Both the position numbers and the translations under genes were made by a program. From Limimonas halophila (GTDB lineage Bacteria > Pseudomonadota > Alphaproteobacteria > Kiloniellales > Rhodovibrionaceae): a stretch of 64,000 nt of DNA. Shown in pieces: positions 1 to 64,000 of this stretch (positions are counted from its first letter, which is position 1; every line of letters begins with the position of its first letter). The stretch lies in NCBI RefSeq assembly GCF_900100655.1, contig NZ_FNCE01000007.1, positions 1 through 64,000 on the forward strand. Direction: 5' to 3'. The notes beneath the pieces were generated by a model. That model did no database searches. It was not told the DNA's origin and saw only the letters and a list, made by a program, of their open reading frames with translations.

Positions 1-1
1 G

Positions 2-232
2 ATGCTGGGCAGCCCCGACCCGGCCAGCGTCATGGCCGTGGGCGACAGCCTGCCCACCGACATCGCGGGCGCCACCGCCGCCGGCATCACGGGCGTGCTC
101 GTGACGGGCGGCATCCACGCCGGCGATCTGGGCGTGCGCATGGGCGAGGCACCCGCGCCCGAGGCCCTGGCCCGCCTGTGCGACGCCAAGGGCATCTGGC
201 CCAGCGCCGCCATCCCGGCGTTCCGGTGGTGA
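2..232 (+). CDS. HAD-superfamily hydrolase, C-terminal fragment (cut by window edge)
   Basis: The last 76 codons of a HAD-type phosphatase whose start lies before the window. The segment AVGDSLPTDIAGATAAG carries the late HAD acidic motif (G-D-x3-T-D) that binds Mg2+, followed by a small-molecule phosphatase tail. The C-terminus resembles the NagD-like IIA subfamily of about 285 residues that is common in alphaproteobacteria. The substrate cannot be inferred from this piece. It converges with aroA across a 204-bp structured spacer. Confidence 0.75.
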   Translation: MLGSPDPASVMAVGDSLPTDIAGATAAGITGVLVTGGIHAGDLGVRMGEAPAPEALARLCDAKGIWPSAAIPAFRW

Positions 233-236
233 CACC

Positions 237-440
237 TTAGAGCATCGTGCGTGAAATCGTGTCTGCCGAGAAGGCCGGAAACCTCACGCTAGGTTCCTGT
301 CTTTCCTGTGCGAGCAGATTCCGCGCCTGCGGCGCGGGACACGTCAGTCCCACGCCCTTCGGCGTGGTAGCCGTGTGGCTGTCCACGCACGAGCAAGCAG
401 AATCACTCGCGTGATTCTGCTTTACGGCGATCTGCTCTAA
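237..440. repeat. Structured element with inverted TTAGAGCA / TGCTCTAA ends
   Basis: The whole spacer between the HAD gene and aroA is bounded by TTAGAGCA (237-244) and its exact reverse complement TGCTCTAA (433-440). Inside are three perfect hairpins: 321-337 (7-bp stem), 350-367 (7-bp stem) and 395-422 (12-bp stem). The right end overlaps the aroA stop codon. It has no coding potential, so it looks like a MITE-like or palindromic intergenic element, which is inference. Confidence 0.5.
395..422. terminator. Perfect hairpin between convergent genes
   Basis: Arms 395-406 and 411-422 are perfectly complementary over 12 bp with a four-base loop (TCGC). It sits between the convergent HAD gene and aroA and could stop transcription from both sides, but the T tract is only three bases, so strength is uncertain. 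Confidence 0.45.
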
Positions 441-1768
441 CCGGCGGCGGCGATGCCCGCCCTGGCGCGCTGCATCAGCTCCGCAAAGCCGGGGAAGGAG
501 GTGGCGATCGCCCCGGCGTCGTCGATCGCCGTGCCGTGGCGGCTGGCGAGCCCGAGCACCAGGAAGCTCATGGCGATGCGGTGGTCCATGTGCGTCGCCA
601 CGGTTTCGCCGCCGGGCACCGGGCCGCCGCAGCCGTGGACGGTGAGCCAGTCGTCGCCGGCCTCGACCGGGACGCCGCAGGCCGTGAGCCCCTCGGCCAG
701 CGCCGCGAGCCGGTCGCTTTCCTTCACGCGCAGCTCGCCCACGCCGTGCATCGTCGTCGGCCCGTCCGCGCACGCGGCGGCGACGGCGAGGATGGGGTAC
801 TCGTCGATCATGCTGGGCGCGCGCTCGGCGGGCACCGCGACGCCGCGCAGCCGGCTGGTCCGGGCGGTGATGTCGGCGATGGCCTCACCCGCCTGTTCGC
901 GCTCGTTCGCGACCTCGATGGCCGCCCCCATCTCGCGCAGCGTGGTGAACAGCCCCGTGCGGTGCGGGTTCATGCCGATGGCCGGCAGGTGGACCTCGGA
1001 ACCCGGCACCAGCAGCGCCGCCACCAGCGGGAAGGCGGCCGACGAGGGGTCAGCCGGCACCTGCACCGGCCGCGCGTCAAGCTCCGCTTCGCCCGTCAGG
1101 CGGATCTCGCGCCCGGCGTCGGTATCCTGCACCGAGAGGTCCGCACCGAAGGCGCGCAGCATGCGCTCGGTGTGGTCGCGCGTGGGCGCGGGCTCGACCA
1201 CGCGCGTCTCGCCCGGCGCGGCCAGCCCCGCCAGCAGGATCGCCGACTTCACCTGCGCCGAGGCCACGGGCAGCGCCCCGTCGTAGGGCAGCAGGTCGGG
1301 CCGCCCCGTGATCGCCAGCGGCAGGCGCCCGCCGCTGCGCGCCAGGAATTGGGCGCCCATGCGCGACAGCGGCTCGATCACGCGGTTCATGGGCCGCCGG
1401 CGCAGCGAGGCGTCGCCCGTCATAAAGGCCGTGAAGGGCTGCCCCGCGAGCACGCCGAGCATCAGGCGCGCCGCCGTGCCGGCGTTGCCCATGTCCAGCA
1501 CGTCGGCCGGCTCCGCGAGGCCGCTCACGCCGCGGCCCCAGACCCGTGTGGAGTCGCCCCGTTCGACGGTGGCGCCCAGGGCCTCCACGGCCGCGGCGGT
1601 GGCCTGCACGTCTTCGGCGTCCAGCAGGCCGGTGATCGCCGTCTCGCCGACGCTGAGCGCACCCAGCATGAGCGCGCGGTGGGAAATGGACTTGTCGCCC
1701 GGCACGCTGAGCGTGCCGGTCAGCGGACCGCCCGGCCGGGCGGCCATGGCGCGCGGGCCGGTGACCAT
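437..1768 (-). CDS. aroA: 3-phosphoshikimate 1-carboxyvinyltransferase (EPSP synthase)
   Basis: Cytoplasmic enzyme joining shikimate-3-phosphate and PEP in the shikimate route to aromatic amino acids. 443 residues is the usual length. Family motifs are PGDKSISHRALM near residue 23, GNAGTAARL near 94, RRPMNRV near 124, a DPSSAAFPLVAALL segment, DEYPILAVAAA and GELRVKESDR. Overall wording matches class II enzymes. The residue that is alanine in the glyphosate-tolerant CP4 enzyme is glycine here (G97), as in sensitive enzymes. The start could also be Met8. The end of aroE, another shikimate gene, lies at the far side of the window, so the pathway is dispersed. Confidence 0.95.
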   Translation of the reverse strand: MVTGPRAMAARPGGPLTGTLSVPGDKSISHRALMLGALSVGETAITGLLDAEDVQATAAAVEALGATVERGDSTRVWGRGVSGLAEPADVLDMGNAGTAARLMLGVLAGQPFTAFMTGDASLRRRPMNRVIEPLSRMGAQFLARSGGRLPLAITGRPDLLPYDGALPVASAQVKSAILLAGLAAPGETRVVEPAPTRDHTERMLRAFGADLSVQDTDAGREIRLTGEAELDARPVQVPADPSSAAFPLVAALLVPGSEVHLPAIGMNPHRTGLFTTLREMGAAIEVANEREQAGEAIADITARTSRLRGVAVPAERAPSMIDEYPILAVAAACADGPTTMHGVGELRVKESDRLAALAEGLTACGVPVEAGDDWLTVHGCGGPVPGGETVATHMDHRIAMSFLVLGLASRHGTAIDDAGAIATSFPGFAELMQRARAGIAAAG

Positions 1769-1821
1769 GCGGCGTGATCCTCGTCGTCGTGCGGGAAAGG
1801 GCTGAGCCAGCGATTTCCCTT

Positions 1822-1850
1822 TTGACAGGGCTGGCCTGGGCGTGGCAATC
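1822..1850 (+). promoter_or_regulatory. Candidate promoter for the FYDLN gene
   Basis: A perfect TTGACA at 1822-1827 is followed after 17 bases by GCAATC (1845-1850), a poor -10. It lies about 55 bases upstream of the FYDLN start. The -35 match is the main support. Confidence 0.3.
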
Positions 1851-1905
1851 GCCGAACCCCCGGCGATGCCGGAAGGGACGCGACCACTGAGAGAGGGGGA
1901 TCGCC

Positions 1906-2280
1906 GTGGCGAAGCCCGAGTGGGGCAAGAAGCGTCAGTGCCGCTCCTGCGGCACGAAGTTCTATGACCTGCGCCGCGACAAGCCCACGTGCCCGAACTG
2001 CGGCGCGGTCTTCGAGCCGGAGGGTCCGGCCAGCGGGGGTCGCCGCTCCCGCAAGAGCCAGCAGCCGGCTGCCGCCCCGGCGCCTGCTGCGGCCGCCGAG
2101 CCCGAGGCGGAAGCCGAGGAGCTCGAGCCGGAGGCCGAGGCCGCCGGCGAGGAAGAACCCTTGGAGGAAGACACCGGCAACGACACCGAGGAAAGCGACG
2201 TCCTCGGCGAGGACGACACCCTGGCCGGCGACCAGGACCTGTCCGAGGTCGTCAGCGGCGAGGAAGACCCGGAAACCTGA
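1906..2280 (+). CDS. TIGR02300 (FYDLN acid domain) family protein
   Basis: A 124-residue protein of a family restricted largely to alphaproteobacteria, named for the FYDLN sequence (residues 19-22 are FYDL here). The N-terminal third is a zinc-ribbon-like module with cysteines at 12, 15, 29 and 32. From about residue 65 the chain is a low-complexity acidic tail rich in Glu and Asp. The biochemical function is unknown; the zinc ribbon suggests nucleic-acid or protein binding. In this order the gene usually stands near aroA, as it does here divergently. The start ATG is preceded by a GA-rich ribosome binding site. Confidence 0.9.
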   Translation: MAKPEWGKKRQCRSCGTKFYDLRRDKPTCPNCGAVFEPEGPASGGRRSRKSQQPAAAPAPAAAAEPEAEAEELEPEAEAAGEEEPLEEDTGNDTEESDVLGEDDTLAGDQDLSEVVSGEEDPET

Positions 2281-2341
2281 CATCCGGGCGCAAAAAGCCC
2301 CTTGCCAGCGCCGCTCACGGTGACTAGGTTCCGGGCTAGCA

Positions 2342-2393
2342 GCGGGGCGTTTCCCCGCGATCCCAGCACACCGCGGCGCCAGCCGCCGCGGTG
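2342..2393 (+). terminator. Two successive hairpins after the FYDLN gene
   Basis: A 6-bp hairpin (GCGGGG/CCCCGC, from 2342) and a 9-bp hairpin with arms 2369-2377 and 2385-2393 lie just before the tRNA gene. No T tract follows, so termination is only a suggestion. Confidence 0.3.
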
Positions 2394-2402
2394 CCCTTCG
2401 GT

Positions 2403-2478
<76 letters not shown>

Positions 2479-2596
2479 ACATCGCCCCAGATTAAATTAA
2501 GACAAAACGCGTTCACCGGAATTCCGAGTTCTAGCATCGTGGATTTGACCTCGTGTGTGCGCTCGCCGTGTGTTCGGCGGCGGGTAGCCGGTTCCT

Positions 2597-3022
2597 TCAG
2601 TGACCCGGCTGGCTTTCCACGATGATGGTGAGCTTCAGCGGCGGCTGGTCGGCGAAGTGCAGCGTCAGCGGGAAGCGGTCCCCCTTGCCCAGCGCGCGCG
2701 TCAGCCCGGTCAGGCGGATGTGCTCGCGCCAGCGCGCCAAGTTGGCAAAGCCGCCGGCGTCGATGCGCAGGCTTTCAAGCCGTTCCGCGTCCGAACCGGT
2801 TCCGTTGCGCAGGAAGGCTTCGGCTGCCACGGGCGTGGTCACGCGCACCAGTTCGCGCGGCGCGTCGCCGTCGTTGGCCAGCGGCACGAACACCATCGTG
2901 GCGCCGTCCGCCGCCGGCGGCGCCCAGGCGTGGCCGGCCTGAATGGCCCCTTCCTTCGCCGAGTGCGCGAGCGCGGCGGCGGGCAGCATCAGCGCCAGGG
3001 CGAGGGCGGCGAAACGCGGCAC
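2597..3022 (-). CDS. PCu(A)C-like periplasmic copper chaperone homologue with degenerate metal site
   Basis: 141 residues with an N-terminal signal peptide (hydrophobic stretch 5-18, AHS cleavage region). The body follows the PCu(A)C/DUF461 beta-barrel pattern: early GHAWAPP, then L.NDGDAPRELVRV, then a HI.L.GL segment and a closing P.TLHF strand. The family binds copper through an H-M-x10-M-x21-H-x-M set of ligands and helps metallate cytochrome oxidase. Here the region expected to hold the first His/Met reads AEAFLRNG and the final H-x-M reads HIR, so only one ligand histidine is evident. It may bind another ligand or have lost copper transfer. Confidence 0.7.
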   Translation of the reverse strand: MPRFAALALALMLPAAALAHSAKEGAIQAGHAWAPPAADGATMVFVPLANDGDAPRELVRVTTPVAAEAFLRNGTGSDAERLESLRIDAGGFANLARWREHIRLTGLTRALGKGDRFPLTLHFADQPPLKLTIIVESQPGH

Positions 3023-3125
3023 GGCGGACCTCCATCCATACTGGCCGTCAGGTCCTTGAGATTAAGCACGCGCGGGCGGGCGCGCACGGCGTCACGATGT
3101 CCCAGCGCCGCCGCACACGGTCCGG

Positions 3126-3404
3126 TCAGTCGGGGTCGGTATCCTCGCTACGCGCCAGCTCGCGGCGCTCTTTCTCCTTGCGCCACTGCTCGGCGCGGTG
3201 GCTGCCCCAGATGCGGAAGCCGAAATAGGTCACGCCCGCGACGATGGCGATGGCGAAGCCGCCGTGCTTCATCGCGGCGTTGTCGAAGTAGAGGTCGCCG
3301 GAAAGCGAGATCACGGCGGCGATCGTCACCGTCGCCATCAGCGCGTTGAGGATGCCCGCGTAGACGGGCTCCTGGCGGGGATCGCCGTTCTTGCCGTCGG
3401 CCAT
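3126..3404 (-). CDS. Small two-helix membrane protein, function unknown
   Basis: 92 residues. Two hydrophobic segments (about 17-36 and 49-66) are predicted to span the inner membrane, followed by a strongly charged C-terminal tail rich in Lys, Arg and Glu and ending in Asp residues. I do not recognise the family. The ATG at 3404 is the only methionine start before the first helix; the same frame stays open far upstream, antisense to dnaK, which is a GC-rich artefact. It is divergent from dnaK. Confidence 0.65.
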   Translation of the reverse strand: MADGKNGDPRQEPVYAGILNALMATVTIAAVISLSGDLYFDNAAMKHGGFAIAIVAGVTYFGFRIWGSHRAEQWRKEKERRELARSEDTDPD

Positions 3405-3779
3405 GGTGCGTGTCCTCAGGCTTGCGGGGACCCGCGAGCGTGCCGCACCCGCCGCCCGCAGCCAAGCGCCGGCGCGCCCGACGCCTCCCCCGGGCGTGGC
3501 GGCCGCGCGCCCGCCCGCTCCGTCGAAATCGGGATTCTGACCCGCCTCCCCCTTTATGGCGTCACGCGGGTGCTTATATGGCCGTGCGAAACGTACGGAA
3601 TTCGCGCGGCGGGACGTGCCGGCGGGCCACCACCTCGCGCGCGCCCGCCGGCCTTCGCGACCAGCACGGCGGGCGGGCGATCCCCGGCGATCGCCGCCCC
3701 ACAGCAGACCATCACCAGGGACCCTGGCGGCGCTTGCACAGGCCGCCGGCGCGTTCGCTGAAAGGGAGAGAGACAGGCC
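3405..3779. other. dnaK upstream region, no gene
   Basis: The 375 bases between the small membrane gene and dnaK contain no convincing ORF. No CIRCE inverted repeat is present. TCGAAA (3523-3528) and CCCCCTTTAT (3547-3556) faintly recall a heat-shock sigma factor promoter, but the spacing of about 18 is too long to rely on. AAAGGGAGAGA shortly before 3780 is the dnaK ribosome binding site. Confidence 0.4.
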
Positions 3780-5735
<1,956 letters not shown>

Positions 5736-5760
5736 GGGACGGCCGCCACGCCAGGCCGGA

Positions 5761-5789
5761 GCGGGCGGGTGCCAGGGGCGCCCGCCCGC
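5761..5789 (+). terminator. 13-bp hairpin between dnaK and dnaJ
   Basis: Arms 5761-5773 and 5777-5789 pair over 13 bp with one G-T pair and a three-base loop. Only a weak T-rich stretch follows, so this may attenuate transcription or stabilise the dnaK message. Confidence 0.45.
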
Positions 5790-5920
5790 TTCGCGGTATT
5801 TCCAGGGGCCCGCGCCCGGCGTCCGCACCGGGAGATTCAGGGCCGCTTCATCATTGTATGCGACAACAGGGCCGCTGAGACGACTTCGCTCACGCCAGGA
5901 ACAGCGCGCAGGTCGGCGTA

Positions 5921-7057
<1,137 letters not shown>

Positions 7058-7060
<3 letters not shown>

Positions 7061-7356
7061 ACACGAGCGTGTTAGCGCGCCGCTGGCGCGCGAGCTGAAG
7101 CTGTCAATCGCGTATGTCTTTCGACACCAGCGTCACGCCGAAATGGACGGTTTTCTCAATTCCAACATACCCGCCGGCCTCCGGGTCGGCGGGTAAACAC
7201 GTGGGTGTTTAATCCCATTCGTCATTCGACACCGGCATCTCGCGGCGATGAATGGGTCCCTCTAGCTCTCACACCCACCAGCCTTCGGGTCGGCGGGTAA
7301 ACGTTTGGACGTTTCATTCCATCCGCATCCCTGTGCGACAGCGCGGCATGCCGCCG
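7058..7356 (+). repeat. Modular hairpin repeat cluster A (after dnaJ)
   Basis: It begins in the dnaJ stop codon. In order: an AACAC/GTGTT hairpin (7060-7073), a GCGCGCC/GGCGCGC hairpin (7075-7091), repeat body A1 (about 7104-7158), a GC hairpin (7170-7193), a TAAACAC/GTGTTTA hairpin with GTGG loop (7194-7211), body A2 (7212-7262) and a decayed GC hairpin. It ends with an AAACGT/ACGTTT hairpin with TTGG loop (7299-7314) and a truncated third body. Body A2 folds on itself, CCCATTCGTC pairing with GATGAATGGG. The same modules recur near 20.7, 24.5 and 27.6 kb. Confidence 0.8.
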
Positions 7357-7549
7357 GACTGAATTTTCCGGCATGTCGGCACCGTGCACGCCTGTCAGCG
7401 TGCCGCGCGCCTTCGTCGTCCTCTGCGTCATGCCCGGGCCCCGATCCGGGCATCCAGCATTGCCCTCGGGCGCGTAACCAATTAATCCCCTGTTCAGCGC
7501 CGGGTGATATGGTTCTCCAAACGATGCATCAGCGCGACCCGTGCCGCCC
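7357..7549. other. Spacer before the kinase pseudogene, with a REP-like palindrome
   Basis: No coding signal. The hairpin TGCCCGG (7431-7437) / CCGGGCA (7446-7452), preceded by GTCA and followed by TCC, matches the CATGCCCGGG...CCGGGCATCC palindrome scattered through many alphaproteobacterial genomes. Confidence 0.5.
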
Positions 7550-8481
7550 ATGACCGACGACGAGACCCGGCGCCTGCCGGAACTCTTCGACGCCAACATC
7601 CTGGACACGGCGGCCGAACCGGCGTTCGACCACGTCACCCGCGTGGCGGCGCGGCTGTTCCGCACCCCCATCGCCCTGGTGTCCCTGGTCGACGCCGAGC
7701 GCCAGTGGTTCAAGGCGCACGTGGGGCTGGATTGCAGCGAATACCCGCGCGAGCACGCCTTCTGCGCCCACGCCATCCAGCACGATGCCGTCTTCGTCGT
7801 GCCGGACGCCTGTGCCGACCCGCGCTTCGCCGAGAATCCCCTGGTCACGGGCGAGCCGCACATCCGCTTCGACGCGGGCGCGCAGCTCCGCACCTCGCTG
7901 GGCGCCAAGCTGGGTACGCTGTGCATCATCGACAGCGAACCGCGCCACCACTTCGGCCCCGAGCCGCTGACCCTCGGCGCCGATCATACCGGGGGCGACA
8001 TGATCCCCGGCGCGGCCGCGCACCAGCTCCACGCCTTCGTGGAGACGACGCAGGACGCCGTCATCACGGCCGACAGCAGCGGCCGGGTGACGAGTTGGAA
8101 CCGCGGCGCCGCCCTGATCCTCGGCTATCCCGCCGCCGAGGCCGTCGGGCCGTCGCTGAGCGACCTCATGCCGGAACGCTACCGCGCCGCGCACGAGGCC
8201 GGGATGGATCGCGTGACACAAAGCGGCCATTCCCAAGGACGGCACCGTCGTCTTCACCGTGGCCGACACCGGCACCGGCATGCGCGCCGAGGACATCCCC
8301 AAGGCGCTGGAGGCCTTCGGCCAGCTGGACGATCCGCAACAGCGCGCAGGAGGGGACGGGCATGGGCCTGCCGCTCGCCAAGCAGCTGGCGGAAACCAAG
8401 GGCGGAACGCTGACCGTCCACAGCACCCCCGCCGAAGGCACCCGCGTCCGTGTCGCCCTGCCCGCCGCCGGGGCGGGCTGA
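7550..8481 (+). pseudogene. Decayed GAF-PAS histidine kinase
   Basis: A broken copy of the adjacent kinase. From the ATG at 7550 a GAF domain (to about 7945) is readable and closely matches its neighbour (AERQWFKAHVGLD, GEPHIRFDAG). The first PAS domain and linker are missing, one PAS domain remains (about 8030-8210), and the frame then jumps. After 8213 the dimerisation/phosphoacceptor domain and the N-box are gone. The ATPase remnant starts in a second frame (VADTGTGMRAEDIPKALEAF, about 8230-8340) and ends in a third (GTGMGLPLAKQLAETKGG, to 8481). No phosphorylatable histidine remains, so it cannot act as a kinase. Confidence 0.88.
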
Positions 8482-8582
8482 CACGGCCGGCCCGATGCAA
8501 CCCATTGGTGCAATTTTGAGTGGTTTTTGGTCGCCGAATGGTGTATCCGCCGGTGTCGCCGAGGACCACAGCGGACCCAGCG

Positions 8583-10601
<2,019 letters not shown>

Positions 10602-10723
10602 CCGCGCCGCGCGGCGGCGCCGATCCGTGCGACTCCCGTGGATGCTTGGGTTCGCCGCGCGCGCGTGCTATCCGCCGGCCACCACCGCAGTCGGCGGCGG
10701 CAACCAGCAGCGCGGGGCGGCGC

Positions 10724-11770
10724 GTGCAGACCAGCGACTTCGACTTCGAGCTTCCCGAGCACTTCATCGCCCAGCGCCCGGCGCGGCCGCGCGACAGCGC
10801 GCGCCTGCTGGAGGTGCGCGCGGACGGACTCAACGACCGCACGGTGCGCGCGTTGCCCGAGCTGCTCGGCCCCGACGACCTGCTGGTGTTCAACGACACG
10901 CGCGTCATCCCGGCGCAACTGACCGTGCGGCGCGGCGAGGCGCGCGTGGGCCTGACGCTGCACAAGCCCGACCCGGAGGACGACGCCGTCTGGCACGTCT
11001 TCGCCCGGCCCGCCAAGCGCCTGCGCCCCGGCAACACCGTCCACGCGGGTGATACGCTGTCCGCCGAGGTCCTGGCCCGCGACGGCGGCGAGGTCACGTT
11101 GCGCTTCGACCGCGGCGGCGCGGCCCTGCGCGAGGCGCTGGAGGAGGTGGGGCAAACGCCCCTGCCGCCCTACATCGACCGCCCCGAGGGCCCGGACGAA
11201 GCCGACCGGGACGACTACCAGACCGTCTTCGCGCGCGAGCCGGGCGCGGTGGCGGCGCCGACGGCGGGGCTGCACTTCACCGACCGCCTGCTCGCCGAGC
11301 TGGACGCGCGCGGTGTGCGCCGGGCGGGCGTGACGCTGCACGTGGGCGCGGGCACCTTCCTGCCGGTCAAAAGCGACGACCCGCGCGAGCACCCCATGCA
11401 CGCGGAACACGGTCATCTCGATGCCGGAACGGCCGAGGCGGTCAACGCTACGCGCGCGGCGGGCGGGCGCGTCGTCGCCGTGGGCACGACGGCGCTGCGC
11501 CTGCTGGAAACGGCGGCGGCGGATGATGGCACGGTCCACCCCTTTGCCGGCGAGAGCGACCTCTTCATCCTCCCCGGCTACCGCTTCAAGGCCGTGGACT
11601 GCCTGATGACCAACTTCCACCTGCCGCGCTCCACGCTCTTCATGCTGGTGTGCGCCTTCGCGGGCACCGCGCGCATGCAGGCCGCCTACGCCCACGCCAA
11701 GGCGGCGGGCTACCGCTTCTACTCCTACGGCGACGCCTGCTTCCTGCACCGGCAGGAGGCGGCGGCGTGA
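10724..11770 (+). CDS. queA: S-adenosylmethionine:tRNA ribosyltransferase-isomerase
   Basis: Transfers the ribosyl part of SAM to preQ1-modified tRNA, giving epoxyqueuosine. 348 residues is typical. Family motifs are [19 protein letters not shown] at the start, [38 protein letters not shown] and [15 protein letters not shown]. The start is GTG at 10724, directly before the conserved TSDFDFELP; the upstream open frame overlaps the kinase and has no family similarity. The TGA overlaps the tgt start (GTGA), indicating translational coupling. Confidence 0.97.
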
Positions 11771-12903
11771 GCATCGGCTTCCAACTTCAGGCGCGCGACG
11801 GCGCGGCGCGGCGCGGCGTGGTCGAAACCGCGCACGGCCGCGTGGACACCCCGGCCTTCATGCCCGTGGGCACGGCCGCGACGGTGAAGGCCATGCGCCC
11901 GCAGGACGTCGCGGCGACGGGCGCGCAGATGGTGCTGGGCAACACCTACCACCTGATGCTGCGCCCGGGCGCGGAGACGGTGGCCGAGCTGGGCGGTCTG
12001 CACCGCTTCATGGCCTGGCCCGGGCCCATCCTGACCGACAGCGGCGGCTACCAGGTCATGTCGCTGGCGAAGCTGCGGAAGATCGACGAGCGCGGCGTGC
12101 GCTTCCGCTCGCACATCGACGGCAGCAAGCACGAGCTGACCCCCGAAGGCGCGGTGGAGATCCAGGACCTGCTGGACGCCGACATCGCCATGCAGCTGGA
12201 CGAATGCCCCGCCGCCGGGCGCCCGCGCGACGAGGTCGCCGACTCCATGCAGCTCTCGCTGCGCTGGGCGGAGCGCTGCCGCGCGGCTTTCCGCGAGCGC
12301 GCGGGCTACGGGCTGTTCGCCATCGTCCAGGGCGGGATGCACGACGACCTGCGCCGCGAGTCGGCCCATGCGCTGACCGGGATGGATTTCCCCGGCTACG
12401 CCGTCGGCGGGCTCGCGGTCGGAGAGGGGCAGGCCGAGATGTTCCGCGTGCTGGACGTCACCGTGCCCGAGTTGCCCGAGGCCAAGCCGCGCTACCTCAT
12501 GGGGGTGGGCCGGCCGCTGGACATCGTGGGCGCGGTGGAGCGCGGCATCGACCTCTTCGACTGTGTGCTGCCCACGCGCTCGGGCCGCACGGCGCAGGCC
12601 TTCACGCACGGCGGCGCGGTCAACATCCGCAACGCCCGCCACCGCCGCGACCCGCGCCCGCTCGACCCCGCGTGCGGCTGCGGGGTGTGCAGCACCTTCT
12701 CGCGCGCCTACCTCCACCACCTGATCCGCGCGGGCGAGATGCTGGGCCCCATGCTGCTGACGGAGCACAACGTCTTCTTCTACCAGACGCTCATGCACCG
12801 CCTGCGCGACGCGATCGCGGCCGGTGCGCTGGCGGACGAGGCCGCGCGCATCCGCGCCGAACAGGCGGCGGGCGACATCGCGCCCATGGAGGCCAAGGCA
12901 TGA
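11767..12903 (+). CDS. tgt: tRNA-guanine transglycosylase
   Basis: Exchanges guanine at position 34 of GUN-anticodon tRNAs for preQ1. 378 residues. Catalytic aspartates lie in [13 protein letters not shown] and [13 protein letters not shown], the base-recognition loop is VGGLAVGE, and zinc is held by [16 protein letters not shown]. The start is GTG overlapping the queA stop, and the end overlaps the queF start (ATGA). The three genes form one tightly coupled operon. Confidence 0.98.
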
Positions 12904-13355
12904 GCACGGACGAGCCGTCGCATCTCGGCCGGGCGAGCGGCATCCCGGCGCGGCCGGAGGACGCCGTGCTGGACGTCGTGGCCGACCCGCACCCGGACGA
13001 GACCTATCTGGTGCGCTTCACCTGCCCGGAGTTCACCTCGCTCTGCCCCATCACGGGCCAGCCGGACTTCGCGCACCTCGTCATCGACTACGTGCCCGAC
13101 CGGCACCTGCTGGAGAGCAAGGCGCTCAAGCTCTACCTGCACAGCTTCCGCAACCACGGCGCGTTTCACGAGGCGTGCACCGTCGGCATCGCCAAGCGCC
13201 TCATGGCCGCCGCCAACCCCGTGTGGCTGCGCCTGGGCGGCTACTGGTACCCGCGCGGCGGCATCCCCATCGACATCTTTTACCAGTCGGGCGAACCGCC
13301 CGCCGGGCTGTGGCTGCCGGAGCCGGGCGTGCAGCCGTATCGGGGTCGGGGCTAG
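12900..13355 (+). CDS. queF: NADPH-dependent 7-cyano-7-deazaguanine (preQ0) reductase
   Basis: Reduces the nitrile preQ0 to the amine preQ1, the substrate of Tgt. 151 residues, the short single-domain form. The active-site cysteine lies in [20 protein letters not shown] with the partner aspartate three residues before the second conserved segment; [21 protein letters not shown] supplies the NADPH-binding and substrate Glu residues. [13 protein letters not shown] closes the fold. It overlaps tgt by four bases. Confidence 0.97.
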
Positions 13356-13387
13356 GGCACCGCCACTGGCGTCATCCCCGAACCGTC

Positions 13388-13411
13388 ATGCGCGTGCTCC
13401 GTCACGCGCAT
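13388..13411 (+). terminator. 9-bp hairpin after queF
   Basis: ATGCGCGTG (13388-13396) pairs perfectly with CACGCGCAT (13403-13411) around a six-base loop, 32 bases past the queF stop. There is no T tract. A second 8-bp hairpin (CCACCTGA/TCAGGTGG, 13478-13499) lies further on; the rest of the spacer up to 13644 holds nothing recognisable. Confidence 0.35.
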
Positions 13412-13644
13412 CCACGTCACGGGAGGCAGCGATCCGCTTCACCGCCGAAGGAGATGTTTGAGCGTGGGTGGCCGTGACCACCTGAACGGGGTCAGGTGGC
13501 AGGCTCGGTGCGGCCACGACGGTTTGGGGCGAGCACAGCGCTGCGAGGACAATGCCCCGATCCCACCCAATGAAAAAACCGTGCACCATCGACGGCATCC
13601 ACCTCTCGACACGGCCGCGATCATGCCGCCACATCCCCAGTGTC

Positions 13645-14778
13645 ATGGCTGACACCGACCCCAAGGCCGCCATCCGTACCCAGGCGCTGGAGCTGGGCTT
13701 CGACGCCGTCGGCTTCACCGAGGCCGACCTCGGCGAGCAGGCGCGCGAGAACCTGCACGCCTATCTGGCGCGCGGGCACCACGGCGACATGGGCTGGCTG
13801 GCGGACACGGCCGAACGGCGCGAGCATCCGCGCGCGCTGTGGGACGACGCGCGCTCGGTGGTGGTGCTGGGGCTCAACTACGGGCCGGCGCACAACCCGC
13901 TGACGGTGCTGGAGCTGCCGGACCGCGGCGCCATCTCGGTCTACGCGCAGAACCGCGACTACCACGACCTCGTCAAGAAGCGCCTCAAGCGCCTGGCGCG
14001 CTGGATGCACGAGACCCTGGGCGCGCAGGTGAAGGTCTTCGTCGACACCGCGCCCGTCATGGAAAAGCCGCTGGCCGAGCGCGCGGGCGTGGGCTGGCAG
14101 GGCAAGCACACCAATCTCGTCTCGCGCCCCCTCGGCTCGTGGCTCTTCCTGGGGGAGGTCTTCACCGACCTCGACCTGGAGCCGGACGCGCCGGAGGGGG
14201 ATCACTGCGGCTCCTGCCGGCGGTGCCTGGACGTCTGCCCCACGAACGCCTTTCCGGCCCCGTATCGATTGGATGCGACGCGCTGCATCTCCTACCTGAC
14301 GATCGAGCACAAGGGCCATATTCCGCGCGAGTTCCGCGCGCCCATGGGCAACCGCATCTACGGCTGCGACGACTGCCTCGCCGTGTGCCCGTGGAACAAG
14401 TTCGCCAAGCCCACGGACGAAACGGCGCTCTGGGGCCGGGTGGAGTTGCGCGCCCCGCGCCTGCGCGATCTGGTGAACCTGGACGACGCCGGCTTCCGGC
14501 AGGTCTTTTCCGCCAGCCCCATCAAGCGCCTGGGCCGCAACCGCTTCGTGCGCAACGTCCTGATCGCCATCGGCAACTCGGGCCAGCCGGCGCTCGTTCC
14601 CGAGGTGCGCGCCCGCCTGGACGACAACAGCGCGTTGGTGCGCGCCATGGCCGTGTGGGCGCTGGCGCGCTTGGCCGACGCCCGGACGGTCGAGCAGGAG
14701 GCCCGGCGCCGCCTCGCCGTCGAGGATGACGCCGAGGTTCGCGCGGAGTGGCGGATGGAGCTGGGCGAGCCGGTCTGA
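13645..14778 (+). CDS. queG: Epoxyqueuosine reductase
   Basis: Cobalamin- and Fe-S-dependent enzyme reducing epoxyqueuosine to queuosine, the last step of the pathway. 377 residues. An N-terminal cobalamin-binding region includes [20 protein letters not shown] with the proton-donor aspartate. Two 4Fe-4S motifs follow, [14 protein letters not shown] and [13 protein letters not shown], and the C-terminal part from about residue 300 is a HEAT-like tRNA-binding repeat ([14 protein letters not shown]). The ATG at 13645 gives the family N-terminus; in-frame ATGs upstream add unconserved residues. It is separated from queF by 289 bases, so it may have its own promoter. Confidence 0.97.
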
Positions 14779-14818
14779 TACAGAGCACCCAAAGAGCGCA
14801 AGGCAGCGCCTCATTCTG

Positions 14819-14840
14819 TCTTTCTCCTCAAGGAGAAAGA
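14819..14840. terminator. Hairpin between convergent queG and CBS gene
   Basis: TCTTTCTCC (14819-14827) and GGAGAAAGA (14832-14840) form a perfect 9-bp stem with a TCAA loop, centred between convergent genes. Both flanks are mixed sequence, so bidirectional termination is plausible but unproven. Confidence 0.45.
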
Positions 14841-14925
14841 ACCCTGCCGCGCTCCCGCTGATACATCTTCGGCTCACCGGCCGTGCCGATCACCGAGCCG
14901 GTCTGAACCGCCGCGCCGCCCCGCT

Positions 14926-15438
14926 TCAGATCACCCCGAACACCACGGGGACGAGCAGGGCATAGACCAGCACGCCGGCGACGATGATGCCGACCTGGGT
15001 GACCGGCGCGAGCGTGGTCAGCGCCTTGGTGCGGACCTGCTGCCACAGCTCCGGCCACGTGTAGGAAACGAAGTCGCCCTGCGACATCATCTTCAGCGGG
15101 CGGCCGTCGTCGTCGACGACCGGCACATGGCGGAAGCGTTCGTTGGACATCTGGCGCAGCCAGTCCACAACCTCGTCACCCGCCCGCGCGACGCGCACCT
15201 GCGGCGTCATGACATCGCCCACGCGCGTGGTGTTGGGATCGCGGCCCTCGTTCACGACGCGCTTCATGAGATCGCGCTCGGTCATGATGCCGGCCATGGC
15301 GCCGTCGCCATCCACCACCATGACGGCGCCGTAGTTGTGATCCGACATCCGCCGCACGGCGGCGGCCACGGTTTCGTCCGCGGTGGCGGTGACGGGGGCG
15401 GGTTTCTGCGCGTATTCGGGGCGCTCGTCGATGCGCAT
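14926..15438 (-). CDS. CBS-pair protein with C-terminal membrane anchor
   Basis: 170 residues. Two CBS motifs (about 10-65 and 73-130) include GIMTERDLMKRVV and RHVPVVDDDGRPLKMMSQGD; such pairs bind adenosyl nucleotides and regulate partner proteins. The C-terminus carries one hydrophobic helix, VGIIVAGVLVYALLVPVVF, which would anchor the CBS pair at the inner membrane facing the cytoplasm. No effector domain is fused. The partner is unknown. Confidence 0.85.
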   Translation of the reverse strand: MRIDERPEYAQKPAPVTATADETVAAAVRRMSDHNYGAVMVVDGDGAMAGIMTERDLMKRVVNEGRDPNTTRVGDVMTPQVRVARAGDEVVDWLRQMSNERFRHVPVVDDDGRPLKMMSQGDFVSYTWPELWQQVRTKALTTLAPVTQVGIIVAGVLVYALLVPVVFGVI

Positions 15439-15554
15439 GGCGGGGCTCCGTTCCGGGCTTGCAATCGTTGTGTCCCGAAATACGTGCCCACCGCTGCGAT
15501 GGATCGCCGCACCGCCGAAAATATCCGTTTTCGCGAAGCGTTGGCCCGTCGGGG

Positions 15555-15986
15555 CTACCCCGTCCGCGCCTTGCCGCCCGTCTCCGTCACGCAGCGGAAG
15601 GTGGCGCGCTTGGGCTGGAGCAGGGGGCAGCCGCTCCAGAAGCTGCCGGTGCCGATGCGCTTCACCGAGCGGGTGCCGTCCGGACACAGCTCGTGCGCCT
15701 TGTTGGCGACGGCGGAGGCCGCGTTCACGAGGTCGCCGTAGCACACCTGCACGACCGGGTTGCTCGGCGGTGCGGCCCAGGGGTTCTCGCCGTCCTGCGC
15801 CCCGTCCCCGTCGGCCGGCTTGGTCGCGGCGGCGCCGGTTGGCTCGGGCTGCGCGCCGCCGGCGTAACTCGTGATGGCGCCGGTTCCGCCCGGGCGCCAC
15901 TGGGCGTTGGAATCGAAGGGCTCGGGCGAACAGCCGGCCGCGGCCAGCGCCAGCAGCCCGCCGAGCACGGCGACCTTGGCACGCAT
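15555..15986 (-). CDS. Putative lipoprotein, function unknown
   Basis: 143 residues. The N-terminus MRAKVAVLGGLLALAAAGC is a lipoprotein signal peptide ending in a good lipobox, so the mature chain begins at Cys19 and is lipidated, presumably using Lnt encoded later in the window. The middle is Gly/Pro/Ala-rich and probably unstructured; the C-terminal half contains four cysteines (CYG, HELC, SGC and FRC) that could form two disulfides. I do not recognise a domain. Confidence 0.7.
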   Translation of the reverse strand: MRAKVAVLGGLLALAAAGCSPEPFDSNAQWRPGGTGAITSYAGGAQPEPTGAAATKPADGDGAQDGENPWAAPPSNPVVQVCYGDLVNAASAVANKAHELCPDGTRSVKRIGTGSFWSGCPLLQPKRATFRCVTETGGKARTG

Positions 15987-16097
15987 GCAACCCCCTGGCT
16001 CTACCCCGGGATGGGAATGGGGCGGCGCCCCGGCGAGGCGTATCGTGCCGACCCGTAGCCCACAAGACAAAACCCGCGACACCCTGGGGAGGTTGCC

Positions 16098-16304
16098 ATG
16101 GAAGCCGTTGCCCGCATCACCGAACTCACGGCCGCGTCCAGCACCAGCTTTCAGGACGCCATCGACAAGGCGGTCGCTCGCGCCAGCAAAACGCTGCGCA
16201 ACATCTCGGGCGTCGAGGTCGTCTCCCAGAAAGCCAAGGTCGAGAGCGGGCGCATCACGGAATACCGCGCGACCGTGAACGTGACCTTCCTGCTGGACGA
16301 CTGA
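16098..16304 (+). CDS. Dodecin family flavin-binding protein
   Basis: 68 residues with the beta-alpha-beta-beta dodecin pattern: VARITELTAASSTSFQDAID, then AVARASKTLRNISG, then VEVVSQKAKVESGRITEYRA and a closing VNVTFLLDD strand. Dodecins form hollow 12-mers that store or buffer flavins. The position usually occupied by the flavin-stacking tryptophan (LRNxxWFEV) reads ISGVEV here, so it belongs to the Trp-lacking subgroup or binds a different ligand. It is a single gene with a good ribosome binding site (GGGGAGG) before the ATG. Confidence 0.88.
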   Translation: MEAVARITELTAASSTSFQDAIDKAVARASKTLRNISGVEVVSQKAKVESGRITEYRATVNVTFLLDD

Positions 16305-16331
16305 CCGGCCGACATCCTGGTTCGGCGCCAA

Positions 16332-16406
16332 CCCCCGCTGTGTCTCCCCCTTCCATTTGGAAGGGGGAGATGGCTTGCGTCCCACGGGCGCGCAAGCCAG
16401 CGGGGG
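16332..16406. repeat. Three-way-junction palindrome, copy 1
   Basis: Outer arms CCCCCGCTG (16332-16340) and CAGCGGGGG (16398-16406) enclose two hairpins, a 12-bp one (16343-16354/16359-16370) and a 7-bp one (GCTTGCG 16373-16379 / CGCAAGC 16391-16397). The same layout, with different arm sequences, recurs at 22805-22900. Similar CTCCCCC...GGGGGAG palindromes are common in alphaproteobacterial spacers. Confidence 0.7.
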
Positions 16407-16491
16407 ATGGCCCATTCAAATAGCTGCCGCACCATATTGGCTGTGCAGCGTTCTTGACCCACCGCGCGGACGGCGGCCAAATCCGCGCGCC

Positions 16492-17310
16492 ATGGCCCGT
16501 CCCGCTCCCGTCAAGCGCGTCACCTCGCCCGCCAACACGGCCATCAAGGCCGTGCGCGCGCTCGCGTACAAGAAGCAGCGCCGCACCACGGGCCGCTTCA
16601 TGGCCGCCGGGGAGCGCATGCTTCAGGAGGCGCTCGACTGCGGCCACCGCCTGGAAACCCTCGTCATCCATCCCGACACGCGCGACACCGGACCGGGGCG
16701 CGCGCTGGAAACGGCGTGCCGCAACGCCGGCGGCGAGGTGATGGAGGCGACCGAGGCCGTGCTCGCCAAGCTGGTCGGGCGCGAGAACCCGCCGGGCGCG
16801 GTGGGCGTGCTGCCGCAGCCCTGGCAGCAGCTCGACGACCTGCCGCGCGAGGCGGCCCGCACCTGGGTGGTGCTGGACGGCCTGCGCGATCCCGGCAACG
16901 TCGGCGGCATCATCCGCTCCGCCGAGGCGGCGGGGGCGAGCGGCGTCATCGCCCTGGGCGAGACCTGCGACCCCTTCGCGCCCGAGGCCGTGCGCGCCTC
17001 CACCGGCGCCATCTTCGCCCAGCGCCTGGTGCGCTGCCGCTGGCGCGCGTTCACCCGCTGGCGCCGGGGGCAGGGCGGCAGCCTGGTGGCGACGGCGATG
17101 CACGCGCGCACCGATTACCGCGCCGCCGCCTACCCCGGCCCCGTGTTCCTGCTGGTGGGCGACGAGCACGAAGGCATCCCGGCCGAGCACACGGCCGCGT
17201 GCGATCAGGCCGTGCGCATCCCCCTGCACGGACGCGCCGAATCCCTGAACGTGGGCGTGGCCACCGCGCTGCTGCTCTACGAAGTCGATCGGCGGAGGGC
17301 CGGCCCGTGA
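16492..17310 (+). CDS. TrmH-family (SpoU) RNA 2'-O-methyltransferase
   Basis: 272 residues. An N-terminal substrate-binding domain (about 1-100) holds a Lys/Arg-rich start and RFMAAGERMLQEALDCG. The SPOUT catalytic domain follows with motif 1 LDGLRDPGNVGGIIRSAEAA, motif 2 VFLLVGDEHEGIP and motif 3 IPLHGRAESLNVGVATALLL, which together form the knotted SAM site. The family methylates 23S rRNA or tRNA ribose; the exact target cannot be told from sequence. Its stop overlaps the next methyltransferase start (GTGA), suggesting a two-gene RNA-modification operon. Confidence 0.93.
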   Translation: MARPAPVKRVTSPANTAIKAVRALAYKKQRRTTGRFMAAGERMLQEALDCGHRLETLVIHPDTRDTGPGRALETACRNAGGEVMEATEAVLAKLVGRENPPGAVGVLPQPWQQLDDLPREAARTWVVLDGLRDPGNVGGIIRSAEAAGASGVIALGETCDPFAPEAVRASTGAIFAQRLVRCRWRAFTRWRRGQGGSLVATAMHARTDYRAAAYPGPVFLLVGDEHEGIPAEHTAACDQAVRIPLHGRAESLNVGVATALLLYEVDRRRAGP

Positions 17311-18191
17311 CCCCCGATCCCACGCTCCTGGTCGCCGACGGCTGGCGCGACTACGAATTGCTCGACAGCGGCGGCGGGCGCAAACTGGAACGGTACGGCG
17401 TCGTCACGGTCATCCGTCCCGAGCCGCAGGCCATCTGGCGCCCGGCGCTGGACGACAGCGCGTGGCGGGCCGCCGACGCCTGGTTCGAGGGCGGCGAGGA
17501 CAGCACGGTGCGCTGGCAATACGCCCGCCCCGATGTGCCCGCCACCTGGCCCATGACCTACGCCGGCGTGGCCTTCGACGCCGGCTTCACCGCCTTCCGC
17601 CACCTGGGCGTCTTTCCCGAGCAGGCCGTCCACTGGGACTGGCTGGCCGCGCGCATCGCCGGTGCCGGGCGGCCGGTGTCGGTGCTCAACCTCTTCGCCT
17701 ACACCGGCGTCGCCTCGCTGGTGGCGGCGCGGGCGGGCGCGCACGTCACCCACCTGGACGCCTCGAAGAAGGCGATCACCTGGGCCAACGCCAACCAGCA
17801 CCGCGCCGGCCTGGAGGACGCGCCCATCCGCTGGATCTGCGACGACGCGCGCAAGTTCCTGAAGCGCGAGGTGCGCCGGGGCCGGCAGTACGACGTCATC
17901 CTGCTCGACCCGCCCAAGTACGGCCGCGGCACCAAGGGCGAGGTCTGGCGCCTCTACGACGATTTGGGCGAGCTGCTGGGCCTGTGCCGCGACGCGCTGA
18001 CGCCGGACGCGCTCGGCCTCGTCGCCACGGTCTACGCCATCCGCCTGTCCAGCGTGAGCCTGCACACCGCGCTGGCGGCGGCGCTCGACGGCCTGCCGGG
18101 CGCGATCACCAGCGGCGAGATGGGCGCGCGCGACGGGGCCGGGCGCGTGCTTTCCTCCGCCGTCTACGCCCGCTGGGACAGCGCGGGCTGA
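17307..18191 (+). CDS. Class I SAM-dependent methyltransferase, RlmI/RlmK-like
   Basis: 294 residues. Rossmann motifs: LNLFAYTGVASLVAARAGA (SAM loop), THLDASKKAITWANAN (acidic ribose ligand), CDDARKFLKRE and the catalytic-loop ILLDPPKYGRGTKGE. This resembles the catalytic half of rRNA methyltransferases such as RlmI and RlmK, but the PUA domain of RlmI is absent and the N-terminal 120 residues are different. GTG start at 17307 overlaps the preceding methyltransferase, which supports a joint rRNA role. The target base is not determined. Confidence 0.87.
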   Translation: MTPDPTLLVADGWRDYELLDSGGGRKLERYGVVTVIRPEPQAIWRPALDDSAWRAADAWFEGGEDSTVRWQYARPDVPATWPMTYAGVAFDAGFTAFRHLGVFPEQAVHWDWLAARIAGAGRPVSVLNLFAYTGVASLVAARAGAHVTHLDASKKAITWANANQHRAGLEDAPIRWICDDARKFLKREVRRGRQYDVILLDPPKYGRGTKGEVWRLYDDLGELLGLCRDALTPDALGLVATVYAIRLSSVSLHTALAAALDGLPGAITSGEMGARDGAGRVLSSAVYARWDSAG

Positions 18192-18261
18192 CGCCGCCAT
18201 CGTTGGCCGGCCGCGCCCACGGCCCCATATCCCCTTGCAGGACGGTTCGGGGTCGCAAGCC

Positions 18262-18765
18262 ATGTGGATGCGCGGTGTCTGTCTCGTCGCCGGGATGCTG
18301 GCGCTGGCCGCCTGCGCCCAACCGACGCCCTACCAGCCCGCCAACGGCGGCGACGGCTACAGCGAGCAGGAGCTGGAGCCCGGCCGCTACCGCGTGACCT
18401 TCACCGGCAATGCCATGACCCCGCGCGAGCGCGTGGCCAATGGCCTGCTGCTGCGCGCGGCGGAGATCACCAAGCGCGCCGGCGGGGAGCACTTCATCGT
18501 CGTGAACCGGGATGTCGAACGCGCCACGACCTACCGGTCGAGCTTCAGCGGCTTCACGCGCACGGGCTTCCACCGCTTCCACGACCCCTACGGTTTCGGT
18601 GGCGGCATCACCACCAGCACGGCGCGCCCGATCGACCGCTACGCGGCCTACGCCAACATCGTCGTCCGCGACGGCCCCAAGCCCGCCGACCAACCCAACG
18701 CGTACGCCGCCGACGCGCTTATCGAGCGTCTGAAGCCCTCGTTCACGGAGCCGGACGCGGATTAG
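18262..18765 (+). CDS. CC0125/CC1285-type lipoprotein
   Basis: 167 residues from the ATG at 18262. The signal peptide MWMRGVCLVAGMLALAAC ends in a lipobox with Cys18 as the predicted lipidated residue. The mature part contains YRVTFTGNAMTPRERVANGL, then LLRAAEITKRAGGEHFIVV, the hallmark of a family of small alphaproteobacterial lipoproteins of unknown function. A Gly/Phe-rich middle follows. The stop overlaps the convergent methyltransferase stop by four bases, so there is no room for a terminator. Confidence 0.85.
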   Translation: MWMRGVCLVAGMLALAACAQPTPYQPANGGDGYSEQELEPGRYRVTFTGNAMTPRERVANGLLLRAAEITKRAGGEHFIVVNRDVERATTYRSSFSGFTRTGFHRFHDPYGFGGGITTSTARPIDRYAAYANIVVRDGPKPADQPNAYAADALIERLKPSFTEPDAD

Positions 18766-19391
18766 GCGTCCCCCGGCTTCCGCGCCACCAGCTCGATCAG
18801 CGCCGACAGGCCCGCGTGGCCCGGGCCCTCGCGCACCTCGGCGTCGTACGCCGCAAAATGCAGCCATTCGAGGCCGGCGAACTGTTCGCGCAGCAGCGCT
18901 TCCGTGTACATGTGCTCCGGGTAGGGCGGCCCGCCGGTGCCGTAGTCGACCTGCTCCGGCCGGTAGCCATGCAGGAACAGCAGCCCGCCCGGCTTGAGCG
19001 CCCGCACCATGCGCCGGAACAGGTCCTCGCGCGTGCCCGGCGGCGCGAACTGGATGAAGATCGCCACCACCGCGTCGAACGCCGCCTCGCCCATGTCGAA
19101 GGTTTCCACGGCCGCGTTGTGGATCTCGGGCGAAACGCCGCGCGCGCCGGCCAGCGCCCGCGCCTTCGCCGTCGCGCGCGGGGAAACGTCAACGCTCACC
19201 ACATCCATGCCCCGCTCGGCCAGCCAGACGCCGTTGCGCCCCTCGCCGTCGGCCACCGCCAACACCCGCGCGCCGGACAGCAGGCGCCACGCCTCCCGCG
19301 CCAGGAAGGCGTTCGGTTCGGTTCCGAAATGATAACGCTCGTCCGCGTACTTGGCGTCCCAGAAGCTGGCGGCGTCGTCGAACTCGGGCAT
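18762..19391 (-). CDS. Class I SAM-dependent methyltransferase, TehB-like
   Basis: 209 residues. The N-terminus FWDAKYADERYHFGTEPNAFL is typical of the TehB/thiopurine-type group, followed by the SAM loop VLAVADGEGRNGVWLAERG, acidic VVSVDVSP, VVAIFIQFAPPGTREDLFRR and the LKPGGLLFLHGY post-motif. Members methylate small molecules or detoxify oxyanions; the substrate is unknown. The start at 19391 has GGGGGAG upstream. Its last four bases overlap the tail of the neighbouring lipoprotein gene on the other strand. Confidence 0.88.
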   Translation of the reverse strand: MPEFDDAASFWDAKYADERYHFGTEPNAFLAREAWRLLSGARVLAVADGEGRNGVWLAERGMDVVSVDVSPRATAKARALAGARGVSPEIHNAAVETFDMGEAAFDAVVAIFIQFAPPGTREDLFRRMVRALKPGGLLFLHGYRPEQVDYGTGGPPYPEHMYTEALLREQFAGLEWLHFAAYDAEVREGPGHAGLSALIELVARKPGDA

Positions 19392-19500
19392 GGCGGAGGC
19401 TCCCCCCGGGCGCTGATGCATGAACGCCCCATGTGGGACGCCGGCAAAGCCGCGTGAAGCCGCGGCTTCGCGCCCCGTTTCAAGCGCCGCGCCCGGGCGA

Positions 19501-19530
19501 TTGACAGCGCACACCCCGAGTGCGAAGCAT
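19501..19530 (+). promoter_or_regulatory. Candidate promoter for the betaine-homocysteine methyltransferase
   Basis: A perfect TTGACA at 19501-19506 is followed about 18 bases on by AAGCAT (19525-19530), a weak -10. It lies roughly 100 bases before the ATG. A GAAGCC/GGCTTC palindrome (around 19455-19470) stands upstream. Confidence 0.3.
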
Positions 19531-19627
19531 GCTCCAAACACACGCGCGCGCGAATACGCGCGATGGTCGCGAAACCCCGCGGCGGAACGCCGCCACCACC
19601 CCGCCTGAGACAAAGGGACAGACGACG

Positions 19628-20686
19628 ATGGCCGATTCCCAGAACACCGGCACCACGCGCGGGCTGCTCGAGCGCCTCAACGAGGGCCCCGTGGTGTGCG
19701 CCGAGGGCTACCTCTTCGAGCTGGAGCGCCGCGGCTACCTCCAGGCCGGCAGCTTCGTGCCGGAGGTCGTCCTGGACCACCCCGAGGTCATGGAGCAGGT
19801 CCACCGCGACTTCACCCACGCCGGCTCCGACATCCAGCAGGCCTTCACCTACAACGGCACGCGCGAAAAGATGCGGATCATGGGCAAGGAGGACAAGCTG
19901 GAGCCCCTGAACCGCAACGCCCTGCGCATCGCCCGCAAGGTCGCCCGCGAAACCGACACCCTGCTGGCCGGCAACATCTGCAACAGCAACGTCTACGACC
20001 CCGAAAACCCGGACAGCGTGCGCGAAGCGCGCGAGATGTTCGAGGAGCAGGTTCAGTGGGCCGCCGAGGAAGGCGCCGACATGGTCATCGCCGAAACCTA
20101 CTCCTGGACCGGCGAGGCCAAGATGGCCCTCGACATCATCAAGAAGCACAACCTGCCGGCCGTCGTCACCATGGCCATGCACCGCGCGCCCCACACGCGC
20201 GACGGCGACACCCTCCCCGACGCCTGCAAGAAGCTGGAGGACGCCGGCGCCGACGTCGTGGGCCTGAACTGCATGCGCGGCCCCTGGACCATGCTGGAAA
20301 CCATCAAGGAAGTCCGGCAAAAGTGCTCCGGCCACGTCGCCGCCGTTCCGGTGCCCTACCGCACCAACGAGGAAGAGCCCACCTTCATGGCGCTGCGCGA
20401 CCACGTGTGCCCGCACCACGTGCCGGAAGGCCGTCCCTTCCCCACTGCCCTCGATCCCTTCCTCTGCAATCGCTACGAGGTCGAGGACTTCACGCGCCAG
20501 GCGCACGAGGCGGGCGTCGACTACTTCGGCCTGTGCTGCGGCTGCCAGCCCCACCTGCTGCGCTCCATGGCCGAGGCCCTGGGCCGCCGCCCCGAGGCCA
20601 GCAAGTACAGCCCCGACATGTCCAAGCACGCCTGGTTCGGCCAAGCCGCTCGCGACATCAACAAATCCTTCGCCGACGAACTTTAA
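19628..20686 (+). CDS. bmt: Betaine--homocysteine S-methyltransferase
   Basis: 352 residues. Uses glycine betaine to methylate homocysteine, giving methionine and dimethylglycine, which links osmolyte catabolism to methionine synthesis. The homocysteine-methyltransferase barrel is evident: VVCAEGYLFELERRGYL, QAFTYNGTREK, NICNSNVYDPENP, MVIAETYSWTGEAK, and the zinc ligands in VGLNCMRGPW plus the paired cysteines in YFGLCCGCQPH. Length and wording fit BHMT-type enzymes rather than MmuM. It stands alone, and its TAA is followed at once by a repeat clamp hairpin. Confidence 0.9.
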   Translation: MADSQNTGTTRGLLERLNEGPVVCAEGYLFELERRGYLQAGSFVPEVVLDHPEVMEQVHRDFTHAGSDIQQAFTYNGTREKMRIMGKEDKLEPLNRNALRIARKVARETDTLLAGNICNSNVYDPENPDSVREAREMFEEQVQWAAEEGADMVIAETYSWTGEAKMALDIIKKHNLPAVVTMAMHRAPHTRDGDTLPDACKKLEDAGADVVGLNCMRGPWTMLETIKEVRQKCSGHVAAVPVPYRTNEEEPTFMALRDHVCPHHVPEGRPFPTALDPFLCNRYEVEDFTRQAHEAGVDYFGLCCGCQPHLLRSMAEALGRRPEASKYSPDMSKHAWFGQAARDINKSFADEL

Positions 20687-21009
20687 CCAAAGATGATCTT
20701 TGGAAACGTGTGTCACTCGACACCGGCGTAACGTCGAAGCGAATGGGTTTCTCAAGCCCGGATACCCGCCGGCCTTCGGGTCGGCGGGTAAACTGTGGCA
20801 GTTTAATCCCATCTGTCACTCGACACCGGCGTAAACTCGAGGGTGTTTAATCCCCTCTATCATTCGAAACCGGCGTTCCGTCGAGATGAATGGGTCTCTC
20901 ACGACCTGTTGGCAGGTCGAACCCATTCGTCTCTCGACACCGACGTCGCGCCGAACCGGATGGGTTTCTCACGTTGAAGCGCCCGCCGACCTCAGGGTTG
21001 GCGGGCGCG
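20687..21009 (+). repeat. Modular hairpin repeat cluster B (after bmt)
   Basis: The densest cluster. It starts on the first base after the bmt stop with the clamp CCAAAGATGATCTTTGG (20687-20703). Then come body B1 (about 20708-20753), a GC hairpin (20765-20788), a TAAACTG/CAGTTTA hairpin (20789-20805), a short body B2 (20806-20832), an AAAC/GTTT hairpin (20833-20848) and body B3 (20850-20902). A GACCTG-TTGG-CAGGTC clamp (20903-20918), body B4 (20919-20973) and a GCGCCCGCC/GGCGGGCGC hairpin (20979-21008) close it. All bodies read in the same direction. Confidence 0.85.
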
Positions 21010-21162
21010 AAGGTTTGGACGTCGCCGTCGGGCGGATGAGCCACGCCGGCGGCAATCCGACACCAGCTCGGGTCGGTGTCGAATCCTTGGGCTCCGCCTT
21101 GACCGCCCCTGCCTGCGGCTCTACCAACCGCCTGCATCCGTCCGTCAGCGCGAGGCGCCGTC
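21010..21162. other. purH upstream spacer
   Basis: No gene or clear promoter. The sequence between cluster B and purH is unique in the window. Confidence 0.4.
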
Positions 21163-22752
21163 ATGGCCGACACGCAGCCCGTTCGCCGTGCGCTTCTGTC
21201 CGTGTGGGACAAGCGCGGTCTGGTCGATTTCGCCCGCTTTCTCAGCCAGCAGGGGGTGGAGCTGCTCTCCACCGGCGGCTCCGCGCGCGCCCTGCGCGAA
21301 GCGGGGCTGCCCGTCACCGACGTCTCGGCCGTCACCGAGTTCCCCGAGATCATGGACGGGCGCGTGAAGACGCTGCACCCGCGCATCCACGGCGGGCTGC
21401 TGGCGCGCGCGGACCACGCGGACGACGCGGCCGCGCTGGCCGAGCACGGCATCCCCGCGATCGATCTGCTGGCGGTGAACCTCTACCCCTTCGAGGCGGC
21501 GGTCGCGCGCGGCGCGGATGACGCCGAATGCATCGAGACGATCGACATCGGCGGCCCCGCCATGGTGCGCGCGGCGGCCAAGACGCACGACCGCGTCACC
21601 GTCGTCACCAGCCCCGACGACTACGAGGTCGTCTGCGCCGGCATGGAGGCGAACGCCGGCGCCGTGCCGGCCGAGCTGCGCCGGCGCCTCGCCGCCGACG
21701 CCTTCGCCCACACCGCCGCCTACGACGCCGCCGTGGCGGAGTGGACGGCCCAGCGCGCGGGGCTGACCTGGCCGCGCGAAATCTCGTTCGCCGGCCGTCG
21801 GCAGCAAACGCTGCGCTACGGCGAGAACCCGCACCAGCAGGCGGCCTTCTACGCCACCGTGGGCCGCGACGGCGCGCGCCCCGGCGTCGCCACCGGGCGC
21901 CAGCTCCAGGGCAAGGCGCTGAGCTACAACAACCTCAACGACACCGACGCCGCCTACGAAACCGTGGCGGAGTTCGCGGAGCCGGCGTGCGTCATCGTCA
22001 AGCACGCCAACCCGTGCGGCGTCGCCGTGGCGGACGACCCCGTCACAGCCTACCACGACGCTTTCGCTTGCGACCCCACGAGCGCCTACGGCGGCATCAT
22101 CGCGGTGAACCGCGCCGTGGACGCCGAGCTGGCCCGCGCCGTGACGGGCGCCTTCGCCGAGGTGGTGATCGCGCCCGAGATCACGGACGACGCCGCCGCC
22201 GTCTTCGCCGCCAAGACGAACCTGCGCGTCCTGGCGGCGGGCGATGTGCCGGACCCGGCCAGTCCGGCGCTCACGACGCGCACGCTCTCGGGCGGGCTGC
22301 TGATCCAGTCGCGCGACAACGCGGCGGCCGGCGAGGGCGACCTGGAGATGGTGACGGATCGCCGGCCCGACGCGCGCGAGCTGCGCGACCTCCTGATCGC
22401 CGAGCGCGTGGCCAAGCACGTCGCCTCCAACGCCATCGTCTATGTGCGCAACGGCGCCACGGTCGGCATCGGCGCCGGACAGATGAGCCGCGTCGATGCC
22501 GCCGCCATCGCCGCCCGCAAAGCCCGGGCCGCCGCCGAGCAGGCGGGCGAAACCGGCTCGCGCACCGAGGGGGCGGCCGTCGCCTCCGACGCCTTCTTCC
22601 CCTTCGCCGACGGCCTCATCGCCTGCGCCGACGCGGGCGCGTCCGCCGTCATCCAGCCGGGCGGCGGCAAGCGCGATCAGGAGGTCATCGCCGCCGCCGA
22701 CGCGCGCGGGCTCGCCATGGCGCTCACCCACATGCGCCACTTCCGGCACTGA
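21163..22752 (+). CDS. purH: Bifunctional AICAR formyltransferase / IMP cyclohydrolase
   Basis: Last two steps of de novo IMP synthesis. 529 residues is the usual length. The IMP cyclohydrolase domain (about 1-200) shows [49 protein letters not shown] and [18 protein letters not shown]. The formyltransferase domain (about 205-529) shows [42 protein letters not shown] with its catalytic Lys-His, [17 protein letters not shown] and [11 protein letters not shown]. The ATG at 21163 precedes the conserved start. Confidence 0.99.
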
Positions 22753-22804
22753 CAGCGCCAACTGAAAGAACGAAACCGAACGTGACAATCTGACTTCGGG
22801 GCAT

Positions 22805-22900
22805 CCCCACCCCCTCACATCTCCCCCTCCCCTTCGGTGGTGAAGGGGAGGGGGAGAAGGCGGCGCGAGCCAACAGGCCGCGCCGGCAGAGGGGGAGGGG
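22805..22900. repeat. Three-way-junction palindrome, copy 2
   Basis: Outer arms 22805-22816 and 22889-22900 match at 11 of 12 positions. They enclose a perfect 16-bp hairpin (22820-22835/22842-22857) and a 7-bp one (CGGCGCG 22861-22867 / CGCGCCG 22879-22885). It lies between convergent purH and the transporter gene and may stop transcription from both sides. Confidence 0.7.
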
Positions 22901-22935
22901 TTGATCACGCGTTGGCAAAGCGCGTGGCAGCCGCC

Positions 22936-24210
22936 TCACGCCGGCTTCGGTTCGCCCATGTCCACCGCCGGTTTGAGCGGCCACAACAGCGCCAGTCCTA
23001 CCAGGAAAAAGCCCAGCAGCGTCGCCATCCCAGCGCGCTGGCTGCCCGCCAGGTAGGTCACCCAGCCCACCACGGCCGGCCCCGCGAACGCCGTGATCTT
23101 CCCCGACATCGCGTACAGCCCGAACATCTCCGTGCGCACGGCGTCCGGCGTGATGCGCGACATCAGCGAGCGGCTGGCCGCCTGCACCGGCCCCACGAAG
23201 GTGCCGAGCGCACACCCCGCCACGTACAGCCCTGTCGGTGTGCGCACCAGCAGCGCCGCGCCGCCGAACAGCATCAGCCCGAACAGCGAAATGACGATCG
23301 TTCGCTTGGAGCCCAGCCAGTCGTCCACCCACGCGAACCCGAACGCCCCGATCCCCGCCGCGACGTTCATCGCGATCCCGAACATCAGGATGTCGCGAAA
23401 GCCCATGTCGAAGGTCCCCGCCGCGTACACCCCGCCGAAGGCGAACAGCGTGTTCAGCCCGTCCGTGTAGATCATGCGCGCGATCAGGAAGTGCGCGATC
23501 CGCCGGTAGCGCCGCCGCAAGTCCGCCAGCGAACGCCGCAATTGCGCCACGCCCTCGCGCGCGGTCCGCCCGAACGGCTGGTCGCGCGCCGGCCGGTCCG
23601 GCGTCAGCAACAGGAAGGGAAGCGCGAACACGGCGAACCACACCGCCACCACGATCCCCGTCGCCCGCACCGGCTCGGCCGTCTCGGGGTCGAGCGGCAG
23701 CAGCGGCTGCGCCGGCAGCACCAGCAGCCCCAGGCAGGTGCCCAGGCACGCCAGCCCGCCGGCGTAACCCGTCGCCCACGCCCAGCCCGACACGCGCCCG
23801 AGCATGTGGCGCGGCGCCACGTCCGCCAGCATCGCGTTGTAGAAGACCTGCCCGATCTCGAACGCCGCGCCGCCGATCCCCGCCAGGATCACGGCCTGAA
23901 GCAGATACCCCGGCTCCGGCCGGATCGTGAACAGCGCCGCCGCCATCGCCACGGTCACGACCAGGAACCCGGCCACCCACGGCTTGCGCGGCCCCGCGCG
24001 GTCGGCGATCGCCCCCACCACCGGGCTGACCAGCGCGATCACCACTCCCGCCACGGCCGTGCCGGTGCCCCACCACGCCGTGCCCACGTCGCTGTTCGGC
24101 GCCACCTCGCGCGTGACGTACGCCGCGAACACGAACGACATCACCACCGTGGGCCACGCGCTCGACGCCCAGTCGAACAGGCACCACGCCGCGATCGCGA
24201 CCCGGTTCAT
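22936..24210 (-). CDS. UMF1/Atg22-type MFS transporter
   Basis: 424 residues, largely hydrophobic with about eleven or twelve predicted transmembrane segments. The start AAWCLFDWASSAWPTVVMSF matches the W-x-L-Y-D-W-A-N-S opening of the UMF1 family. VSPVVGAIADRAGPRKPW is the MFS loop motif after helix 2, and QAASRSLMSRITP is a conserved UMF1 loop (family form Q..SRS.....P). A substrate for this family is not established. I chose the start at 24210 by family alignment; ATGs at 24234 and 24249 would add an unconserved leader. Confidence 0.85.
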   Translation of the reverse strand: MNRVAIAAWCLFDWASSAWPTVVMSFVFAAYVTREVAPNSDVGTAWWGTGTAVAGVVIALVSPVVGAIADRAGPRKPWVAGFLVVTVAMAAALFTIRPEPGYLLQAVILAGIGGAAFEIGQVFYNAMLADVAPRHMLGRVSGWAWATGYAGGLACLGTCLGLLVLPAQPLLPLDPETAEPVRATGIVVAVWFAVFALPFLLLTPDRPARDQPFGRTAREGVAQLRRSLADLRRRYRRIAHFLIARMIYTDGLNTLFAFGGVYAAGTFDMGFRDILMFGIAMNVAAGIGAFGFAWVDDWLGSKRTIVISLFGLMLFGGAALLVRTPTGLYVAGCALGTFVGPVQAASRSLMSRITPDAVRTEMFGLYAMSGKITAFAGPAVVGWVTYLAGSQRAGMATLLGFFLVGLALLWPLKPAVDMGEPKPA

Positions 24211-24448
24211 CTCGCTGGGGCGGCCTCGCACCATCGCCGGAACGCACACGGGCCGTCGGAAGGGCCGCCGAGGAAATCACATTTCCGCCCAAATTCCAAC
24301 GTGCGTGCGTCACACCGGATTTGTGGTCTGGACCCTACGGAGATCCCCCCGATCGGCCAGTCCGTCCCTCCCTCCGCCCCGTGGACGACTGGCTGGCGCC
24401 GGCCCCGCTTCCGGCGCCACCGTCCCTCCTTCCCGCTTCGGGAAGATC
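24211..24448. other. Divergent spacer upstream of the transporter
   Basis: No gene seen. This GC-rich stretch should contain the transporter promoter on the minus strand, but I see no convincing -35/-10 pair. Confidence 0.35.
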
Positions 24449-24660
24449 GCCGCGGCCTGTTGCCCCCCGGCAGGCCGCGGCAACCTGTTGGCAGGTTGAT
24501 CCCATCTGTCATTCGACACCAACGTCGCATCGGACATGAATGGGTCCCTCACGACCAAAGATGATCTTTGGACCAAGGATGATCCTTGGAACCATCTGTC
24601 ATTCGACATCGGCGTCGCATCGCGACGACTGGGGAACTCACGACCAAAAGATCCTCTTCA
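24449..24660 (+). repeat. Modular hairpin repeat cluster C (before polA)
   Basis: It opens with an 11-bp hairpin (24449-24459/24471-24481), then AACCTG-TTGG-CAGGTT (24482-24497) and body C1 (about 24498-24554). Two adjacent clamps follow, CCAAAGATGATCTTTGG (24555-24571) and CCAAGGATGATCCTTGG (24573-24589), then body C2 (about 24590-24645) and a decayed clamp. The two clamps differ by one base in each arm, exactly opposite, so pairing is kept. No gene lies between here and polA. Confidence 0.85.
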
Positions 24661-24798
24661 CGTGCAGCAAACATACCCAGGCATCGCCGACGACATAACG
24701 TGGCGTTGGACGTCGCCGCTCAGAACCTCGAACAGATGCGATCCAACGCGCTTGCGTTGGTTGATGGAACCCGCGGCCCAAGCCATCCTCCACCCGTC
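24661..24798. other. polA leader
   Basis: 138 bases without a gene. The frame of polA stays open through it but encodes an unconserved, repeat-derived sequence. Confidence 0.4.
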
Positions 24799-27579
24799 AT
24801 GGCGGATCAGCACGACGAAACCTCCTCTGCGGGCGGCACCGGCGACGCGCCGGTGCGCCACCTCTATCTGGTGGACGGGGCGGGCTACATCTTCCGCGCC
24901 TACCACAAGCTGCCGGCGACGATGTCGCGCGCCGACGGCACGCCCACGCACGCGGCCTACGGCTTCACCAACATGCTGCTGAAGCTGCTGCGCGAGATCG
25001 GCGACCACGACGCCCTGGCCGTGGTCTTCGACGCCGACGGCCGCTCCTTCCGCAACGACATCTACGAGGCCTACAAGGCCAACCGGCCGCCCATGCCGGA
25101 GGATCTCAAACCCCAGATCGAGATCTGCCACGAGGCCGTGCGCGCCATGAACCTGCCCTGCCTGGAACAGCAGGGCTACGAGGCCGACGACATCATCGCC
25201 ACGCTCGCCCGCCGCGCCCAGGCCGCCGGGGCCGAGGTCACGATCGTCTCCTCCGACAAGGATCTCATGCAGCTCCTCGCCCACGGCGTGCGCATGCTGG
25301 ACCCCATGGACTTCCGCCCCATCGGCCGCGAGGACGTGGAAAAGAAGTTCGGCGTGCCGCCGGAAAAGGTCGTCGACGTCCAGGCGCTGTGGGGCGATTC
25401 CACCGACAATGTCCCCGGCGTCCCCGGCATCGGCCAGAAGATCGCCGCCCAATTGATCGAGGACTACGGCGACCTGGACACGCTTCTCACTCGCGCGGAC
25501 GAGATCAAGCAAAAGAAGCGTCGCGAGAACCTGCTGGAAAACGCCGAGCAGGCGCGCATCTCCCGCCGCCTCGTGCAGCTGTGCGAGGACATGGACCTGC
25601 GCGTCGACCTGAGCGAGCTGCGCCTGCGCGAGCCCGACAATGAGGCCCTGCGCCGCTTCCTCGCCGAGAACGAGTTCCACTCCATCATCAACCGCCTGGG
25701 CCTCGACAGCGAGGACGCGGAAACCCCGCCCGCGGAGGCCGAGGCCAGCTACGAGCTGGTGCAGGACCGCGCACGCCTCGACGCCTGGATCGCCGAAGCC
25801 GACCGCACCGGCCGCGTCGCCGTGGACCTGGAAACCACCTCGCTGGACGCCATGCGCGCCCGGCTGGTGGGCATCTGCCTCGCCACCGCGCCGGGCCGCG
25901 CCTGCTACGTCCCCGTCGGCCACACCGCCTCGGGCCGGCTGGACGACGAGCAGGCCGCGCCGCAACAGATCGACCGCGACGCGGCGCTCAAAGCCCTCAA
26001 GCCGCTCCTGGAGGATCCCGGCGTCCTCAAGATCGGGCAGAACATCAAGTACGACCGCGTCGTGCTGCTGAACCACGGCGTCGCGGTCACGCCGATCGAC
26101 GACACCATGCTGCTGTCCTACGTCCTCGAAGCCGGGCTGCACGGCCACGGCATGGACGAGCTGGCCCGCCACCACCTCAACATGGAAACCACGACCTACA
26201 AGGAGGTCGCGGGCACCGGGAAGAACCAGGTCACCTTCGACAAGGTGCCGCTGGACAAAGCGCGCGACTACGCCGCCGAGGACGCGGACATCACCTTCCG
26301 CCTGCACGCCGTGCTCAAGCCGCGCCTCGTGCCCGAGCACATGTGCACCGTCTACGAAACGCTGGAGCGGCCCCTCTCGGACGTGCTCGCGCGCATGGAG
26401 CGCGAGGGCATCAAGGTCGACCCGGCCGTGCTCAGCGAGATGTCGCGTGACTTCGGCGCGCGCATGCACGAGCTGGAGCAGGAGATCCACCGGCTGGCCG
26501 GGCACCCCTTCAACGTCGGCTCGCCCAAGCAGCTCGGCGAGGTGCTGTTCGACGAGCTGGGCCTGGAAGGCGGCAAGCGCGGCAAGTCCGGTACCTACTC
26601 CACCGACGCCGAGGTGCTCCAGGGCCTCGCCGCGCAGGGCCACGACCTGCCCGCGCGCGTGCTCGACTGGCGCCAGATCCAGAAGCTCAAATCCACCTAC
26701 ACCGACGCCCTGCAGGACGACATCAACCCCGAAACGGGGCGCATCCACACGGCCTATCAGCAGGCGGTCGCGTCCACCGGGCGGCTGTCCTCAACCGACC
26801 CCAACCTGCAGAACATCCCCATCCGCACCGAGGAAGGCCGCAAGATCCGCCAGGCCTTCATCGCCGAGGACGGGCACCAGCTTCTCTCGGTGGACTACAG
26901 CCAGATCGAGCTGCGCCTGGCCGCCCACGTCGCCGACGAGCCCAGCCTGAAGCAGGCCTTCCGCGACGACATCGACATTCACGCCAAGACCGCGTCCGAG
27001 GTCTTCGACGTGAAGCTGGAGGACATGGACGCGACCACGCGCCGCGCCGCCAAGGCCATCAACTTCGGCATCATCTACGGCATCTCGGCCTACGGCCTGT
27101 CGCAGAACCTGGGCGTCGACCAGAAGGCCGCGAAGCGCTACATCGACACCTACTTCGAGCGCTACCCGAACATCAAAGCCTACATGGACTCCATGCGCGC
27201 CTGGGCGCGCGAGCACGGCCACGTCACCACGATGTTCGGCCGGCGCATCCACATCCCCGAAATCCAGTCCAAGAGCTTCGCCCGCCGCAGCTTCGCTGAG
27301 CGCGCCGCCATCAACGCCCCCATCCAGGGCTCCGCCGCCGACATCATCAAGCGCGCCATGATCCGCCTGCCGGCCGCACTCGCCGACGCCGGCCTGTCCG
27401 CGCGCATGCTGCTCCAGGTCCACGACGAGCTGCTGTTCGAGGTGCCCGACGGCGAGATGGACGCCACGATCTCCGCCGTCCGCCGCGTCATGGAACACGC
27501 CCACGAACCCGCCGTGGACCTCACCGTGCCCCTCGAAGCCGAAGCCGGCACCGGCGCCTCCTGGGCCGCCGCTCATTAG
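24799..27579 (+). CDS. polA: DNA polymerase I
   Basis: 926 residues with all three activities. The 5'-3' exonuclease (about 1-300) shows LYLVDGAGYIFRAYH, GFTNMLLKLL, VVFDADGRSFRN, GYEADDIIATLA and GDSTDNVPGVPGIG. The 3'-5' proofreading site is intact, with D343 and E345 in VAVDLETTSLD. Polymerase motif A is DYSQIELRL (D699), motif B RRAAKAINFGIIYG, and motif C QVHDELLFE (H875, D876). It fills gaps in repair and removes Okazaki primers. The ATG at 24799 gives the family N-terminus. The stop abuts repeat cluster D. Confidence 0.99.
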   Translation: MADQHDETSSAGGTGDAPVRHLYLVDGAGYIFRAYHKLPATMSRADGTPTHAAYGFTNMLLKLLREIGDHDALAVVFDADGRSFRNDIYEAYKANRPPMPEDLKPQIEICHEAVRAMNLPCLEQQGYEADDIIATLARRAQAAGAEVTIVSSDKDLMQLLAHGVRMLDPMDFRPIGREDVEKKFGVPPEKVVDVQALWGDSTDNVPGVPGIGQKIAAQLIEDYGDLDTLLTRADEIKQKKRRENLLENAEQARISRRLVQLCEDMDLRVDLSELRLREPDNEALRRFLAENEFHSIINRLGLDSEDAETPPAEAEASYELVQDRARLDAWIAEADRTGRVAVDLETTSLDAMRARLVGICLATAPGRACYVPVGHTASGRLDDEQAAPQQIDRDAALKALKPLLEDPGVLKIGQNIKYDRVVLLNHGVAVTPIDDTMLLSYVLEAGLHGHGMDELARHHLNMETTTYKEVAGTGKNQVTFDKVPLDKARDYAAEDADITFRLHAVLKPRLVPEHMCTVYETLERPLSDVLARMEREGIKVDPAVLSEMSRDFGARMHELEQEIHRLAGHPFNVGSPKQLGEVLFDELGLEGGKRGKSGTYSTDAEVLQGLAAQGHDLPARVLDWRQIQKLKSTYTDALQDDINPETGRIHTAYQQAVASTGRLSSTDPNLQNIPIRTEEGRKIRQAFIAEDGHQLLSVDYSQIELRLAAHVADEPSLKQAFRDDIDIHAKTASEVFDVKLEDMDATTRRAAKAINFGIIYGISAYGLSQNLGVDQKAAKRYIDTYFERYPNIKAYMDSMRAWAREHGHVTTMFGRRIHIPEIQSKSFARRSFAERAAINAPIQGSAADIIKRAMIRLPAALADAGLSARMLLQVHDELLFEVPDGEMDATISAVRRVMEHAHEPAVDLTVPLEAEAGTGASWAAAH

Positions 27580-27898
27580 AACGCTTGGGCGTTTTATCCC
27601 TTCAGTCATTCGACACCGGCGTCTCGCCGGGATGAATGGGTCACTCACGACCAAAGATGATCTTTGGAAACGTCCGTCGCTCGACACCCGCGTATCACAG
27701 GGATGATTGGGTCACTCACGACCGAGAGTGCTGTTGCGAAGCAAATACCTCCGCGGCTCAGGACACCTCGAAGGGCAAAATGTCGCGGCGGTCTTGGGCA
27801 AGGTGCCGGTCTTCGACAGCGGCCGGCTTCGCGTCTTCGCGTCACGCATTTATACCGAGTAGGCTGGCATCGCCGTGCGACAGCGCGGTATGCTGCCG
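27580..27898 (+). repeat. Modular hairpin repeat cluster D (after polA)
   Basis: Starts on the base after the polA stop with an AACGC-TTGG-GCGTT hairpin (27580-27593) followed by TTTA. Then come body D1 (27596-27650), the clamp CCAAAGATGATCTTTGG (27651-27667) and body D2 (27668-27722). Further on, 27867-27898 (GCATC..CGTGCGACAGCGCGG..) matches 7325-7356 of cluster A with a few mismatches, so a second short module travels with the clusters. Confidence 0.8.
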
Positions 27899-28004
27899 CG
27901 ACCGAACTGATCCGCGTATCCATCCCAAAACCACCGCCGTTTGCGCCGTGCGCGCGCCAATGGCATTCAGGTCGGACGGCGCAGGCAGTGCGGACGGGAC
28001 GGGC
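27899..28004. other. xerC upstream spacer
   Basis: About 100 bases without a recognisable gene or promoter. Confidence 0.35.
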
Positions 28005-28961
28005 ATGACCGTAGAGCCGGGAACCAGGGCCCCCGTATCCTGGGAGGTACGCGACGCGCTCGTGGCGTGGCGGGCGTGGCTGGCGCACGAAAAGCGCGCT
28101 TCGGCCAACACGCTCGACGCCTATGCGCGCGATGTGGACGCCTTCCTGAGCTTCGCGGCCCGGCACACCGGCGGCGCGGTGGACTTCGCGGCGCTCGGCG
28201 CGCTCACCGTGGCGGATTTCCGCGCCTGGCTGGCTTCGCGCTCCACGGCGGGGCTGACGCGCAGCTCCACGGCACGCGCGGTGTCCAGTGTGCGCGGCTT
28301 CTTCCGCTGGCTGGCGCGCATGGGCTACGTGGAAAACGCGGCCGTCCACCATATGAAGGCGCCGCGCCGCCCGCGCCAGGTGCCCAAGGCGCTGAGTGAG
28401 GTGGAGGCCGGCGACGTGCTGCGCGCGGTGCAGGAGGTCGCGGGCACGCCCTGGATCGCCAAGCGCGATCTGGCGGTGCTGCTGCTGCTCTACGGCTGCG
28501 GGCTGCGCATCGGCGAGGCGCTGGCCCTCACCTGCGCCGAGGCCCCCGCGCCCGGACAGGAAGCGCTCACCGTCACCGGCAAGGGGAACAAGCAGCGCCA
28601 GGTACCGCTGCTGCCCATCGTGGGCGAGGCGGTGCAGACCTACTTGGCCGAATGCCCTTATGTCCTGCCGCAAGACGCAGTCTTGTTCCGCGGCGCGCGC
28701 GGCGGGCCATTGGGGGCGCGGCGCGTGCAGGAGCGCATGCAGCAGATCCGCGGCTGGTTGGGACTCTCGGCCTCGGCGACGCCGCACGTCCTGCGCCATT
28801 CCTTCGCCACCCACCTGCTGCAGCAGGGCGGCGACCTGCGCGCCATTCAGGACCTGCTGGGCCACGGCTCGCTGTCGACGACGCAGCAGTACACCGCCGT
28901 CGACAGCGCCGGCCTCAAGCGCGTCTACGACCGCGCGCATCCGCGCGCGGGTGGGGGATAG
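28005..28961 (+). CDS. xerC: Tyrosine recombinase XerC
   Basis: 318 residues. With XerD it resolves chromosome dimers at dif. The N-terminal SAM-like DNA-binding domain (about 18-110) includes WLAHEKRASANTLDAYARDV. The catalytic domain carries the full residue set: R168 (CGLRIGEAL), K193 (TGKGNKQR), H261 and R264 (HVLRHSFATHLL), H287 (LLGHGSLSTTQQY) and nucleophile Y296. Length and motifs fit a housekeeping XerC rather than a phage integrase, and no att-like duplication flanks it. Confidence 0.94.
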   Translation: MTVEPGTRAPVSWEVRDALVAWRAWLAHEKRASANTLDAYARDVDAFLSFAARHTGGAVDFAALGALTVADFRAWLASRSTAGLTRSSTARAVSSVRGFFRWLARMGYVENAAVHHMKAPRRPRQVPKALSEVEAGDVLRAVQEVAGTPWIAKRDLAVLLLLYGCGLRIGEALALTCAEAPAPGQEALTVTGKGNKQRQVPLLPIVGEAVQTYLAECPYVLPQDAVLFRGARGGPLGARRVQERMQQIRGWLGLSASATPHVLRHSFATHLLQQGGDLRAIQDLLGHGSLSTTQQYTAVDSAGLKRVYDRAHPRAGGG

Positions 28962-28986
28962 AAAAATATCGGACGGGGGATAGCGC

Positions 28987-29021
28987 AAAAAAACGCCCCC
29001 GCGCCGGATGACGCGGGGGCG
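28987..29021 (-). terminator. Intrinsic terminator of the phasin gene
   Basis: CGCCCCCGCG (28994-29003) pairs with CGCGGGGGCG (29012-29021). On the minus strand the stem is followed by seven Ts (As at 28987-28993). It is a textbook Rho-independent terminator 27 bases past the phasin stop. Confidence 0.92.
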
Positions 29022-29048
29022 GCAAAGGCCTCGGCTTGTGGCCGGTGG

Positions 29049-29477
29049 TTACGCGGCCACCTTCATGCTGTCGCGCAGCTCGTCGAAGCTCTCGCTCATG
29101 CGCGTGTTGAAGACCTCGAACGCCTTCTGCTGGACGCTGGCGTTGACCTCGGCCAGCTCGCGCAGGTTGCGCACCGTGGTCTCGTAGAAGGTCTTGGCCG
29201 CATCCGTCTGGGCGGCGAGATCGCCGCCGCCGTTCGGGCCGGCCGTCTGCGGCTGGGGCATCTGGCGCATCATCGCCATCTGGCGCTGGACGAGCTGCTG
29301 CGCGCCCGCGAGCGCCGTGCGCTGGATCTCGGTGACGGCGTCGATGTTCTTGCGCTGGCTCTCGGCGAGCTTGTCAGTGTCCACCCCCGGCACCTGGACG
29401 GCGTTCAGATAGGTGCGGGGATCGAACAGCGCGCTGACGTCGCCGTTAAAGAACGGATTGCCCTTGGTCTGACTCAT
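29049..29477 (-). CDS. Phasin family protein
   Basis: 142 residues, mostly alpha-helical. It matches the short phasin family: an N-terminal FDPRTYLNAVQVPGVDTDKL, then AESQRKNIDAVTEIQRTAL, then AGAQQLVQRQMAMMRQM, and a C-terminal amphipathic helix ending in FNTRMSESFDELRDS. Phasins coat polyhydroxyalkanoate granules and control their size and number, so the organism probably stores PHA, although no PHA synthase is in the window. It stands alone with its own intrinsic terminator. Confidence 0.88.
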   Translation of the reverse strand: MSQTKGNPFFNGDVSALFDPRTYLNAVQVPGVDTDKLAESQRKNIDAVTEIQRTALAGAQQLVQRQMAMMRQMPQPQTAGPNGGGDLAAQTDAAKTFYETTVRNLRELAEVNASVQQKAFEVFNTRMSESFDELRDSMKVAA

Positions 29478-29612
29478 GGAGTCGTCTCCGGGGGTTGTGG
29501 GGGAGCCTGGCGCGGGCGGTCGGGCCCGGCGCGGAATATTGTGCGCTGCACAACGCTGACCGGGATGTGAGGGCGGTTGCGGCATGTGTCAAGGCATCCG
29601 CGCGCCACGCAC

Positions 29613-29644
29613 AAAAAAGCGGGGCGACCCGAAGGCCGCCCCGC
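29613..29644 (-). terminator. Intrinsic terminator after pnp
   Basis: GCGGGGCG (29619-29626) pairs with CGCCCCGC (29637-29644). On the minus strand six Ts follow (As 29613-29618). It ends the rimP-pnp transcription unit. Confidence 0.93.
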
Positions 29645-29671
29645 GATGCGAGTCCAGCCGTGGGGCGCGGT

Positions 29672-31783
<2,112 letters not shown>

Positions 31784-31971
31784 CGTCTCTCGGTCCTTTC
31801 AGCTTGCCGCGGCCGGGCGTTTTGCTGGCCGGACCCGCGAAAAGCGCGTTTCCCCCGGCGCGCGGGTCGGGGAAACGCACCTTACGTCGGCCCGGCCGGG
31901 GATGATCTGCCGCCCGCGCGCCGGCCGCAGTCGCGCGAAACGGCGCACCCGTGTCATCGTGCGGCGTGAGG

Positions 31972-32004
31972 GGCGCCGCCCGCCGGGTGCCCGCGGGCGG
32001 CGCC
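31972..32004 (-). terminator. 12-bp hairpin between rpsO and pnp
   Basis: GGCGCCGCCCGC (31972-31983) pairs perfectly with GCGGGCGGCGCC (31993-32004), 14 bases past the rpsO stop. There is no T tract, so it may be a processing site or mRNA-end stabiliser rather than a terminator. Confidence 0.4.
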
Positions 32005-32018
32005 GGCCGCACGGGTCT

Positions 32019-32288
32019 TTAGTGGCGCAGGCCCAGGCGCTTGATCACGTCCTGATAGCGCTCGCGGTTCGTGCGCTTCATGTAGTCCAGCAACCGCCGG
32101 CGCTGGCCCACCATCATGAGCAGCCCGCGCCGCGAGTGGTAATCCTTGTGGTGGCTCTTCATGTGGTCGGTCAGGTTCTGGATCCGCTCGGTGAGGATCG
32201 CGACCTGAACGGCCGTGGAGCCGGTGTCGTTCTCGTTGGCTCCGAACTCGTTGATGAGTTCCTGCTTGCGCTCGCTTGTGATCGACAT
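32019..32288 (-). CDS. rpsO: 30S ribosomal protein S15
   Basis: 89 residues, exactly the usual length. It binds the 16S rRNA central domain early in 30S assembly. Typical sequence: [55 protein letters not shown] and [19 protein letters not shown]. It lies between truB and pnp, the conserved arrangement. Confidence 0.99.
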
Positions 32289-32315
32289 CGGTTTTCGTGC
32301 CTCGCTCGGTTTGGG

Positions 32316-33248
32316 TCAGACGTGCAGGATGCGGACCGGGCGAATGGCCCCAGCCTCGAAGCGGGCGAGCGCGACGGCGCGGCCCTGCACCTTGGCGCAG
32401 ACCACGTCGCCGTTCTCCAGCTCCCGCAGGCGCTCGAGGTTGGCGCGTTTGAGCAGCGACACGCTCTGGCCGCTGCGCAGGCGGTTCGCCTCGGCCTCGG
32501 TCAAGGCCAGCGCCGGGATGTCGGCCAGCGCGGTCTCGACCGGAAGCAGATAGTGCTGGAGGGCTTGCGGGTCGTCCATGGCCTCCAGCGCGTCCAGCGG
32601 GATCATCTCCTCGCTGTCGAAGGCGCCCACCCGCGTGCGCCGCAGCGCCGAGAGGTGGGCGGGGGTGCCCAGCGTCTCGCCCAGGTCGCGGGCGAGCGCG
32701 CGCACATAAAAACCCTTGCCGCAGGTGCAGACAAAGGTTGCGTGGTCCCGATCGTCGATCGAGACCAAGTCCAGCGATTCCAGATGGACGGGGCGGGGCT
32801 CGAGCTGCGGGTCGCCGCCTTCGCGCGCGATGTCGTAGGCGCGGCGGCCGTCCACCTTGATGGCGGAGTAGGTGGGCGGGGTCTGCTGGATCTCGCCCAG
32901 GAATTGCGGGATCGCGGCCTCGATGGCCTCGCGCGACGGGCGCGCCGCGCTTTCCTCGGTGATCTCGCCCTCGCCGTCGTCCGTGGTGCGCGCGATGCCC
33001 CAGCGCACGGTGAAGCGGTAGCTCTTCAGCCCCTCCATGATGTAGCCGACCGTCTTGGTCGCCTCGCCCAGGGCGAGGGGCAGGAGCCCGCTGGCGAGCG
33101 GGTCGAGCGTGCCGCCGTGGCCCATCTTGCGCACGCGCAGCTTCGCCTTGACGCGGTTGAGGGCCTGCGTCGAGGTCAGGCCGGCTGGCTTGTCCAGCAC
33201 CAGCCAGCCGCTAAGCCGCGTGGCCTTGGCGTTATCGCTCGTCGTCAT
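32316..33248 (-). CDS. truB: tRNA pseudouridine-55 synthase
   Basis: 310 residues. Makes pseudouridine at position 55 of the tRNA T loop. LSGWLVLDKPAGLTSTQAL opens the fold, the catalytic aspartate sits in GHGGTLDPLASGLLPL, and QQTPPTYSAIKVDGRRAYD and CGKGFYVRALARDLGE are further family motifs; the C-terminus carries a short PUA-like segment. I chose the ATG at 33248; one at 33257 is also possible. Either start overlaps the end of rbfA, implying coupled translation. Confidence 0.97.
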   Translation of the reverse strand: MTTSDNAKATRLSGWLVLDKPAGLTSTQALNRVKAKLRVRKMGHGGTLDPLASGLLPLALGEATKTVGYIMEGLKSYRFTVRWGIARTTDDGEGEITEESAARPSREAIEAAIPQFLGEIQQTPPTYSAIKVDGRRAYDIAREGGDPQLEPRPVHLESLDLVSIDDRDHATFVCTCGKGFYVRALARDLGETLGTPAHLSALRRTRVGAFDSEEMIPLDALEAMDDPQALQHYLLPVETALADIPALALTEAEANRLRSGQSVSLLKRANLERLRELENGDVVCAKVQGRAVALARFEAGAIRPVRILHV

Positions 33249-33675
33249 CGTGTTCATCGGACGTATCCGGGTCCGCGTCCGCCTCGCCCTCGTCGGCGAT
33301 GTCGCGCTGGACGCGCGGGCTGCGCAGCAGGGCATCGATGCGCGCGGCCTCGTCGAACGAGGTGTCGGCGCGGAACCGCAGTTCGGGGGTGTGGCGCAAG
33401 TTGATCGCCCGCGCCAGCTGGTGGCGCAGGTGGGGCGCGGCCCGTTGCAGCCCGTCCACCACCGCCGCCTGGTCCTCGGCCGCGAAGGGCAGAACGTAGG
33501 CGGTGGCGAGCTTCAGGTCCGGGCTGACGCGGACTTCGCTGACGGTGATGGAGACCCCGGCCAGCGCCGGATCCTGCAGCTCGCTGCGGGCGAGGATGTC
33601 GGCGAGCGTGTGCCGGATCTGCTCGCCCACGCGCAGCTGGCGCTGGCTGGGGCCCTTTTCCTGACGTCGACTCAT
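33232..33675 (-). CDS. rbfA: 30S ribosome-binding factor A
   Basis: 147 residues. Single KH-like domain protein needed for late 30S maturation and 16S 5'-end processing. Motifs: RQLRVGEQIRHTLADILAR, VSITVSEVRVSPDLKLATAY and LRHTPELRFRADTSFDEAARI. The C-terminus adds a strongly acidic tail of alternating Asp and Glu, common in alphaproteobacterial RbfA. The ATG at 33675 fits the family; the upstream frame is not conserved. Confidence 0.96.
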   Translation of the reverse strand: MSRRQEKGPSQRQLRVGEQIRHTLADILARSELQDPALAGVSITVSEVRVSPDLKLATAYVLPFAAEDQAAVVDGLQRAAPHLRHQLARAINLRHTPELRFRADTSFDEAARIDALLRSPRVQRDIADEGEADADPDTSDEHDDDER

Positions 33676-33707
33676 GATGCACCCGGCAATCGGGCCCGGG
33701 ACGGGCG

Positions 33708-36458
33708 TTACAGCTCGCGCTCGACCTGCTGGGTTTCGTAGCACTCGATCAGGTCACCCTCGCGGATGTCCTGGTGGTTCTCCAGCGCGATGCCGCACTC
33801 GTAGCCGGCCTTCACCTCTTTGACGTCGTCCTTGAAGCGCTTGAGCGTCTTCAGCGTGCCCTCGTAGATCACGACGTTGTCGCGCAGCAGGCGCACGCCC
33901 GCGTTGCGGCGCACGACGCCCTCGGTCACGCGGCAGCCGGCGACGTTGCCCACGCGCGGCACCTGGAAGACCTGGCGGATGTCGGCGTAGCCGATGAAGT
34001 TCTCGCGCGCCGTCGGCGAGAGCTTGCTTTCCAGCAGGGCCTTCACGTCGTCCACGAGGTTGTAGATGACCGAGAAGTAGCGGATGTCGACACCGTCGCT
34101 CTTGGCCATCTGGCGCGCCTTGCCATTGGGCCGGACGTTGAAGCCCAGCACCAGGGCGTTGGACGCGGCCGCGAGCGTGATGTCGCTTTCGGTGATGCCG
34201 CCGACGCCCGCGTGCAGCACGCGCGGTTGCACTTCCTCGTTGCCCAGCTTTTGCAGGGCGCCGTTGACAGCCTCCAGGGAGCCCTGGACGTCGGCCTTGA
34301 CCACCAGCGGCACCTCGGTGACCTGACCCTCCTTGATGCGGGCCAGCATCTGCTCCAGCGAGCCCGTGCTGGGCGCGGTCGACTGCGTCTCGCGCGCCTT
34401 CTCCTGGCGGTGCTCGGCGATCTCGCGGGCGCGCTGCTCGCTGTCCACCACGACGAAGCGGTCACCCGCCTGCGGCGTGCCGTGCAGGCCCAGCACCTCG
34501 ACCGGCTCGGACGGGTACGCCGCCTCGACGTTGTCGCCGCGGTCGTTCACCAGCGCGCGGGCGCGGCCGTACTCGTTGCCGACGACGAAGGTGTCGCCCT
34601 TCTTCAGCGTGCCGCGCTGGACCAGGAAGGTCGCCACCGGGCCGCGCCCCTTCTCAAGCTTGGCCTCGACCACGGTGCCCTCGGCGGCGCGGTCGGGGTT
34701 GGCCTTGAGGTCCTGGATCTCCGCCTGGAGCGTCAGCGCCTCGGCGAGCTGCTCCAACCCCTCGCCGCTGGACGCGGAACACTCCACGGCGAGCGTTTCG
34801 CCGCCCATCTCTTCGGTGACGACGCCGTAGTTCAGCAACTCCTGGCGCACGCGGTCCGGATCGGCGTCCGGCTTGTCGCACTTGTTGATGGCCACGACCA
34901 TCGGCACCTCCGCCGCCTTGGCGTGGTTGATGGCCTCGACCGTCTGCTGCTTGATGCCGTCGTCGGCGGCCACGACCAGGATGACGATGTCGGTGATGTT
35001 GGCGCCGCGCGCCCGCATCTCCGAGAACGCGGCGTGGCCGGGCGTGTCGATGAAGCTGACCTTGTTCCCGCCCGGCATGACGACCTGGTAGGCGCCGATG
35101 TGCTGTGTGATGCCGCCGGCCTCGCCGGCGACCACGTCGGTCTTGCGCAGCGCGTCCAGCAGGGACGTCTTGCCGTGGTCGACGTGGCCCATGACGGTGA
35201 CCACCGGCGCGCGCGGCTGCATGTCCGCTTCGGCGTCCGGGGCCGTCTCCAGGCCCTCCTCGATGTCGCTTTCCGAGACGCGCTTGGGCGTGTGGCCGAA
35301 CTCCTCGACGACGAGCTGGGCGGTTTCGCCGTCGATCGTCTGATTGACGGTCGCCATCGTGCCCAGCTTCATCAGCGTCTTCACGACCTGGCCGGCCTGG
35401 ACGGCCATGCGCTGGGCGAGCTCGCCCACCGTGATGGAATCGGGGATAACCACCTCGCGAATCACCTTCTTTGGCGGCTGATGCGCCTCGCCGCGCTGGC
35501 GCTGCTTCTGGCGCTGGCGCTGGCGGCGCGTGGCGGACAGCGACGGGGCGCGCTCGCCCTCTTCGCTGTCGAGCGCCTGGGGAATGGTCAGCTGGCCCTT
35601 CTTGCGGCCGCGGTCGCCACCGCGCTTGCCGGGCGCCTGCTTGGGCGCGGGGGCCGCCTTCTGCTTCTTGATCCGGCCGCCGAGGTTCTCCTGAACCTCC
35701 TCGTCCAGATCGCGGCCCTTGCCCTTCTCCGCCGGCGCCTGCTCCTTCGCCTCGGGAGCCTCGGCCGCGGGGGCAGCCTCCTCGGCGGCCGGCGCGGCCT
35801 CGGCAGCCGCTTCGCCGGCGCCGGACTCGGCCCCAGCTTCCGCCTCGGCGGGCTGTTCCTTGGCCTTGGCGGCCTCTTCGGCCTCCTTCTGGCGGCGGCG
35901 CTCCTCCTCTTCGGCCTCGAGCTGGCGGCGCGCCTCTTCCTCGGCCTGACGGCGGCGCTCCAGCTCGGCCTGGCGCTCGGCTTCCTCCTGGCGGCGGCGC
36001 TCGTCTTCCTCCGCCTGACGGCGCTTGCGCTCCTCTTCCTGGCGCCGTGCCTCTTCCAGCGCGCGCTGGCGCGCCTGGCGCTCGCTCTCGGTGAGCTGGC
36101 GGCCGGAGCTGTCGCGCTCGATCGTCTGGGTCTCGGCCGTGCCGGTTTCCAGCGACTCGCCGTGCGCGGCGCGCTTGGTCTGCTCCACCGACTGATCCGC
36201 GCCGCGGCGCGCCGGGGCCTCCGCGGTCTCGCGCTGCGCCGTCTCCTGCCCGCGGCCGCTCTCGCCGCGCTGGTAGGTGCGCTTGCGCTTGACCTCGACG
36301 GCCACCTGCTTGGACCGGCCGTGGCTGAAGCTCTGCTTCACCTGGCCCTGCTCGACCTTCTTGTTGAGTTCGAGCGTGCCACGCTTCTTGCCGCTGAGCT
36401 TCAGCTTGCCGTCCTTGTTCTCGTCCGACTTCTTATCGTCCTTATCGTCGCTCGTCAT
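33708..36458 (-). CDS. infB: Translation initiation factor IF-2
   Basis: 916 residues. GTPase that brings fMet-tRNA to the 30S subunit. The first 330 residues are the variable region: a basic start, then long charged repeats of Arg/Glu/Gln (about 120-210) that should form one long helix, then Ala/Glu-rich and Lys-rich linkers. The conserved IF2N-like segment [20 protein letters not shown] follows. The G domain has GHVDHGKTS (G424), [15 protein letters not shown] and NKCDKPDAD. Domains II-IV end with [20 protein letters not shown] and the C-terminal initiator-tRNA binding barrel. Confidence 0.99.
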
Positions 36459-37095
36459 CGCGCTCCGCCGTTCGATTCGTCGGCGTGTCCATCCAAGCCT
36501 CGTCCGCCTCGGGCACGAAGCCGACCAGCCGGCGGCAGTCCCGCAAAAGCCGATCGGCGTGGCCACCGTCCAGCACGGCCACGTGCACCGTGGGCCCGCG
36601 GCCGAGCGCGGTGCCCAGGTCGTCCGAGTCGAACAGGCCCACGAGAGCCAAGTCCGGCCGCGCGGCCCGCCCGAGGCGGCGCAGCCGCTCCACGCCGTCG
36701 ACTGCGGCGTCGCGGGCCTGCACCAGCACGCACGCGTCGCCGCGCTCCAGGACCTCGCGGACCTTGGTGAATCCGGCCCGCGCCTGTCCGGCGCGCATCG
36801 CCAGCCCGATCCGGTCCAGGCACCGCTTGTGCAGCCGCGCCGCAACCTGCGCCGCCAGATCGTCCGGCACGCGCACAGCCTGCCGGGCTGCCCGGGCGAA
36901 GTGCCGCTGGCGCGCCTTTTCTAGCACATCGCGGGACGGCACACACCAGATTCCCCGACCGGGCAGCTCCTCGCCCGGATCGGGAACGATGGCGCCGTCC
37001 GGGCCCACCACGAAGCGCAGCAGCTCCGCCTTGGGCCGGACCTCGCCCGTCACGATGCATTTGCGCTCCGGCGTGTGCCGGCGCGTCTCCGTCAT
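36442..37095 (-). CDS. RNA-binding protein: YlxR domain fused to an L7Ae-like domain
   Basis: 217 residues. The N-terminal YlxR (DUF448/RnpM) module shows PERKCIVTGEVRPKAELLRF and LPGRGIWCVPSRD. From about residue 90 an L7Ae/YlxQ-like domain follows (RIGLAMRAGQARAGFTKVRE, DACVLVQARDA, FDSDDLGTALGRGPTVHVAV). In Firmicutes these are two separate genes between nusA and infB; here they are one protein, the form usual in alphaproteobacteria. YlxR proteins bind RNase P RNA or other nucleic acids, but the role of the fusion is unknown. It overlaps infB by 17 bases. Confidence 0.9.
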   Translation of the reverse strand: MTETRRHTPERKCIVTGEVRPKAELLRFVVGPDGAIVPDPGEELPGRGIWCVPSRDVLEKARQRHFARAARQAVRVPDDLAAQVAARLHKRCLDRIGLAMRAGQARAGFTKVREVLERGDACVLVQARDAAVDGVERLRRLGRAARPDLALVGLFDSDDLGTALGRGPTVHVAVLDGGHADRLLRDCRRLVGFVPEADEAWMDTPTNRTAERDDERR

Positions 37096-37106
37096 GGCGC
37101 GCGCGA

Positions 37107-38651
<1,545 letters not shown>

Positions 38652-38695
38652 CGCCGTATCCGTTCCTGTCGTCCTGGCGGCCTCAACCGCCGGCC

Positions 38696-39235
38696 TCAGT
38701 TGTCGGTTCCGTCCTCGCGGGCCCGTGTCCAGTCGATCAGCTCGTCGGTGAGCACCAGCTTGGCCTTCGCGATCTCGTCGAAGGGCAGCTCGTGCTCGAC
38801 CCCGTCCGCGCGGATGCGCACGTAGCCGTCGCGGATGCCGAGCAGCGGCCCCTTGTAGCGGCGCCGCCCGTCGCGCGGCGCCTCCAGTTCCACACGGGCA
38901 TCGAATCCCGCCCAGTCGTGAAAGTCCGAGAGCCGCGTCAACGGGCGGTCGATGCCGGGGGACGACACCTCCAGCGTGTAGGCGGTGTCGATCGGGTCCT
39001 CGACGTCCAGGATGGCCTCGGCCGCGCGGGAAACCTCGGCGCAGGCATCCACGTCCATGCCGCTGCCGTCGGTGCGCTCGGCCATGATCTGGAGCGTCTT
39101 TTCCCGTTTGTTGCCCGCAAGCTGCACGCGCACGATGCGGAAGCCCATGGATTCCAGCGTGGGCTCCAGCATGGCCTCGATTTCCGCGGCCTTCCCGGTG
39201 CTGGTCTTGCGCCGGGCCGCGTCCGCGTCGCGCAC
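38696..39235 (-). CDS. rimP: Ribosome maturation factor RimP
   Basis: 179 residues from a GTG at 39235. Acts in 30S assembly. Family motifs: IEAMLEPTLESMGFRIVRVQ, DVDACAEVSRAAEAILD, YTLEVSSPGIDRPLTRLSDF and the C-terminal Sm-like RYKGPLLGIRDGYVRI. The longer ATG frame from 39325 would have to be translated through the terminator hairpin at 39262-39279, whereas GTG 39235 has a perfect GGGAGGT site seven bases upstream. First gene of the rimP-pnp operon. Confidence 0.95.
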   Translation of the reverse strand: MRDADAARRKTSTGKAAEIEAMLEPTLESMGFRIVRVQLAGNKREKTLQIMAERTDGSGMDVDACAEVSRAAEAILDVEDPIDTAYTLEVSSPGIDRPLTRLSDFHDWAGFDARVELEAPRDGRRRYKGPLLGIRDGYVRIRADGVEHELPFDEIAKAKLVLTDELIDWTRAREDGTDN

Positions 39236-39242
39236 GGCTTCG

Positions 39243-39249
39243 ACCTCCC
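39243..39249 (-). promoter_or_regulatory. Ribosome binding site that decides the rimP start
   Basis: The minus strand reads GGGAGGT here, seven bases before GTG 39235. No comparable site stands before ATG 39325, and the intervening terminator rules out the longer form. Confidence 0.85.
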
Positions 39250-39255
39250 GATAAC

Positions 39256-39279
39256 AAAAAAGTGGGCCCTCGGGCCCAC
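39256..39279 (-). terminator. Intrinsic terminator between trmB and rimP
   Basis: GTGGGCC (39262-39268) pairs with GGCCCAC (39273-39279) around a CTCG loop. On the minus strand six Ts follow (As 39256-39261). It closes trmB just before the rimP ribosome binding site, so rimP transcription must read through or start within about 30 bases. Confidence 0.9.
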
Positions 39280-39367
39280 CTTCCACGGCGCCCTGGGACG
39301 CGGGCGCACCCGCGTCCGATGTCAAGGGGGAACATAGGACCGCGTCACGCCTGGTGCAAGACCAGCC

Positions 39368-40099
39368 TCACCCCGCATCCGCGCCGCGCGCGCGGCGCCG
39401 GTAACGCAGGTAGATGGGCCGCCGGCCCTGCTCGACCGCTTTCTCCTCGTAGCGGGTGGGCGGCCAGTCGGCCGGACGCTCGCGCCAGTCGGCGGCGGTT
39501 TCGGCCGTCCAGGCGAAGGCGGGATGGCGTTGCATCTCCACCATCATCCAGCGCTGGTAGCTGGGATCGTCCGTGGCCAGGCGCAGCTCGCCGCCGTCGG
39601 CGAGCACGCGCGCGAGAGCGTCCAGCTGCGTCTGCTGGACGAAGCGGCGCTTGTGGTGGCGCGTCTTGGGCCAGGGATCGGGGAAGAGGACGAAGACCCG
39701 CTCCAGCGAAGCCTCGGGCAGGGCGGCGATGAGCTCGCGGGCGTCACCGTCGTGGACGCGCACGTTGTCGAGCCCGCGATCCTCGACCCGGCGCAGCAGC
39801 TTGGCGATGCCGTCCTGAAAGATGTCGGCGCCGATCAGGCCCACGTCGGGCCGGTTTTCGGCGTGCCAGGCCAGGTGCTCGCCCGCGCCGAAGCCGACTT
39901 CCAGCCAGACCGCGCGCGTACCCGCGGCGAAGAGGGACAACGGGTCGAGCGTGCCGTCCGGCTCGGGCATGGGCACGCGCAGGCGCGGCAACAGGCTGTC
40001 GAGAACCCGCTGCTGCGCCGGGCGCAGCTTGTGGCCCTTGCGGCGGCCGTGAAGCTTGCGGCCGCCGGATTGCGGCTGGCTGGAGTTGTCGATCGCCAT
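39368..40099 (-). CDS. trmB: tRNA (guanine-46-N7)-methyltransferase
   Basis: 243 residues. Methylates G46 in the tRNA variable loop using SAM. Motifs: a basic RRKGHKLRPAQQ start, AVWLEVGFGAGEHLAWHA (SAM loop), LIGADIFQDGIAKLL, the catalytic FVLFPDPWPKTRHHKRRF and PTRYEEKAVEQGRRPIYLRY. In many relatives metK stands directly upstream; here an XRE regulator does. Confidence 0.97.
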   Translation of the reverse strand: MAIDNSSQPQSGGRKLHGRRKGHKLRPAQQRVLDSLLPRLRVPMPEPDGTLDPLSLFAAGTRAVWLEVGFGAGEHLAWHAENRPDVGLIGADIFQDGIAKLLRRVEDRGLDNVRVHDGDARELIAALPEASLERVFVLFPDPWPKTRHHKRRFVQQTQLDALARVLADGGELRLATDDPSYQRWMMVEMQRHPAFAWTAETAADWRERPADWPPTRYEEKAVEQGRRPIYLRYRRRARGADAG

Positions 40100-40193
40100 C
40101 GCACGCCGTCCGTCCCCGAAGCGGCCCGGACGGTGCTCAGCGCGGGGCCGCGGGTCAAGCGCGGCACCCGCTGCGCGCTCGCGGGGGCGGCGG

Positions 40194-40694
40194 TCAGACC
40201 GGCTCGTCGCCGCCGTCGTCGCCCCCGGTCGGCGGCGGGATCTCCTCCTCGTCCTCGGACGGGGAGGCCAGCGCCTTGGTCAGCTCGAACAGCCGCCGGC
40301 GCACCTGCGGGTCCTGGACGCGGTAATAGGCGCGCACGAGTTCCAGCGTCTCCCGCTTGGCGAGGGGATCGAAGTCGTAGACCTCGCCTTCTTCCTGCAG
40401 CCCGCTGAGCTGCGCGGGTGAGCCGTGCTGCGTGTCCGTCGGCATCTCCTCGAAGAAGAACCCCACCGGAACGTCGAGCACGCGCGCCAGATCGAACAGC
40501 CGGCTGGCGCCGATGCGGTTGGCGCCGCGTTCGTACTTCTGCACCTGCTGGAAGGTGAGGCCGATGGCCTCGCCGAGCTTTTCCTGGCTCATTCCCAGCA
40601 GCGTCCGGCGCAGACGGACGCGTCCGCCCACGTGGACGTCGACCGGATTCGGCGCCCCGCCCCGACCCGTCGGTTGATCCCCATCGCCGCTCAT
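40194..40694 (-). CDS. XRE-family transcriptional regulator
   Basis: 166 residues. The helix-turn-helix (about 20-80) reads VRLRRTLLGMSQEKLGEAIG, then LTFQQVQKYERGANRIGASR, then LFDLARVLDVPVGFFFEE, the wording of a regulator class found widely in alphaproteobacteria between lnt and metK. A variable linker and an acidic C-terminal tail follow. Its target is not known from sequence; location suggests an old association with SAM metabolism or with envelope genes. It is transcribed alone, 94 bases before trmB and 132 after lnt. Confidence 0.93.
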   Translation of the reverse strand: MSGDGDQPTGRGGAPNPVDVHVGGRVRLRRTLLGMSQEKLGEAIGLTFQQVQKYERGANRIGASRLFDLARVLDVPVGFFFEEMPTDTQHGSPAQLSGLQEEGEVYDFDPLAKRETLELVRAYYRVQDPQVRRRLFELTKALASPSEDEEEIPPPTGGDDGGDEPV

Positions 40695-40826
40695 GTCGTT
40701 GGCCCCATTTCGCGGTCCGGCGTGCGCTCACCCGTCTAGGCATACTTCTGTATGCGGTCAAGCGCAGTCTCGCGGGTGCAGTCCAGCACGGATGCAATCG
40801 AGAAACGTTGTCAAGCGGAAGTGCAG

Positions 40827-42455
40827 CTAGTGGTTGGAGGCGCCGGCGCCGGCCGATTTGCACGCGCGCGTATGTCGAGACCACGCCAGCGCGCCCGCCA
40901 CGACCGCCAGGACGGCCAGCATCGCCGCAAATGTCCAGTCCCCGGCGCGGGCATACAGGGTCGGCGTCTCGCGCGGTGCGGGCAACGGGGCGTCGAGAAT
41001 GCCGCGCGCGTTCAGGTCCAGCCGCGCCAGCGTGCGGCCGTGGGCGTCGATCACGACGCTGACCCCGGCGTTCGCCGCGCGCACCAGCGGCAGGCCCTGT
41101 TCCACCGCACGCAGGCGGGCGTTGGCGAGGTGCTGATACGGCCCCGCGCTGGTGCCGAACCAGGCGTCGTTGCTGACGTTCAACAACCAGCCGGGGCGCT
41201 CACCGGAGGGCACGATCTCGGCGGGGAAGATGGCTTCATAGCAGATCAGCGGCGAGACGGCCGGCGCGCCCGGTACGTCCATCACCCGCGGGCCGGGGCC
41301 GGGGGTGTAGCCGATGCCGCCGTGGGCGAGCTGCTCCAACGGCAGGAGGTCGTCCAGCGGCATGTACTCGCCGAAGGGCACCAGATGGTGCTTGTCGTAG
41401 CGTGCCCCCTGTGTGCCGTTGGGGCCGAGCGCGATCACGGAATTGAACAGGCGCGGCCGGGCCCCACCATCTTCCACGCGCGCGATGCCCGAGAGCAGGG
41501 CGCCGTCCGGCGGCGCGGCCGAGGTCATGGCTTCGCGCAATCCCCGCGCGCGACCCAGGAAGTAGGGAACCGCGCTCTCGGGCCAGATGACGTGCGTGCG
41601 CCCGGCGAAGCCGTCCTGCCGGCTCATCGACAGGTAGCGGTCCAGGTGGTCGCGGCGCAGCGCCGGGTCCCACTTGCGGTTCTGCGGGATCGCGCCCTGG
41701 ACGAGGCGCAGCTTCACGCCCGGCACCGTGGCCTCGCCGGCCAGCGGCGCGGTCGCCAGCCGCACGGCGCCGCCGCCGAGCGCCAGGACCAGCAGCGCGA
41801 GCGCGGCGCCCGGCACACCCCAGCGCCGCAGCGGCGGCTCGTCCCGCCAGGCAAGCGCAGCGGGGGCGGCGGCGGCCAGCACGGTGACGAGGCTGAGGCC
41901 CCAGACGCCCCACCACGCCACGCTCTGCACGCTGAAATCGGCGAAGCCCCAGGCCGTGCCCAGCAGGTTCCAGGGAAAGCCGGTGAGCACGTGCCCGCGC
42001 ACCCAGGCAAGCGCCGCCCAGGCGAGGGCGAAGACGGCCAGCCGCGCGCCACTGCGCGCGGGCGCGTGCCACGCCGCCGGCGCGGCCAGGGCCGGGAAGA
42101 TCGCCAGCCCGCCGGCGAGCCCGAGCACCGCCAGCGGCATCACGGGCAGCAGGTGCGGCGCGCCCGCGTAAAAGGACAGCCCGACCCAGTAGAGCCCGGC
42201 GGCGAAATGCCCCAGGCCGAACAGCCAGCCGAGCGCGAAGGCGCCGCGCCGCGAGGCCGCGCCGTCGAGCTGCCACAGCAGCCCCGTGAACGCGGGGATC
42301 AGCACCGGCACGGCGTAGACCGGCGGCATGGCGAGCGCGCTCATCGCGCCCAGGACGAGCGCCGCCGCCGCCCGCCGCCAGCCCGTCAGGCCGGCGAGCC
42401 AGGCGGCCAAGCGCGGCAGCCATCCCGGCGCGCGCGCCGGGACGGTGTCAGTCAT
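40827..42455 (-). CDS. lnt: Apolipoprotein N-acyltransferase
   Basis: 542 residues. Adds the third acyl chain to lipoproteins in the inner membrane, needed for Lol sorting. Six to eight N-terminal membrane helices (about 20-235) are followed by the periplasmic nitrilase-like domain with the catalytic triad: Glu in VIWPESAVPYF, Lys in YDKHHLVPFGEYMPL and Cys in LICYEAIFP. NVSNDAWFG and QHLANARLRAVEQGLPLVRA are conserved. The last helix (about 510-530) anchors the C-terminus. Its start overlaps corC by eight bases. Confidence 0.97.
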   Translation of the reverse strand: MTDTVPARAPGWLPRLAAWLAGLTGWRRAAAALVLGAMSALAMPPVYAVPVLIPAFTGLLWQLDGAASRRGAFALGWLFGLGHFAAGLYWVGLSFYAGAPHLLPVMPLAVLGLAGGLAIFPALAAPAAWHAPARSGARLAVFALAWAALAWVRGHVLTGFPWNLLGTAWGFADFSVQSVAWWGVWGLSLVTVLAAAAPAALAWRDEPPLRRWGVPGAALALLVLALGGGAVRLATAPLAGEATVPGVKLRLVQGAIPQNRKWDPALRRDHLDRYLSMSRQDGFAGRTHVIWPESAVPYFLGRARGLREAMTSAAPPDGALLSGIARVEDGGARPRLFNSVIALGPNGTQGARYDKHHLVPFGEYMPLDDLLPLEQLAHGGIGYTPGPGPRVMDVPGAPAVSPLICYEAIFPAEIVPSGERPGWLLNVSNDAWFGTSAGPYQHLANARLRAVEQGLPLVRAANAGVSVVIDAHGRTLARLDLNARGILDAPLPAPRETPTLYARAGDWTFAAMLAVLAVVAGALAWSRHTRACKSAGAGASNH

Positions 42456-43431
42456 CCGGTTCCTCGGCCGTTTCGGCGCGCGGCTGGGGCGGCAGGTTGT
42501 CGCGGATGCGCAGCCGCTTCACGCGGCGGGGGTCGGCTTCCATGACCTCGAAGGTGAAGCCCCCCTCGTGGATAACGAGTTCCCCGCGCGCCGGCACGCG
42601 GTCGGCGATGAAAACGATCAGCCCGCCCAGGGTGTCGATGTCCTCCTCGCGCTCTTCCGGCGAGAGGAAAGGCCGCACCCGCTCCTCGAAATCCTCGATG
42701 GGCAGGCGCGCGTCGGCGACGAGGGAGCCGTCCGGCCGCTCGACGAGCTGCGGGCTTTCGTCGGTGTCGTGCTCGTCCTCGATCTCGCCGACGATCTCCT
42801 CGACCACGTCCTCGATTGTGACCAGGCCGTCGACGCCGCCGAACTCGTCCACCACGAGCGCCAGGTGCGAGCGCGACAGCCGCATCTCCAGCATCAGGTC
42901 CATCAGCGGCATCGAGGGCGCGACGAAGAGCACCTCGCGCGTGACCCGGGAGAGCTGGAAGCCGTGGCGGCTGCGGGCGTGGGCCAGCACGTCCTTGATG
43001 TGCACCAGCCCGATCACGTCGTCGAGCGACTCGCGGTAGACCGGCAGGCGCGAGTGGCCGCCGCGGCTCATCAGGTCCACGAGGTCGTCGAAGCCGGCGT
43101 CCGTGTGGATGGCGCGGATGTCCGCGCGCGGCACCATGATGTCGTAGGCCGTGAGGTGGCGCAGGTGGAGGATGTTGGCGAGCATCAGCCGCTCGTGGCT
43201 GGAGATCGGCTGCGCCGTGTCGTCCTCGCGCTCGCTCTCCTCGATGATCTCTTCCAGCGTTTCGCGCAGCCCGGCTTCGCCGTTGTGGCTCTTCACCAGC
43301 CCGCGCAACCACGAGCCGAGCGCCTGACGCAGACTGGGGCCGCCGCGCGTCAAGCGGGCGCCGCCCTGGCTGGCGGCGCCGCCGTTGGCGCGCACGGCCG
43401 TGTTGGCGATGCGCGGCGAGTCCTCGTTCAC
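42448..43431 (-). CDS. corC: CorC/HlyC family protein with CBS pair
   Basis: 327 residues. Order: a charged leader, a short helical region with ISSHERLMLANILHLR, two CBS motifs (about 90-210; YDIMVPRADIRAIH, VIGLVHIKDVLAH, ALVVDEFGGVDGLVTIEDVV) and the C-terminal transporter-associated CorC_HlyC domain. There is no DUF21 membrane domain, so it is the soluble CorC type linked to Mg2+/Co2+ efflux and, at this locus, to envelope genes. GTG start overlaps the ybeY stop (GTGA). Confidence 0.94.
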   Translation of the reverse strand: MNEDSPRIANTAVRANGGAASQGGARLTRGGPSLRQALGSWLRGLVKSHNGEAGLRETLEEIIEESEREDDTAQPISSHERLMLANILHLRHLTAYDIMVPRADIRAIHTDAGFDDLVDLMSRGGHSRLPVYRESLDDVIGLVHIKDVLAHARSRHGFQLSRVTREVLFVAPSMPLMDLMLEMRLSRSHLALVVDEFGGVDGLVTIEDVVEEIVGEIEDEHDTDESPQLVERPDGSLVADARLPIEDFEERVRPFLSPEEREEDIDTLGGLIVFIADRVPARGELVIHEGGFTFEVMEADPRRVKRLRIRDNLPPQPRAETAEEPDD

Positions 43432-43958
43432 AGCGCACCCCCCGCCGCCTCGGCGTAGGGGTCGGCGACGCCCAGCCCGGCCAGGACGCGCACCTCCAGG
43501 CCCTCCATCGCCTCGGCCTCGGTGTCGTCCTGGTGATCAAGGCCGAGCAGGTGGAGCGTGCCGTGGACGGTCAGGTGGGTGAGGTGGTCGGCCGCCGTCT
43601 TGCCCTGCGCGCGCGCTTCCGCCAGCACGGTTTCCAGCGCGATGACGACGTCGCCCAGTTCGACCGGCTCGCCGGGGATCTCCGGGCTGTCGCCTTCCAG
43701 CGCGGCGAAGGCGAGCACGTTGGTGGGTTTGTCGGCGCCGCGGTAATCGCGGTTGAGGGTTCGGACGGTTTCGTCGTCCGCCAGCACCAGCGACAGGCTC
43801 AGCGGCCCGGCCGGCTTGTCCGCTTCGGGAATCGCCTCGACGGCGGCCACGGCGGCGCGCGCGACGAGGTCCTCGGCGTTGGGGATGTGGGTGGCCCAGG
43901 CCCCGGCGTGTGCCGCGACCTCGGCGCTGATAGGTCGATTCGGCGGTTCGTCGCTCAT
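43428..43958 (-). CDS. ybeY: Endoribonuclease YbeY (rRNA maturation factor)
   Basis: 176 residues from the ATG at 43958. Single-strand-specific endoribonuclease needed for 16S 3'-end processing and ribosome quality control. The zinc motif H-x3-H-x5-H is intact in HGTLHLLGLDH; SLVLADDETVRTLNRDYRGA and DKPTNVLAFA are the other conserved blocks. A longer frame upstream overlaps the phoH end and is unconserved. It lies between phoH and corC as in most proteobacteria. Confidence 0.96.
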   Translation of the reverse strand: MSDEPPNRPISAEVAAHAGAWATHIPNAEDLVARAAVAAVEAIPEADKPAGPLSLSLVLADDETVRTLNRDYRGADKPTNVLAFAALEGDSPEIPGEPVELGDVVIALETVLAEARAQGKTAADHLTHLTVHGTLHLLGLDHQDDTEAEAMEGLEVRVLAGLGVADPYAEAAGGAL

Positions 43959-44004
43959 CGTCCCGCGTTCCCGGCCGGCCGGCGCGCGCGGCGCCGACAG
44001 CGGC

Positions 44005-45045
44005 TCATGCCTCGTTGTCCCGGTCGTGTTCCTGCTTGCTGCCACGCTCTTCGTAGGCGCGGACGATGCGCGTCACCAGCGGGTGGCGGACCACGTCGCC
44101 GTCGGTGAAGCGCACAAAGCCGATTCCATCCAGACCGGCAAGCAGATCGCAAGCGTCGCGCAAGCCGGACAGCTGGCCCCGGGGCAGGTCCACCTGCGTC
44201 GGGTCGCCGGTGATGGCCATGCGCCCATTCTCGCCCAGGCGGGTGAGGAACATCTTCATCTGCACGGGCGTGGTGTTCTGACCCTCGTCCAGAATGACGA
44301 AGGAGTTGGCCAGGGTACGCCCGCGCATGAAGGCCAGCGGCGCGACCTCGATCTCTCCGGATTCCAGCTTCCGGTTCACCTGCTCGCCCGGCAGCATCTC
44401 GTAGAGCGCGTCCTGCAGCGGGCGCAGGTAGGGGTCGACCTTTTCCTGCATGCCGCCGGGCAGGAAGCCCAGGCGCTCCCCGGCTTCGACGGCCGGGCGC
44501 GAGAGGATGATGCGGTCCACGCGGCCCTGGAGCAGCATCTCCACCGCCACCGCGACGGCGAGGTAGGTCTTGCCCGTGCCCGCGGGGCCCAGGCCGAACA
44601 CCAGCTCGTTTTCGCGCAGGGCCTGGATGTAGGCGGCCTGGCGCTCGGAGCGCGGGGAGATGCGCCGGCGGCGCGTGCGGATCGCGAGATCGTCCGCGTG
44701 CAGCGCCGAGGGACCGTGGCGCGTGGCGCCGTTGCCGGCCGGCTCCGGCGCTGGCTCGGAGGCCTCCGCCATGCGGACGGCGGCGTCGACCTCGTTGGAA
44801 TCCACCGAAAGCCCCTTTTGCAGCCGCTCGTAGAGCGCCTGGAGCGCACTCTGCGCCGCCGTCACCGAACTTTCCGAACCCGAAATGGTGACGTTGTTGC
44901 CGCGCACGGCGATCGACACCCCGAGCGCCTGTTCGATGCGGGCGAGGTGCTGATCGTGCTGGCCGAACAGAAGAGGCAACAGCCGGTTGTCGTCGAATTC
45001 AAGCAACGACGGCTGCTGCACGCGCTGACCGGTTGGCTCGCTCAA
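44005..45045 (-). CDS. phoH: PhoH-like ATPase (YbeZ)
   Basis: 346 residues. An N-terminal KH-like segment ([20 protein letters not shown]) precedes the P-loop ATPase domain with [19 protein letters not shown] (Walker A), [19 protein letters not shown] (Walker B) and [16 protein letters not shown]. YbeZ works with YbeY in RNA processing. Its ATG overlaps the miaB stop by four bases, so miaB-phoH-ybeY-corC-lnt is a coupled operon. Confidence 0.97.
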
Positions 45046-46463
45046 ACGGCGGCTCGCTCCTCAAGGCTGTTCGGCGGACCCGCGCCGTGCACCCCGTGCG
45101 CCGACGCTCCGTCCCATGTGGATGTGGCGACCCGCCCGCGCAAGCTGTTGGGGTGGGCTTCCGTGATGTCGACCTCGACCATGCGGCCGATGAGGCGGTC
45201 GGGCGCGTCCACGTGCACCGGCTGCATGTAGGGGCTGCGCCCGATGAGCTGGCCGGGGCGCTTGCCGTGCCCGTCGAACAGAACGGGCAGGCGCATGCCC
45301 ACGGTGCGGTGGTTGAAGGCGTGGCCCTGCTCGCCGAGCAATTGCTGCAGGCCGTGCAGACGCTCCGTCTTCACCGCCTCCGGCACGGCTTCCTCGGTGT
45401 TCATGGCCGCCGGCGTGCCCGGGCGCGGGCTGTACTTGAAGGCGTAGTTGTGGGCGAAGCCGACGTCGGCGATCAGGCGCAGGCTTTCCGCGTGGTCCTC
45501 GGCGGTTTCGCCCGGGTGGCCGACGATGAAGTCGGACGCCATGGCGATGTCGGGGCGCAGCTCGCGCACGCGCTCGACGATGCGGCGGTAGTGGTCCGCC
45601 GTGTGGCCGCGGTTCATGGCCTTGAGCACGCGGTCGGAGCCGCTCTGCACGGGCAGGTGCAGGAAGGGCATGAGCTGCGGCACGTCGCGGTGCGCGGTGA
45701 GCAGCTCGTCGTCCATGTCCTTGGGGTGGGAGGTGGTGTAGCGGATGCGCTGGACGCCCTCGATCTCCGCCAGCTCGCGGATCAGGCGGCCCAGGCCCCA
45801 TTCGCGCCCGTCCGGGCCCTCGCCGTGGTAGGCGCTGACGTTCTGGCCCAGCAGCACGATCTCCTGGCTGCCCGAGGCGACGAGCCCTCGCGCCTCCGCC
45901 AGCACGGTGTTCACCGGGCGGGAGAACTCGGCCCCGCGCGTGTAGGGGACGACGCAGAAGGTGCAGAACTTGTCGCAGCCCTCCTGCACCGAGAGGTAGG
46001 CACTCGGCCCCTGGGGCTGGCGCTCTTCGGGCAGGTGGTCGAACTTGTCCTCGACGGGGAAGTCGGTGTCGAGGATGCCGCGCCCCGGGCGCGAGCGTTC
46101 CGCCTTCGCAATGAGCTCGGGCAGGCGGTGGTAGGTCTGCGGGCCGACGACGACGTCCACCTGCGGCGCGCGCTCCAGGATTTCCTCGCCCTCGGCCTGG
46201 GCGACGCAGCCGGCGACGGCGAGCAGCGTGCGCCCGCCGTTGGCGGCCTTGGCGTCCTGGATGTGGCGCATGCGGCCGAGCTCGGAATACACCTTCTCCG
46301 CGGCCTTTTCGCGGATGTGGCAGGTGTTGAGCAGGATGAGGTCGGCGTCGTCGGGTTCGTCCGACAGCGTGTAGCCGAGCGGCGCCAGCACGTCCGCCAT
46401 GCGGGCGGAATCGTAGACGTTCATCTGGCAGCCGTAGGTCTTGATGTAGAGCTTCCTGGTCAC
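45042..46463 (-). CDS. miaB: tRNA-2-methylthio-N6-isopentenyladenosine synthase
   Basis: 473 residues. Radical-SAM enzyme adding a methylthio group to i6A37 of tRNA. The N-terminal cluster domain has [22 protein letters not shown] and a third cysteine in VAGCVAQ. The radical-SAM CxxxCxxC motif is CDKFCTFC, with VQEGCDKF just before it; [31 protein letters not shown] and [14 protein letters not shown] are typical. The C-terminal TRAM domain reads [19 protein letters not shown]. Confidence 0.98.
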
Positions 46464-46567
46464 GGCGGTTCGTGTCCGCTCCCGACGGTCGTGCGTGGCA
46501 ATGGTGTTGGCGTGCTGCCCGGAAGCCTAACACCGGCCTTCGATGGGTCCAATGAAGGGTTGGGTGA

Positions 46568-46750
46568 CGGCGTTGGGACGCGCTGCTCACTTTCGCCGCC
46601 TTCGACGCCAATGTGAAGGAACTTCGCGGTGCAGGGGGTTACCGCCTACGGGTGGGAAATTACCGCGTACTCTTCACACGTCATGACGGTGAGCCCTACA
46701 TCGTGTTCGTGTACGCCGCCGCGCATCGGAGAGACGTCTATGAGCACTGA
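46568..46750 (+). pseudogene. Truncated RelE/ParE-type toxin
   Basis: Reading from just after an in-frame stop at 46565, about 60 codons give the C-terminal core of a RelE-type ribonuclease toxin: ANVKELRGAGGYRLRVGNYR, then VLF, then a closing FVYAAAHRRDVYEH. The normal first 30 or so residues and any ATG start are missing, so the gene is truncated. Its end overlaps the start of the antitoxin gene by 11 bases, the usual toxin-antitoxin coupling. Confidence 0.75.
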
Positions 46751-47084
46751 TGCAGCGCCGGTGTCGCGCGATCAATACGACGCGATGGTGGAACGCTTGG
46801 CCGACCTGGAGGATACGGTCGCGCTGTTGCAGGCGCGCTTGCAGGAAGATGGCCCCGGCATTCCGGCCGAGGTGCTGCGCGCGGAGTTGGACGGGGTGCA
46901 TCTCCTCACGGCGTGGCGCGAAAACTTGGGGATGACGGCGCGTGATCTCGCCGCGCGGGCCGGTGTGAGCGCGACCTACCTTTCGGAAATCGAGACGGGG
47001 CGCAAGCCAGGGTCCACGAGCGCCTACCGGGCGCTTTCAAGCGCGCTGGACGTTCCGATGGACTATCTCGTGCCGGACGAGTGA
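46740..47084 (+). CDS. XRE-family antitoxin partner of the truncated toxin
   Basis: 114 residues. An N-terminal coiled coil (about 8-40, YDAMVERLADLEDTVALLQA) resembles the toxin-binding part of RelE-linked antitoxins. The C-terminal helix-turn-helix (about 60-114) reads AWRENLGMTARDLAARAGVS, then ATYLSEIETGRKPG, then YRALSSALDVPMDYL. With the toxin fragment directly upstream this is a RelE-Xre type pair in which only the DNA-binding antitoxin survives. It may still repress its own promoter. Confidence 0.88.
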   Translation: MSTDAAPVSRDQYDAMVERLADLEDTVALLQARLQEDGPGIPAEVLRAELDGVHLLTAWRENLGMTARDLAARAGVSATYLSEIETGRKPGSTSAYRALSSALDVPMDYLVPDE

Positions 47085-47129
47085 CGCTGGACGTCGCGGC
47101 CAGAGGCACCTGTGTCGGCTGGCACGTTC

Positions 47130-47275
47130 CCCAAGACAGCCCCGGTATCCCGGTTCGCACCTGCTGTCCGCCTGACAGGTGCGATAAAACACGCTGTGTT
47201 TTCCCAAGACAGCCCCGATATCTCGGTTCGCACCCGCAGTCCGACTGACTGGAGCGATAAAACACGCTGTGTTTT
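47130..47275. repeat. 73-bp direct repeat, two tandem copies
   Basis: Units 47130-47202 and 47203-47275 match over most of their length. Each opens with CCCAAGACAGCCCCG and ends with AAAACACGCTGTGTTTT, itself a hairpin (7-bp stem, GCT loop). The first unit also has a CACCTG/CAGGTG stem. The last TT of unit 2 with the next A supplies the plsC stop codon on the minus strand. No spacer-repeat order, so it is not CRISPR. Confidence 0.85.
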
Positions 47276-48098
47276 AGGCGGCTTTTTTGAGGGAGGCGTC
47301 GATGTCGGCTTGGCGGCCGGCGAGGGATTCGGAGACGCCGCGGGCGACGGTCTGGTGGCAGGCCTGGGACATGGCCTTGCGGGAGCTGAAGTCGTCGATG
47401 GTGACGGGGGCGTGGAAGGTCACTTCGACGGTGATCGTGCCCAGGCCGAGCATGTTCCACATGTGCGGGGCGATATCCATGTCGCCGTACCAGGCGACGA
47501 AGGGGCGCAGGTAGCGGCCCATGGGGACACCGTCGAGCTTGGTGTAGGCGACGGAGACGGGCTGGACGGTGACGGGCCGGCCGTGCGGGCGCTTTTCGGC
47601 CACGGAGAAGAGGGCGCTGCGGAAGGGCAGCACGCGGTTGCCGTCGTCGCTGGTGCCTTCGGGAAAGAGGATGAGACGGTCGCCGGCTTCCAGGCGGCGG
47701 GTCATCTCGTCGCGCTGGCTGGCGGTGCGCCCGCGCCGGCGGTCGACGAAGACGGTGCGCTGGAGCTTGGCGAGCCAGCCGAAGAAGGGCCAGTCGGCGA
47801 TTTCCGCCTTGGCGACGAAGGAGCCCTCGATGAGGGCGCCGAGGACGGTGATGTCCAGGTAGGAGGTGTGGTTGCTGACGATCAGGGCGGGCCGCGTGTC
47901 GACGGGCTGGCCGTGCTGGACGAGCTTGAGCCCGAGCAGGCGCAGGCAGCGCTGATGGTACCAGCGCGGCAGGCGGTGCATCAGCGGCATCTGCAGCGCG
48001 ACGGCCGCGGCCTGGACCACCATGAGCGGCAGGGTGAAGCCGGCATAGACGAGGAGCCGGAAGAACGCCCGCGTCGGCGAGCCGAAGGCGACCTGCAT
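47274..48098 (-). CDS. olsA: Lysophospholipid/ornithine-lipid acyltransferase (PlsC/OlsA-like)
   Basis: 274 residues. One or two N-terminal membrane helices (about 12-37), then the acyltransferase motifs NHTSYLD (H-x4-D), KAEIADWPFFGWLAK, DRRRGR and FPEGTSDDG. PlsC enzymes acylate lyso-lipids at the inner membrane. Seven bases after an OlsB-like gene, it most likely converts lyso-ornithine lipid to ornithine lipid, although 1-acylglycerol-3-phosphate as substrate is not excluded. The Ala/Lys end of the protein runs into the 73-bp repeat. Confidence 0.85.
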   Translation of the reverse strand: MQVAFGSPTRAFFRLLVYAGFTLPLMVVQAAAVALQMPLMHRLPRWYHQRCLRLLGLKLVQHGQPVDTRPALIVSNHTSYLDITVLGALIEGSFVAKAEIADWPFFGWLAKLQRTVFVDRRRGRTASQRDEMTRRLEAGDRLILFPEGTSDDGNRVLPFRSALFSVAEKRPHGRPVTVQPVSVAYTKLDGVPMGRYLRPFVAWYGDMDIAPHMWNMLGLGTITVEVTFHAPVTIDDFSSRKAMSQACHQTVARGVSESLAGRQADIDASLKKAA

Positions 48099-48105
48099 GG
48101 CGCCC

Positions 48106-48921
48106 TCACCCCTCCGATTTGTCGTCGCGCGTCAGGTGGCGGACGTAGCGGTCGGTGACGAGGTCGGTCTTCACCACCACGCAGACGTCGGTGGTGTTGA
48201 AATCTTGGTCCACCACGGCGCCGTCGCCGACGAAGCCGCCCAGGCGCAGGTAGCCCTTGAGGAGCGGCGGCAGCTTGGCCGCCGCGCGGCGCGGCTTGAA
48301 GGCGTCCGGGTCCAGGCGGTTCATGTCCACGTAGAGATCCGGCCGCGCGACGGGGCGCAACGCGGGCGGGGCGAGGTGATGGTGGTAGAGGTAGGCGAGC
48401 TGCTCGCCGAGCGCGTCGGGGTCGGTGCCCAGCATGGACGCGCAGCCGAACATCAGGTGCACGTCGAAGTGCAGCACGTAGGCGGCGATGCCGCGCCAGA
48501 GCAGCTGCATCGTGGCGCCGGTGCGGTGATCGGCGGCGACGCAGGAGCGGCCGAGCTCCATGATCTCGCCGGGATAGGCCAGCAGCGCGTCGATGTCGTA
48601 TTCGTCGCTGGTGTAGAACTGCCCGGCGCGCTCGGCCTGCTCGCGGCGCATCAGGCGGTAGGTGCCGATGACGCCCTCGGGCCCGTCGGCGATGGCGGTG
48701 TCGAAGACGAGGAGATGGTCCGCGTGAGCATCGTAGGCGTCGAACTCGCGCCCGGTTTCCCGCTGCTCCGGCGTGGGCGTGGCGTTGCGCTCGGTCACGA
48801 AGACCGCATAGCGCAGCCGCTGCGACGCCTGGATCTCCGCGTCGGTTTCGGCAAGGCGGATGCGCAGGTTCCCCGATTCAACCTGAACGGGCCGCTGCGC
48901 GTCCTCGTGCGATGCCTGCAT
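48106..48921 (-). CDS. olsB: L-ornithine N-alpha-acyltransferase (OlsB-like GNAT)
   Basis: 271 residues. Transfers a 3-hydroxyacyl group from ACP to ornithine, the first step to phosphate-free ornithine lipids. The family pattern is clear: LAETDAEIQASQRLRYAVFV, EFDAYDAHADHLLVFD, IGTYRLMRREQA, YTSDEYDID, IMELGRSCVAADHR and LMFGCASMLGTDP, ending with FNTTDVCVVV. The ATG at 48921 has GGAG nine bases upstream; an ATG at 48930 is an alternative. It is followed by the partner acyltransferase. Confidence 0.85.
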   Translation of the reverse strand: MQASHEDAQRPVQVESGNLRIRLAETDAEIQASQRLRYAVFVTERNATPTPEQRETGREFDAYDAHADHLLVFDTAIADGPEGVIGTYRLMRREQAERAGQFYTSDEYDIDALLAYPGEIMELGRSCVAADHRTGATMQLLWRGIAAYVLHFDVHLMFGCASMLGTDPDALGEQLAYLYHHHLAPPALRPVARPDLYVDMNRLDPDAFKPRRAAAKLPPLLKGYLRLGGFVGDGAVVDQDFNTTDVCVVVKTDLVTDRYVRHLTRDDKSEG

Positions 48922-48979
48922 GGGGACCATCTCCGGCTTCGACACCGGCCGGGGCCGGTCCGTCGCCCCGCCGCCGGGG

Positions 48980-49402
48980 TTAGCTGTTGGCGCCGCTGCG
49001 GCGCTTGCCCAGGCCGATTTCCTTGGCCAGGCGGCTGCGCTCGGCGGCGTAGTTGGGCGCAACCATGGGGTAGTTGGGCGACAGGCCCCACTTCTCCCGG
49101 TACTGCTCGGGCGTCATGTTGTAGGCGGTCTTGAGATGCCGCTTGAGCATCTTGAGCTTTTTGCCGTCTTCCAGGCAGACGATGTAGTCGGGCGTGACGG
49201 ACTTGTTGATCGGCACGGCCGGGGTGGGGCGCTCGGCCTGCTGCTGCGGCGCGCCGCCGTTCTCCACCTGGGACAGCGTGGTGTAGACGTTGCGGATCAG
49301 CTTGCGCAGATCGTCCACGGCCAGGGTGTTGTTGGCGACATGCGCGGCAACGATGTCGGTCGTCAGGTTGAGAAGGGTATCGCTCGTCGTTTGTTCGGCC
49401 AT
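48980..49402 (-). CDS. mucR: MucR/Ros family zinc-finger transcriptional regulator
   Basis: 140 residues. Typical of alphaproteobacteria, where MucR proteins regulate exopolysaccharide, motility and cell-cycle genes and act as H-NS-like silencers of AT-rich DNA. The N-terminal helices mediate oligomerisation. The zinc-finger region reads TPDYIVCLEDGKKLKMLKRH, followed by LKTAYNMTPEQYREKWGL, and the basic C-terminus contains NYAAERSRLAKEIGLGKRR. Adjacent AT-rich DNA at 49470-49482 may be its own operator. Confidence 0.95.
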   Translation of the reverse strand: MAEQTTSDTLLNLTTDIVAAHVANNTLAVDDLRKLIRNVYTTLSQVENGGAPQQQAERPTPAVPINKSVTPDYIVCLEDGKKLKMLKRHLKTAYNMTPEQYREKWGLSPNYPMVAPNYAAERSRLAKEIGLGKRRSGANS

Positions 49403-49469
49403 CGTCGCGCTCCTGGCGTTCTCGGTCGCTGGCGGGTGTATTAGCGCCGGTTCACGGAACGCGCAATAG

Positions 49470-49482
49470 AAAACCGTTTTTT
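49470..49482. promoter_or_regulatory. AT-rich inverted repeat before mucR
   Basis: AAAAC (49470-49474) and GTTTT (49476-49480) flank a single C, an AT island in very GC-rich DNA about 70 bases upstream of mucR. MucR prefers such sites, so autoregulation is plausible. The rest of 49403-49637 holds no gene. Confidence 0.3.
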
Positions 49483-49637
49483 ACTGGACATACGCTTGGG
49501 ACAACGGCCGCGACCGCAGACACGTCGCGACGGAACGGCGTCGAGGCGCGGTCGGCCGATCGTGCCAGGCCGATCAATTTGAAGGGACAACAGCCCGGCG
49601 CGCCGCCATCCGGCCAGCGAATGGACGGCGGACCGGC

Positions 49638-50126
49638 TCAGCCCGCGTCGACGTCGCGGGCGAGGCACACGGCCTCGATGCGGCTGCCGTCGCGGCGCTG
49701 GTAGTAGCCGGGGCGGCGGCCCGTTTCGGTGAAACCGGCCTTGGTGTAGATGTGCAGCGCGGCCGTGTTGTCGGCCGCCACCTCCAGGTGAACGCGGCGC
49801 GCGCCCTTGGGCCGCGCGCGGTCGATCGCGGCTTCCAGCAACTCCGTGCCGAGACCGTTGCCGCGCGCCTCCTCCAGCACCGCAAGCGACTGAATCTCGA
49901 GCTCGTCGGCGGCGGCGCGGGCGAGGACGTAGCCCTGCGGCATGGTCTCGCCGAAGGCGCGGCCCGTGGCGATCCACGCGATGCAGCCGCTGTGCTGCAT
50001 GAGAGACTGGACCGCCTGCTGGGACCACTGCTCGTCGGGGAAGCAGGTGTTCTGCATGGCCGCGATCAGCGGCGCATCCAGCAGGCCGGCGGGATGGATC
50101 TGGGCTTCATCGGACGGGCGGCGCAT
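49638..50126 (-). CDS. rimI: Ribosomal-protein-alanine N-acetyltransferase (RimI-like)
   Basis: 162 residues, one GNAT domain: IQSLAVLEEARGNGLGTELL is the acetyl-CoA loop, and LEVAADNTAALHIYTKAGFT with RRPGYYQRRDG closes the fold. RimI acetylates the N-terminus of S18 and some other proteins. It follows tsaB by 11 bases, the usual pairing. ATG 50126 has GAGGAGG upstream; the longer frame overlaps tsaB and is unconserved. Confidence 0.93.
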   Translation of the reverse strand: MRRPSDEAQIHPAGLLDAPLIAAMQNTCFPDEQWSQQAVQSLMQHSGCIAWIATGRAFGETMPQGYVLARAAADELEIQSLAVLEEARGNGLGTELLEAAIDRARPKGARRVHLEVAADNTAALHIYTKAGFTETGRRPGYYQRRDGSRIEAVCLARDVDAG

Positions 50127-50137
50127 GGATCGCCTCC

Positions 50138-50821
50138 TCAGCGCGGCAGGGTGATGTCGGGTTGGCGCAGGTAGACCGGCCGGGGCGGCGGCGCGTCGGG
50201 ACCCGGCATGGGCCGGGCCGCGATCAGGGCCGCCAGGAGGGCCGGGTCGGGGCGTGGCGGGGCATCGGCGCGCGTCACCTCGCGGCCCGCGTTCCGCAGC
50301 GCCGGCTCCGCTTGATCCGCGCCGTCGCCCGCCAGGCACACGGGGCCGGGCGGCAGGTGCGCGGCGAGCGCGTCGGGCGGCATGGCGGCGCCCTCGGTGA
50401 CGGGCTGGCCGTCGGCGCCGACGAGCTGCACGTAGATGTCGGTCAGCTTGGCGTCGACGATCACGGCGACGGGGTGCTGGGCCGCCGGCACGCCCGCGGC
50501 GATGGCGGCGAAGCTGGTGACGCCGATGGCGGGGATACCCAGCGCCAGCGCGAAGCCGCGCGCCGTCGCCAGGCCGATGCGAACGCCGGTGAACGCGCCG
50601 GGGCCGGTGGTGACGCCGACGGCATCCAGGTCCGCGTAGGCCAGGCCAGCTTCGGCCATCGCGTCTTCGATCATGGGGACGAGGCGTTCCGCCTGCCCGC
50701 GGCGCATGGGCTCGTCGCGGACCGCGGCCAGCTCGCCCGCGCGCCGCACGGCGACGGCGCAGCCGCCGCCGGCGACATCGAACGCGAGCAGCGTTTGCGG
50801 CGTGGCGGCGTGTTCGGTCAT
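50138..50821 (-). CDS. tsaB: tRNA threonylcarbamoyladenosine biosynthesis protein TsaB
   Basis: 227 residues. Non-catalytic partner of TsaD in making t6A37. LLAFDVAGGGCAVAV opens the ASKHA-like fold, AERLVPMIEDAMAEAGLAYA and GVTTGPGAFTGVRIGLATAR are the hallmark blocks, and VIVDAKLTDIYVQL follows. The start at 50821 matches the family. It is divergent from the dipeptidase gene. Confidence 0.95.
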   Translation of the reverse strand: MTEHAATPQTLLAFDVAGGGCAVAVRRAGELAAVRDEPMRRGQAERLVPMIEDAMAEAGLAYADLDAVGVTTGPGAFTGVRIGLATARGFALALGIPAIGVTSFAAIAAGVPAAQHPVAVIVDAKLTDIYVQLVGADGQPVTEGAAMPPDALAAHLPPGPVCLAGDGADQAEPALRNAGREVTRADAPPRPDPALLAALIAARPMPGPDAPPPRPVYLRQPDITLPR

Positions 50822-50910
50822 GACGTTGCGCACCCGGAACGGGGGTCCGCCTTGCGGCGGGCGGCCGGCTGCGTCAGCCTTCCCCGCCCGCTGCCCCGAA
50901 TGGAGGACCC

Positions 50911-51468
50911 ATGGATCTGGTGGAGATCGCGCCGCCGGCCTTCGACGTCGAGTTGGACCTGCGCTACGCCACGGCGGACAACGTGACGGGCGCGCCCATC
51001 TACACGCGGGCCGCCGCTTATCTGCACGCGGAAGCCGCGGATAAGCTGGCCCGCGCCATCGAGTTGGCGCGCCCGCTGGGCTATCGCTTCAAGATCTTCG
51101 ACGCCTTCCGCCCGCCGGAGGCGCAGTGGAAGCTGTGGAATGCCTACCCCTCGGACGAGTTCGTCGCCGACCCGCGCCGCGGCTCGCCGCACTCGCGTGG
51201 GGCCGCCGTGGACCTGACGCTGATCGACGGCGCGGGGCGCGAGCTGGCCATGGGCACGGACTTCGACGCCTTCACGCCGCAGGCGCATCACGCCCGCACG
51301 GACATCGCGGTCGAGGCCCAGCGCAACCGCGCGCTGCTGCTGGGCCTGATGACGGCCGCCGGGTGGGACTGCTTCATGAACGAGTGGTGGCATTACCAGC
51401 TCTTCAATCCGCGCCATCGCCTGCCGCTCATCTCAGACCGCGCGCTGGCCCGGCCGTTGATGGCGTGA
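50911..51468 (+). CDS. D-alanyl-D-alanine dipeptidase (VanX/DdpX family, M15D)
   Basis: 185 residues, the normal size. Zinc peptidase cleaving free D-Ala-D-Ala. FKIFDAFRPPEAQW, the zinc motif SPHSRGAAVDL (S-x-H-x6-D) and the catalytic Glu plus third zinc histidine in NEWWHYQL are all present. There is no signal peptide, so it is cytoplasmic. Without vanH/vanA or a dpp operon nearby it more likely recycles cell-wall dipeptide than confers resistance. Confidence 0.94.
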   Translation: MDLVEIAPPAFDVELDLRYATADNVTGAPIYTRAAAYLHAEAADKLARAIELARPLGYRFKIFDAFRPPEAQWKLWNAYPSDEFVADPRRGSPHSRGAAVDLTLIDGAGRELAMGTDFDAFTPQAHHARTDIAVEAQRNRALLLGLMTAAGWDCFMNEWWHYQLFNPRHRLPLISDRALARPLMA

Positions 51469-51478
51469 CCGCGGTGGG

Positions 51479-52060
51479 TCACGCGATCCAGCAGGCTTCG
51501 TCGAAGGTGAGGCGCCGGTCGCGCGGCGGCAGCTTCGAGGGGTCGCCGTAGCCGACGTTGCACAGGAAGTTCGACTTCCATGTGCCCTCGGGGAAGAACT
51601 CGGCGTCCACCTTCTCCTTGGAGAAGCCGGACATCGGGCCGCAGTCCAGACCCAGCGCGCGGGCGGCGATGATGAAGTAGGCGCCCTGCATGCTGCCGTT
51701 GCGGAAGGCCGTCTCCTCGATGAACTTGGGCTTGCCCTCGAACCAGGAGCGCGCGTCGGCCTGCTGGAACAGCTCCGGCAGCTTTTCGTGGAATTCCAGG
51801 TCGTGGGCGATGATGGCGGTGGCGGGCGCCTGCATCGTCTTGGTGACGTTGCCCTCCATCAGCGCGGGCTTCAGGCGCTCCTTGGCCTCCTGGGACTTCA
51901 CGAAGACCACCCGCATCGGGCTGCAGTTGGCGCTGGTGGGGCCCATCTTGCACAGGTCCCAGATGCTCTGCAGCAGGGTGTCGCTGACGGGGGTGTCCTG
52001 CCACCCTTTGTGCGTGCGGGCCTCGCGGAAAATCAGGTCCATGCCTTCGTCGGACAGCAT
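51479..52060 (-). CDS. Malonic semialdehyde reductase RutE-like nitroreductase
   Basis: 193 residues. FMN-dependent nitroreductase fold: [20 protein letters not shown], then the flavin-binding [18 protein letters not shown], and [20 protein letters not shown] with [11 protein letters not shown]. Length and wording fit the RutE group, which reduces malonic semialdehyde to 3-hydroxypropionate in pyrimidine breakdown, but no other rut gene is near, so the physiological substrate is open. Confidence 0.87.
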
Positions 52061-52205
52061 CGTGCGCTCCCTTGCCTGTCCGGGCAGTGCTTCACGGCGG
52101 ACGGACTGTGGCGCGCCCGCCGGAGCACGGCAAGCCCTCTTGCCGTGGGGGTATTCGGGGGCCTACCGTCGGTCGCCACGGTTATGACGAGAGGATCGAT
52201 CGGGG

Positions 52206-53282
52206 ATGGCAAAATCGACTGGTGTGGCGCGCGCGCTCGCGGCCGGGCTTGTGAGCGGGGTGCTCGCGGCGGGCACGGCGCCGGCCGCGGCCGAGGAAAC
52301 CGGCGGAACCGATGACGGCCCGGCCGTGGACAACGGTGCCGTCGTGCTGATGTACCACCGCTTCGGCAACGAGAAGTACCCCAGCACCAACGTCCGCATG
52401 GAGCAGTTCAAGAACCACGTCGCCGAGCTGTCCAAGGACACCTACACCGTCCTGCCGCTGCCGGCGATCGTGGACGCGCTCGAGAACAACGAGCCGCTGC
52501 CCGATCACGCCGTCGCCATCACGGTCGACGACGCCTACGAGAGCTTCTTCACCAAGGCATGGCCGCTGCTGAAGGAGGCGGGCCTGCCGGTGACGCTCTT
52601 TGCAGCGACCCAGCCGATCGAGGACGACTACAAGACGATCATGTCCTGGGATCAGCTGGAGACCTTCGCGCAGCACGAACTGGGCACCGTGGGCAACCAC
52701 ACGCATACCCACGCCCACATGCCCGAGCAGTCGATCGACACCAACCTGGAGGAGATCGAGCGCAGCCAGGCGCTTTTGAAGAAGCACCTGGGCGAAAAAC
52801 CCGACCTCTTCTCCTATCCTTACGGCGAGTATTCCACCGACATCGCCAAGCTTGTCGCGGAAAAGGGCTTCCGCGCGGCGGTGGGTCAGCACTCGGGCGC
52901 CATCGGCCGGACCAAGGATCTGCTGACGCTGCCGCGATTCGCCATCAACGAAGCCTACGGCGGCATGGACCGCTTCACCCTGGTGACCAACAGCCTGCCG
53001 CTGCCCGCCGAGCAGGTGACGCCGAGGGAGCGCGTGCTGACGCCCGACACCAACCCGCCGATCTACGGCTTCACCGCGCACGACACCGTGGAACACCTGG
53101 ACAGCCTGAGTTGCTACGCCTCCGGCCGCGGCAAGGTCACCCACAAGCTGCTGGGCCAGCGCGTGGAAATCCGTCTGGACAAGCCGCTGCGCGAGGGCCG
53201 CTCGCGCATCAACTGCACGATGCCGACCCCGAGCGGGCGCTGGCGCTGGCTGGGCGCGCAGTTCCTGGTGCCGACGGACTGA
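52206..53282 (+). CDS. Polysaccharide deacetylase family protein, secreted
   Basis: 358 residues. A signal peptide (about 1-29, ending APAAAEE) exports it. The NodB-type domain begins VVLMYHRFGNEKYPSTN. The metal/catalytic motif reads AITVDDAYESFF (TFDD in most relatives; the two aspartates are kept) and the second motif NHTHTHAHM supplies zinc histidines; SYPYGEYST is motif 3. A C-terminal domain of about 90 residues follows with a lone pair of cysteines. It probably deacetylates an N-acetylated glycan in the periplasm; PgaB-like use is possible. Confidence 0.88.
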   Translation: MAKSTGVARALAAGLVSGVLAAGTAPAAAEETGGTDDGPAVDNGAVVLMYHRFGNEKYPSTNVRMEQFKNHVAELSKDTYTVLPLPAIVDALENNEPLPDHAVAITVDDAYESFFTKAWPLLKEAGLPVTLFAATQPIEDDYKTIMSWDQLETFAQHELGTVGNHTHTHAHMPEQSIDTNLEEIERSQALLKKHLGEKPDLFSYPYGEYSTDIAKLVAEKGFRAAVGQHSGAIGRTKDLLTLPRFAINEAYGGMDRFTLVTNSLPLPAEQVTPRERVLTPDTNPPIYGFTAHDTVEHLDSLSCYASGRGKVTHKLLGQRVEIRLDKPLREGRSRINCTMPTPSGRWRWLGAQFLVPTD

Positions 53283-53283
53283 C

Positions 53284-53790
53284 TCAGGCGATCGAGTCCA
53301 CGTCCTCGCCTTCCAGGTTGCCGGGCACGACCGTCACCGGCACGCGCAGCTTGCCCATCATCTTGCTGGTCAGCGCGGACACCAGCGGCCCGGGGCCCCC
53401 CTGGCCGGTGTTCGCGCCCAGCACGAGAATGGAGATGCTCGGGTCCTGCTCGATCAGCTTGAGCAGGGTTTCGCGCGGCGAGCCTTCCTTGAGATAGAGC
53501 GTCGCGATCCGCCCCGACAGCTCGTAGGCCTCGGCCGCGGCGCGCTGGAGCAGCTTTTCGGCTTCTCCGCGCGCTTCCTGGCGAATCAGGTCGCCGACGG
53601 TCATCCAGTGCTGGAAATCGTTCGGCTCCAGCACATAGAGCAGCGCCACGCGCCCGCCGGTGTGCATCGCCCGGCGGCAGGCGAAGCGCAGGGCCACGCG
53701 CATCTCGTCGGTGTCGTCGACCACGACGAGAAAAACACGCTGGCTCTCCTGCCCGGGCGTCTCCGCACGCGCGTCCGTTTCAGCCATCAC
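53284..53790 (-). CDS. Universal stress protein (UspA family)
   Basis: 168 residues, one Usp domain. VFLVVVDDTDEMRVALRFAC opens the fold and the ATP-binding loop appears as LVLGANTGQGGPGPLVSAL, close to G-x2-G-x9-G-S/T. AARVALLYVLEP-like spacing between strands is normal. Such proteins respond to starvation or oxidative stress, with unknown mechanism. It converges tail-to-tail with the deacetylase gene with one base between the stops. Confidence 0.92.
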   Translation of the reverse strand: MMAETDARAETPGQESQRVFLVVVDDTDEMRVALRFACRRAMHTGGRVALLYVLEPNDFQHWMTVGDLIRQEARGEAEKLLQRAAAEAYELSGRIATLYLKEGSPRETLLKLIEQDPSISILVLGANTGQGGPGPLVSALTSKMMGKLRVPVTVVPGNLEGEDVDSIA

Positions 53791-53871
53791 GACCGCATCC
53801 GTTTCGGGAAACCGGGGCAGGATGCCAGGACGCGGTGCGGCCGTGCAACGGGCGCCGAAGCTGTTGGCGGC

Positions 53872-54783
53872 TCACGCGGGCCCACCGAGCGTGTAAAGGT
53901 CGACGGGGACGCTGACGAGTTCATAGACCAACCGGCCGCAGGTGGCGATGACGATGATGCCCAGCAGGATGCGCAGCATATCGCCGGGCACACGCGTGGC
54001 CATGTGGCTGCCGTACTGCGCGCCCACCACGCTGCCCAGCAGCAGCAGCAGCGCCAGCACGATGTCCACGGTCTGGTTCTGCACGGCCTGCAGGAAGGTG
54101 ACGTTGGCGGCGACGAAGATGATCTGGAACAGCGAGGTGCCGATGACCACCGAGGTCGGCATGCCGATCAGGTAGATCATTGCCGGCACCAGGATGAAGC
54201 CGCCCCCCACACCCATGATCGCGGACAGCACCCCGATGGCCACGCCCACGGTCAGCGGCAGCAGCGCCGAGATGTACAGCCGCGAGCGCGGAAAGCGCAC
54301 CTTCAGCGGCAGGCGATGCGCCCAACCGTGAAAATGGGGCGAGCGCTGCGGCATCTCGCGCCGGCGGCGGATGATGGCGCTGGCGCCTTCCCAGCTCATC
54401 AGGATGCCGACGACGGCGAGCATCACCGCATAAGACAAGTTGATGACGACGTCGATCTGACCGATTTCGCGCAACAGCTTGAAGATGCGCACACCCGCGG
54501 TGGAGCCGACGAGCCCGCCCGCCAGCAGCACCACGCCCATGCGCACGTCCACGTTGCCGCGGCGGAAGTGGCCGATCACGCCGGAAATCGAGGACGCGAC
54601 GACGTTGTTAGCCTGCGTCGCGACCGCCACCGGCGGCGGCACGCCGATGAAGATCAGCAGCGGCGTCATCAGGAAGCCGCCGCCCACGCCGAAAATGCCC
54701 GAAAGGAATCCGATCAGCCCGCCGAGGCCAAGCAACAGCAGCACGTTCACGGAAAGCTCGGCGATCGGCAGGTAGATCTGCAT
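53872..54783 (-). CDS. TauE/SafE family sulfite/sulfur-compound exporter
   Basis: 303 residues with about eight membrane helices in two homologous halves, each starting with a Gly-rich motif: GLIGFLSGIFGVGGGFLMTP and GVLSAIMGVGGGFILVPAMI. This is the TauE/SafE signature; members export sulfite, sulfoacetate or related anions. The cytoplasmic loop between halves (about 135-175) is long and basic. It lies upstream of the stress-protein gene and may be co-transcribed with it. Confidence 0.92.
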   Translation of the reverse strand: MQIYLPIAELSVNVLLLLGLGGLIGFLSGIFGVGGGFLMTPLLIFIGVPPPVAVATQANNVVASSISGVIGHFRRGNVDVRMGVVLLAGGLVGSTAGVRIFKLLREIGQIDVVINLSYAVMLAVVGILMSWEGASAIIRRRREMPQRSPHFHGWAHRLPLKVRFPRSRLYISALLPLTVGVAIGVLSAIMGVGGGFILVPAMIYLIGMPTSVVIGTSLFQIIFVAANVTFLQAVQNQTVDIVLALLLLLGSVVGAQYGSHMATRVPGDMLRILLGIIVIATCGRLVYELVSVPVDLYTLGGPA

Positions 54784-54998
54784 GCGGTTGGCGGCGGTTT
54801 CGGGCGGACGAAGGGGCTGCTGGAGCCAGCCTAGCGCACGTCACCGAAAAACGACAATCACGGTGGCCCGAATTTCCGCGCAAGAACGTCGCGCAATCAC
54901 GCTTGCCGCGGGAGCGCCAAACCAGCGAACGCGCGCGTCCCATTCCCACGGCACGCTGCCGCCGCGGCCCCGAACCCTCGACGCGCTCGGGCGAGGCG

Positions 54999-55379
54999 TC
55001 AGGCGCCCGCCGTGACGTCTTCGGGCGCCTCGCGCCGCAGCTCGGCGAGCATGCGATCGATCCGGTCCTGGGACATCGTGTGAATCTGTTCCGCCAGGCG
55101 GTTGGCGAGTTCCGTCGCCTCCGGCGTCAGCCCGGCGGTGTCCACGGTGACCCGCGGATGCGAAAGCGCCGCCAGGCGCGCCAGTTTGTCCGCCTCATCC
55201 CGCTGGACCCCGAGCACGCGGCACACCTGCTGGACGAAGCGACGGTTCGGCCGGCCGCGATGGCCGTGCTCCAGCGCCGAGAGATACGCCGGCGAAACGC
55301 CGATCTCCGTCGCCATCGCCTTGAGGGTCAGTCCGTGCTGGGCACGAAGGGCTCGCAACCGCCGACCGAAGGGAGTCAT
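54999..55379 (-). CDS. XRE-family transcriptional regulator
   Basis: 126 residues. The N-terminal helix-turn-helix (about 5-65) reads RLRALRAQHGLTLKAMATEI, then GVSPAYLSALEHGHRGRP, and a C-terminal helical region (about 80-120) may dimerise. The gene follows the Smr-domain gene in the same direction, a neighbourhood seen in related genomes. Targets are unknown; short inverted TACC/GGTA motifs upstream may be its own operator. Confidence 0.92.
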   Translation of the reverse strand: MTPFGRRLRALRAQHGLTLKAMATEIGVSPAYLSALEHGHRGRPNRRFVQQVCRVLGVQRDEADKLARLAALSHPRVTVDTAGLTPEATELANRLAEQIHTMSQDRIDRMLAELRREAPEDVTAGA

Positions 55380-55411
55380 GCCAGTCTCCTGAAAAGCCTC
55401 GCCAAGTTCAC

Positions 55412-55459
55412 GGTAAACTCTACCTTAACGATCCGAAACAATCTACCGGTCCAAAGGTA
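55412..55459. promoter_or_regulatory. Possible operator upstream of the XRE gene
   Basis: GGTA-N5-TACC (55412-55424) and TACC-N8-GGTA (55444-55459) flank the likely promoter within an unusually AT-rich stretch. Paired half-sites of this kind often mark autoregulation by HTH proteins. This is an observation by eye only. Confidence 0.3.
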
Positions 55460-55510
55460 TGCCCTCCGGCGAAGGCCGTGCGGCACGATCGCACGGTTCC
55501 GCGTGGCGGT

Positions 55511-56119
55511 TTACGCCCGCCGGCGGCGGAGCAGCACGTAAAAGGCCCCGGCGCCGCCGTCGCGCTGCTGGGCGGGCACGCAAGCCAGCACGTGCGGGCG
55601 GACCGCCGCGTGGTTGAGCCAGCGCGGCACCTCGTTGCGCAGAACGGACTCGCCCGTGGCGCGCCCCTTGCCCGTGATGACCAGGACGCAGCGCTGGCCG
55701 CGGTCGGCGGCGCGGTTGAGGAAACCCAGCAGGGCGTCGCCGGCGGCCTGGCGGGTCATGCCGTGCAGGTCGATGCTCGCTTCGATGGGGATGCGCCCGC
55801 GGCGCAGGCGCTCGGCGGTGCGGCGGTCGATGCCGGCGACGCTGCCCACGCGCACGGGCGCGGGCTCCGGCTTGGCCGCGGCCGCCGCCGCCTGCTTGCG
55901 CGCCTGTTTGCGCGACGGCGGGCCGGCCGGGCTGGGCGATTGCTGGCGCTCGGCGATGCTGTCGTCCTGCCCCGGCTCGGCCGGCGCGGTCGTTTCACCC
56001 ACCTGGAGCGTGTCGTCGCGGTGCAGCGGCGTGACGTCGCGCATCATCTCGCGCCAGAGCTCCTGCTCGGCGGACGTGGGGCGCCGGCCGCCCTTGGCGC
56101 GGTCGCGCGTGTCAGCCAT
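55511..56119 (-). CDS. Smr-domain protein
   Basis: 202 residues. The N-terminal half is charged and low-complexity (Ala/Lys-rich about 75-90). The C-terminal Smr domain (about 115-200) shows IEASIDLHGMTRQAAGDALL (the D-L-H-G nuclease motif) and VLVITGKGRATGESVL (T-G-x-G), as in MutS2 tails. Stand-alone Smr proteins nick or bind nucleic acids and are linked to ribosome rescue or recombination. Its start overlaps the end of lutC, so it is translated with the lut genes. Confidence 0.92.
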   Translation of the reverse strand: MADTRDRAKGGRRPTSAEQELWREMMRDVTPLHRDDTLQVGETTAPAEPGQDDSIAERQQSPSPAGPPSRKQARKQAAAAAAKPEPAPVRVGSVAGIDRRTAERLRRGRIPIEASIDLHGMTRQAAGDALLGFLNRAADRGQRCVLVITGKGRATGESVLRNEVPRWLNHAAVRPHVLACVPAQQRDGGAGAFYVLLRRRRA

Positions 56120-56804
56120 CGCCATCGGCCACCAGAAGGATGTGCAGCGCGCGCGGGCCGTGCGCGCCCAGTTGCAGGGTTTGTTCGATGTCCGCCGTGC
56201 GCGACGGCCCGGTGATCATGTTCACCGTGCGCGGCACCCAGCCCGCGCCGTCGGCGCGCAGGCGCGCCCACGCGTCCTCGTAAACGCCCACGAGGTCGCG
56301 CGTCGAGAGCGCGACGATGTGGATTTCCGGCAGGAAGTTGAGCGTCGTCGGTCCGTGCGGGTCGGAGTGCAGGAAGAGCGTCCCGGTTTCGGCGACGCCG
56401 GTGTGAGCGCGCGCGATCCCGACGGCCGTGTCGCCGGCCGCCGGGCCCGTGCTCACCGTCAGCGTGGGCGCGTCCGCGGCCCAGTTCAGTCCGGTGAGAT
56501 CCGGGTGCGGTGCCAGGCGCACCTCGCTCGGCGCGTTGCGGTCGCGCAGGTAGGCGGCGACGGCCGCGGGCACGTCGCTCCAGCCGTCCAGGGGCGCCAC
56601 CGTGGCCGATGCGCCCTCCGCCATGCGGCGGAACAGCGCTGTGTGGTCCTGATCCGCCCGGCCCGGCACGGGCCCGCGCGGGTGCTCGCGCAGGCGGCGG
56701 TCGACAGCCTCGGCGTCCTCGCCGCTGAGCGGTCCACGCCGCAGCGCGCGGCGGATTCCACCCAGGATGCGCTCGCGTCCTTCGGTGTCGCGGCCCTCGG
56801 TCAT
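56112..56804 (-). CDS. lutC: L-lactate utilisation protein LutC (LUD domain)
   Basis: 230 residues. LUD-domain subunit of the LutABC lactate oxidase. Motifs: ERILGGIRRALRRG at the start, AETGTLFLHSDPHGPTTLNF, LPEIHIVALSTRDLVGVYED, and the closing VNMITGPSRTADIEQTLQLG, with HGPRALHILLV after it. It overlaps lutB by four bases (ATGA) and the Smr gene by eight. Confidence 0.94.
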   Translation of the reverse strand: MTEGRDTEGRERILGGIRRALRRGPLSGEDAEAVDRRLREHPRGPVPGRADQDHTALFRRMAEGASATVAPLDGWSDVPAAVAAYLRDRNAPSEVRLAPHPDLTGLNWAADAPTLTVSTGPAAGDTAVGIARAHTGVAETGTLFLHSDPHGPTTLNFLPEIHIVALSTRDLVGVYEDAWARLRADGAGWVPRTVNMITGPSRTADIEQTLQLGAHGPRALHILLVADGDG

Positions 56805-58228
56805 GGATCGTCGTGTCCCTCCGCCGCCCAGCGGTCCACGAAGGTGCGCCCGGCCGGGGCCGGGAAGTCGCGGTGGTTCGTCCAGCCCGAAGCCAGCGGC
56901 AACCAACCGAAGCGCCCGCGCTTGCGCCCCAGCCAGCCGAGCGCGCGCAGCGGCCACCGCGCCCCCGTGCGGTAGAGCCTCGGGCGCGTGGCTGCGAACG
57001 CCCAGACGCGCAGGCCCGAGCGCACGGGCAGGGGTGTGAGGTGACGTTCGAACTCGCGCTCACGCCAGCGCCGCATCAGCCCCGGCAGCGGGATGCGCAC
57101 GGGGCAGACTTCCTCGCAGCGCCCACAGAAGGTGGAGGCGTTGGGCAGGTGCCCGGCCTCGTCCACGCCCTGGAGCGCCGGGGTCAGAACCGCGCCCATG
57201 GGGCCCACGTAGGTGCTGCCGTAGGCGTGCCCGCCCACGGCGGCGTAGACCGGGCAGTGGTTCATGCAGGCGCCGCACTTGATACAGCGCAGCATCTCCT
57301 GGAACTCCGTGCCCAGCATCCCGGTGCGCCCGTTGTCCAGCAGGACGACGTGGAACTCGTCCGGCCCGTCGGGGTCGTCGGCGCGGCGCGGGCCGGCGGA
57401 GAAGGTGGTGTAGACCGTGACCTCCTGCCCCGTGGCCGAGCGCGCGAGCACGCGCAGAATGGTGCTCGCGTCCTCCAGGGTCGGCACCACCTTTTCCAGG
57501 CTGGCGATGACGATGTGGACGCGCGGCAGGTTCTGCGTCAGGTCGCCGTTGCCCTCGTTGGTGACGATGACGCTCTGCCCGGTTTCCGCCACCAGCAGGT
57601 TGGCGCCGGTGATGCCGACGTCGGCCTGCAGGTATTGCTGGCGCAGCACCCCGCGCGCCTCGTCCACCAGCGAACGCGCAGTATCCAGCGCCCGCTGCGG
57701 CGGGTAGGTGACGTGGGCGCGGCGGAAGTCGTCGGCGATCTGGTCGCGGTTCAGGTGGATGGCCGGGGCGATGATGTGGCTCGGCGGCTCGTGGCGGAGC
57801 TGGAGGATGTACTCGCCAAGGTCCGTCTCCACCGGCGTGATCCCGGCGCCTTCCAGGGCGTCGCCCAGGCCGATCTCCTCGGAGACCATGGACTTGCCCT
57901 TGGTGCAGCGCTCGGCGCCGACGCGCTTGCAGATGTCGAGCACGGCCCGGCGCGCGTCCGCGCCCGTCGGGCACCAATGGACGTGGCCGCCCTGCTCGCG
58001 AACGCGCGCTTCGTAGCGTTCCAGATAGGCGTCGAGGTGGTTGAGCGTGTGGTTCTTGATGTCGCGGGCGTGGTCGCGCAGGGCCTCGAACTCGGGCAGG
58101 TCGGCGGCGGCGCGTGCCCGCTTTTCCACGAAGCCGCGCTTGATGTTGCCGAGCGCCCGCTGAAGCTGGTCGTCCGCCAGGGCGCCGGGCACGTTCTCGG
58201 CGAAGGCGCTCGGCCGGTGCTCGCTCAC
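56801..58228 (-). CDS. lutB: L-lactate utilisation iron-sulfur protein LutB
   Basis: 475 residues. Central subunit with an N-terminal LUD domain (SLVDEARGVLRQQY, GITGANLLVAETGQSVIVTN, EGNGDLTQNLPRVHIVIASL) and two 4Fe-4S centres, CIKCGACMNHCPVY and CGRCEEVCPVRIPL, near residues 310-370. A C-terminal DUF-type tail with many Trp and Arg follows. Electron acceptor is presumed to be the quinone pool. It overlaps lutA by four bases. Confidence 0.95.
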   Translation of the reverse strand: MSEHRPSAFAENVPGALADDQLQRALGNIKRGFVEKRARAAADLPEFEALRDHARDIKNHTLNHLDAYLERYEARVREQGGHVHWCPTGADARRAVLDICKRVGAERCTKGKSMVSEEIGLGDALEGAGITPVETDLGEYILQLRHEPPSHIIAPAIHLNRDQIADDFRRAHVTYPPQRALDTARSLVDEARGVLRQQYLQADVGITGANLLVAETGQSVIVTNEGNGDLTQNLPRVHIVIASLEKVVPTLEDASTILRVLARSATGQEVTVYTTFSAGPRRADDPDGPDEFHVVLLDNGRTGMLGTEFQEMLRCIKCGACMNHCPVYAAVGGHAYGSTYVGPMGAVLTPALQGVDEAGHLPNASTFCGRCEEVCPVRIPLPGLMRRWREREFERHLTPLPVRSGLRVWAFAATRPRLYRTGARWPLRALGWLGRKRGRFGWLPLASGWTNHRDFPAPAGRTFVDRWAAEGHDDP

Positions 58229-58998
58229 GACAGCTCTCCCGCTTCCCCGATGGGCGGCGCTTCGGGCTCGCCCGCCAGCACCTCGGCGACGTGGCGGACG
58301 TGGACGGCGTGGCCGCGGCGCTGCAGCTTGCCCGCGATGTTCATCAGGCAGCCCAGATCTCCGGCCAGCAGGGTGTCCGCGCCCGTGGACACGATCGCCT
58401 CGACTTTATCGGAGACCATGTGGTTGGAAATCTCGGGATACTTGACGCAGAAGGTGCCGCCGAAGCCGCAGCACACCTCGCTGTCGGGCAGATCGCGCAA
58501 CGCCAGCCCCTCGACGCTGTCGAGCAGCGTGCGCGCCTGCCCCTTCACGCCCAGTTCGCGCAAGCCGGCGCAGCTGTGGTGGTAGGTGGCCGTGCCCGCG
58601 TAATGCGCCGGCACCTCGGTCATGCCCATGATGTCGACGAGAAAGCTGACCAGCTCGTGCGTGCGCTCGGCCAGATCCGCCGCGCGCGCGGCCAGATCGG
58701 GATCGTCGGCGAACAGCCCCGGATAGTGTTTGGCGATCGTGCCGGCGCACGACCCCGAGGGGACGACGACGTAGTCCGCGCCCTCGAACGCTTCGATGAC
58801 CTGAAGGGCGACGCGCTTGGCGTCCGCGCGGTCGCCGCTGTTGTAGGCGGGCTGGCCGCAGCAGGTCTGCGCCCGGGGCACGTAGACCCGGCAGCCGGCG
58901 GCGCGCAGCAGCTTCACCGCCGCGAAGCCGACGCTGGGCCGGAAGAGATCCACCAGGCACGTGGCGAAGAGGGCCACGCGCGGCGCGTCTGCCGCCAT
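58225..58998 (-). CDS. lutA: L-lactate utilisation protein LutA (CCG domain)
   Basis: 257 residues. Two cysteine-rich CCG domains (about 8-90 and 130-220), with RVALFATCLVDLFRPSVGFA, AQTCCGQPAYNSGDR, TYHHSCAGLRELGVK and SEVCCGFGGTFCVKYPEIS, as in GlpC and heterodisulfide-reductase subunits. First gene of the lutABC operon. The ATG at 58998 has GGAGCG upstream. Confidence 0.95.
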   Translation of the reverse strand: MAADAPRVALFATCLVDLFRPSVGFAAVKLLRAAGCRVYVPRAQTCCGQPAYNSGDRADAKRVALQVIEAFEGADYVVVPSGSCAGTIAKHYPGLFADDPDLAARAADLAERTHELVSFLVDIMGMTEVPAHYAGTATYHHSCAGLRELGVKGQARTLLDSVEGLALRDLPDSEVCCGFGGTFCVKYPEISNHMVSDKVEAIVSTGADTLLAGDLGCLMNIAGKLQRRGHAVHVRHVAEVLAGEPEAPPIGEAGELS

Positions 58999-59081
58999 CC
59001 GCTCGCTCCTTTCATACGCGAACTTCACGATGGGTCGCGAGCCACGCGAAAGCAAGCCGGAAGGGCGTTAACCCGAGCGGG

Positions 59082-60293
59082 TCAGCCGCTTTGCGCCACG
59101 CGCGTTTGCTCGAGCGTCTTGGGAAGCAGCAGCCAGAGACGGCCCTGGCGCTTCATGCGCCCGGCCTTCGCCAGGGCATCGTCGCCCGTGCCGAAATAGA
59201 TGTCCCCGCGCACGGTGCCCTGAATGGCCTTGCCGGTGTCCTGCGCCACCATCAGGCGCCGCAAGGGCGCATTCGCGGTGGGCTGCTTCGTGGCGACCCA
59301 GACGGGCGCGCCGAGCGGCAGACGGTCGGGGTCGACGGCGAGGCTGCGGCCGTCGGTCAGCGGCACGCCCTGGCTGCCGATGGGGCCGGGGCCGTCGAGC
59401 GGCTGGAAGAAGATGAAGCGCGCGTTCTCGTTCATCACCCGCTCTGCCTTGGCCGGGTGCGCCTTCAGCCATGTGCGGATGCCCTGCATCGATCCTTGCG
59501 AGGGCGGGATCATGTCGTTTTCCAGCAGGTAGCTGCCGATCCCGGTGAAGTCGTGGCCGTTGCTGGCGGCGTAGCCGACGCGCTGGCGCTCACCATTTGG
59601 CAGGCGCGCCACGCCCGAGCCCTGGATGTGAAGGAAGAAGACGTCGATGGGATCGTCGGCGTAGAGGAAGGCGAGGTCGCGGCCGGCCAGCGCGCCATTC
59701 TTGATGGCCGCGCGGTCGAAGTAGGGGACGAGCGCGCCGTCCTTCACGCGGCCGACGATGCGCTCGCCGTTCAGGTCGGCGCGAAAGCGGCCAAGGCGCG
59801 CGGTGATGAGGTCGTCCGGCTCGCGGTAGATGGGATGCTCGTAGGGCCCGCGCTTCTCGCGCGCGGCATCCAGCGTGGCCGAATAGTAGCCTGTGAAGGT
59901 GCCTTTGCGCCCCTCGCGCCCGCGCACGGCGTAGGCGGCGAAGTGCTCGCGCAGCACACGGCGCACCCCGGCGTGATCGCCCGCATCCACACCCGCGAGC
60001 GCCGCGCACGGCGCGCGCCAAGCCTTCACCGTGCCGGCGATGCCGTCGGGGCCGACGGCCTGAGTGTCGGGCTTGTTCAGCAGGGCGTCGCAGGACCGGC
60101 GCAGCGCGGGCAGGGCTTCGGCGACGCCGTCGTCCGTCCAACCGGGAAGCGCATCGACGGGCTTGCGCGCCAGCGCGATGCCGTCCTCGCCGACCGGCGC
60201 CTTCTCCGCCTCCTCGCGCTCGGTGCACGCCGCCAGGGCCAGCGTCCCGGCAAGGGCACACAACGCGGCAAGGCGAAGTCCCGGTCGCGGCAT
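59082..60293 (-). CDS. mltA: Membrane-bound lytic murein transglycosylase A
   Basis: 403 residues. Outer-membrane lipoprotein that cleaves peptidoglycan glycan strands. The signal peptide ends LAALCALAGTLALAAC with Cys22 as lipidated residue. MltA motifs include FTGYYSATLDAAREKRGPYE, AFLYADDPIDVFFLHIQGSG-like LAFLYADDPIDVFFLHIQG, VGYAASNGHDFTGIGSYLLE and the 3D-barrel active site LMVAQDTGKAIQGTVRGDIY with FGTGDDA. Stands ten bases past timA, the usual alphaproteobacterial neighbour. Confidence 0.95.
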   Translation of the reverse strand: MPRPGLRLAALCALAGTLALAACTEREEAEKAPVGEDGIALARKPVDALPGWTDDGVAEALPALRRSCDALLNKPDTQAVGPDGIAGTVKAWRAPCAALAGVDAGDHAGVRRVLREHFAAYAVRGREGRKGTFTGYYSATLDAAREKRGPYEHPIYREPDDLITARLGRFRADLNGERIVGRVKDGALVPYFDRAAIKNGALAGRDLAFLYADDPIDVFFLHIQGSGVARLPNGERQRVGYAASNGHDFTGIGSYLLENDMIPPSQGSMQGIRTWLKAHPAKAERVMNENARFIFFQPLDGPGPIGSQGVPLTDGRSLAVDPDRLPLGAPVWVATKQPTANAPLRRLMVAQDTGKAIQGTVRGDIYFGTGDDALAKAGRMKRQGRLWLLLPKTLEQTRVAQSG

Positions 60294-60303
60294 GGGGCGT
60301 CCG

Positions 60304-61035
60304 TCAGCTGTCGGCGTCGGGGCTGCGCGTGGCCACCAGCGTCCAGTTGGGATCGCTGCTGCGGGTGTTGCGGGCGAAGGTCCACACGTCGGTGATCTCG
60401 GTGACCTCCTCGGGGTCGCCCTCGACCACGTTGCCCTCGGCGTCGCGGACCACGTTGATCTGGTCGGAGACCAACTTCACCGTCACGAAGGCCGTGCGGC
60501 CCTCAAGCTCCGCGCCCACGATGTCGGCGTCGCGGATGCTCACCAGCGTGGTTTCCACCTGCTCGCCCGCCTGCTCGTGGCCGGCGATCGCGCGCTCGAA
60601 GTCCTGGTAGACGTCGCTGGCCAACAGCTGGCGCAGGGTGTCGCGGTCGCCGCCGGCGTAGGCGTTGACGATCATCTCGAACGCGCCGCGCGCGCCCTTG
60701 AGGAAGCCCTCCTCGTCGAAGTCGGGATCGGCCAGCTTGATCTGCGTCAGCCCCGCGGAGAGCGGCGTTTCCGCGCGCTCGGCCGCCTGGCGCAACTCGC
60801 TGTCGGTCACGCTGTCGCCGCGCTGGCCGCGCCCGGGCATGGGGATGACCTTGTCGCGGTCCTCGCCGCCGGGGGCGCCCTGCTTGGACTCGCGCTGGGT
60901 GGTGCTGAAGGGGTCGTGCTGGGGGCGCTCTCCGTGGCCCGTGCGCTTGCCGAGCACGCTGCGCAGGCGCAGCACGAGGAAGCCCGCGATGGCCGCGAAC
61001 AGGATGATGTCGAGAAACTGAAAGCCGTCGCTCAT
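60304..61035 (-). CDS. timA: Tim44-domain protein TimA-like
   Basis: 243 residues. One N-terminal membrane helix (FLDIILFAAIAGFLVLRLR), a charged low-complexity linker (about 30-90) and a C-terminal Tim44-like domain (about 95-240) with GAFEMIVNAYAGGDRDTLRQ, LLASDVYQDFERAIAGHEQA, and VTEITDVWTFARNTRSSDPN. Bacterial homologues of mitochondrial Tim44 tether to the inner membrane and help periplasmic or membrane proteins; the bacterial partner is not settled. Divergent from fxsA. Confidence 0.93.
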   Translation of the reverse strand: MSDGFQFLDIILFAAIAGFLVLRLRSVLGKRTGHGERPQHDPFSTTQRESKQGAPGGEDRDKVIPMPGRGQRGDSVTDSELRQAAERAETPLSAGLTQIKLADPDFDEEGFLKGARGAFEMIVNAYAGGDRDTLRQLLASDVYQDFERAIAGHEQAGEQVETTLVSIRDADIVGAELEGRTAFVTVKLVSDQINVVRDAEGNVVEGDPEEVTEITDVWTFARNTRSSDPNWTLVATRSPDADS

Positions 61036-61196
61036 GGGAGCTGATCCGTTGCTGTGCGCCGCGGGCGCCAGCCGGCGGTGGACCTGGAGCGGGGTTGTCG
61101 CCTATGACGGACGCTCTGGGTCGCCGCCGACCCCGGCTCCGTCGTGGATGGAGCCGCTCCGGTTACAAATAAGCCTTGCGGCTGGGTAGGACAAGC

Positions 61197-61700
61197 ATGG
61201 GCCTGGCGCTGCTCCTCGCCTTCATCGGCGTGCCCATTATCGAAATCGCCGTGCTGATCCAGGTCGGTGGCCTCATCGGGCTGTGGCCGACCATCGGCCT
61301 GGTGGTGCTCAGCGCCGTCGTCGGCAGCATGGAACTGCGCCGGCAGGGGCTGAACACACTGTTCTCGCTGCGCCAGCAGCTCGACCGCGGCGAATTGCCG
61401 ACGCAGACGCTGTTCGACGGCGTCTGCCTCCTTTTTGCCGGCGCGCTGCTGCTCACACCGGGCTTCGTCACCGACGTCTTCGGGTTGTCGCTCTTCCTGG
61501 CGCCGGTGCGCCGGCTGCTGCGCGTGACCGTGGGACGCCACCTCGCCAAGCGCATGGAAACCCGCGTCTACACCGCCGGCGGACCCGGTCGCGGGCCCGG
61601 CGGTCCCGGCGGCGGCGACGGCCCGATCGACGTGGACTACGAGGACGTCACCGAGCGCGACGCGCGCGAGGAGACGGACCGCGACCGGCGCATCGACTGA
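61197..61700 (+). CDS. fxsA: FxsA family membrane protein
   Basis: 167 residues. Four membrane helices: an N-terminal pair (LLAFIGVPIIEIAVLIQVGG; IGLVVLSAVVGSMELRRQG) and a second pair (LLFAGALLLTPGFVTDVFG), the last with the conserved L-T-P-G-F-x-T-D. The C-terminus is Gly-rich and then acidic. FxsA overproduction relieves phage exclusion in E. coli, but its native role is unknown. Position beside secB and timA is conserved. Confidence 0.94.
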   Translation: MGLALLLAFIGVPIIEIAVLIQVGGLIGLWPTIGLVVLSAVVGSMELRRQGLNTLFSLRQQLDRGELPTQTLFDGVCLLFAGALLLTPGFVTDVFGLSLFLAPVRRLLRVTVGRHLAKRMETRVYTAGGPGRGPGGPGGGDGPIDVDYEDVTERDAREETDRDRRID

Positions 61701-62018
61701 CGGGGGCCTTAGCTTGCTGGGACCGGCCGGGCGTGGTAGCCCCGCGCCAGCCCGAACGGCGCACCTGCGTCCGCGCGGCGGCACGCGATTCCGGCGCGGA
61801 TTTCAACAGGATGGGGCGTGACGCGCGGGGGCGGCCGGCGGATGCCCGGCGGCTTCCGCCCGCCCCGAACGCACGATCCCGGGGCATGATGAGGGCGGAT
61901 CGAAATGATCCGGGCTTTGCATCATGCCGGGAACCAAAAGAGATTGAGCGCGATGAGGTTCGCCCGGCGAGCTGCGTCGTCTCATCGCGCTCGAACCCGA
62001 GCAACACAAGAGGGTGCC
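61701..62018. other. Structured secB upstream region
   Basis: No gene. Two strong palindromes fill the half next to secB: GGCATGATG ... CATCATGCC (around 61883-61927), which encloses CGGATC/GATCCG, and GAGCGCGATGAG (61946-61957) with CTCATCGCGCTC (61981-61992), a perfect 12-bp stem with a 23-base loop ending 26 bases before the secB ATG. Confidence 0.6.
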
Positions 62019-62513
62019 ATGGCTGACGAAACGACCGCCGACGGCAGCGGCGACAACCGCAACGCCGTGCAGGACCAGGGAATCAACATCCACACGCAGT
62101 ACATCAAGGATCTCTCGGTCGAGAACCCGAACAGCCCCGCCATCTTCATGGAGATGGAAGAGGGTCCCGAGGTGACCGTGAACCTCGACGTCGAGGCCGA
62201 GCGCCTGCAGGATCGCGTCTACGAGGTCGCCATCAACGCCAACATCGGCGCCAAGGTGAACGACAAGACCGCGTTCCAGGTGGAACTGAAGTACGCCGGC
62301 CTGATCTCCCTGGACGATCAGGTGGACGATCAGAAGCGCGACAACCTCGTGCTGATCGAGACGCCGCGCTACCTCTTCCCCTTCGCGCGCGACATCATCT
62401 CCAAGGCCTCGCGCGACGCCGGCTATCCGCCGCTGCTGATCAACCCCGTGGACTTCGCCAAGCTCTACGAGCAGCAGAAGGCGCGCCAGACGGCGAGCCA
62501 GGAGCAGCAATAA
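62019..62513 (+). CDS. secB: Protein-export chaperone SecB
   Basis: 164 residues. Tetrameric cytoplasmic chaperone that keeps preproteins unfolded and hands them to SecA. Family blocks: INIHTQYIKDLSVENPNSPA, VEVAINANIGAKV-like YEVAINANIGAKVND, FQVELKYAGLISL and CPFAR-type LFPFARDIISKASRDAGYPP with LLINPVDFAKLYEQQ. An acidic leader and a Gln-rich end are usual. Followed by a strong terminator. Confidence 0.98.
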   Translation: MADETTADGSGDNRNAVQDQGINIHTQYIKDLSVENPNSPAIFMEMEEGPEVTVNLDVEAERLQDRVYEVAINANIGAKVNDKTAFQVELKYAGLISLDDQVDDQKRDNLVLIETPRYLFPFARDIISKASRDAGYPPLLINPVDFAKLYEQQKARQTASQEQQ

Positions 62514-62543
62514 CGCCGGTCCCAAAGGGCCGTTGCGTCACGC

Positions 62544-62576
62544 GCCGCCGCCGGTTCGCCCGGCGGCGGCTTTTTT
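62544..62576 (+). terminator. Intrinsic terminator of secB
   Basis: GCCGCCGCCGG (62544-62554) pairs with CCGGCGGCGGC (62560-62570), followed directly by six Ts (62571-62576). Strong Rho-independent terminator between convergent secB and dnaQ. Confidence 0.94.
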
Positions 62577-62606
62577 GGTACGGGAACCTGAACGCCCGCA
62601 TGCGGA

Positions 62607-63281
62607 TCACTGCGTCCACAGCGGGTTCTTGAGCGTTTCGCACATCGCGGCGTGGGCGGCCCGCTCCGCCTCGCTGGGCGCGTGGGGGCGCGGTTCGCGC
62701 CGCGGGCGCTGGGCGATCTCGACGCGATCGCTGCCGCCGCCGGGGGTGTCGGTGAGCACGAGGCCCGGCTGCCGGCCGCCGCGAAGCTCCAGGTACACCT
62801 CGGCGAGCAGCTGGCAGTCGAGCAGCGCCCCGTGCCAGTCGCGCTGGGTGTTGTCGACGGCGAAGCGCTTGCACAGCGCGTCCAGGTTGACCTGCGCGCC
62901 CGGGAACCGCTGGCGGGCGAGGGCGAGCGTGTCCACGACGTTCTCGGTGGACAGCGCCGCGTGGCGCGCCCGGCGCAGCTCGTGGTTGAGGAAGCGCATG
63001 TCGAATTCGGCGTTGTGGATCACGAGGGTGTCGCCGCCGATGAAGGTCAGCAGCTCCGGCGCCACCTCGTGAAAGCGCGGGTACTGCGCCAGGAAGTCCC
63101 AGCCCAGGCCGTGGACCTTGTAGGCCTCCTCCGGCACCTCGCGGTCGGGGTTGATGTAGCGGTGGAAGGCGCGCCCCGTGGCGACGTGGTTCCACAGCTC
63201 CACGCACGCGACCTCGAGGATGCGGTGGCCCTGCTCCGGATCCAGGCCGGTCGTTTCCGTGTCCAGCACCAGTTCGCGCAC
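62607..63281 (-). CDS. dnaQ: DNA polymerase III epsilon subunit (proofreading exonuclease)
   Basis: 224 residues from a GTG at 63281. DEDDh 3'-5' exonuclease: ELVLDTETTGLDPEQGHRIL (Exo I), DTLVIHNAEFDMRFLNHEL (Exo II) and DWHGALLDCQLLAEVYLEL (Exo III), all acidic residues present. The C-terminal tail (about 185-224) should bind the alpha subunit. The GTG has GGGGAGC upstream; an ATG at 63314 would add 11 residues and overlap coaE by 32 bases. Order aroE-coaE-dnaQ is conserved in alphaproteobacteria. Confidence 0.97.
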   Translation of the reverse strand: MRELVLDTETTGLDPEQGHRILEVACVELWNHVATGRAFHRYINPDREVPEEAYKVHGLGWDFLAQYPRFHEVAPELLTFIGGDTLVIHNAEFDMRFLNHELRRARHAALSTENVVDTLALARQRFPGAQVNLDALCKRFAVDNTQRDWHGALLDCQLLAEVYLELRGGRQPGLVLTDTPGGGSDRVEIAQRPRREPRPHAPSEAERAAHAAMCETLKNPLWTQ

Positions 63282-63282
63282 G

Positions 63283-63942
63283 TTATCGCTCCCCTTGGCC
63301 GCATCGCCCCGCATGAACGGGGAGACGATGCAGGATGGCGCGAAGCTGCCGCAAGGCCTCGCCGTGGCCCAGGCCCGTCTCGATCACGTGGTCGGCGCGG
63401 GCGCGCTTGACGGGGTCGGGCAGCTGCTGGCGGCGGATTTCCTGCATGCGCGCCTGCGTCATCCCGGGCCGGCGCAGCACGCGCCGCGCCTGCACGAAGG
63501 GCGGGGCGGAGACGACGATCACCGCGTCGCACAGGCGCTCGCCGCGCGTTTCGAACAGCAGCGGGATATCGAGCACGACCACGGGCGTGCGGCGCAGGCG
63601 GTGGCGGCGGATGAAGCGTTCGGCCGCGCGGCGCACGCGCGGATGCAGAATGCGCTCCAGCCGGCGCAACGCCGCGCGGTTGGCGAAGACGCGGTTGCCG
63701 AGCGCGCGCCGGTCGATGCCCGTGCCCGTCATCACCTCGGGAAATTCGGCGGCCACCGCCGCCTCGGCCTCGCCGCCGGGCTGGAGCATGGCGTGCACGG
63801 CGGCGTCGGCGTCGTGGACCGGGATGCCGAGACGGCGCAGCATCGCGGCGGCCGTGGACTTGCCCATCCCGATCGAGCCGGTGAGCCCGAGGACGATCGG
63901 GCGTGTGCCGCCGCGCGCCTCAGCCGCCGAGGACGTGCGCAC
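63283..63942 (-). CDS. coaE: Dephospho-CoA kinase
   Basis: 219 residues. Last step of coenzyme A synthesis. The P-loop is VLGLTGSIGMGKSTAAAML, then the substrate-binding PVHDADAAVHAMLQPGGEA, the LERILHPRVR block and VVLDIPLLFETRGERLCD. The start is GTG and overlaps the aroE stop by 23 bases, so translation is probably coupled. Confidence 0.97.
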   Translation of the reverse strand: MRTSSAAEARGGTRPIVLGLTGSIGMGKSTAAAMLRRLGIPVHDADAAVHAMLQPGGEAEAAVAAEFPEVMTGTGIDRRALGNRVFANRAALRRLERILHPRVRRAAERFIRRHRLRRTPVVVLDIPLLFETRGERLCDAVIVVSAPPFVQARRVLRRPGMTQARMQEIRRQQLPDPVKRARADHVIETGLGHGEALRQLRAILHRLPVHAGRCGQGER

Positions 63943-64000
63943 GCAGCGCCTCCGTCACCGTGGGCTCGACGCCGAACCAGGCGGCGAAGCCGGGCCGCGC
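63920..64000 (-). CDS. aroE: Shikimate dehydrogenase, C-terminal end (cut by window edge)
   Basis: The last 26 codons, ARPGFAAWFGVEPTVTEALR then AHVLGG, match the C-terminal helix of AroE (Q-A-x2-G-F-x2-W-F-G). NADPH-dependent reduction of 3-dehydroshikimate. Identification rests on this tail plus the conserved aroE-coaE-dnaQ order. The rest of the gene lies beyond 64000. Confidence 0.85.
   Translation of the reverse strand, partial: ARPGFAAWFGVEPTVTEALRAHVLGG

Follow-up and report, generated by a model that had tools for sequence, protein, structure and literature searches.

A tandem 73-bp repeat of Limimonas halophila belongs to a REP-like family of mosaic repeats with base-paired heads at gene ends, a candidate mRNA element

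It has long been asked whether the palindromic repeats at bacterial gene ends are functional mRNA elements or remnants of selfish DNA. PMC3733652 places REPs close to 3' ends and describes those of the RAYT-associated GTAG superfamily as short, multicopy palindromes that lie mainly 3' of genes and often supply a TAG stop codon; the supply of a stop is thus not new in itself. For the CGTC superfamily, found mostly in Alphaproteobacteria, the same paper reports loops of 4-5 nt, heterogeneous stems and no known dedicated transposase. E. coli REPs lying 15 nt or less from the stop are said to stall ribosomes, leading to mRNA cleavage (Liang 2015, cited in PMC12306157); in the citing paper such stop-proximal REPs are a minority, 446 of 4,072. 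Finally, the TAACTGA direct repeats of Beggiatoaceae are, according to PMC4679880, dispersed heptamer arrays that carry stops in all forward frames and overlap some gene ends, but are mostly intergenic and oriented to downstream start codons.

The 73-bp tandem repeat of L. halophila described here belongs to a family whose units, about 70-95 nt long, consist of a hairpin head and a body that is exchangeable between units. Being short palindromes, extragenic, present in tens to hundreds of copies and mostly 3' of genes, these are REPs in the broad sense. They often supply the stop, as the GTAG REPs do; like the CGTC REPs they have loops of 4-5 nt, heterogeneous stems and no known dedicated transposase. 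Unlike GTAG REPs, however, the heads carry no unpaired GTAG tag (the flank on the other strand reads [G/C]GAT), the genome has no Y1 transposase (RAYT), and the mosaic units form head-to-tail arrays. Indeed, among 146 units, neighbours within 260 nt were on the same strand in 64 cases, facing in 4 and back to back in none, whereas GTAG and CGTC dimers are predominantly head-to-head. In comparison with CGTC REPs, no CGTC, TGTC or CCTC stands flush to the stem, the stem is of 7 bp instead of 8-9, and the tail reads ATC[C/G]C instead of CCA. There is a faint likeness to a CGTC repeat in the TGTCATTC...GAAT of one body type, body B, but that helix shows no covariation. With the stop-proximal REPs of E. 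coli the family shares a hairpin close behind the stop and a proposed effect on terminating ribosomes, but here the position is the usual one, with 51 of 78 first heads near a stop and 37 overlapping it or directly behind it. The Beggiatoaceae repeats are likewise dispersed, stop-carrying and found at some gene ends, and differ in sequence and layout. A literature search, with most subscription papers outside its coverage, found no published description of the family.

The window (the whole stretch of DNA that was analysed, 64,000 nucleotides) contains the focal repeat at 47130-47275, which TRF reports with period 73, 2.0 copies, 90% matches and a score of 243, unsurpassed among the 18 rows that it lists for the window. 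The two units are identical at 66 of 73 positions, and the hairpin AAAACACGCTGTGTTTT is present exactly at both 47186-47202 and 47259-47275, against a mean of 0.01 matches (up to 3 mismatches) in shuffled sequence. A sequence-only reading of the window had described these two adjacent units and their exactly conserved hairpin, and we confirm both. The stop codon of the neighbouring minus-strand gene, named plsC in that reading, is the TAA at 47276-47274, with which the first head, TAAAACACAGCGTGTTTTATCGC, begins. The repeat contains two of the three bases of this TAA and, as had been proposed, does supply the stop. Read on the minus strand, the order is acyltransferase TAA and first head, body, second head, body, and this is the meaningful orientation of the repeat. 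The features are as follows.

47277..48098, minus strand: upstream gene, OlsA/PlsC-like acyltransferase, stop excluded
47274..47276, minus strand: TAA stop codon ending the OlsA-like gene; overlaps the first head
47199..47276, minus strand: unit adjoining the gene, with body A; the next head takes the place of its distal part (R1, 60.3 bits)
47259..47275, minus strand: head hairpin of the first unit, AAAACAC / AGC / GTGTTTT
47254..47258, minus strand: tail of the first head, ATCGC, its GC complementing the GC of the loop
47114..47203, minus strand: second unit, with body A, full length (R1, 76.1 bits)
47186..47202, minus strand: head hairpin of the second unit
47181..47185, minus strand: tail of the second head, ATCGC

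The names given earlier to the flanking genes need some revision. The "plsC" product comes closest to the profile of OlsA, a lyso-ornithine lipid acyltransferase (290.2 bits, slightly under the cut-off of 300); the profile end is reached 11 residues ahead of the protein end. The adjoining gene is OlsB-like (276.8 bits, cut-off 350), and the two genes (47274-49062, minus strand) are likely an ornithine-lipid pair. The "antitoxin" gene encodes an HTH protein of the HTH_31/HTH_3 families. Upstream of it, the translation of 46592-46747 (plus strand) recalls by eye the end of a RelE-type toxin, with the start absent; Pfam gave no match for this stretch. Two relatives (G001 and G002, 71% and 65% identical) gave no R1 match, and their acyltransferase C-termini are longer and unrelated, so that the site says little about insertion.

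The 150-bp focal stretch gave 27 BLAST matches at E<=10 in its own 3.04 Mb genome, self and several weak matches included. A covariance model of body-A units (R1, built from 19 units) gave 93 matches at E<=10 and 44 at E<=1e-5, and a sequence-only model of body-B units (R2, built from 24 units) gave 111 at E<=10. Merging led to 149 placements, weak ones included, from 176 of the 204 R1 and R2 matches; of the 28 left out, 1 was from R1 and 27 from R2, the latter at E about 0.002 to 4 and many repeating R1 places. Sequence was available for 147 placements, of which 104 were class I and 43 were not (19 class II, 24 unassigned). The 104 class I heads were reduced to 82 by dropping 22 (class II heads and fits with two or more mismatches), 78 of them distinct. 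In the fit used for counting wobble pairs, no hairpin could be fitted to 21 units. The family counts are probably lower bounds, since contig ends lie in units. Units were seen at or near the ends of contigs C1, C5, C11, C16, C19, C22, C23, C24, C25 and C26, and also at C7:161440, so the draft assembly probably breaks at them.

The sequence-only reading had suggested a second repeat family, resembling another one in the window by layout and not by sequence. The many relatives bear out the first part and the likeness of layout stands, but the two are not unrelated: the hairpin and ATC[C/G]CNNCNGTCA are common to both, and the other family is the body-B branch of one superfamily, sharing the head. 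The related elements of the superfamily in the window, detected with R2 and with a head-only model (R3), are the following.

7194..7262, plus strand: related unit with body B (R2, 66.5 bits; head by R3)
7298..7329, plus strand: related head (R3, 26.1 bits)
20686..20970, plus strand: related array of four body-B units after the TAA of a gene (R2, R3)
24481..24639, plus strand: two related body-B units (R2, R3)
24729..24760, minus strand: related head with body C (R3, 39.2 bits)
27578..27717, plus strand: two related body-B units after the TAG of a gene (R2, R3)

The head module is common to units with body A, B, C and a fourth type (C2:16870). In the reading direction of the focal minus strand, it consists of a 7-bp AT-rich stem NAAACNN/NNGTTTN with a loop of 3-5 nt, followed by ATC, two further letters and, in most cases, NNCNGTCA. 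The symmetric AAAC/GTTT core is almost invariant, and letters vary at stem positions 1, 6 and 7. Over the 56 heads with a loop of 4, and counting the loop-tail pairs, 97.4% of cells are paired (72.5% in shuffles) and 125 cells differ on both sides (36.6 in shuffles); neither figure was reached by any of 500 shuffles. Slid partners pair at only 33-48%. The number of pair types is no higher than in shuffles (77 of 500 reach the observed number). As a control for circularity, heads were chosen by their 3' half alone: a perfect 7-bp upstream partner was found in 58 of 74 distinct heads and one with a single mismatch in 9, and the 5' half of another unit was perfect in 3.4%. For heads found by a sequence-only model, the partner was perfect in 24 of 31 (control 4.7%).

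In addition, in 72 of the 78 distinct heads the final two loop letters are complementary to the two that follow ATC (20,000 shuffles: mean 35.7, maximum 52). The combinations obeying this rule are GG/CC (37), GC/GC (33), AC/GT (1) and GT/AC (1); the exceptions are GC/CC (2) and AG/CC, TC/GC, GC/GG and GG/GC (1 each). By body, the rule holds in 25/26 heads with body A, 32/32 with B, 9/10 with C and 6/10 of the rest, so that four of the six exceptions are among the 10 heads of untyped body. The tail reads A in 78 of 78, T in 70, C in 73, and then C in 40 or G in 37. One of the two loop-tail pairs hardly varies in the loop-4 set, its position changing only in rare loop-3 heads, and the loop-tail covariation is therefore essentially that of one base pair. 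Hairpins were fitted at 7 bp; allowing stems up to 9 bp blurs the loop-tail register. Three nucleotides spanning a 7-bp stem are tight for a pseudoknot in cis. The class II hairpin of body-B arrays, CCAAAGA-TGA-TCTTTGG, pairs perfectly in 23 of 30 distinct cases and, in the 7-bp register, departs from the loop-tail rule.

Position at stop codons was judged for 78 of the 81 heads that come first in an array, coding-like ORFs being recognised from codon usage, for which 31 long ORFs in the window served as the training set. A coding-like stop lay at -4 to +17 nt of the anchor in the 51 heads given above, the 37 having it at -4 to +1; the remaining 27 have none in this range. When the anchors were shifted by -120, -60, 60, 120 and 200 nt, the counts fell to 2, 2, 0, 0 and 0 of 76-78, and on the opposite strand from the same anchor a coding-like stop was found in 1 of 76. 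TAA makes up 29 of the 51 head-associated stops, against 57 of 215 for coding-like ORFs in the DNA retrieved around the elements, the latter including the genes with elements. Heads are able to close a reading frame via TAAAC, ACTGA or GTTTAA.

An NCBIfam scan covered 20 of the 51 upstream ORFs, ten stopping at the head start and ten inside the head. GyrB (529 of 529), HslU (497 of 497) and YchF (380 of 380) terminate exactly at the profile end. The last or last-but-one profile position was reached for SSADH (480 of 481), TrpS (500 of 502), PurB (457 of 462), LeuC (496 of 505) and propionate/acetate-CoA ligase (647 of 655), the first four with 1-9 extra residues. IlvC (339 of 341), UDP-glucose dehydrogenase (444 of 445) and SpoVR (513 of 521) fall short of the profile end by 3, 8 and 9. 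For the other scanned proteins a full-length model was absent or only distant models matched. Since profile ends are reached, the upstream genes look complete, with the heads at or a few codons behind their native ends.

The 82 arrays comprise 39 single units, 27 of two, 11 of three and 5 of four units, with usual spacings of 70-75 and 44 nt; the 5' flank of a head is either a stop codon or a varied array junction. No covariation was found in the bodies. Three helices drawn by eye in body B were dropped, showing none, and RNAalifold recovered only the head in body-A units and nothing in body-B units. The fourth body type was seen at C2:16870-17056, in a tandem array (about 77 bp) that has the common head and, by eye, a long stem in the body.

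The genus is represented only by this genome. R1 gave no match in the two other family members, and at E<=1e-4 it matched none of 60 other genomes belonging to the order. R3 gave 82 matches at E<=0.001 in its own genome; 58 others from the order had none. The order-wide searches with both models used stricter filters, at which some weak matches are lost. An exact 21-mer of body A matched once in the GTDB collection, in a MAG contig; this was judged a chance match, because no head is visible alongside and the R1 match spans only 34 nt.

No mobilising enzyme for the family was found in the genome. The Y1 transposase profile PF01797 had no match there and matched in 5 of 14 control genomes. The one match to a reverse transcriptase lies within a group II intron (L155 801-2595, contig C9), and group II intron domains were found at this locus and at none of the copies in 12 Rfam-scanned sources. 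Retro-mobilisation was rejected, the sole reverse transcriptase being that of the intron, with no link to the heads. The intron lies shortly behind a G+C-rich hairpin and T-run at about L155 684-715.

On balance, we lean towards reading the 73-bp repeat as two head-to-tail units of a lineage-specific, REP-like mosaic 3'-end repeat, one strand of which, probably the mRNA, would fold and thereby affect translation termination or mRNA decay. The letters of a head vary while their pairing is kept, and bodies are sequence-conserved and exchangeable. The first unit of an array mostly sits at the stop of the upstream same-strand gene, often supplying it. A head so placed is at or inside the footprint of the terminating ribosome. 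It would then be held inside or against the ribosome during termination and could fold, just behind the stop, only after the ribosome departs. By analogy with what is reported for stop-proximal E. coli REPs, the folded head could slow termination or recycling, or hinder 3'-to-5' decay. Spread may have involved a putative mobilisation process followed by head-to-tail amplification. A wider proposal is more tentative: covarying heads with loop-to-tail (pseudoknot-like) pairing, placed specifically at stops, might form a genome-wide 3'-end regulon in one lineage, its spread coupled to reading-frame ends either through targeting or because an effect on termination and mRNA decay was selected. We consider this possible but doubtful. 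With head letters that vary by copy, and pairing and stop position that are kept, the family is a natural mutagenesis set within one genome, with dozens of genes at which to compare paired with imperfect heads, GG/CC with GC/GC heads, and single with multiple tandem units.

The units may instead be selfish DNA only, the head being a single-stranded DNA hairpin recognised by a transposase (REP/RAYT or IS200/IS605-like) with no host function; copies would survive at stops because an insertion that brings its own stop is harmless there. The restriction to one genome (of 61 searched with R1 and 59 with R3, its own included), the mosaic bodies, the head-to-tail arrays and the frame-closing motifs of the heads are all consistent with this, and GTAG REPs too are reported to supply stops (PMC3733652). 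Nor does folding single out the mRNA strand. The 164 nt of 47127-47290 fold better than shuffles on both strands (z -4.07 plus, z -3.58 minus; 0 of 200 shuffles each), so that whole-region folding picks neither, and a longer minus-strand piece of 211 nt gives z -1.69 (14 of 200 shuffles). In the minus-strand fold of the 164 nt the two identical heads pair with each other and form no separate hairpins. Sense G.T against A.C pairs number 7 to 2 in class I heads and 1 to 6 in class II. However, the genome has no Y1 transposase, neutral survival predicts an intergenic spread and not 37 of 78 heads in a 6-nt window, and neutral decay would erode the pairing that is kept despite differing letters. 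We regard a purely selfish origin as a serious reading but not a likely one.

An intrinsic, possibly bidirectional, transcription terminator, as the sequence-only reading had proposed, is unlikely. The focal site does have an AT-flanked palindrome between convergent genes, and 31 of the 82 arrays face a convergent coding region (40 are co-directional and 11 undecided). A terminator scan gave one weak plus-strand site with a T-rich tail, 47266-47282, which overlaps the stop-proximal head (1 found, 0.3 expected), but called neither head. Intrinsic terminators have a G+C-rich stem followed by a T-run; the heads have short, AT-rich stems (folding energies of -4.7 to -9.7 kcal/mol in six heads), the 3' arm of which is followed by ATC[C/G]C. 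The overlap with stop codons and the strong orientation bias (51/78 following a same-strand gene, 1/76 on the opposite strand) also argue against it. Scanned against Rfam 15 at gathering score, the complete window plus 11 loci that carry other copies yielded only the tRNA at 2403-2475; at E<=5, 46400-48200 gave one sub-threshold SECIS_2 match, outside the repeat.

The hairpin could also be no more than the dyad symmetry of a double-stranded DNA site bound by a dimeric protein, and the nearly fixed, symmetric AAAC/GTTT core and equal folding of both strands would agree with this. Stem positions 1, 6 and 7 nevertheless change with complementarity kept, and the letters of loop and tail change together, which suits the folding of one strand better than fixed contacts; such a site seems quite improbable. 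Finally, a local tandem duplication without wider meaning would account for two adjacent units identical at 66/73 positions, but this reading is refuted by the genome searches and their many dispersed relatives with different heads. The sequence-only reading had named the lack of any other genomic copy as what would leave only a local duplication, and the searches found the opposite.

Two further observations concern the surroundings of heads. At window positions 7060-7120 and at C19:20797, C19:20932 and C5:389 (L016, L032), heads are seemingly split, with about 32 nt similar to AGCGCGCCNNNGGCGCGCGAGCTGAAGCTG separating the hairpin from its ATC[C/G]C. At C3:77251, C3:88023, C5:12002 and C7:111582 (e.g., L020 and L011), a longer palindrome ending in AATCCGCC stands directly before the head; where whole it reads TAGGGCGGATT...AATCCGCC, and it is perhaps another repeat family.
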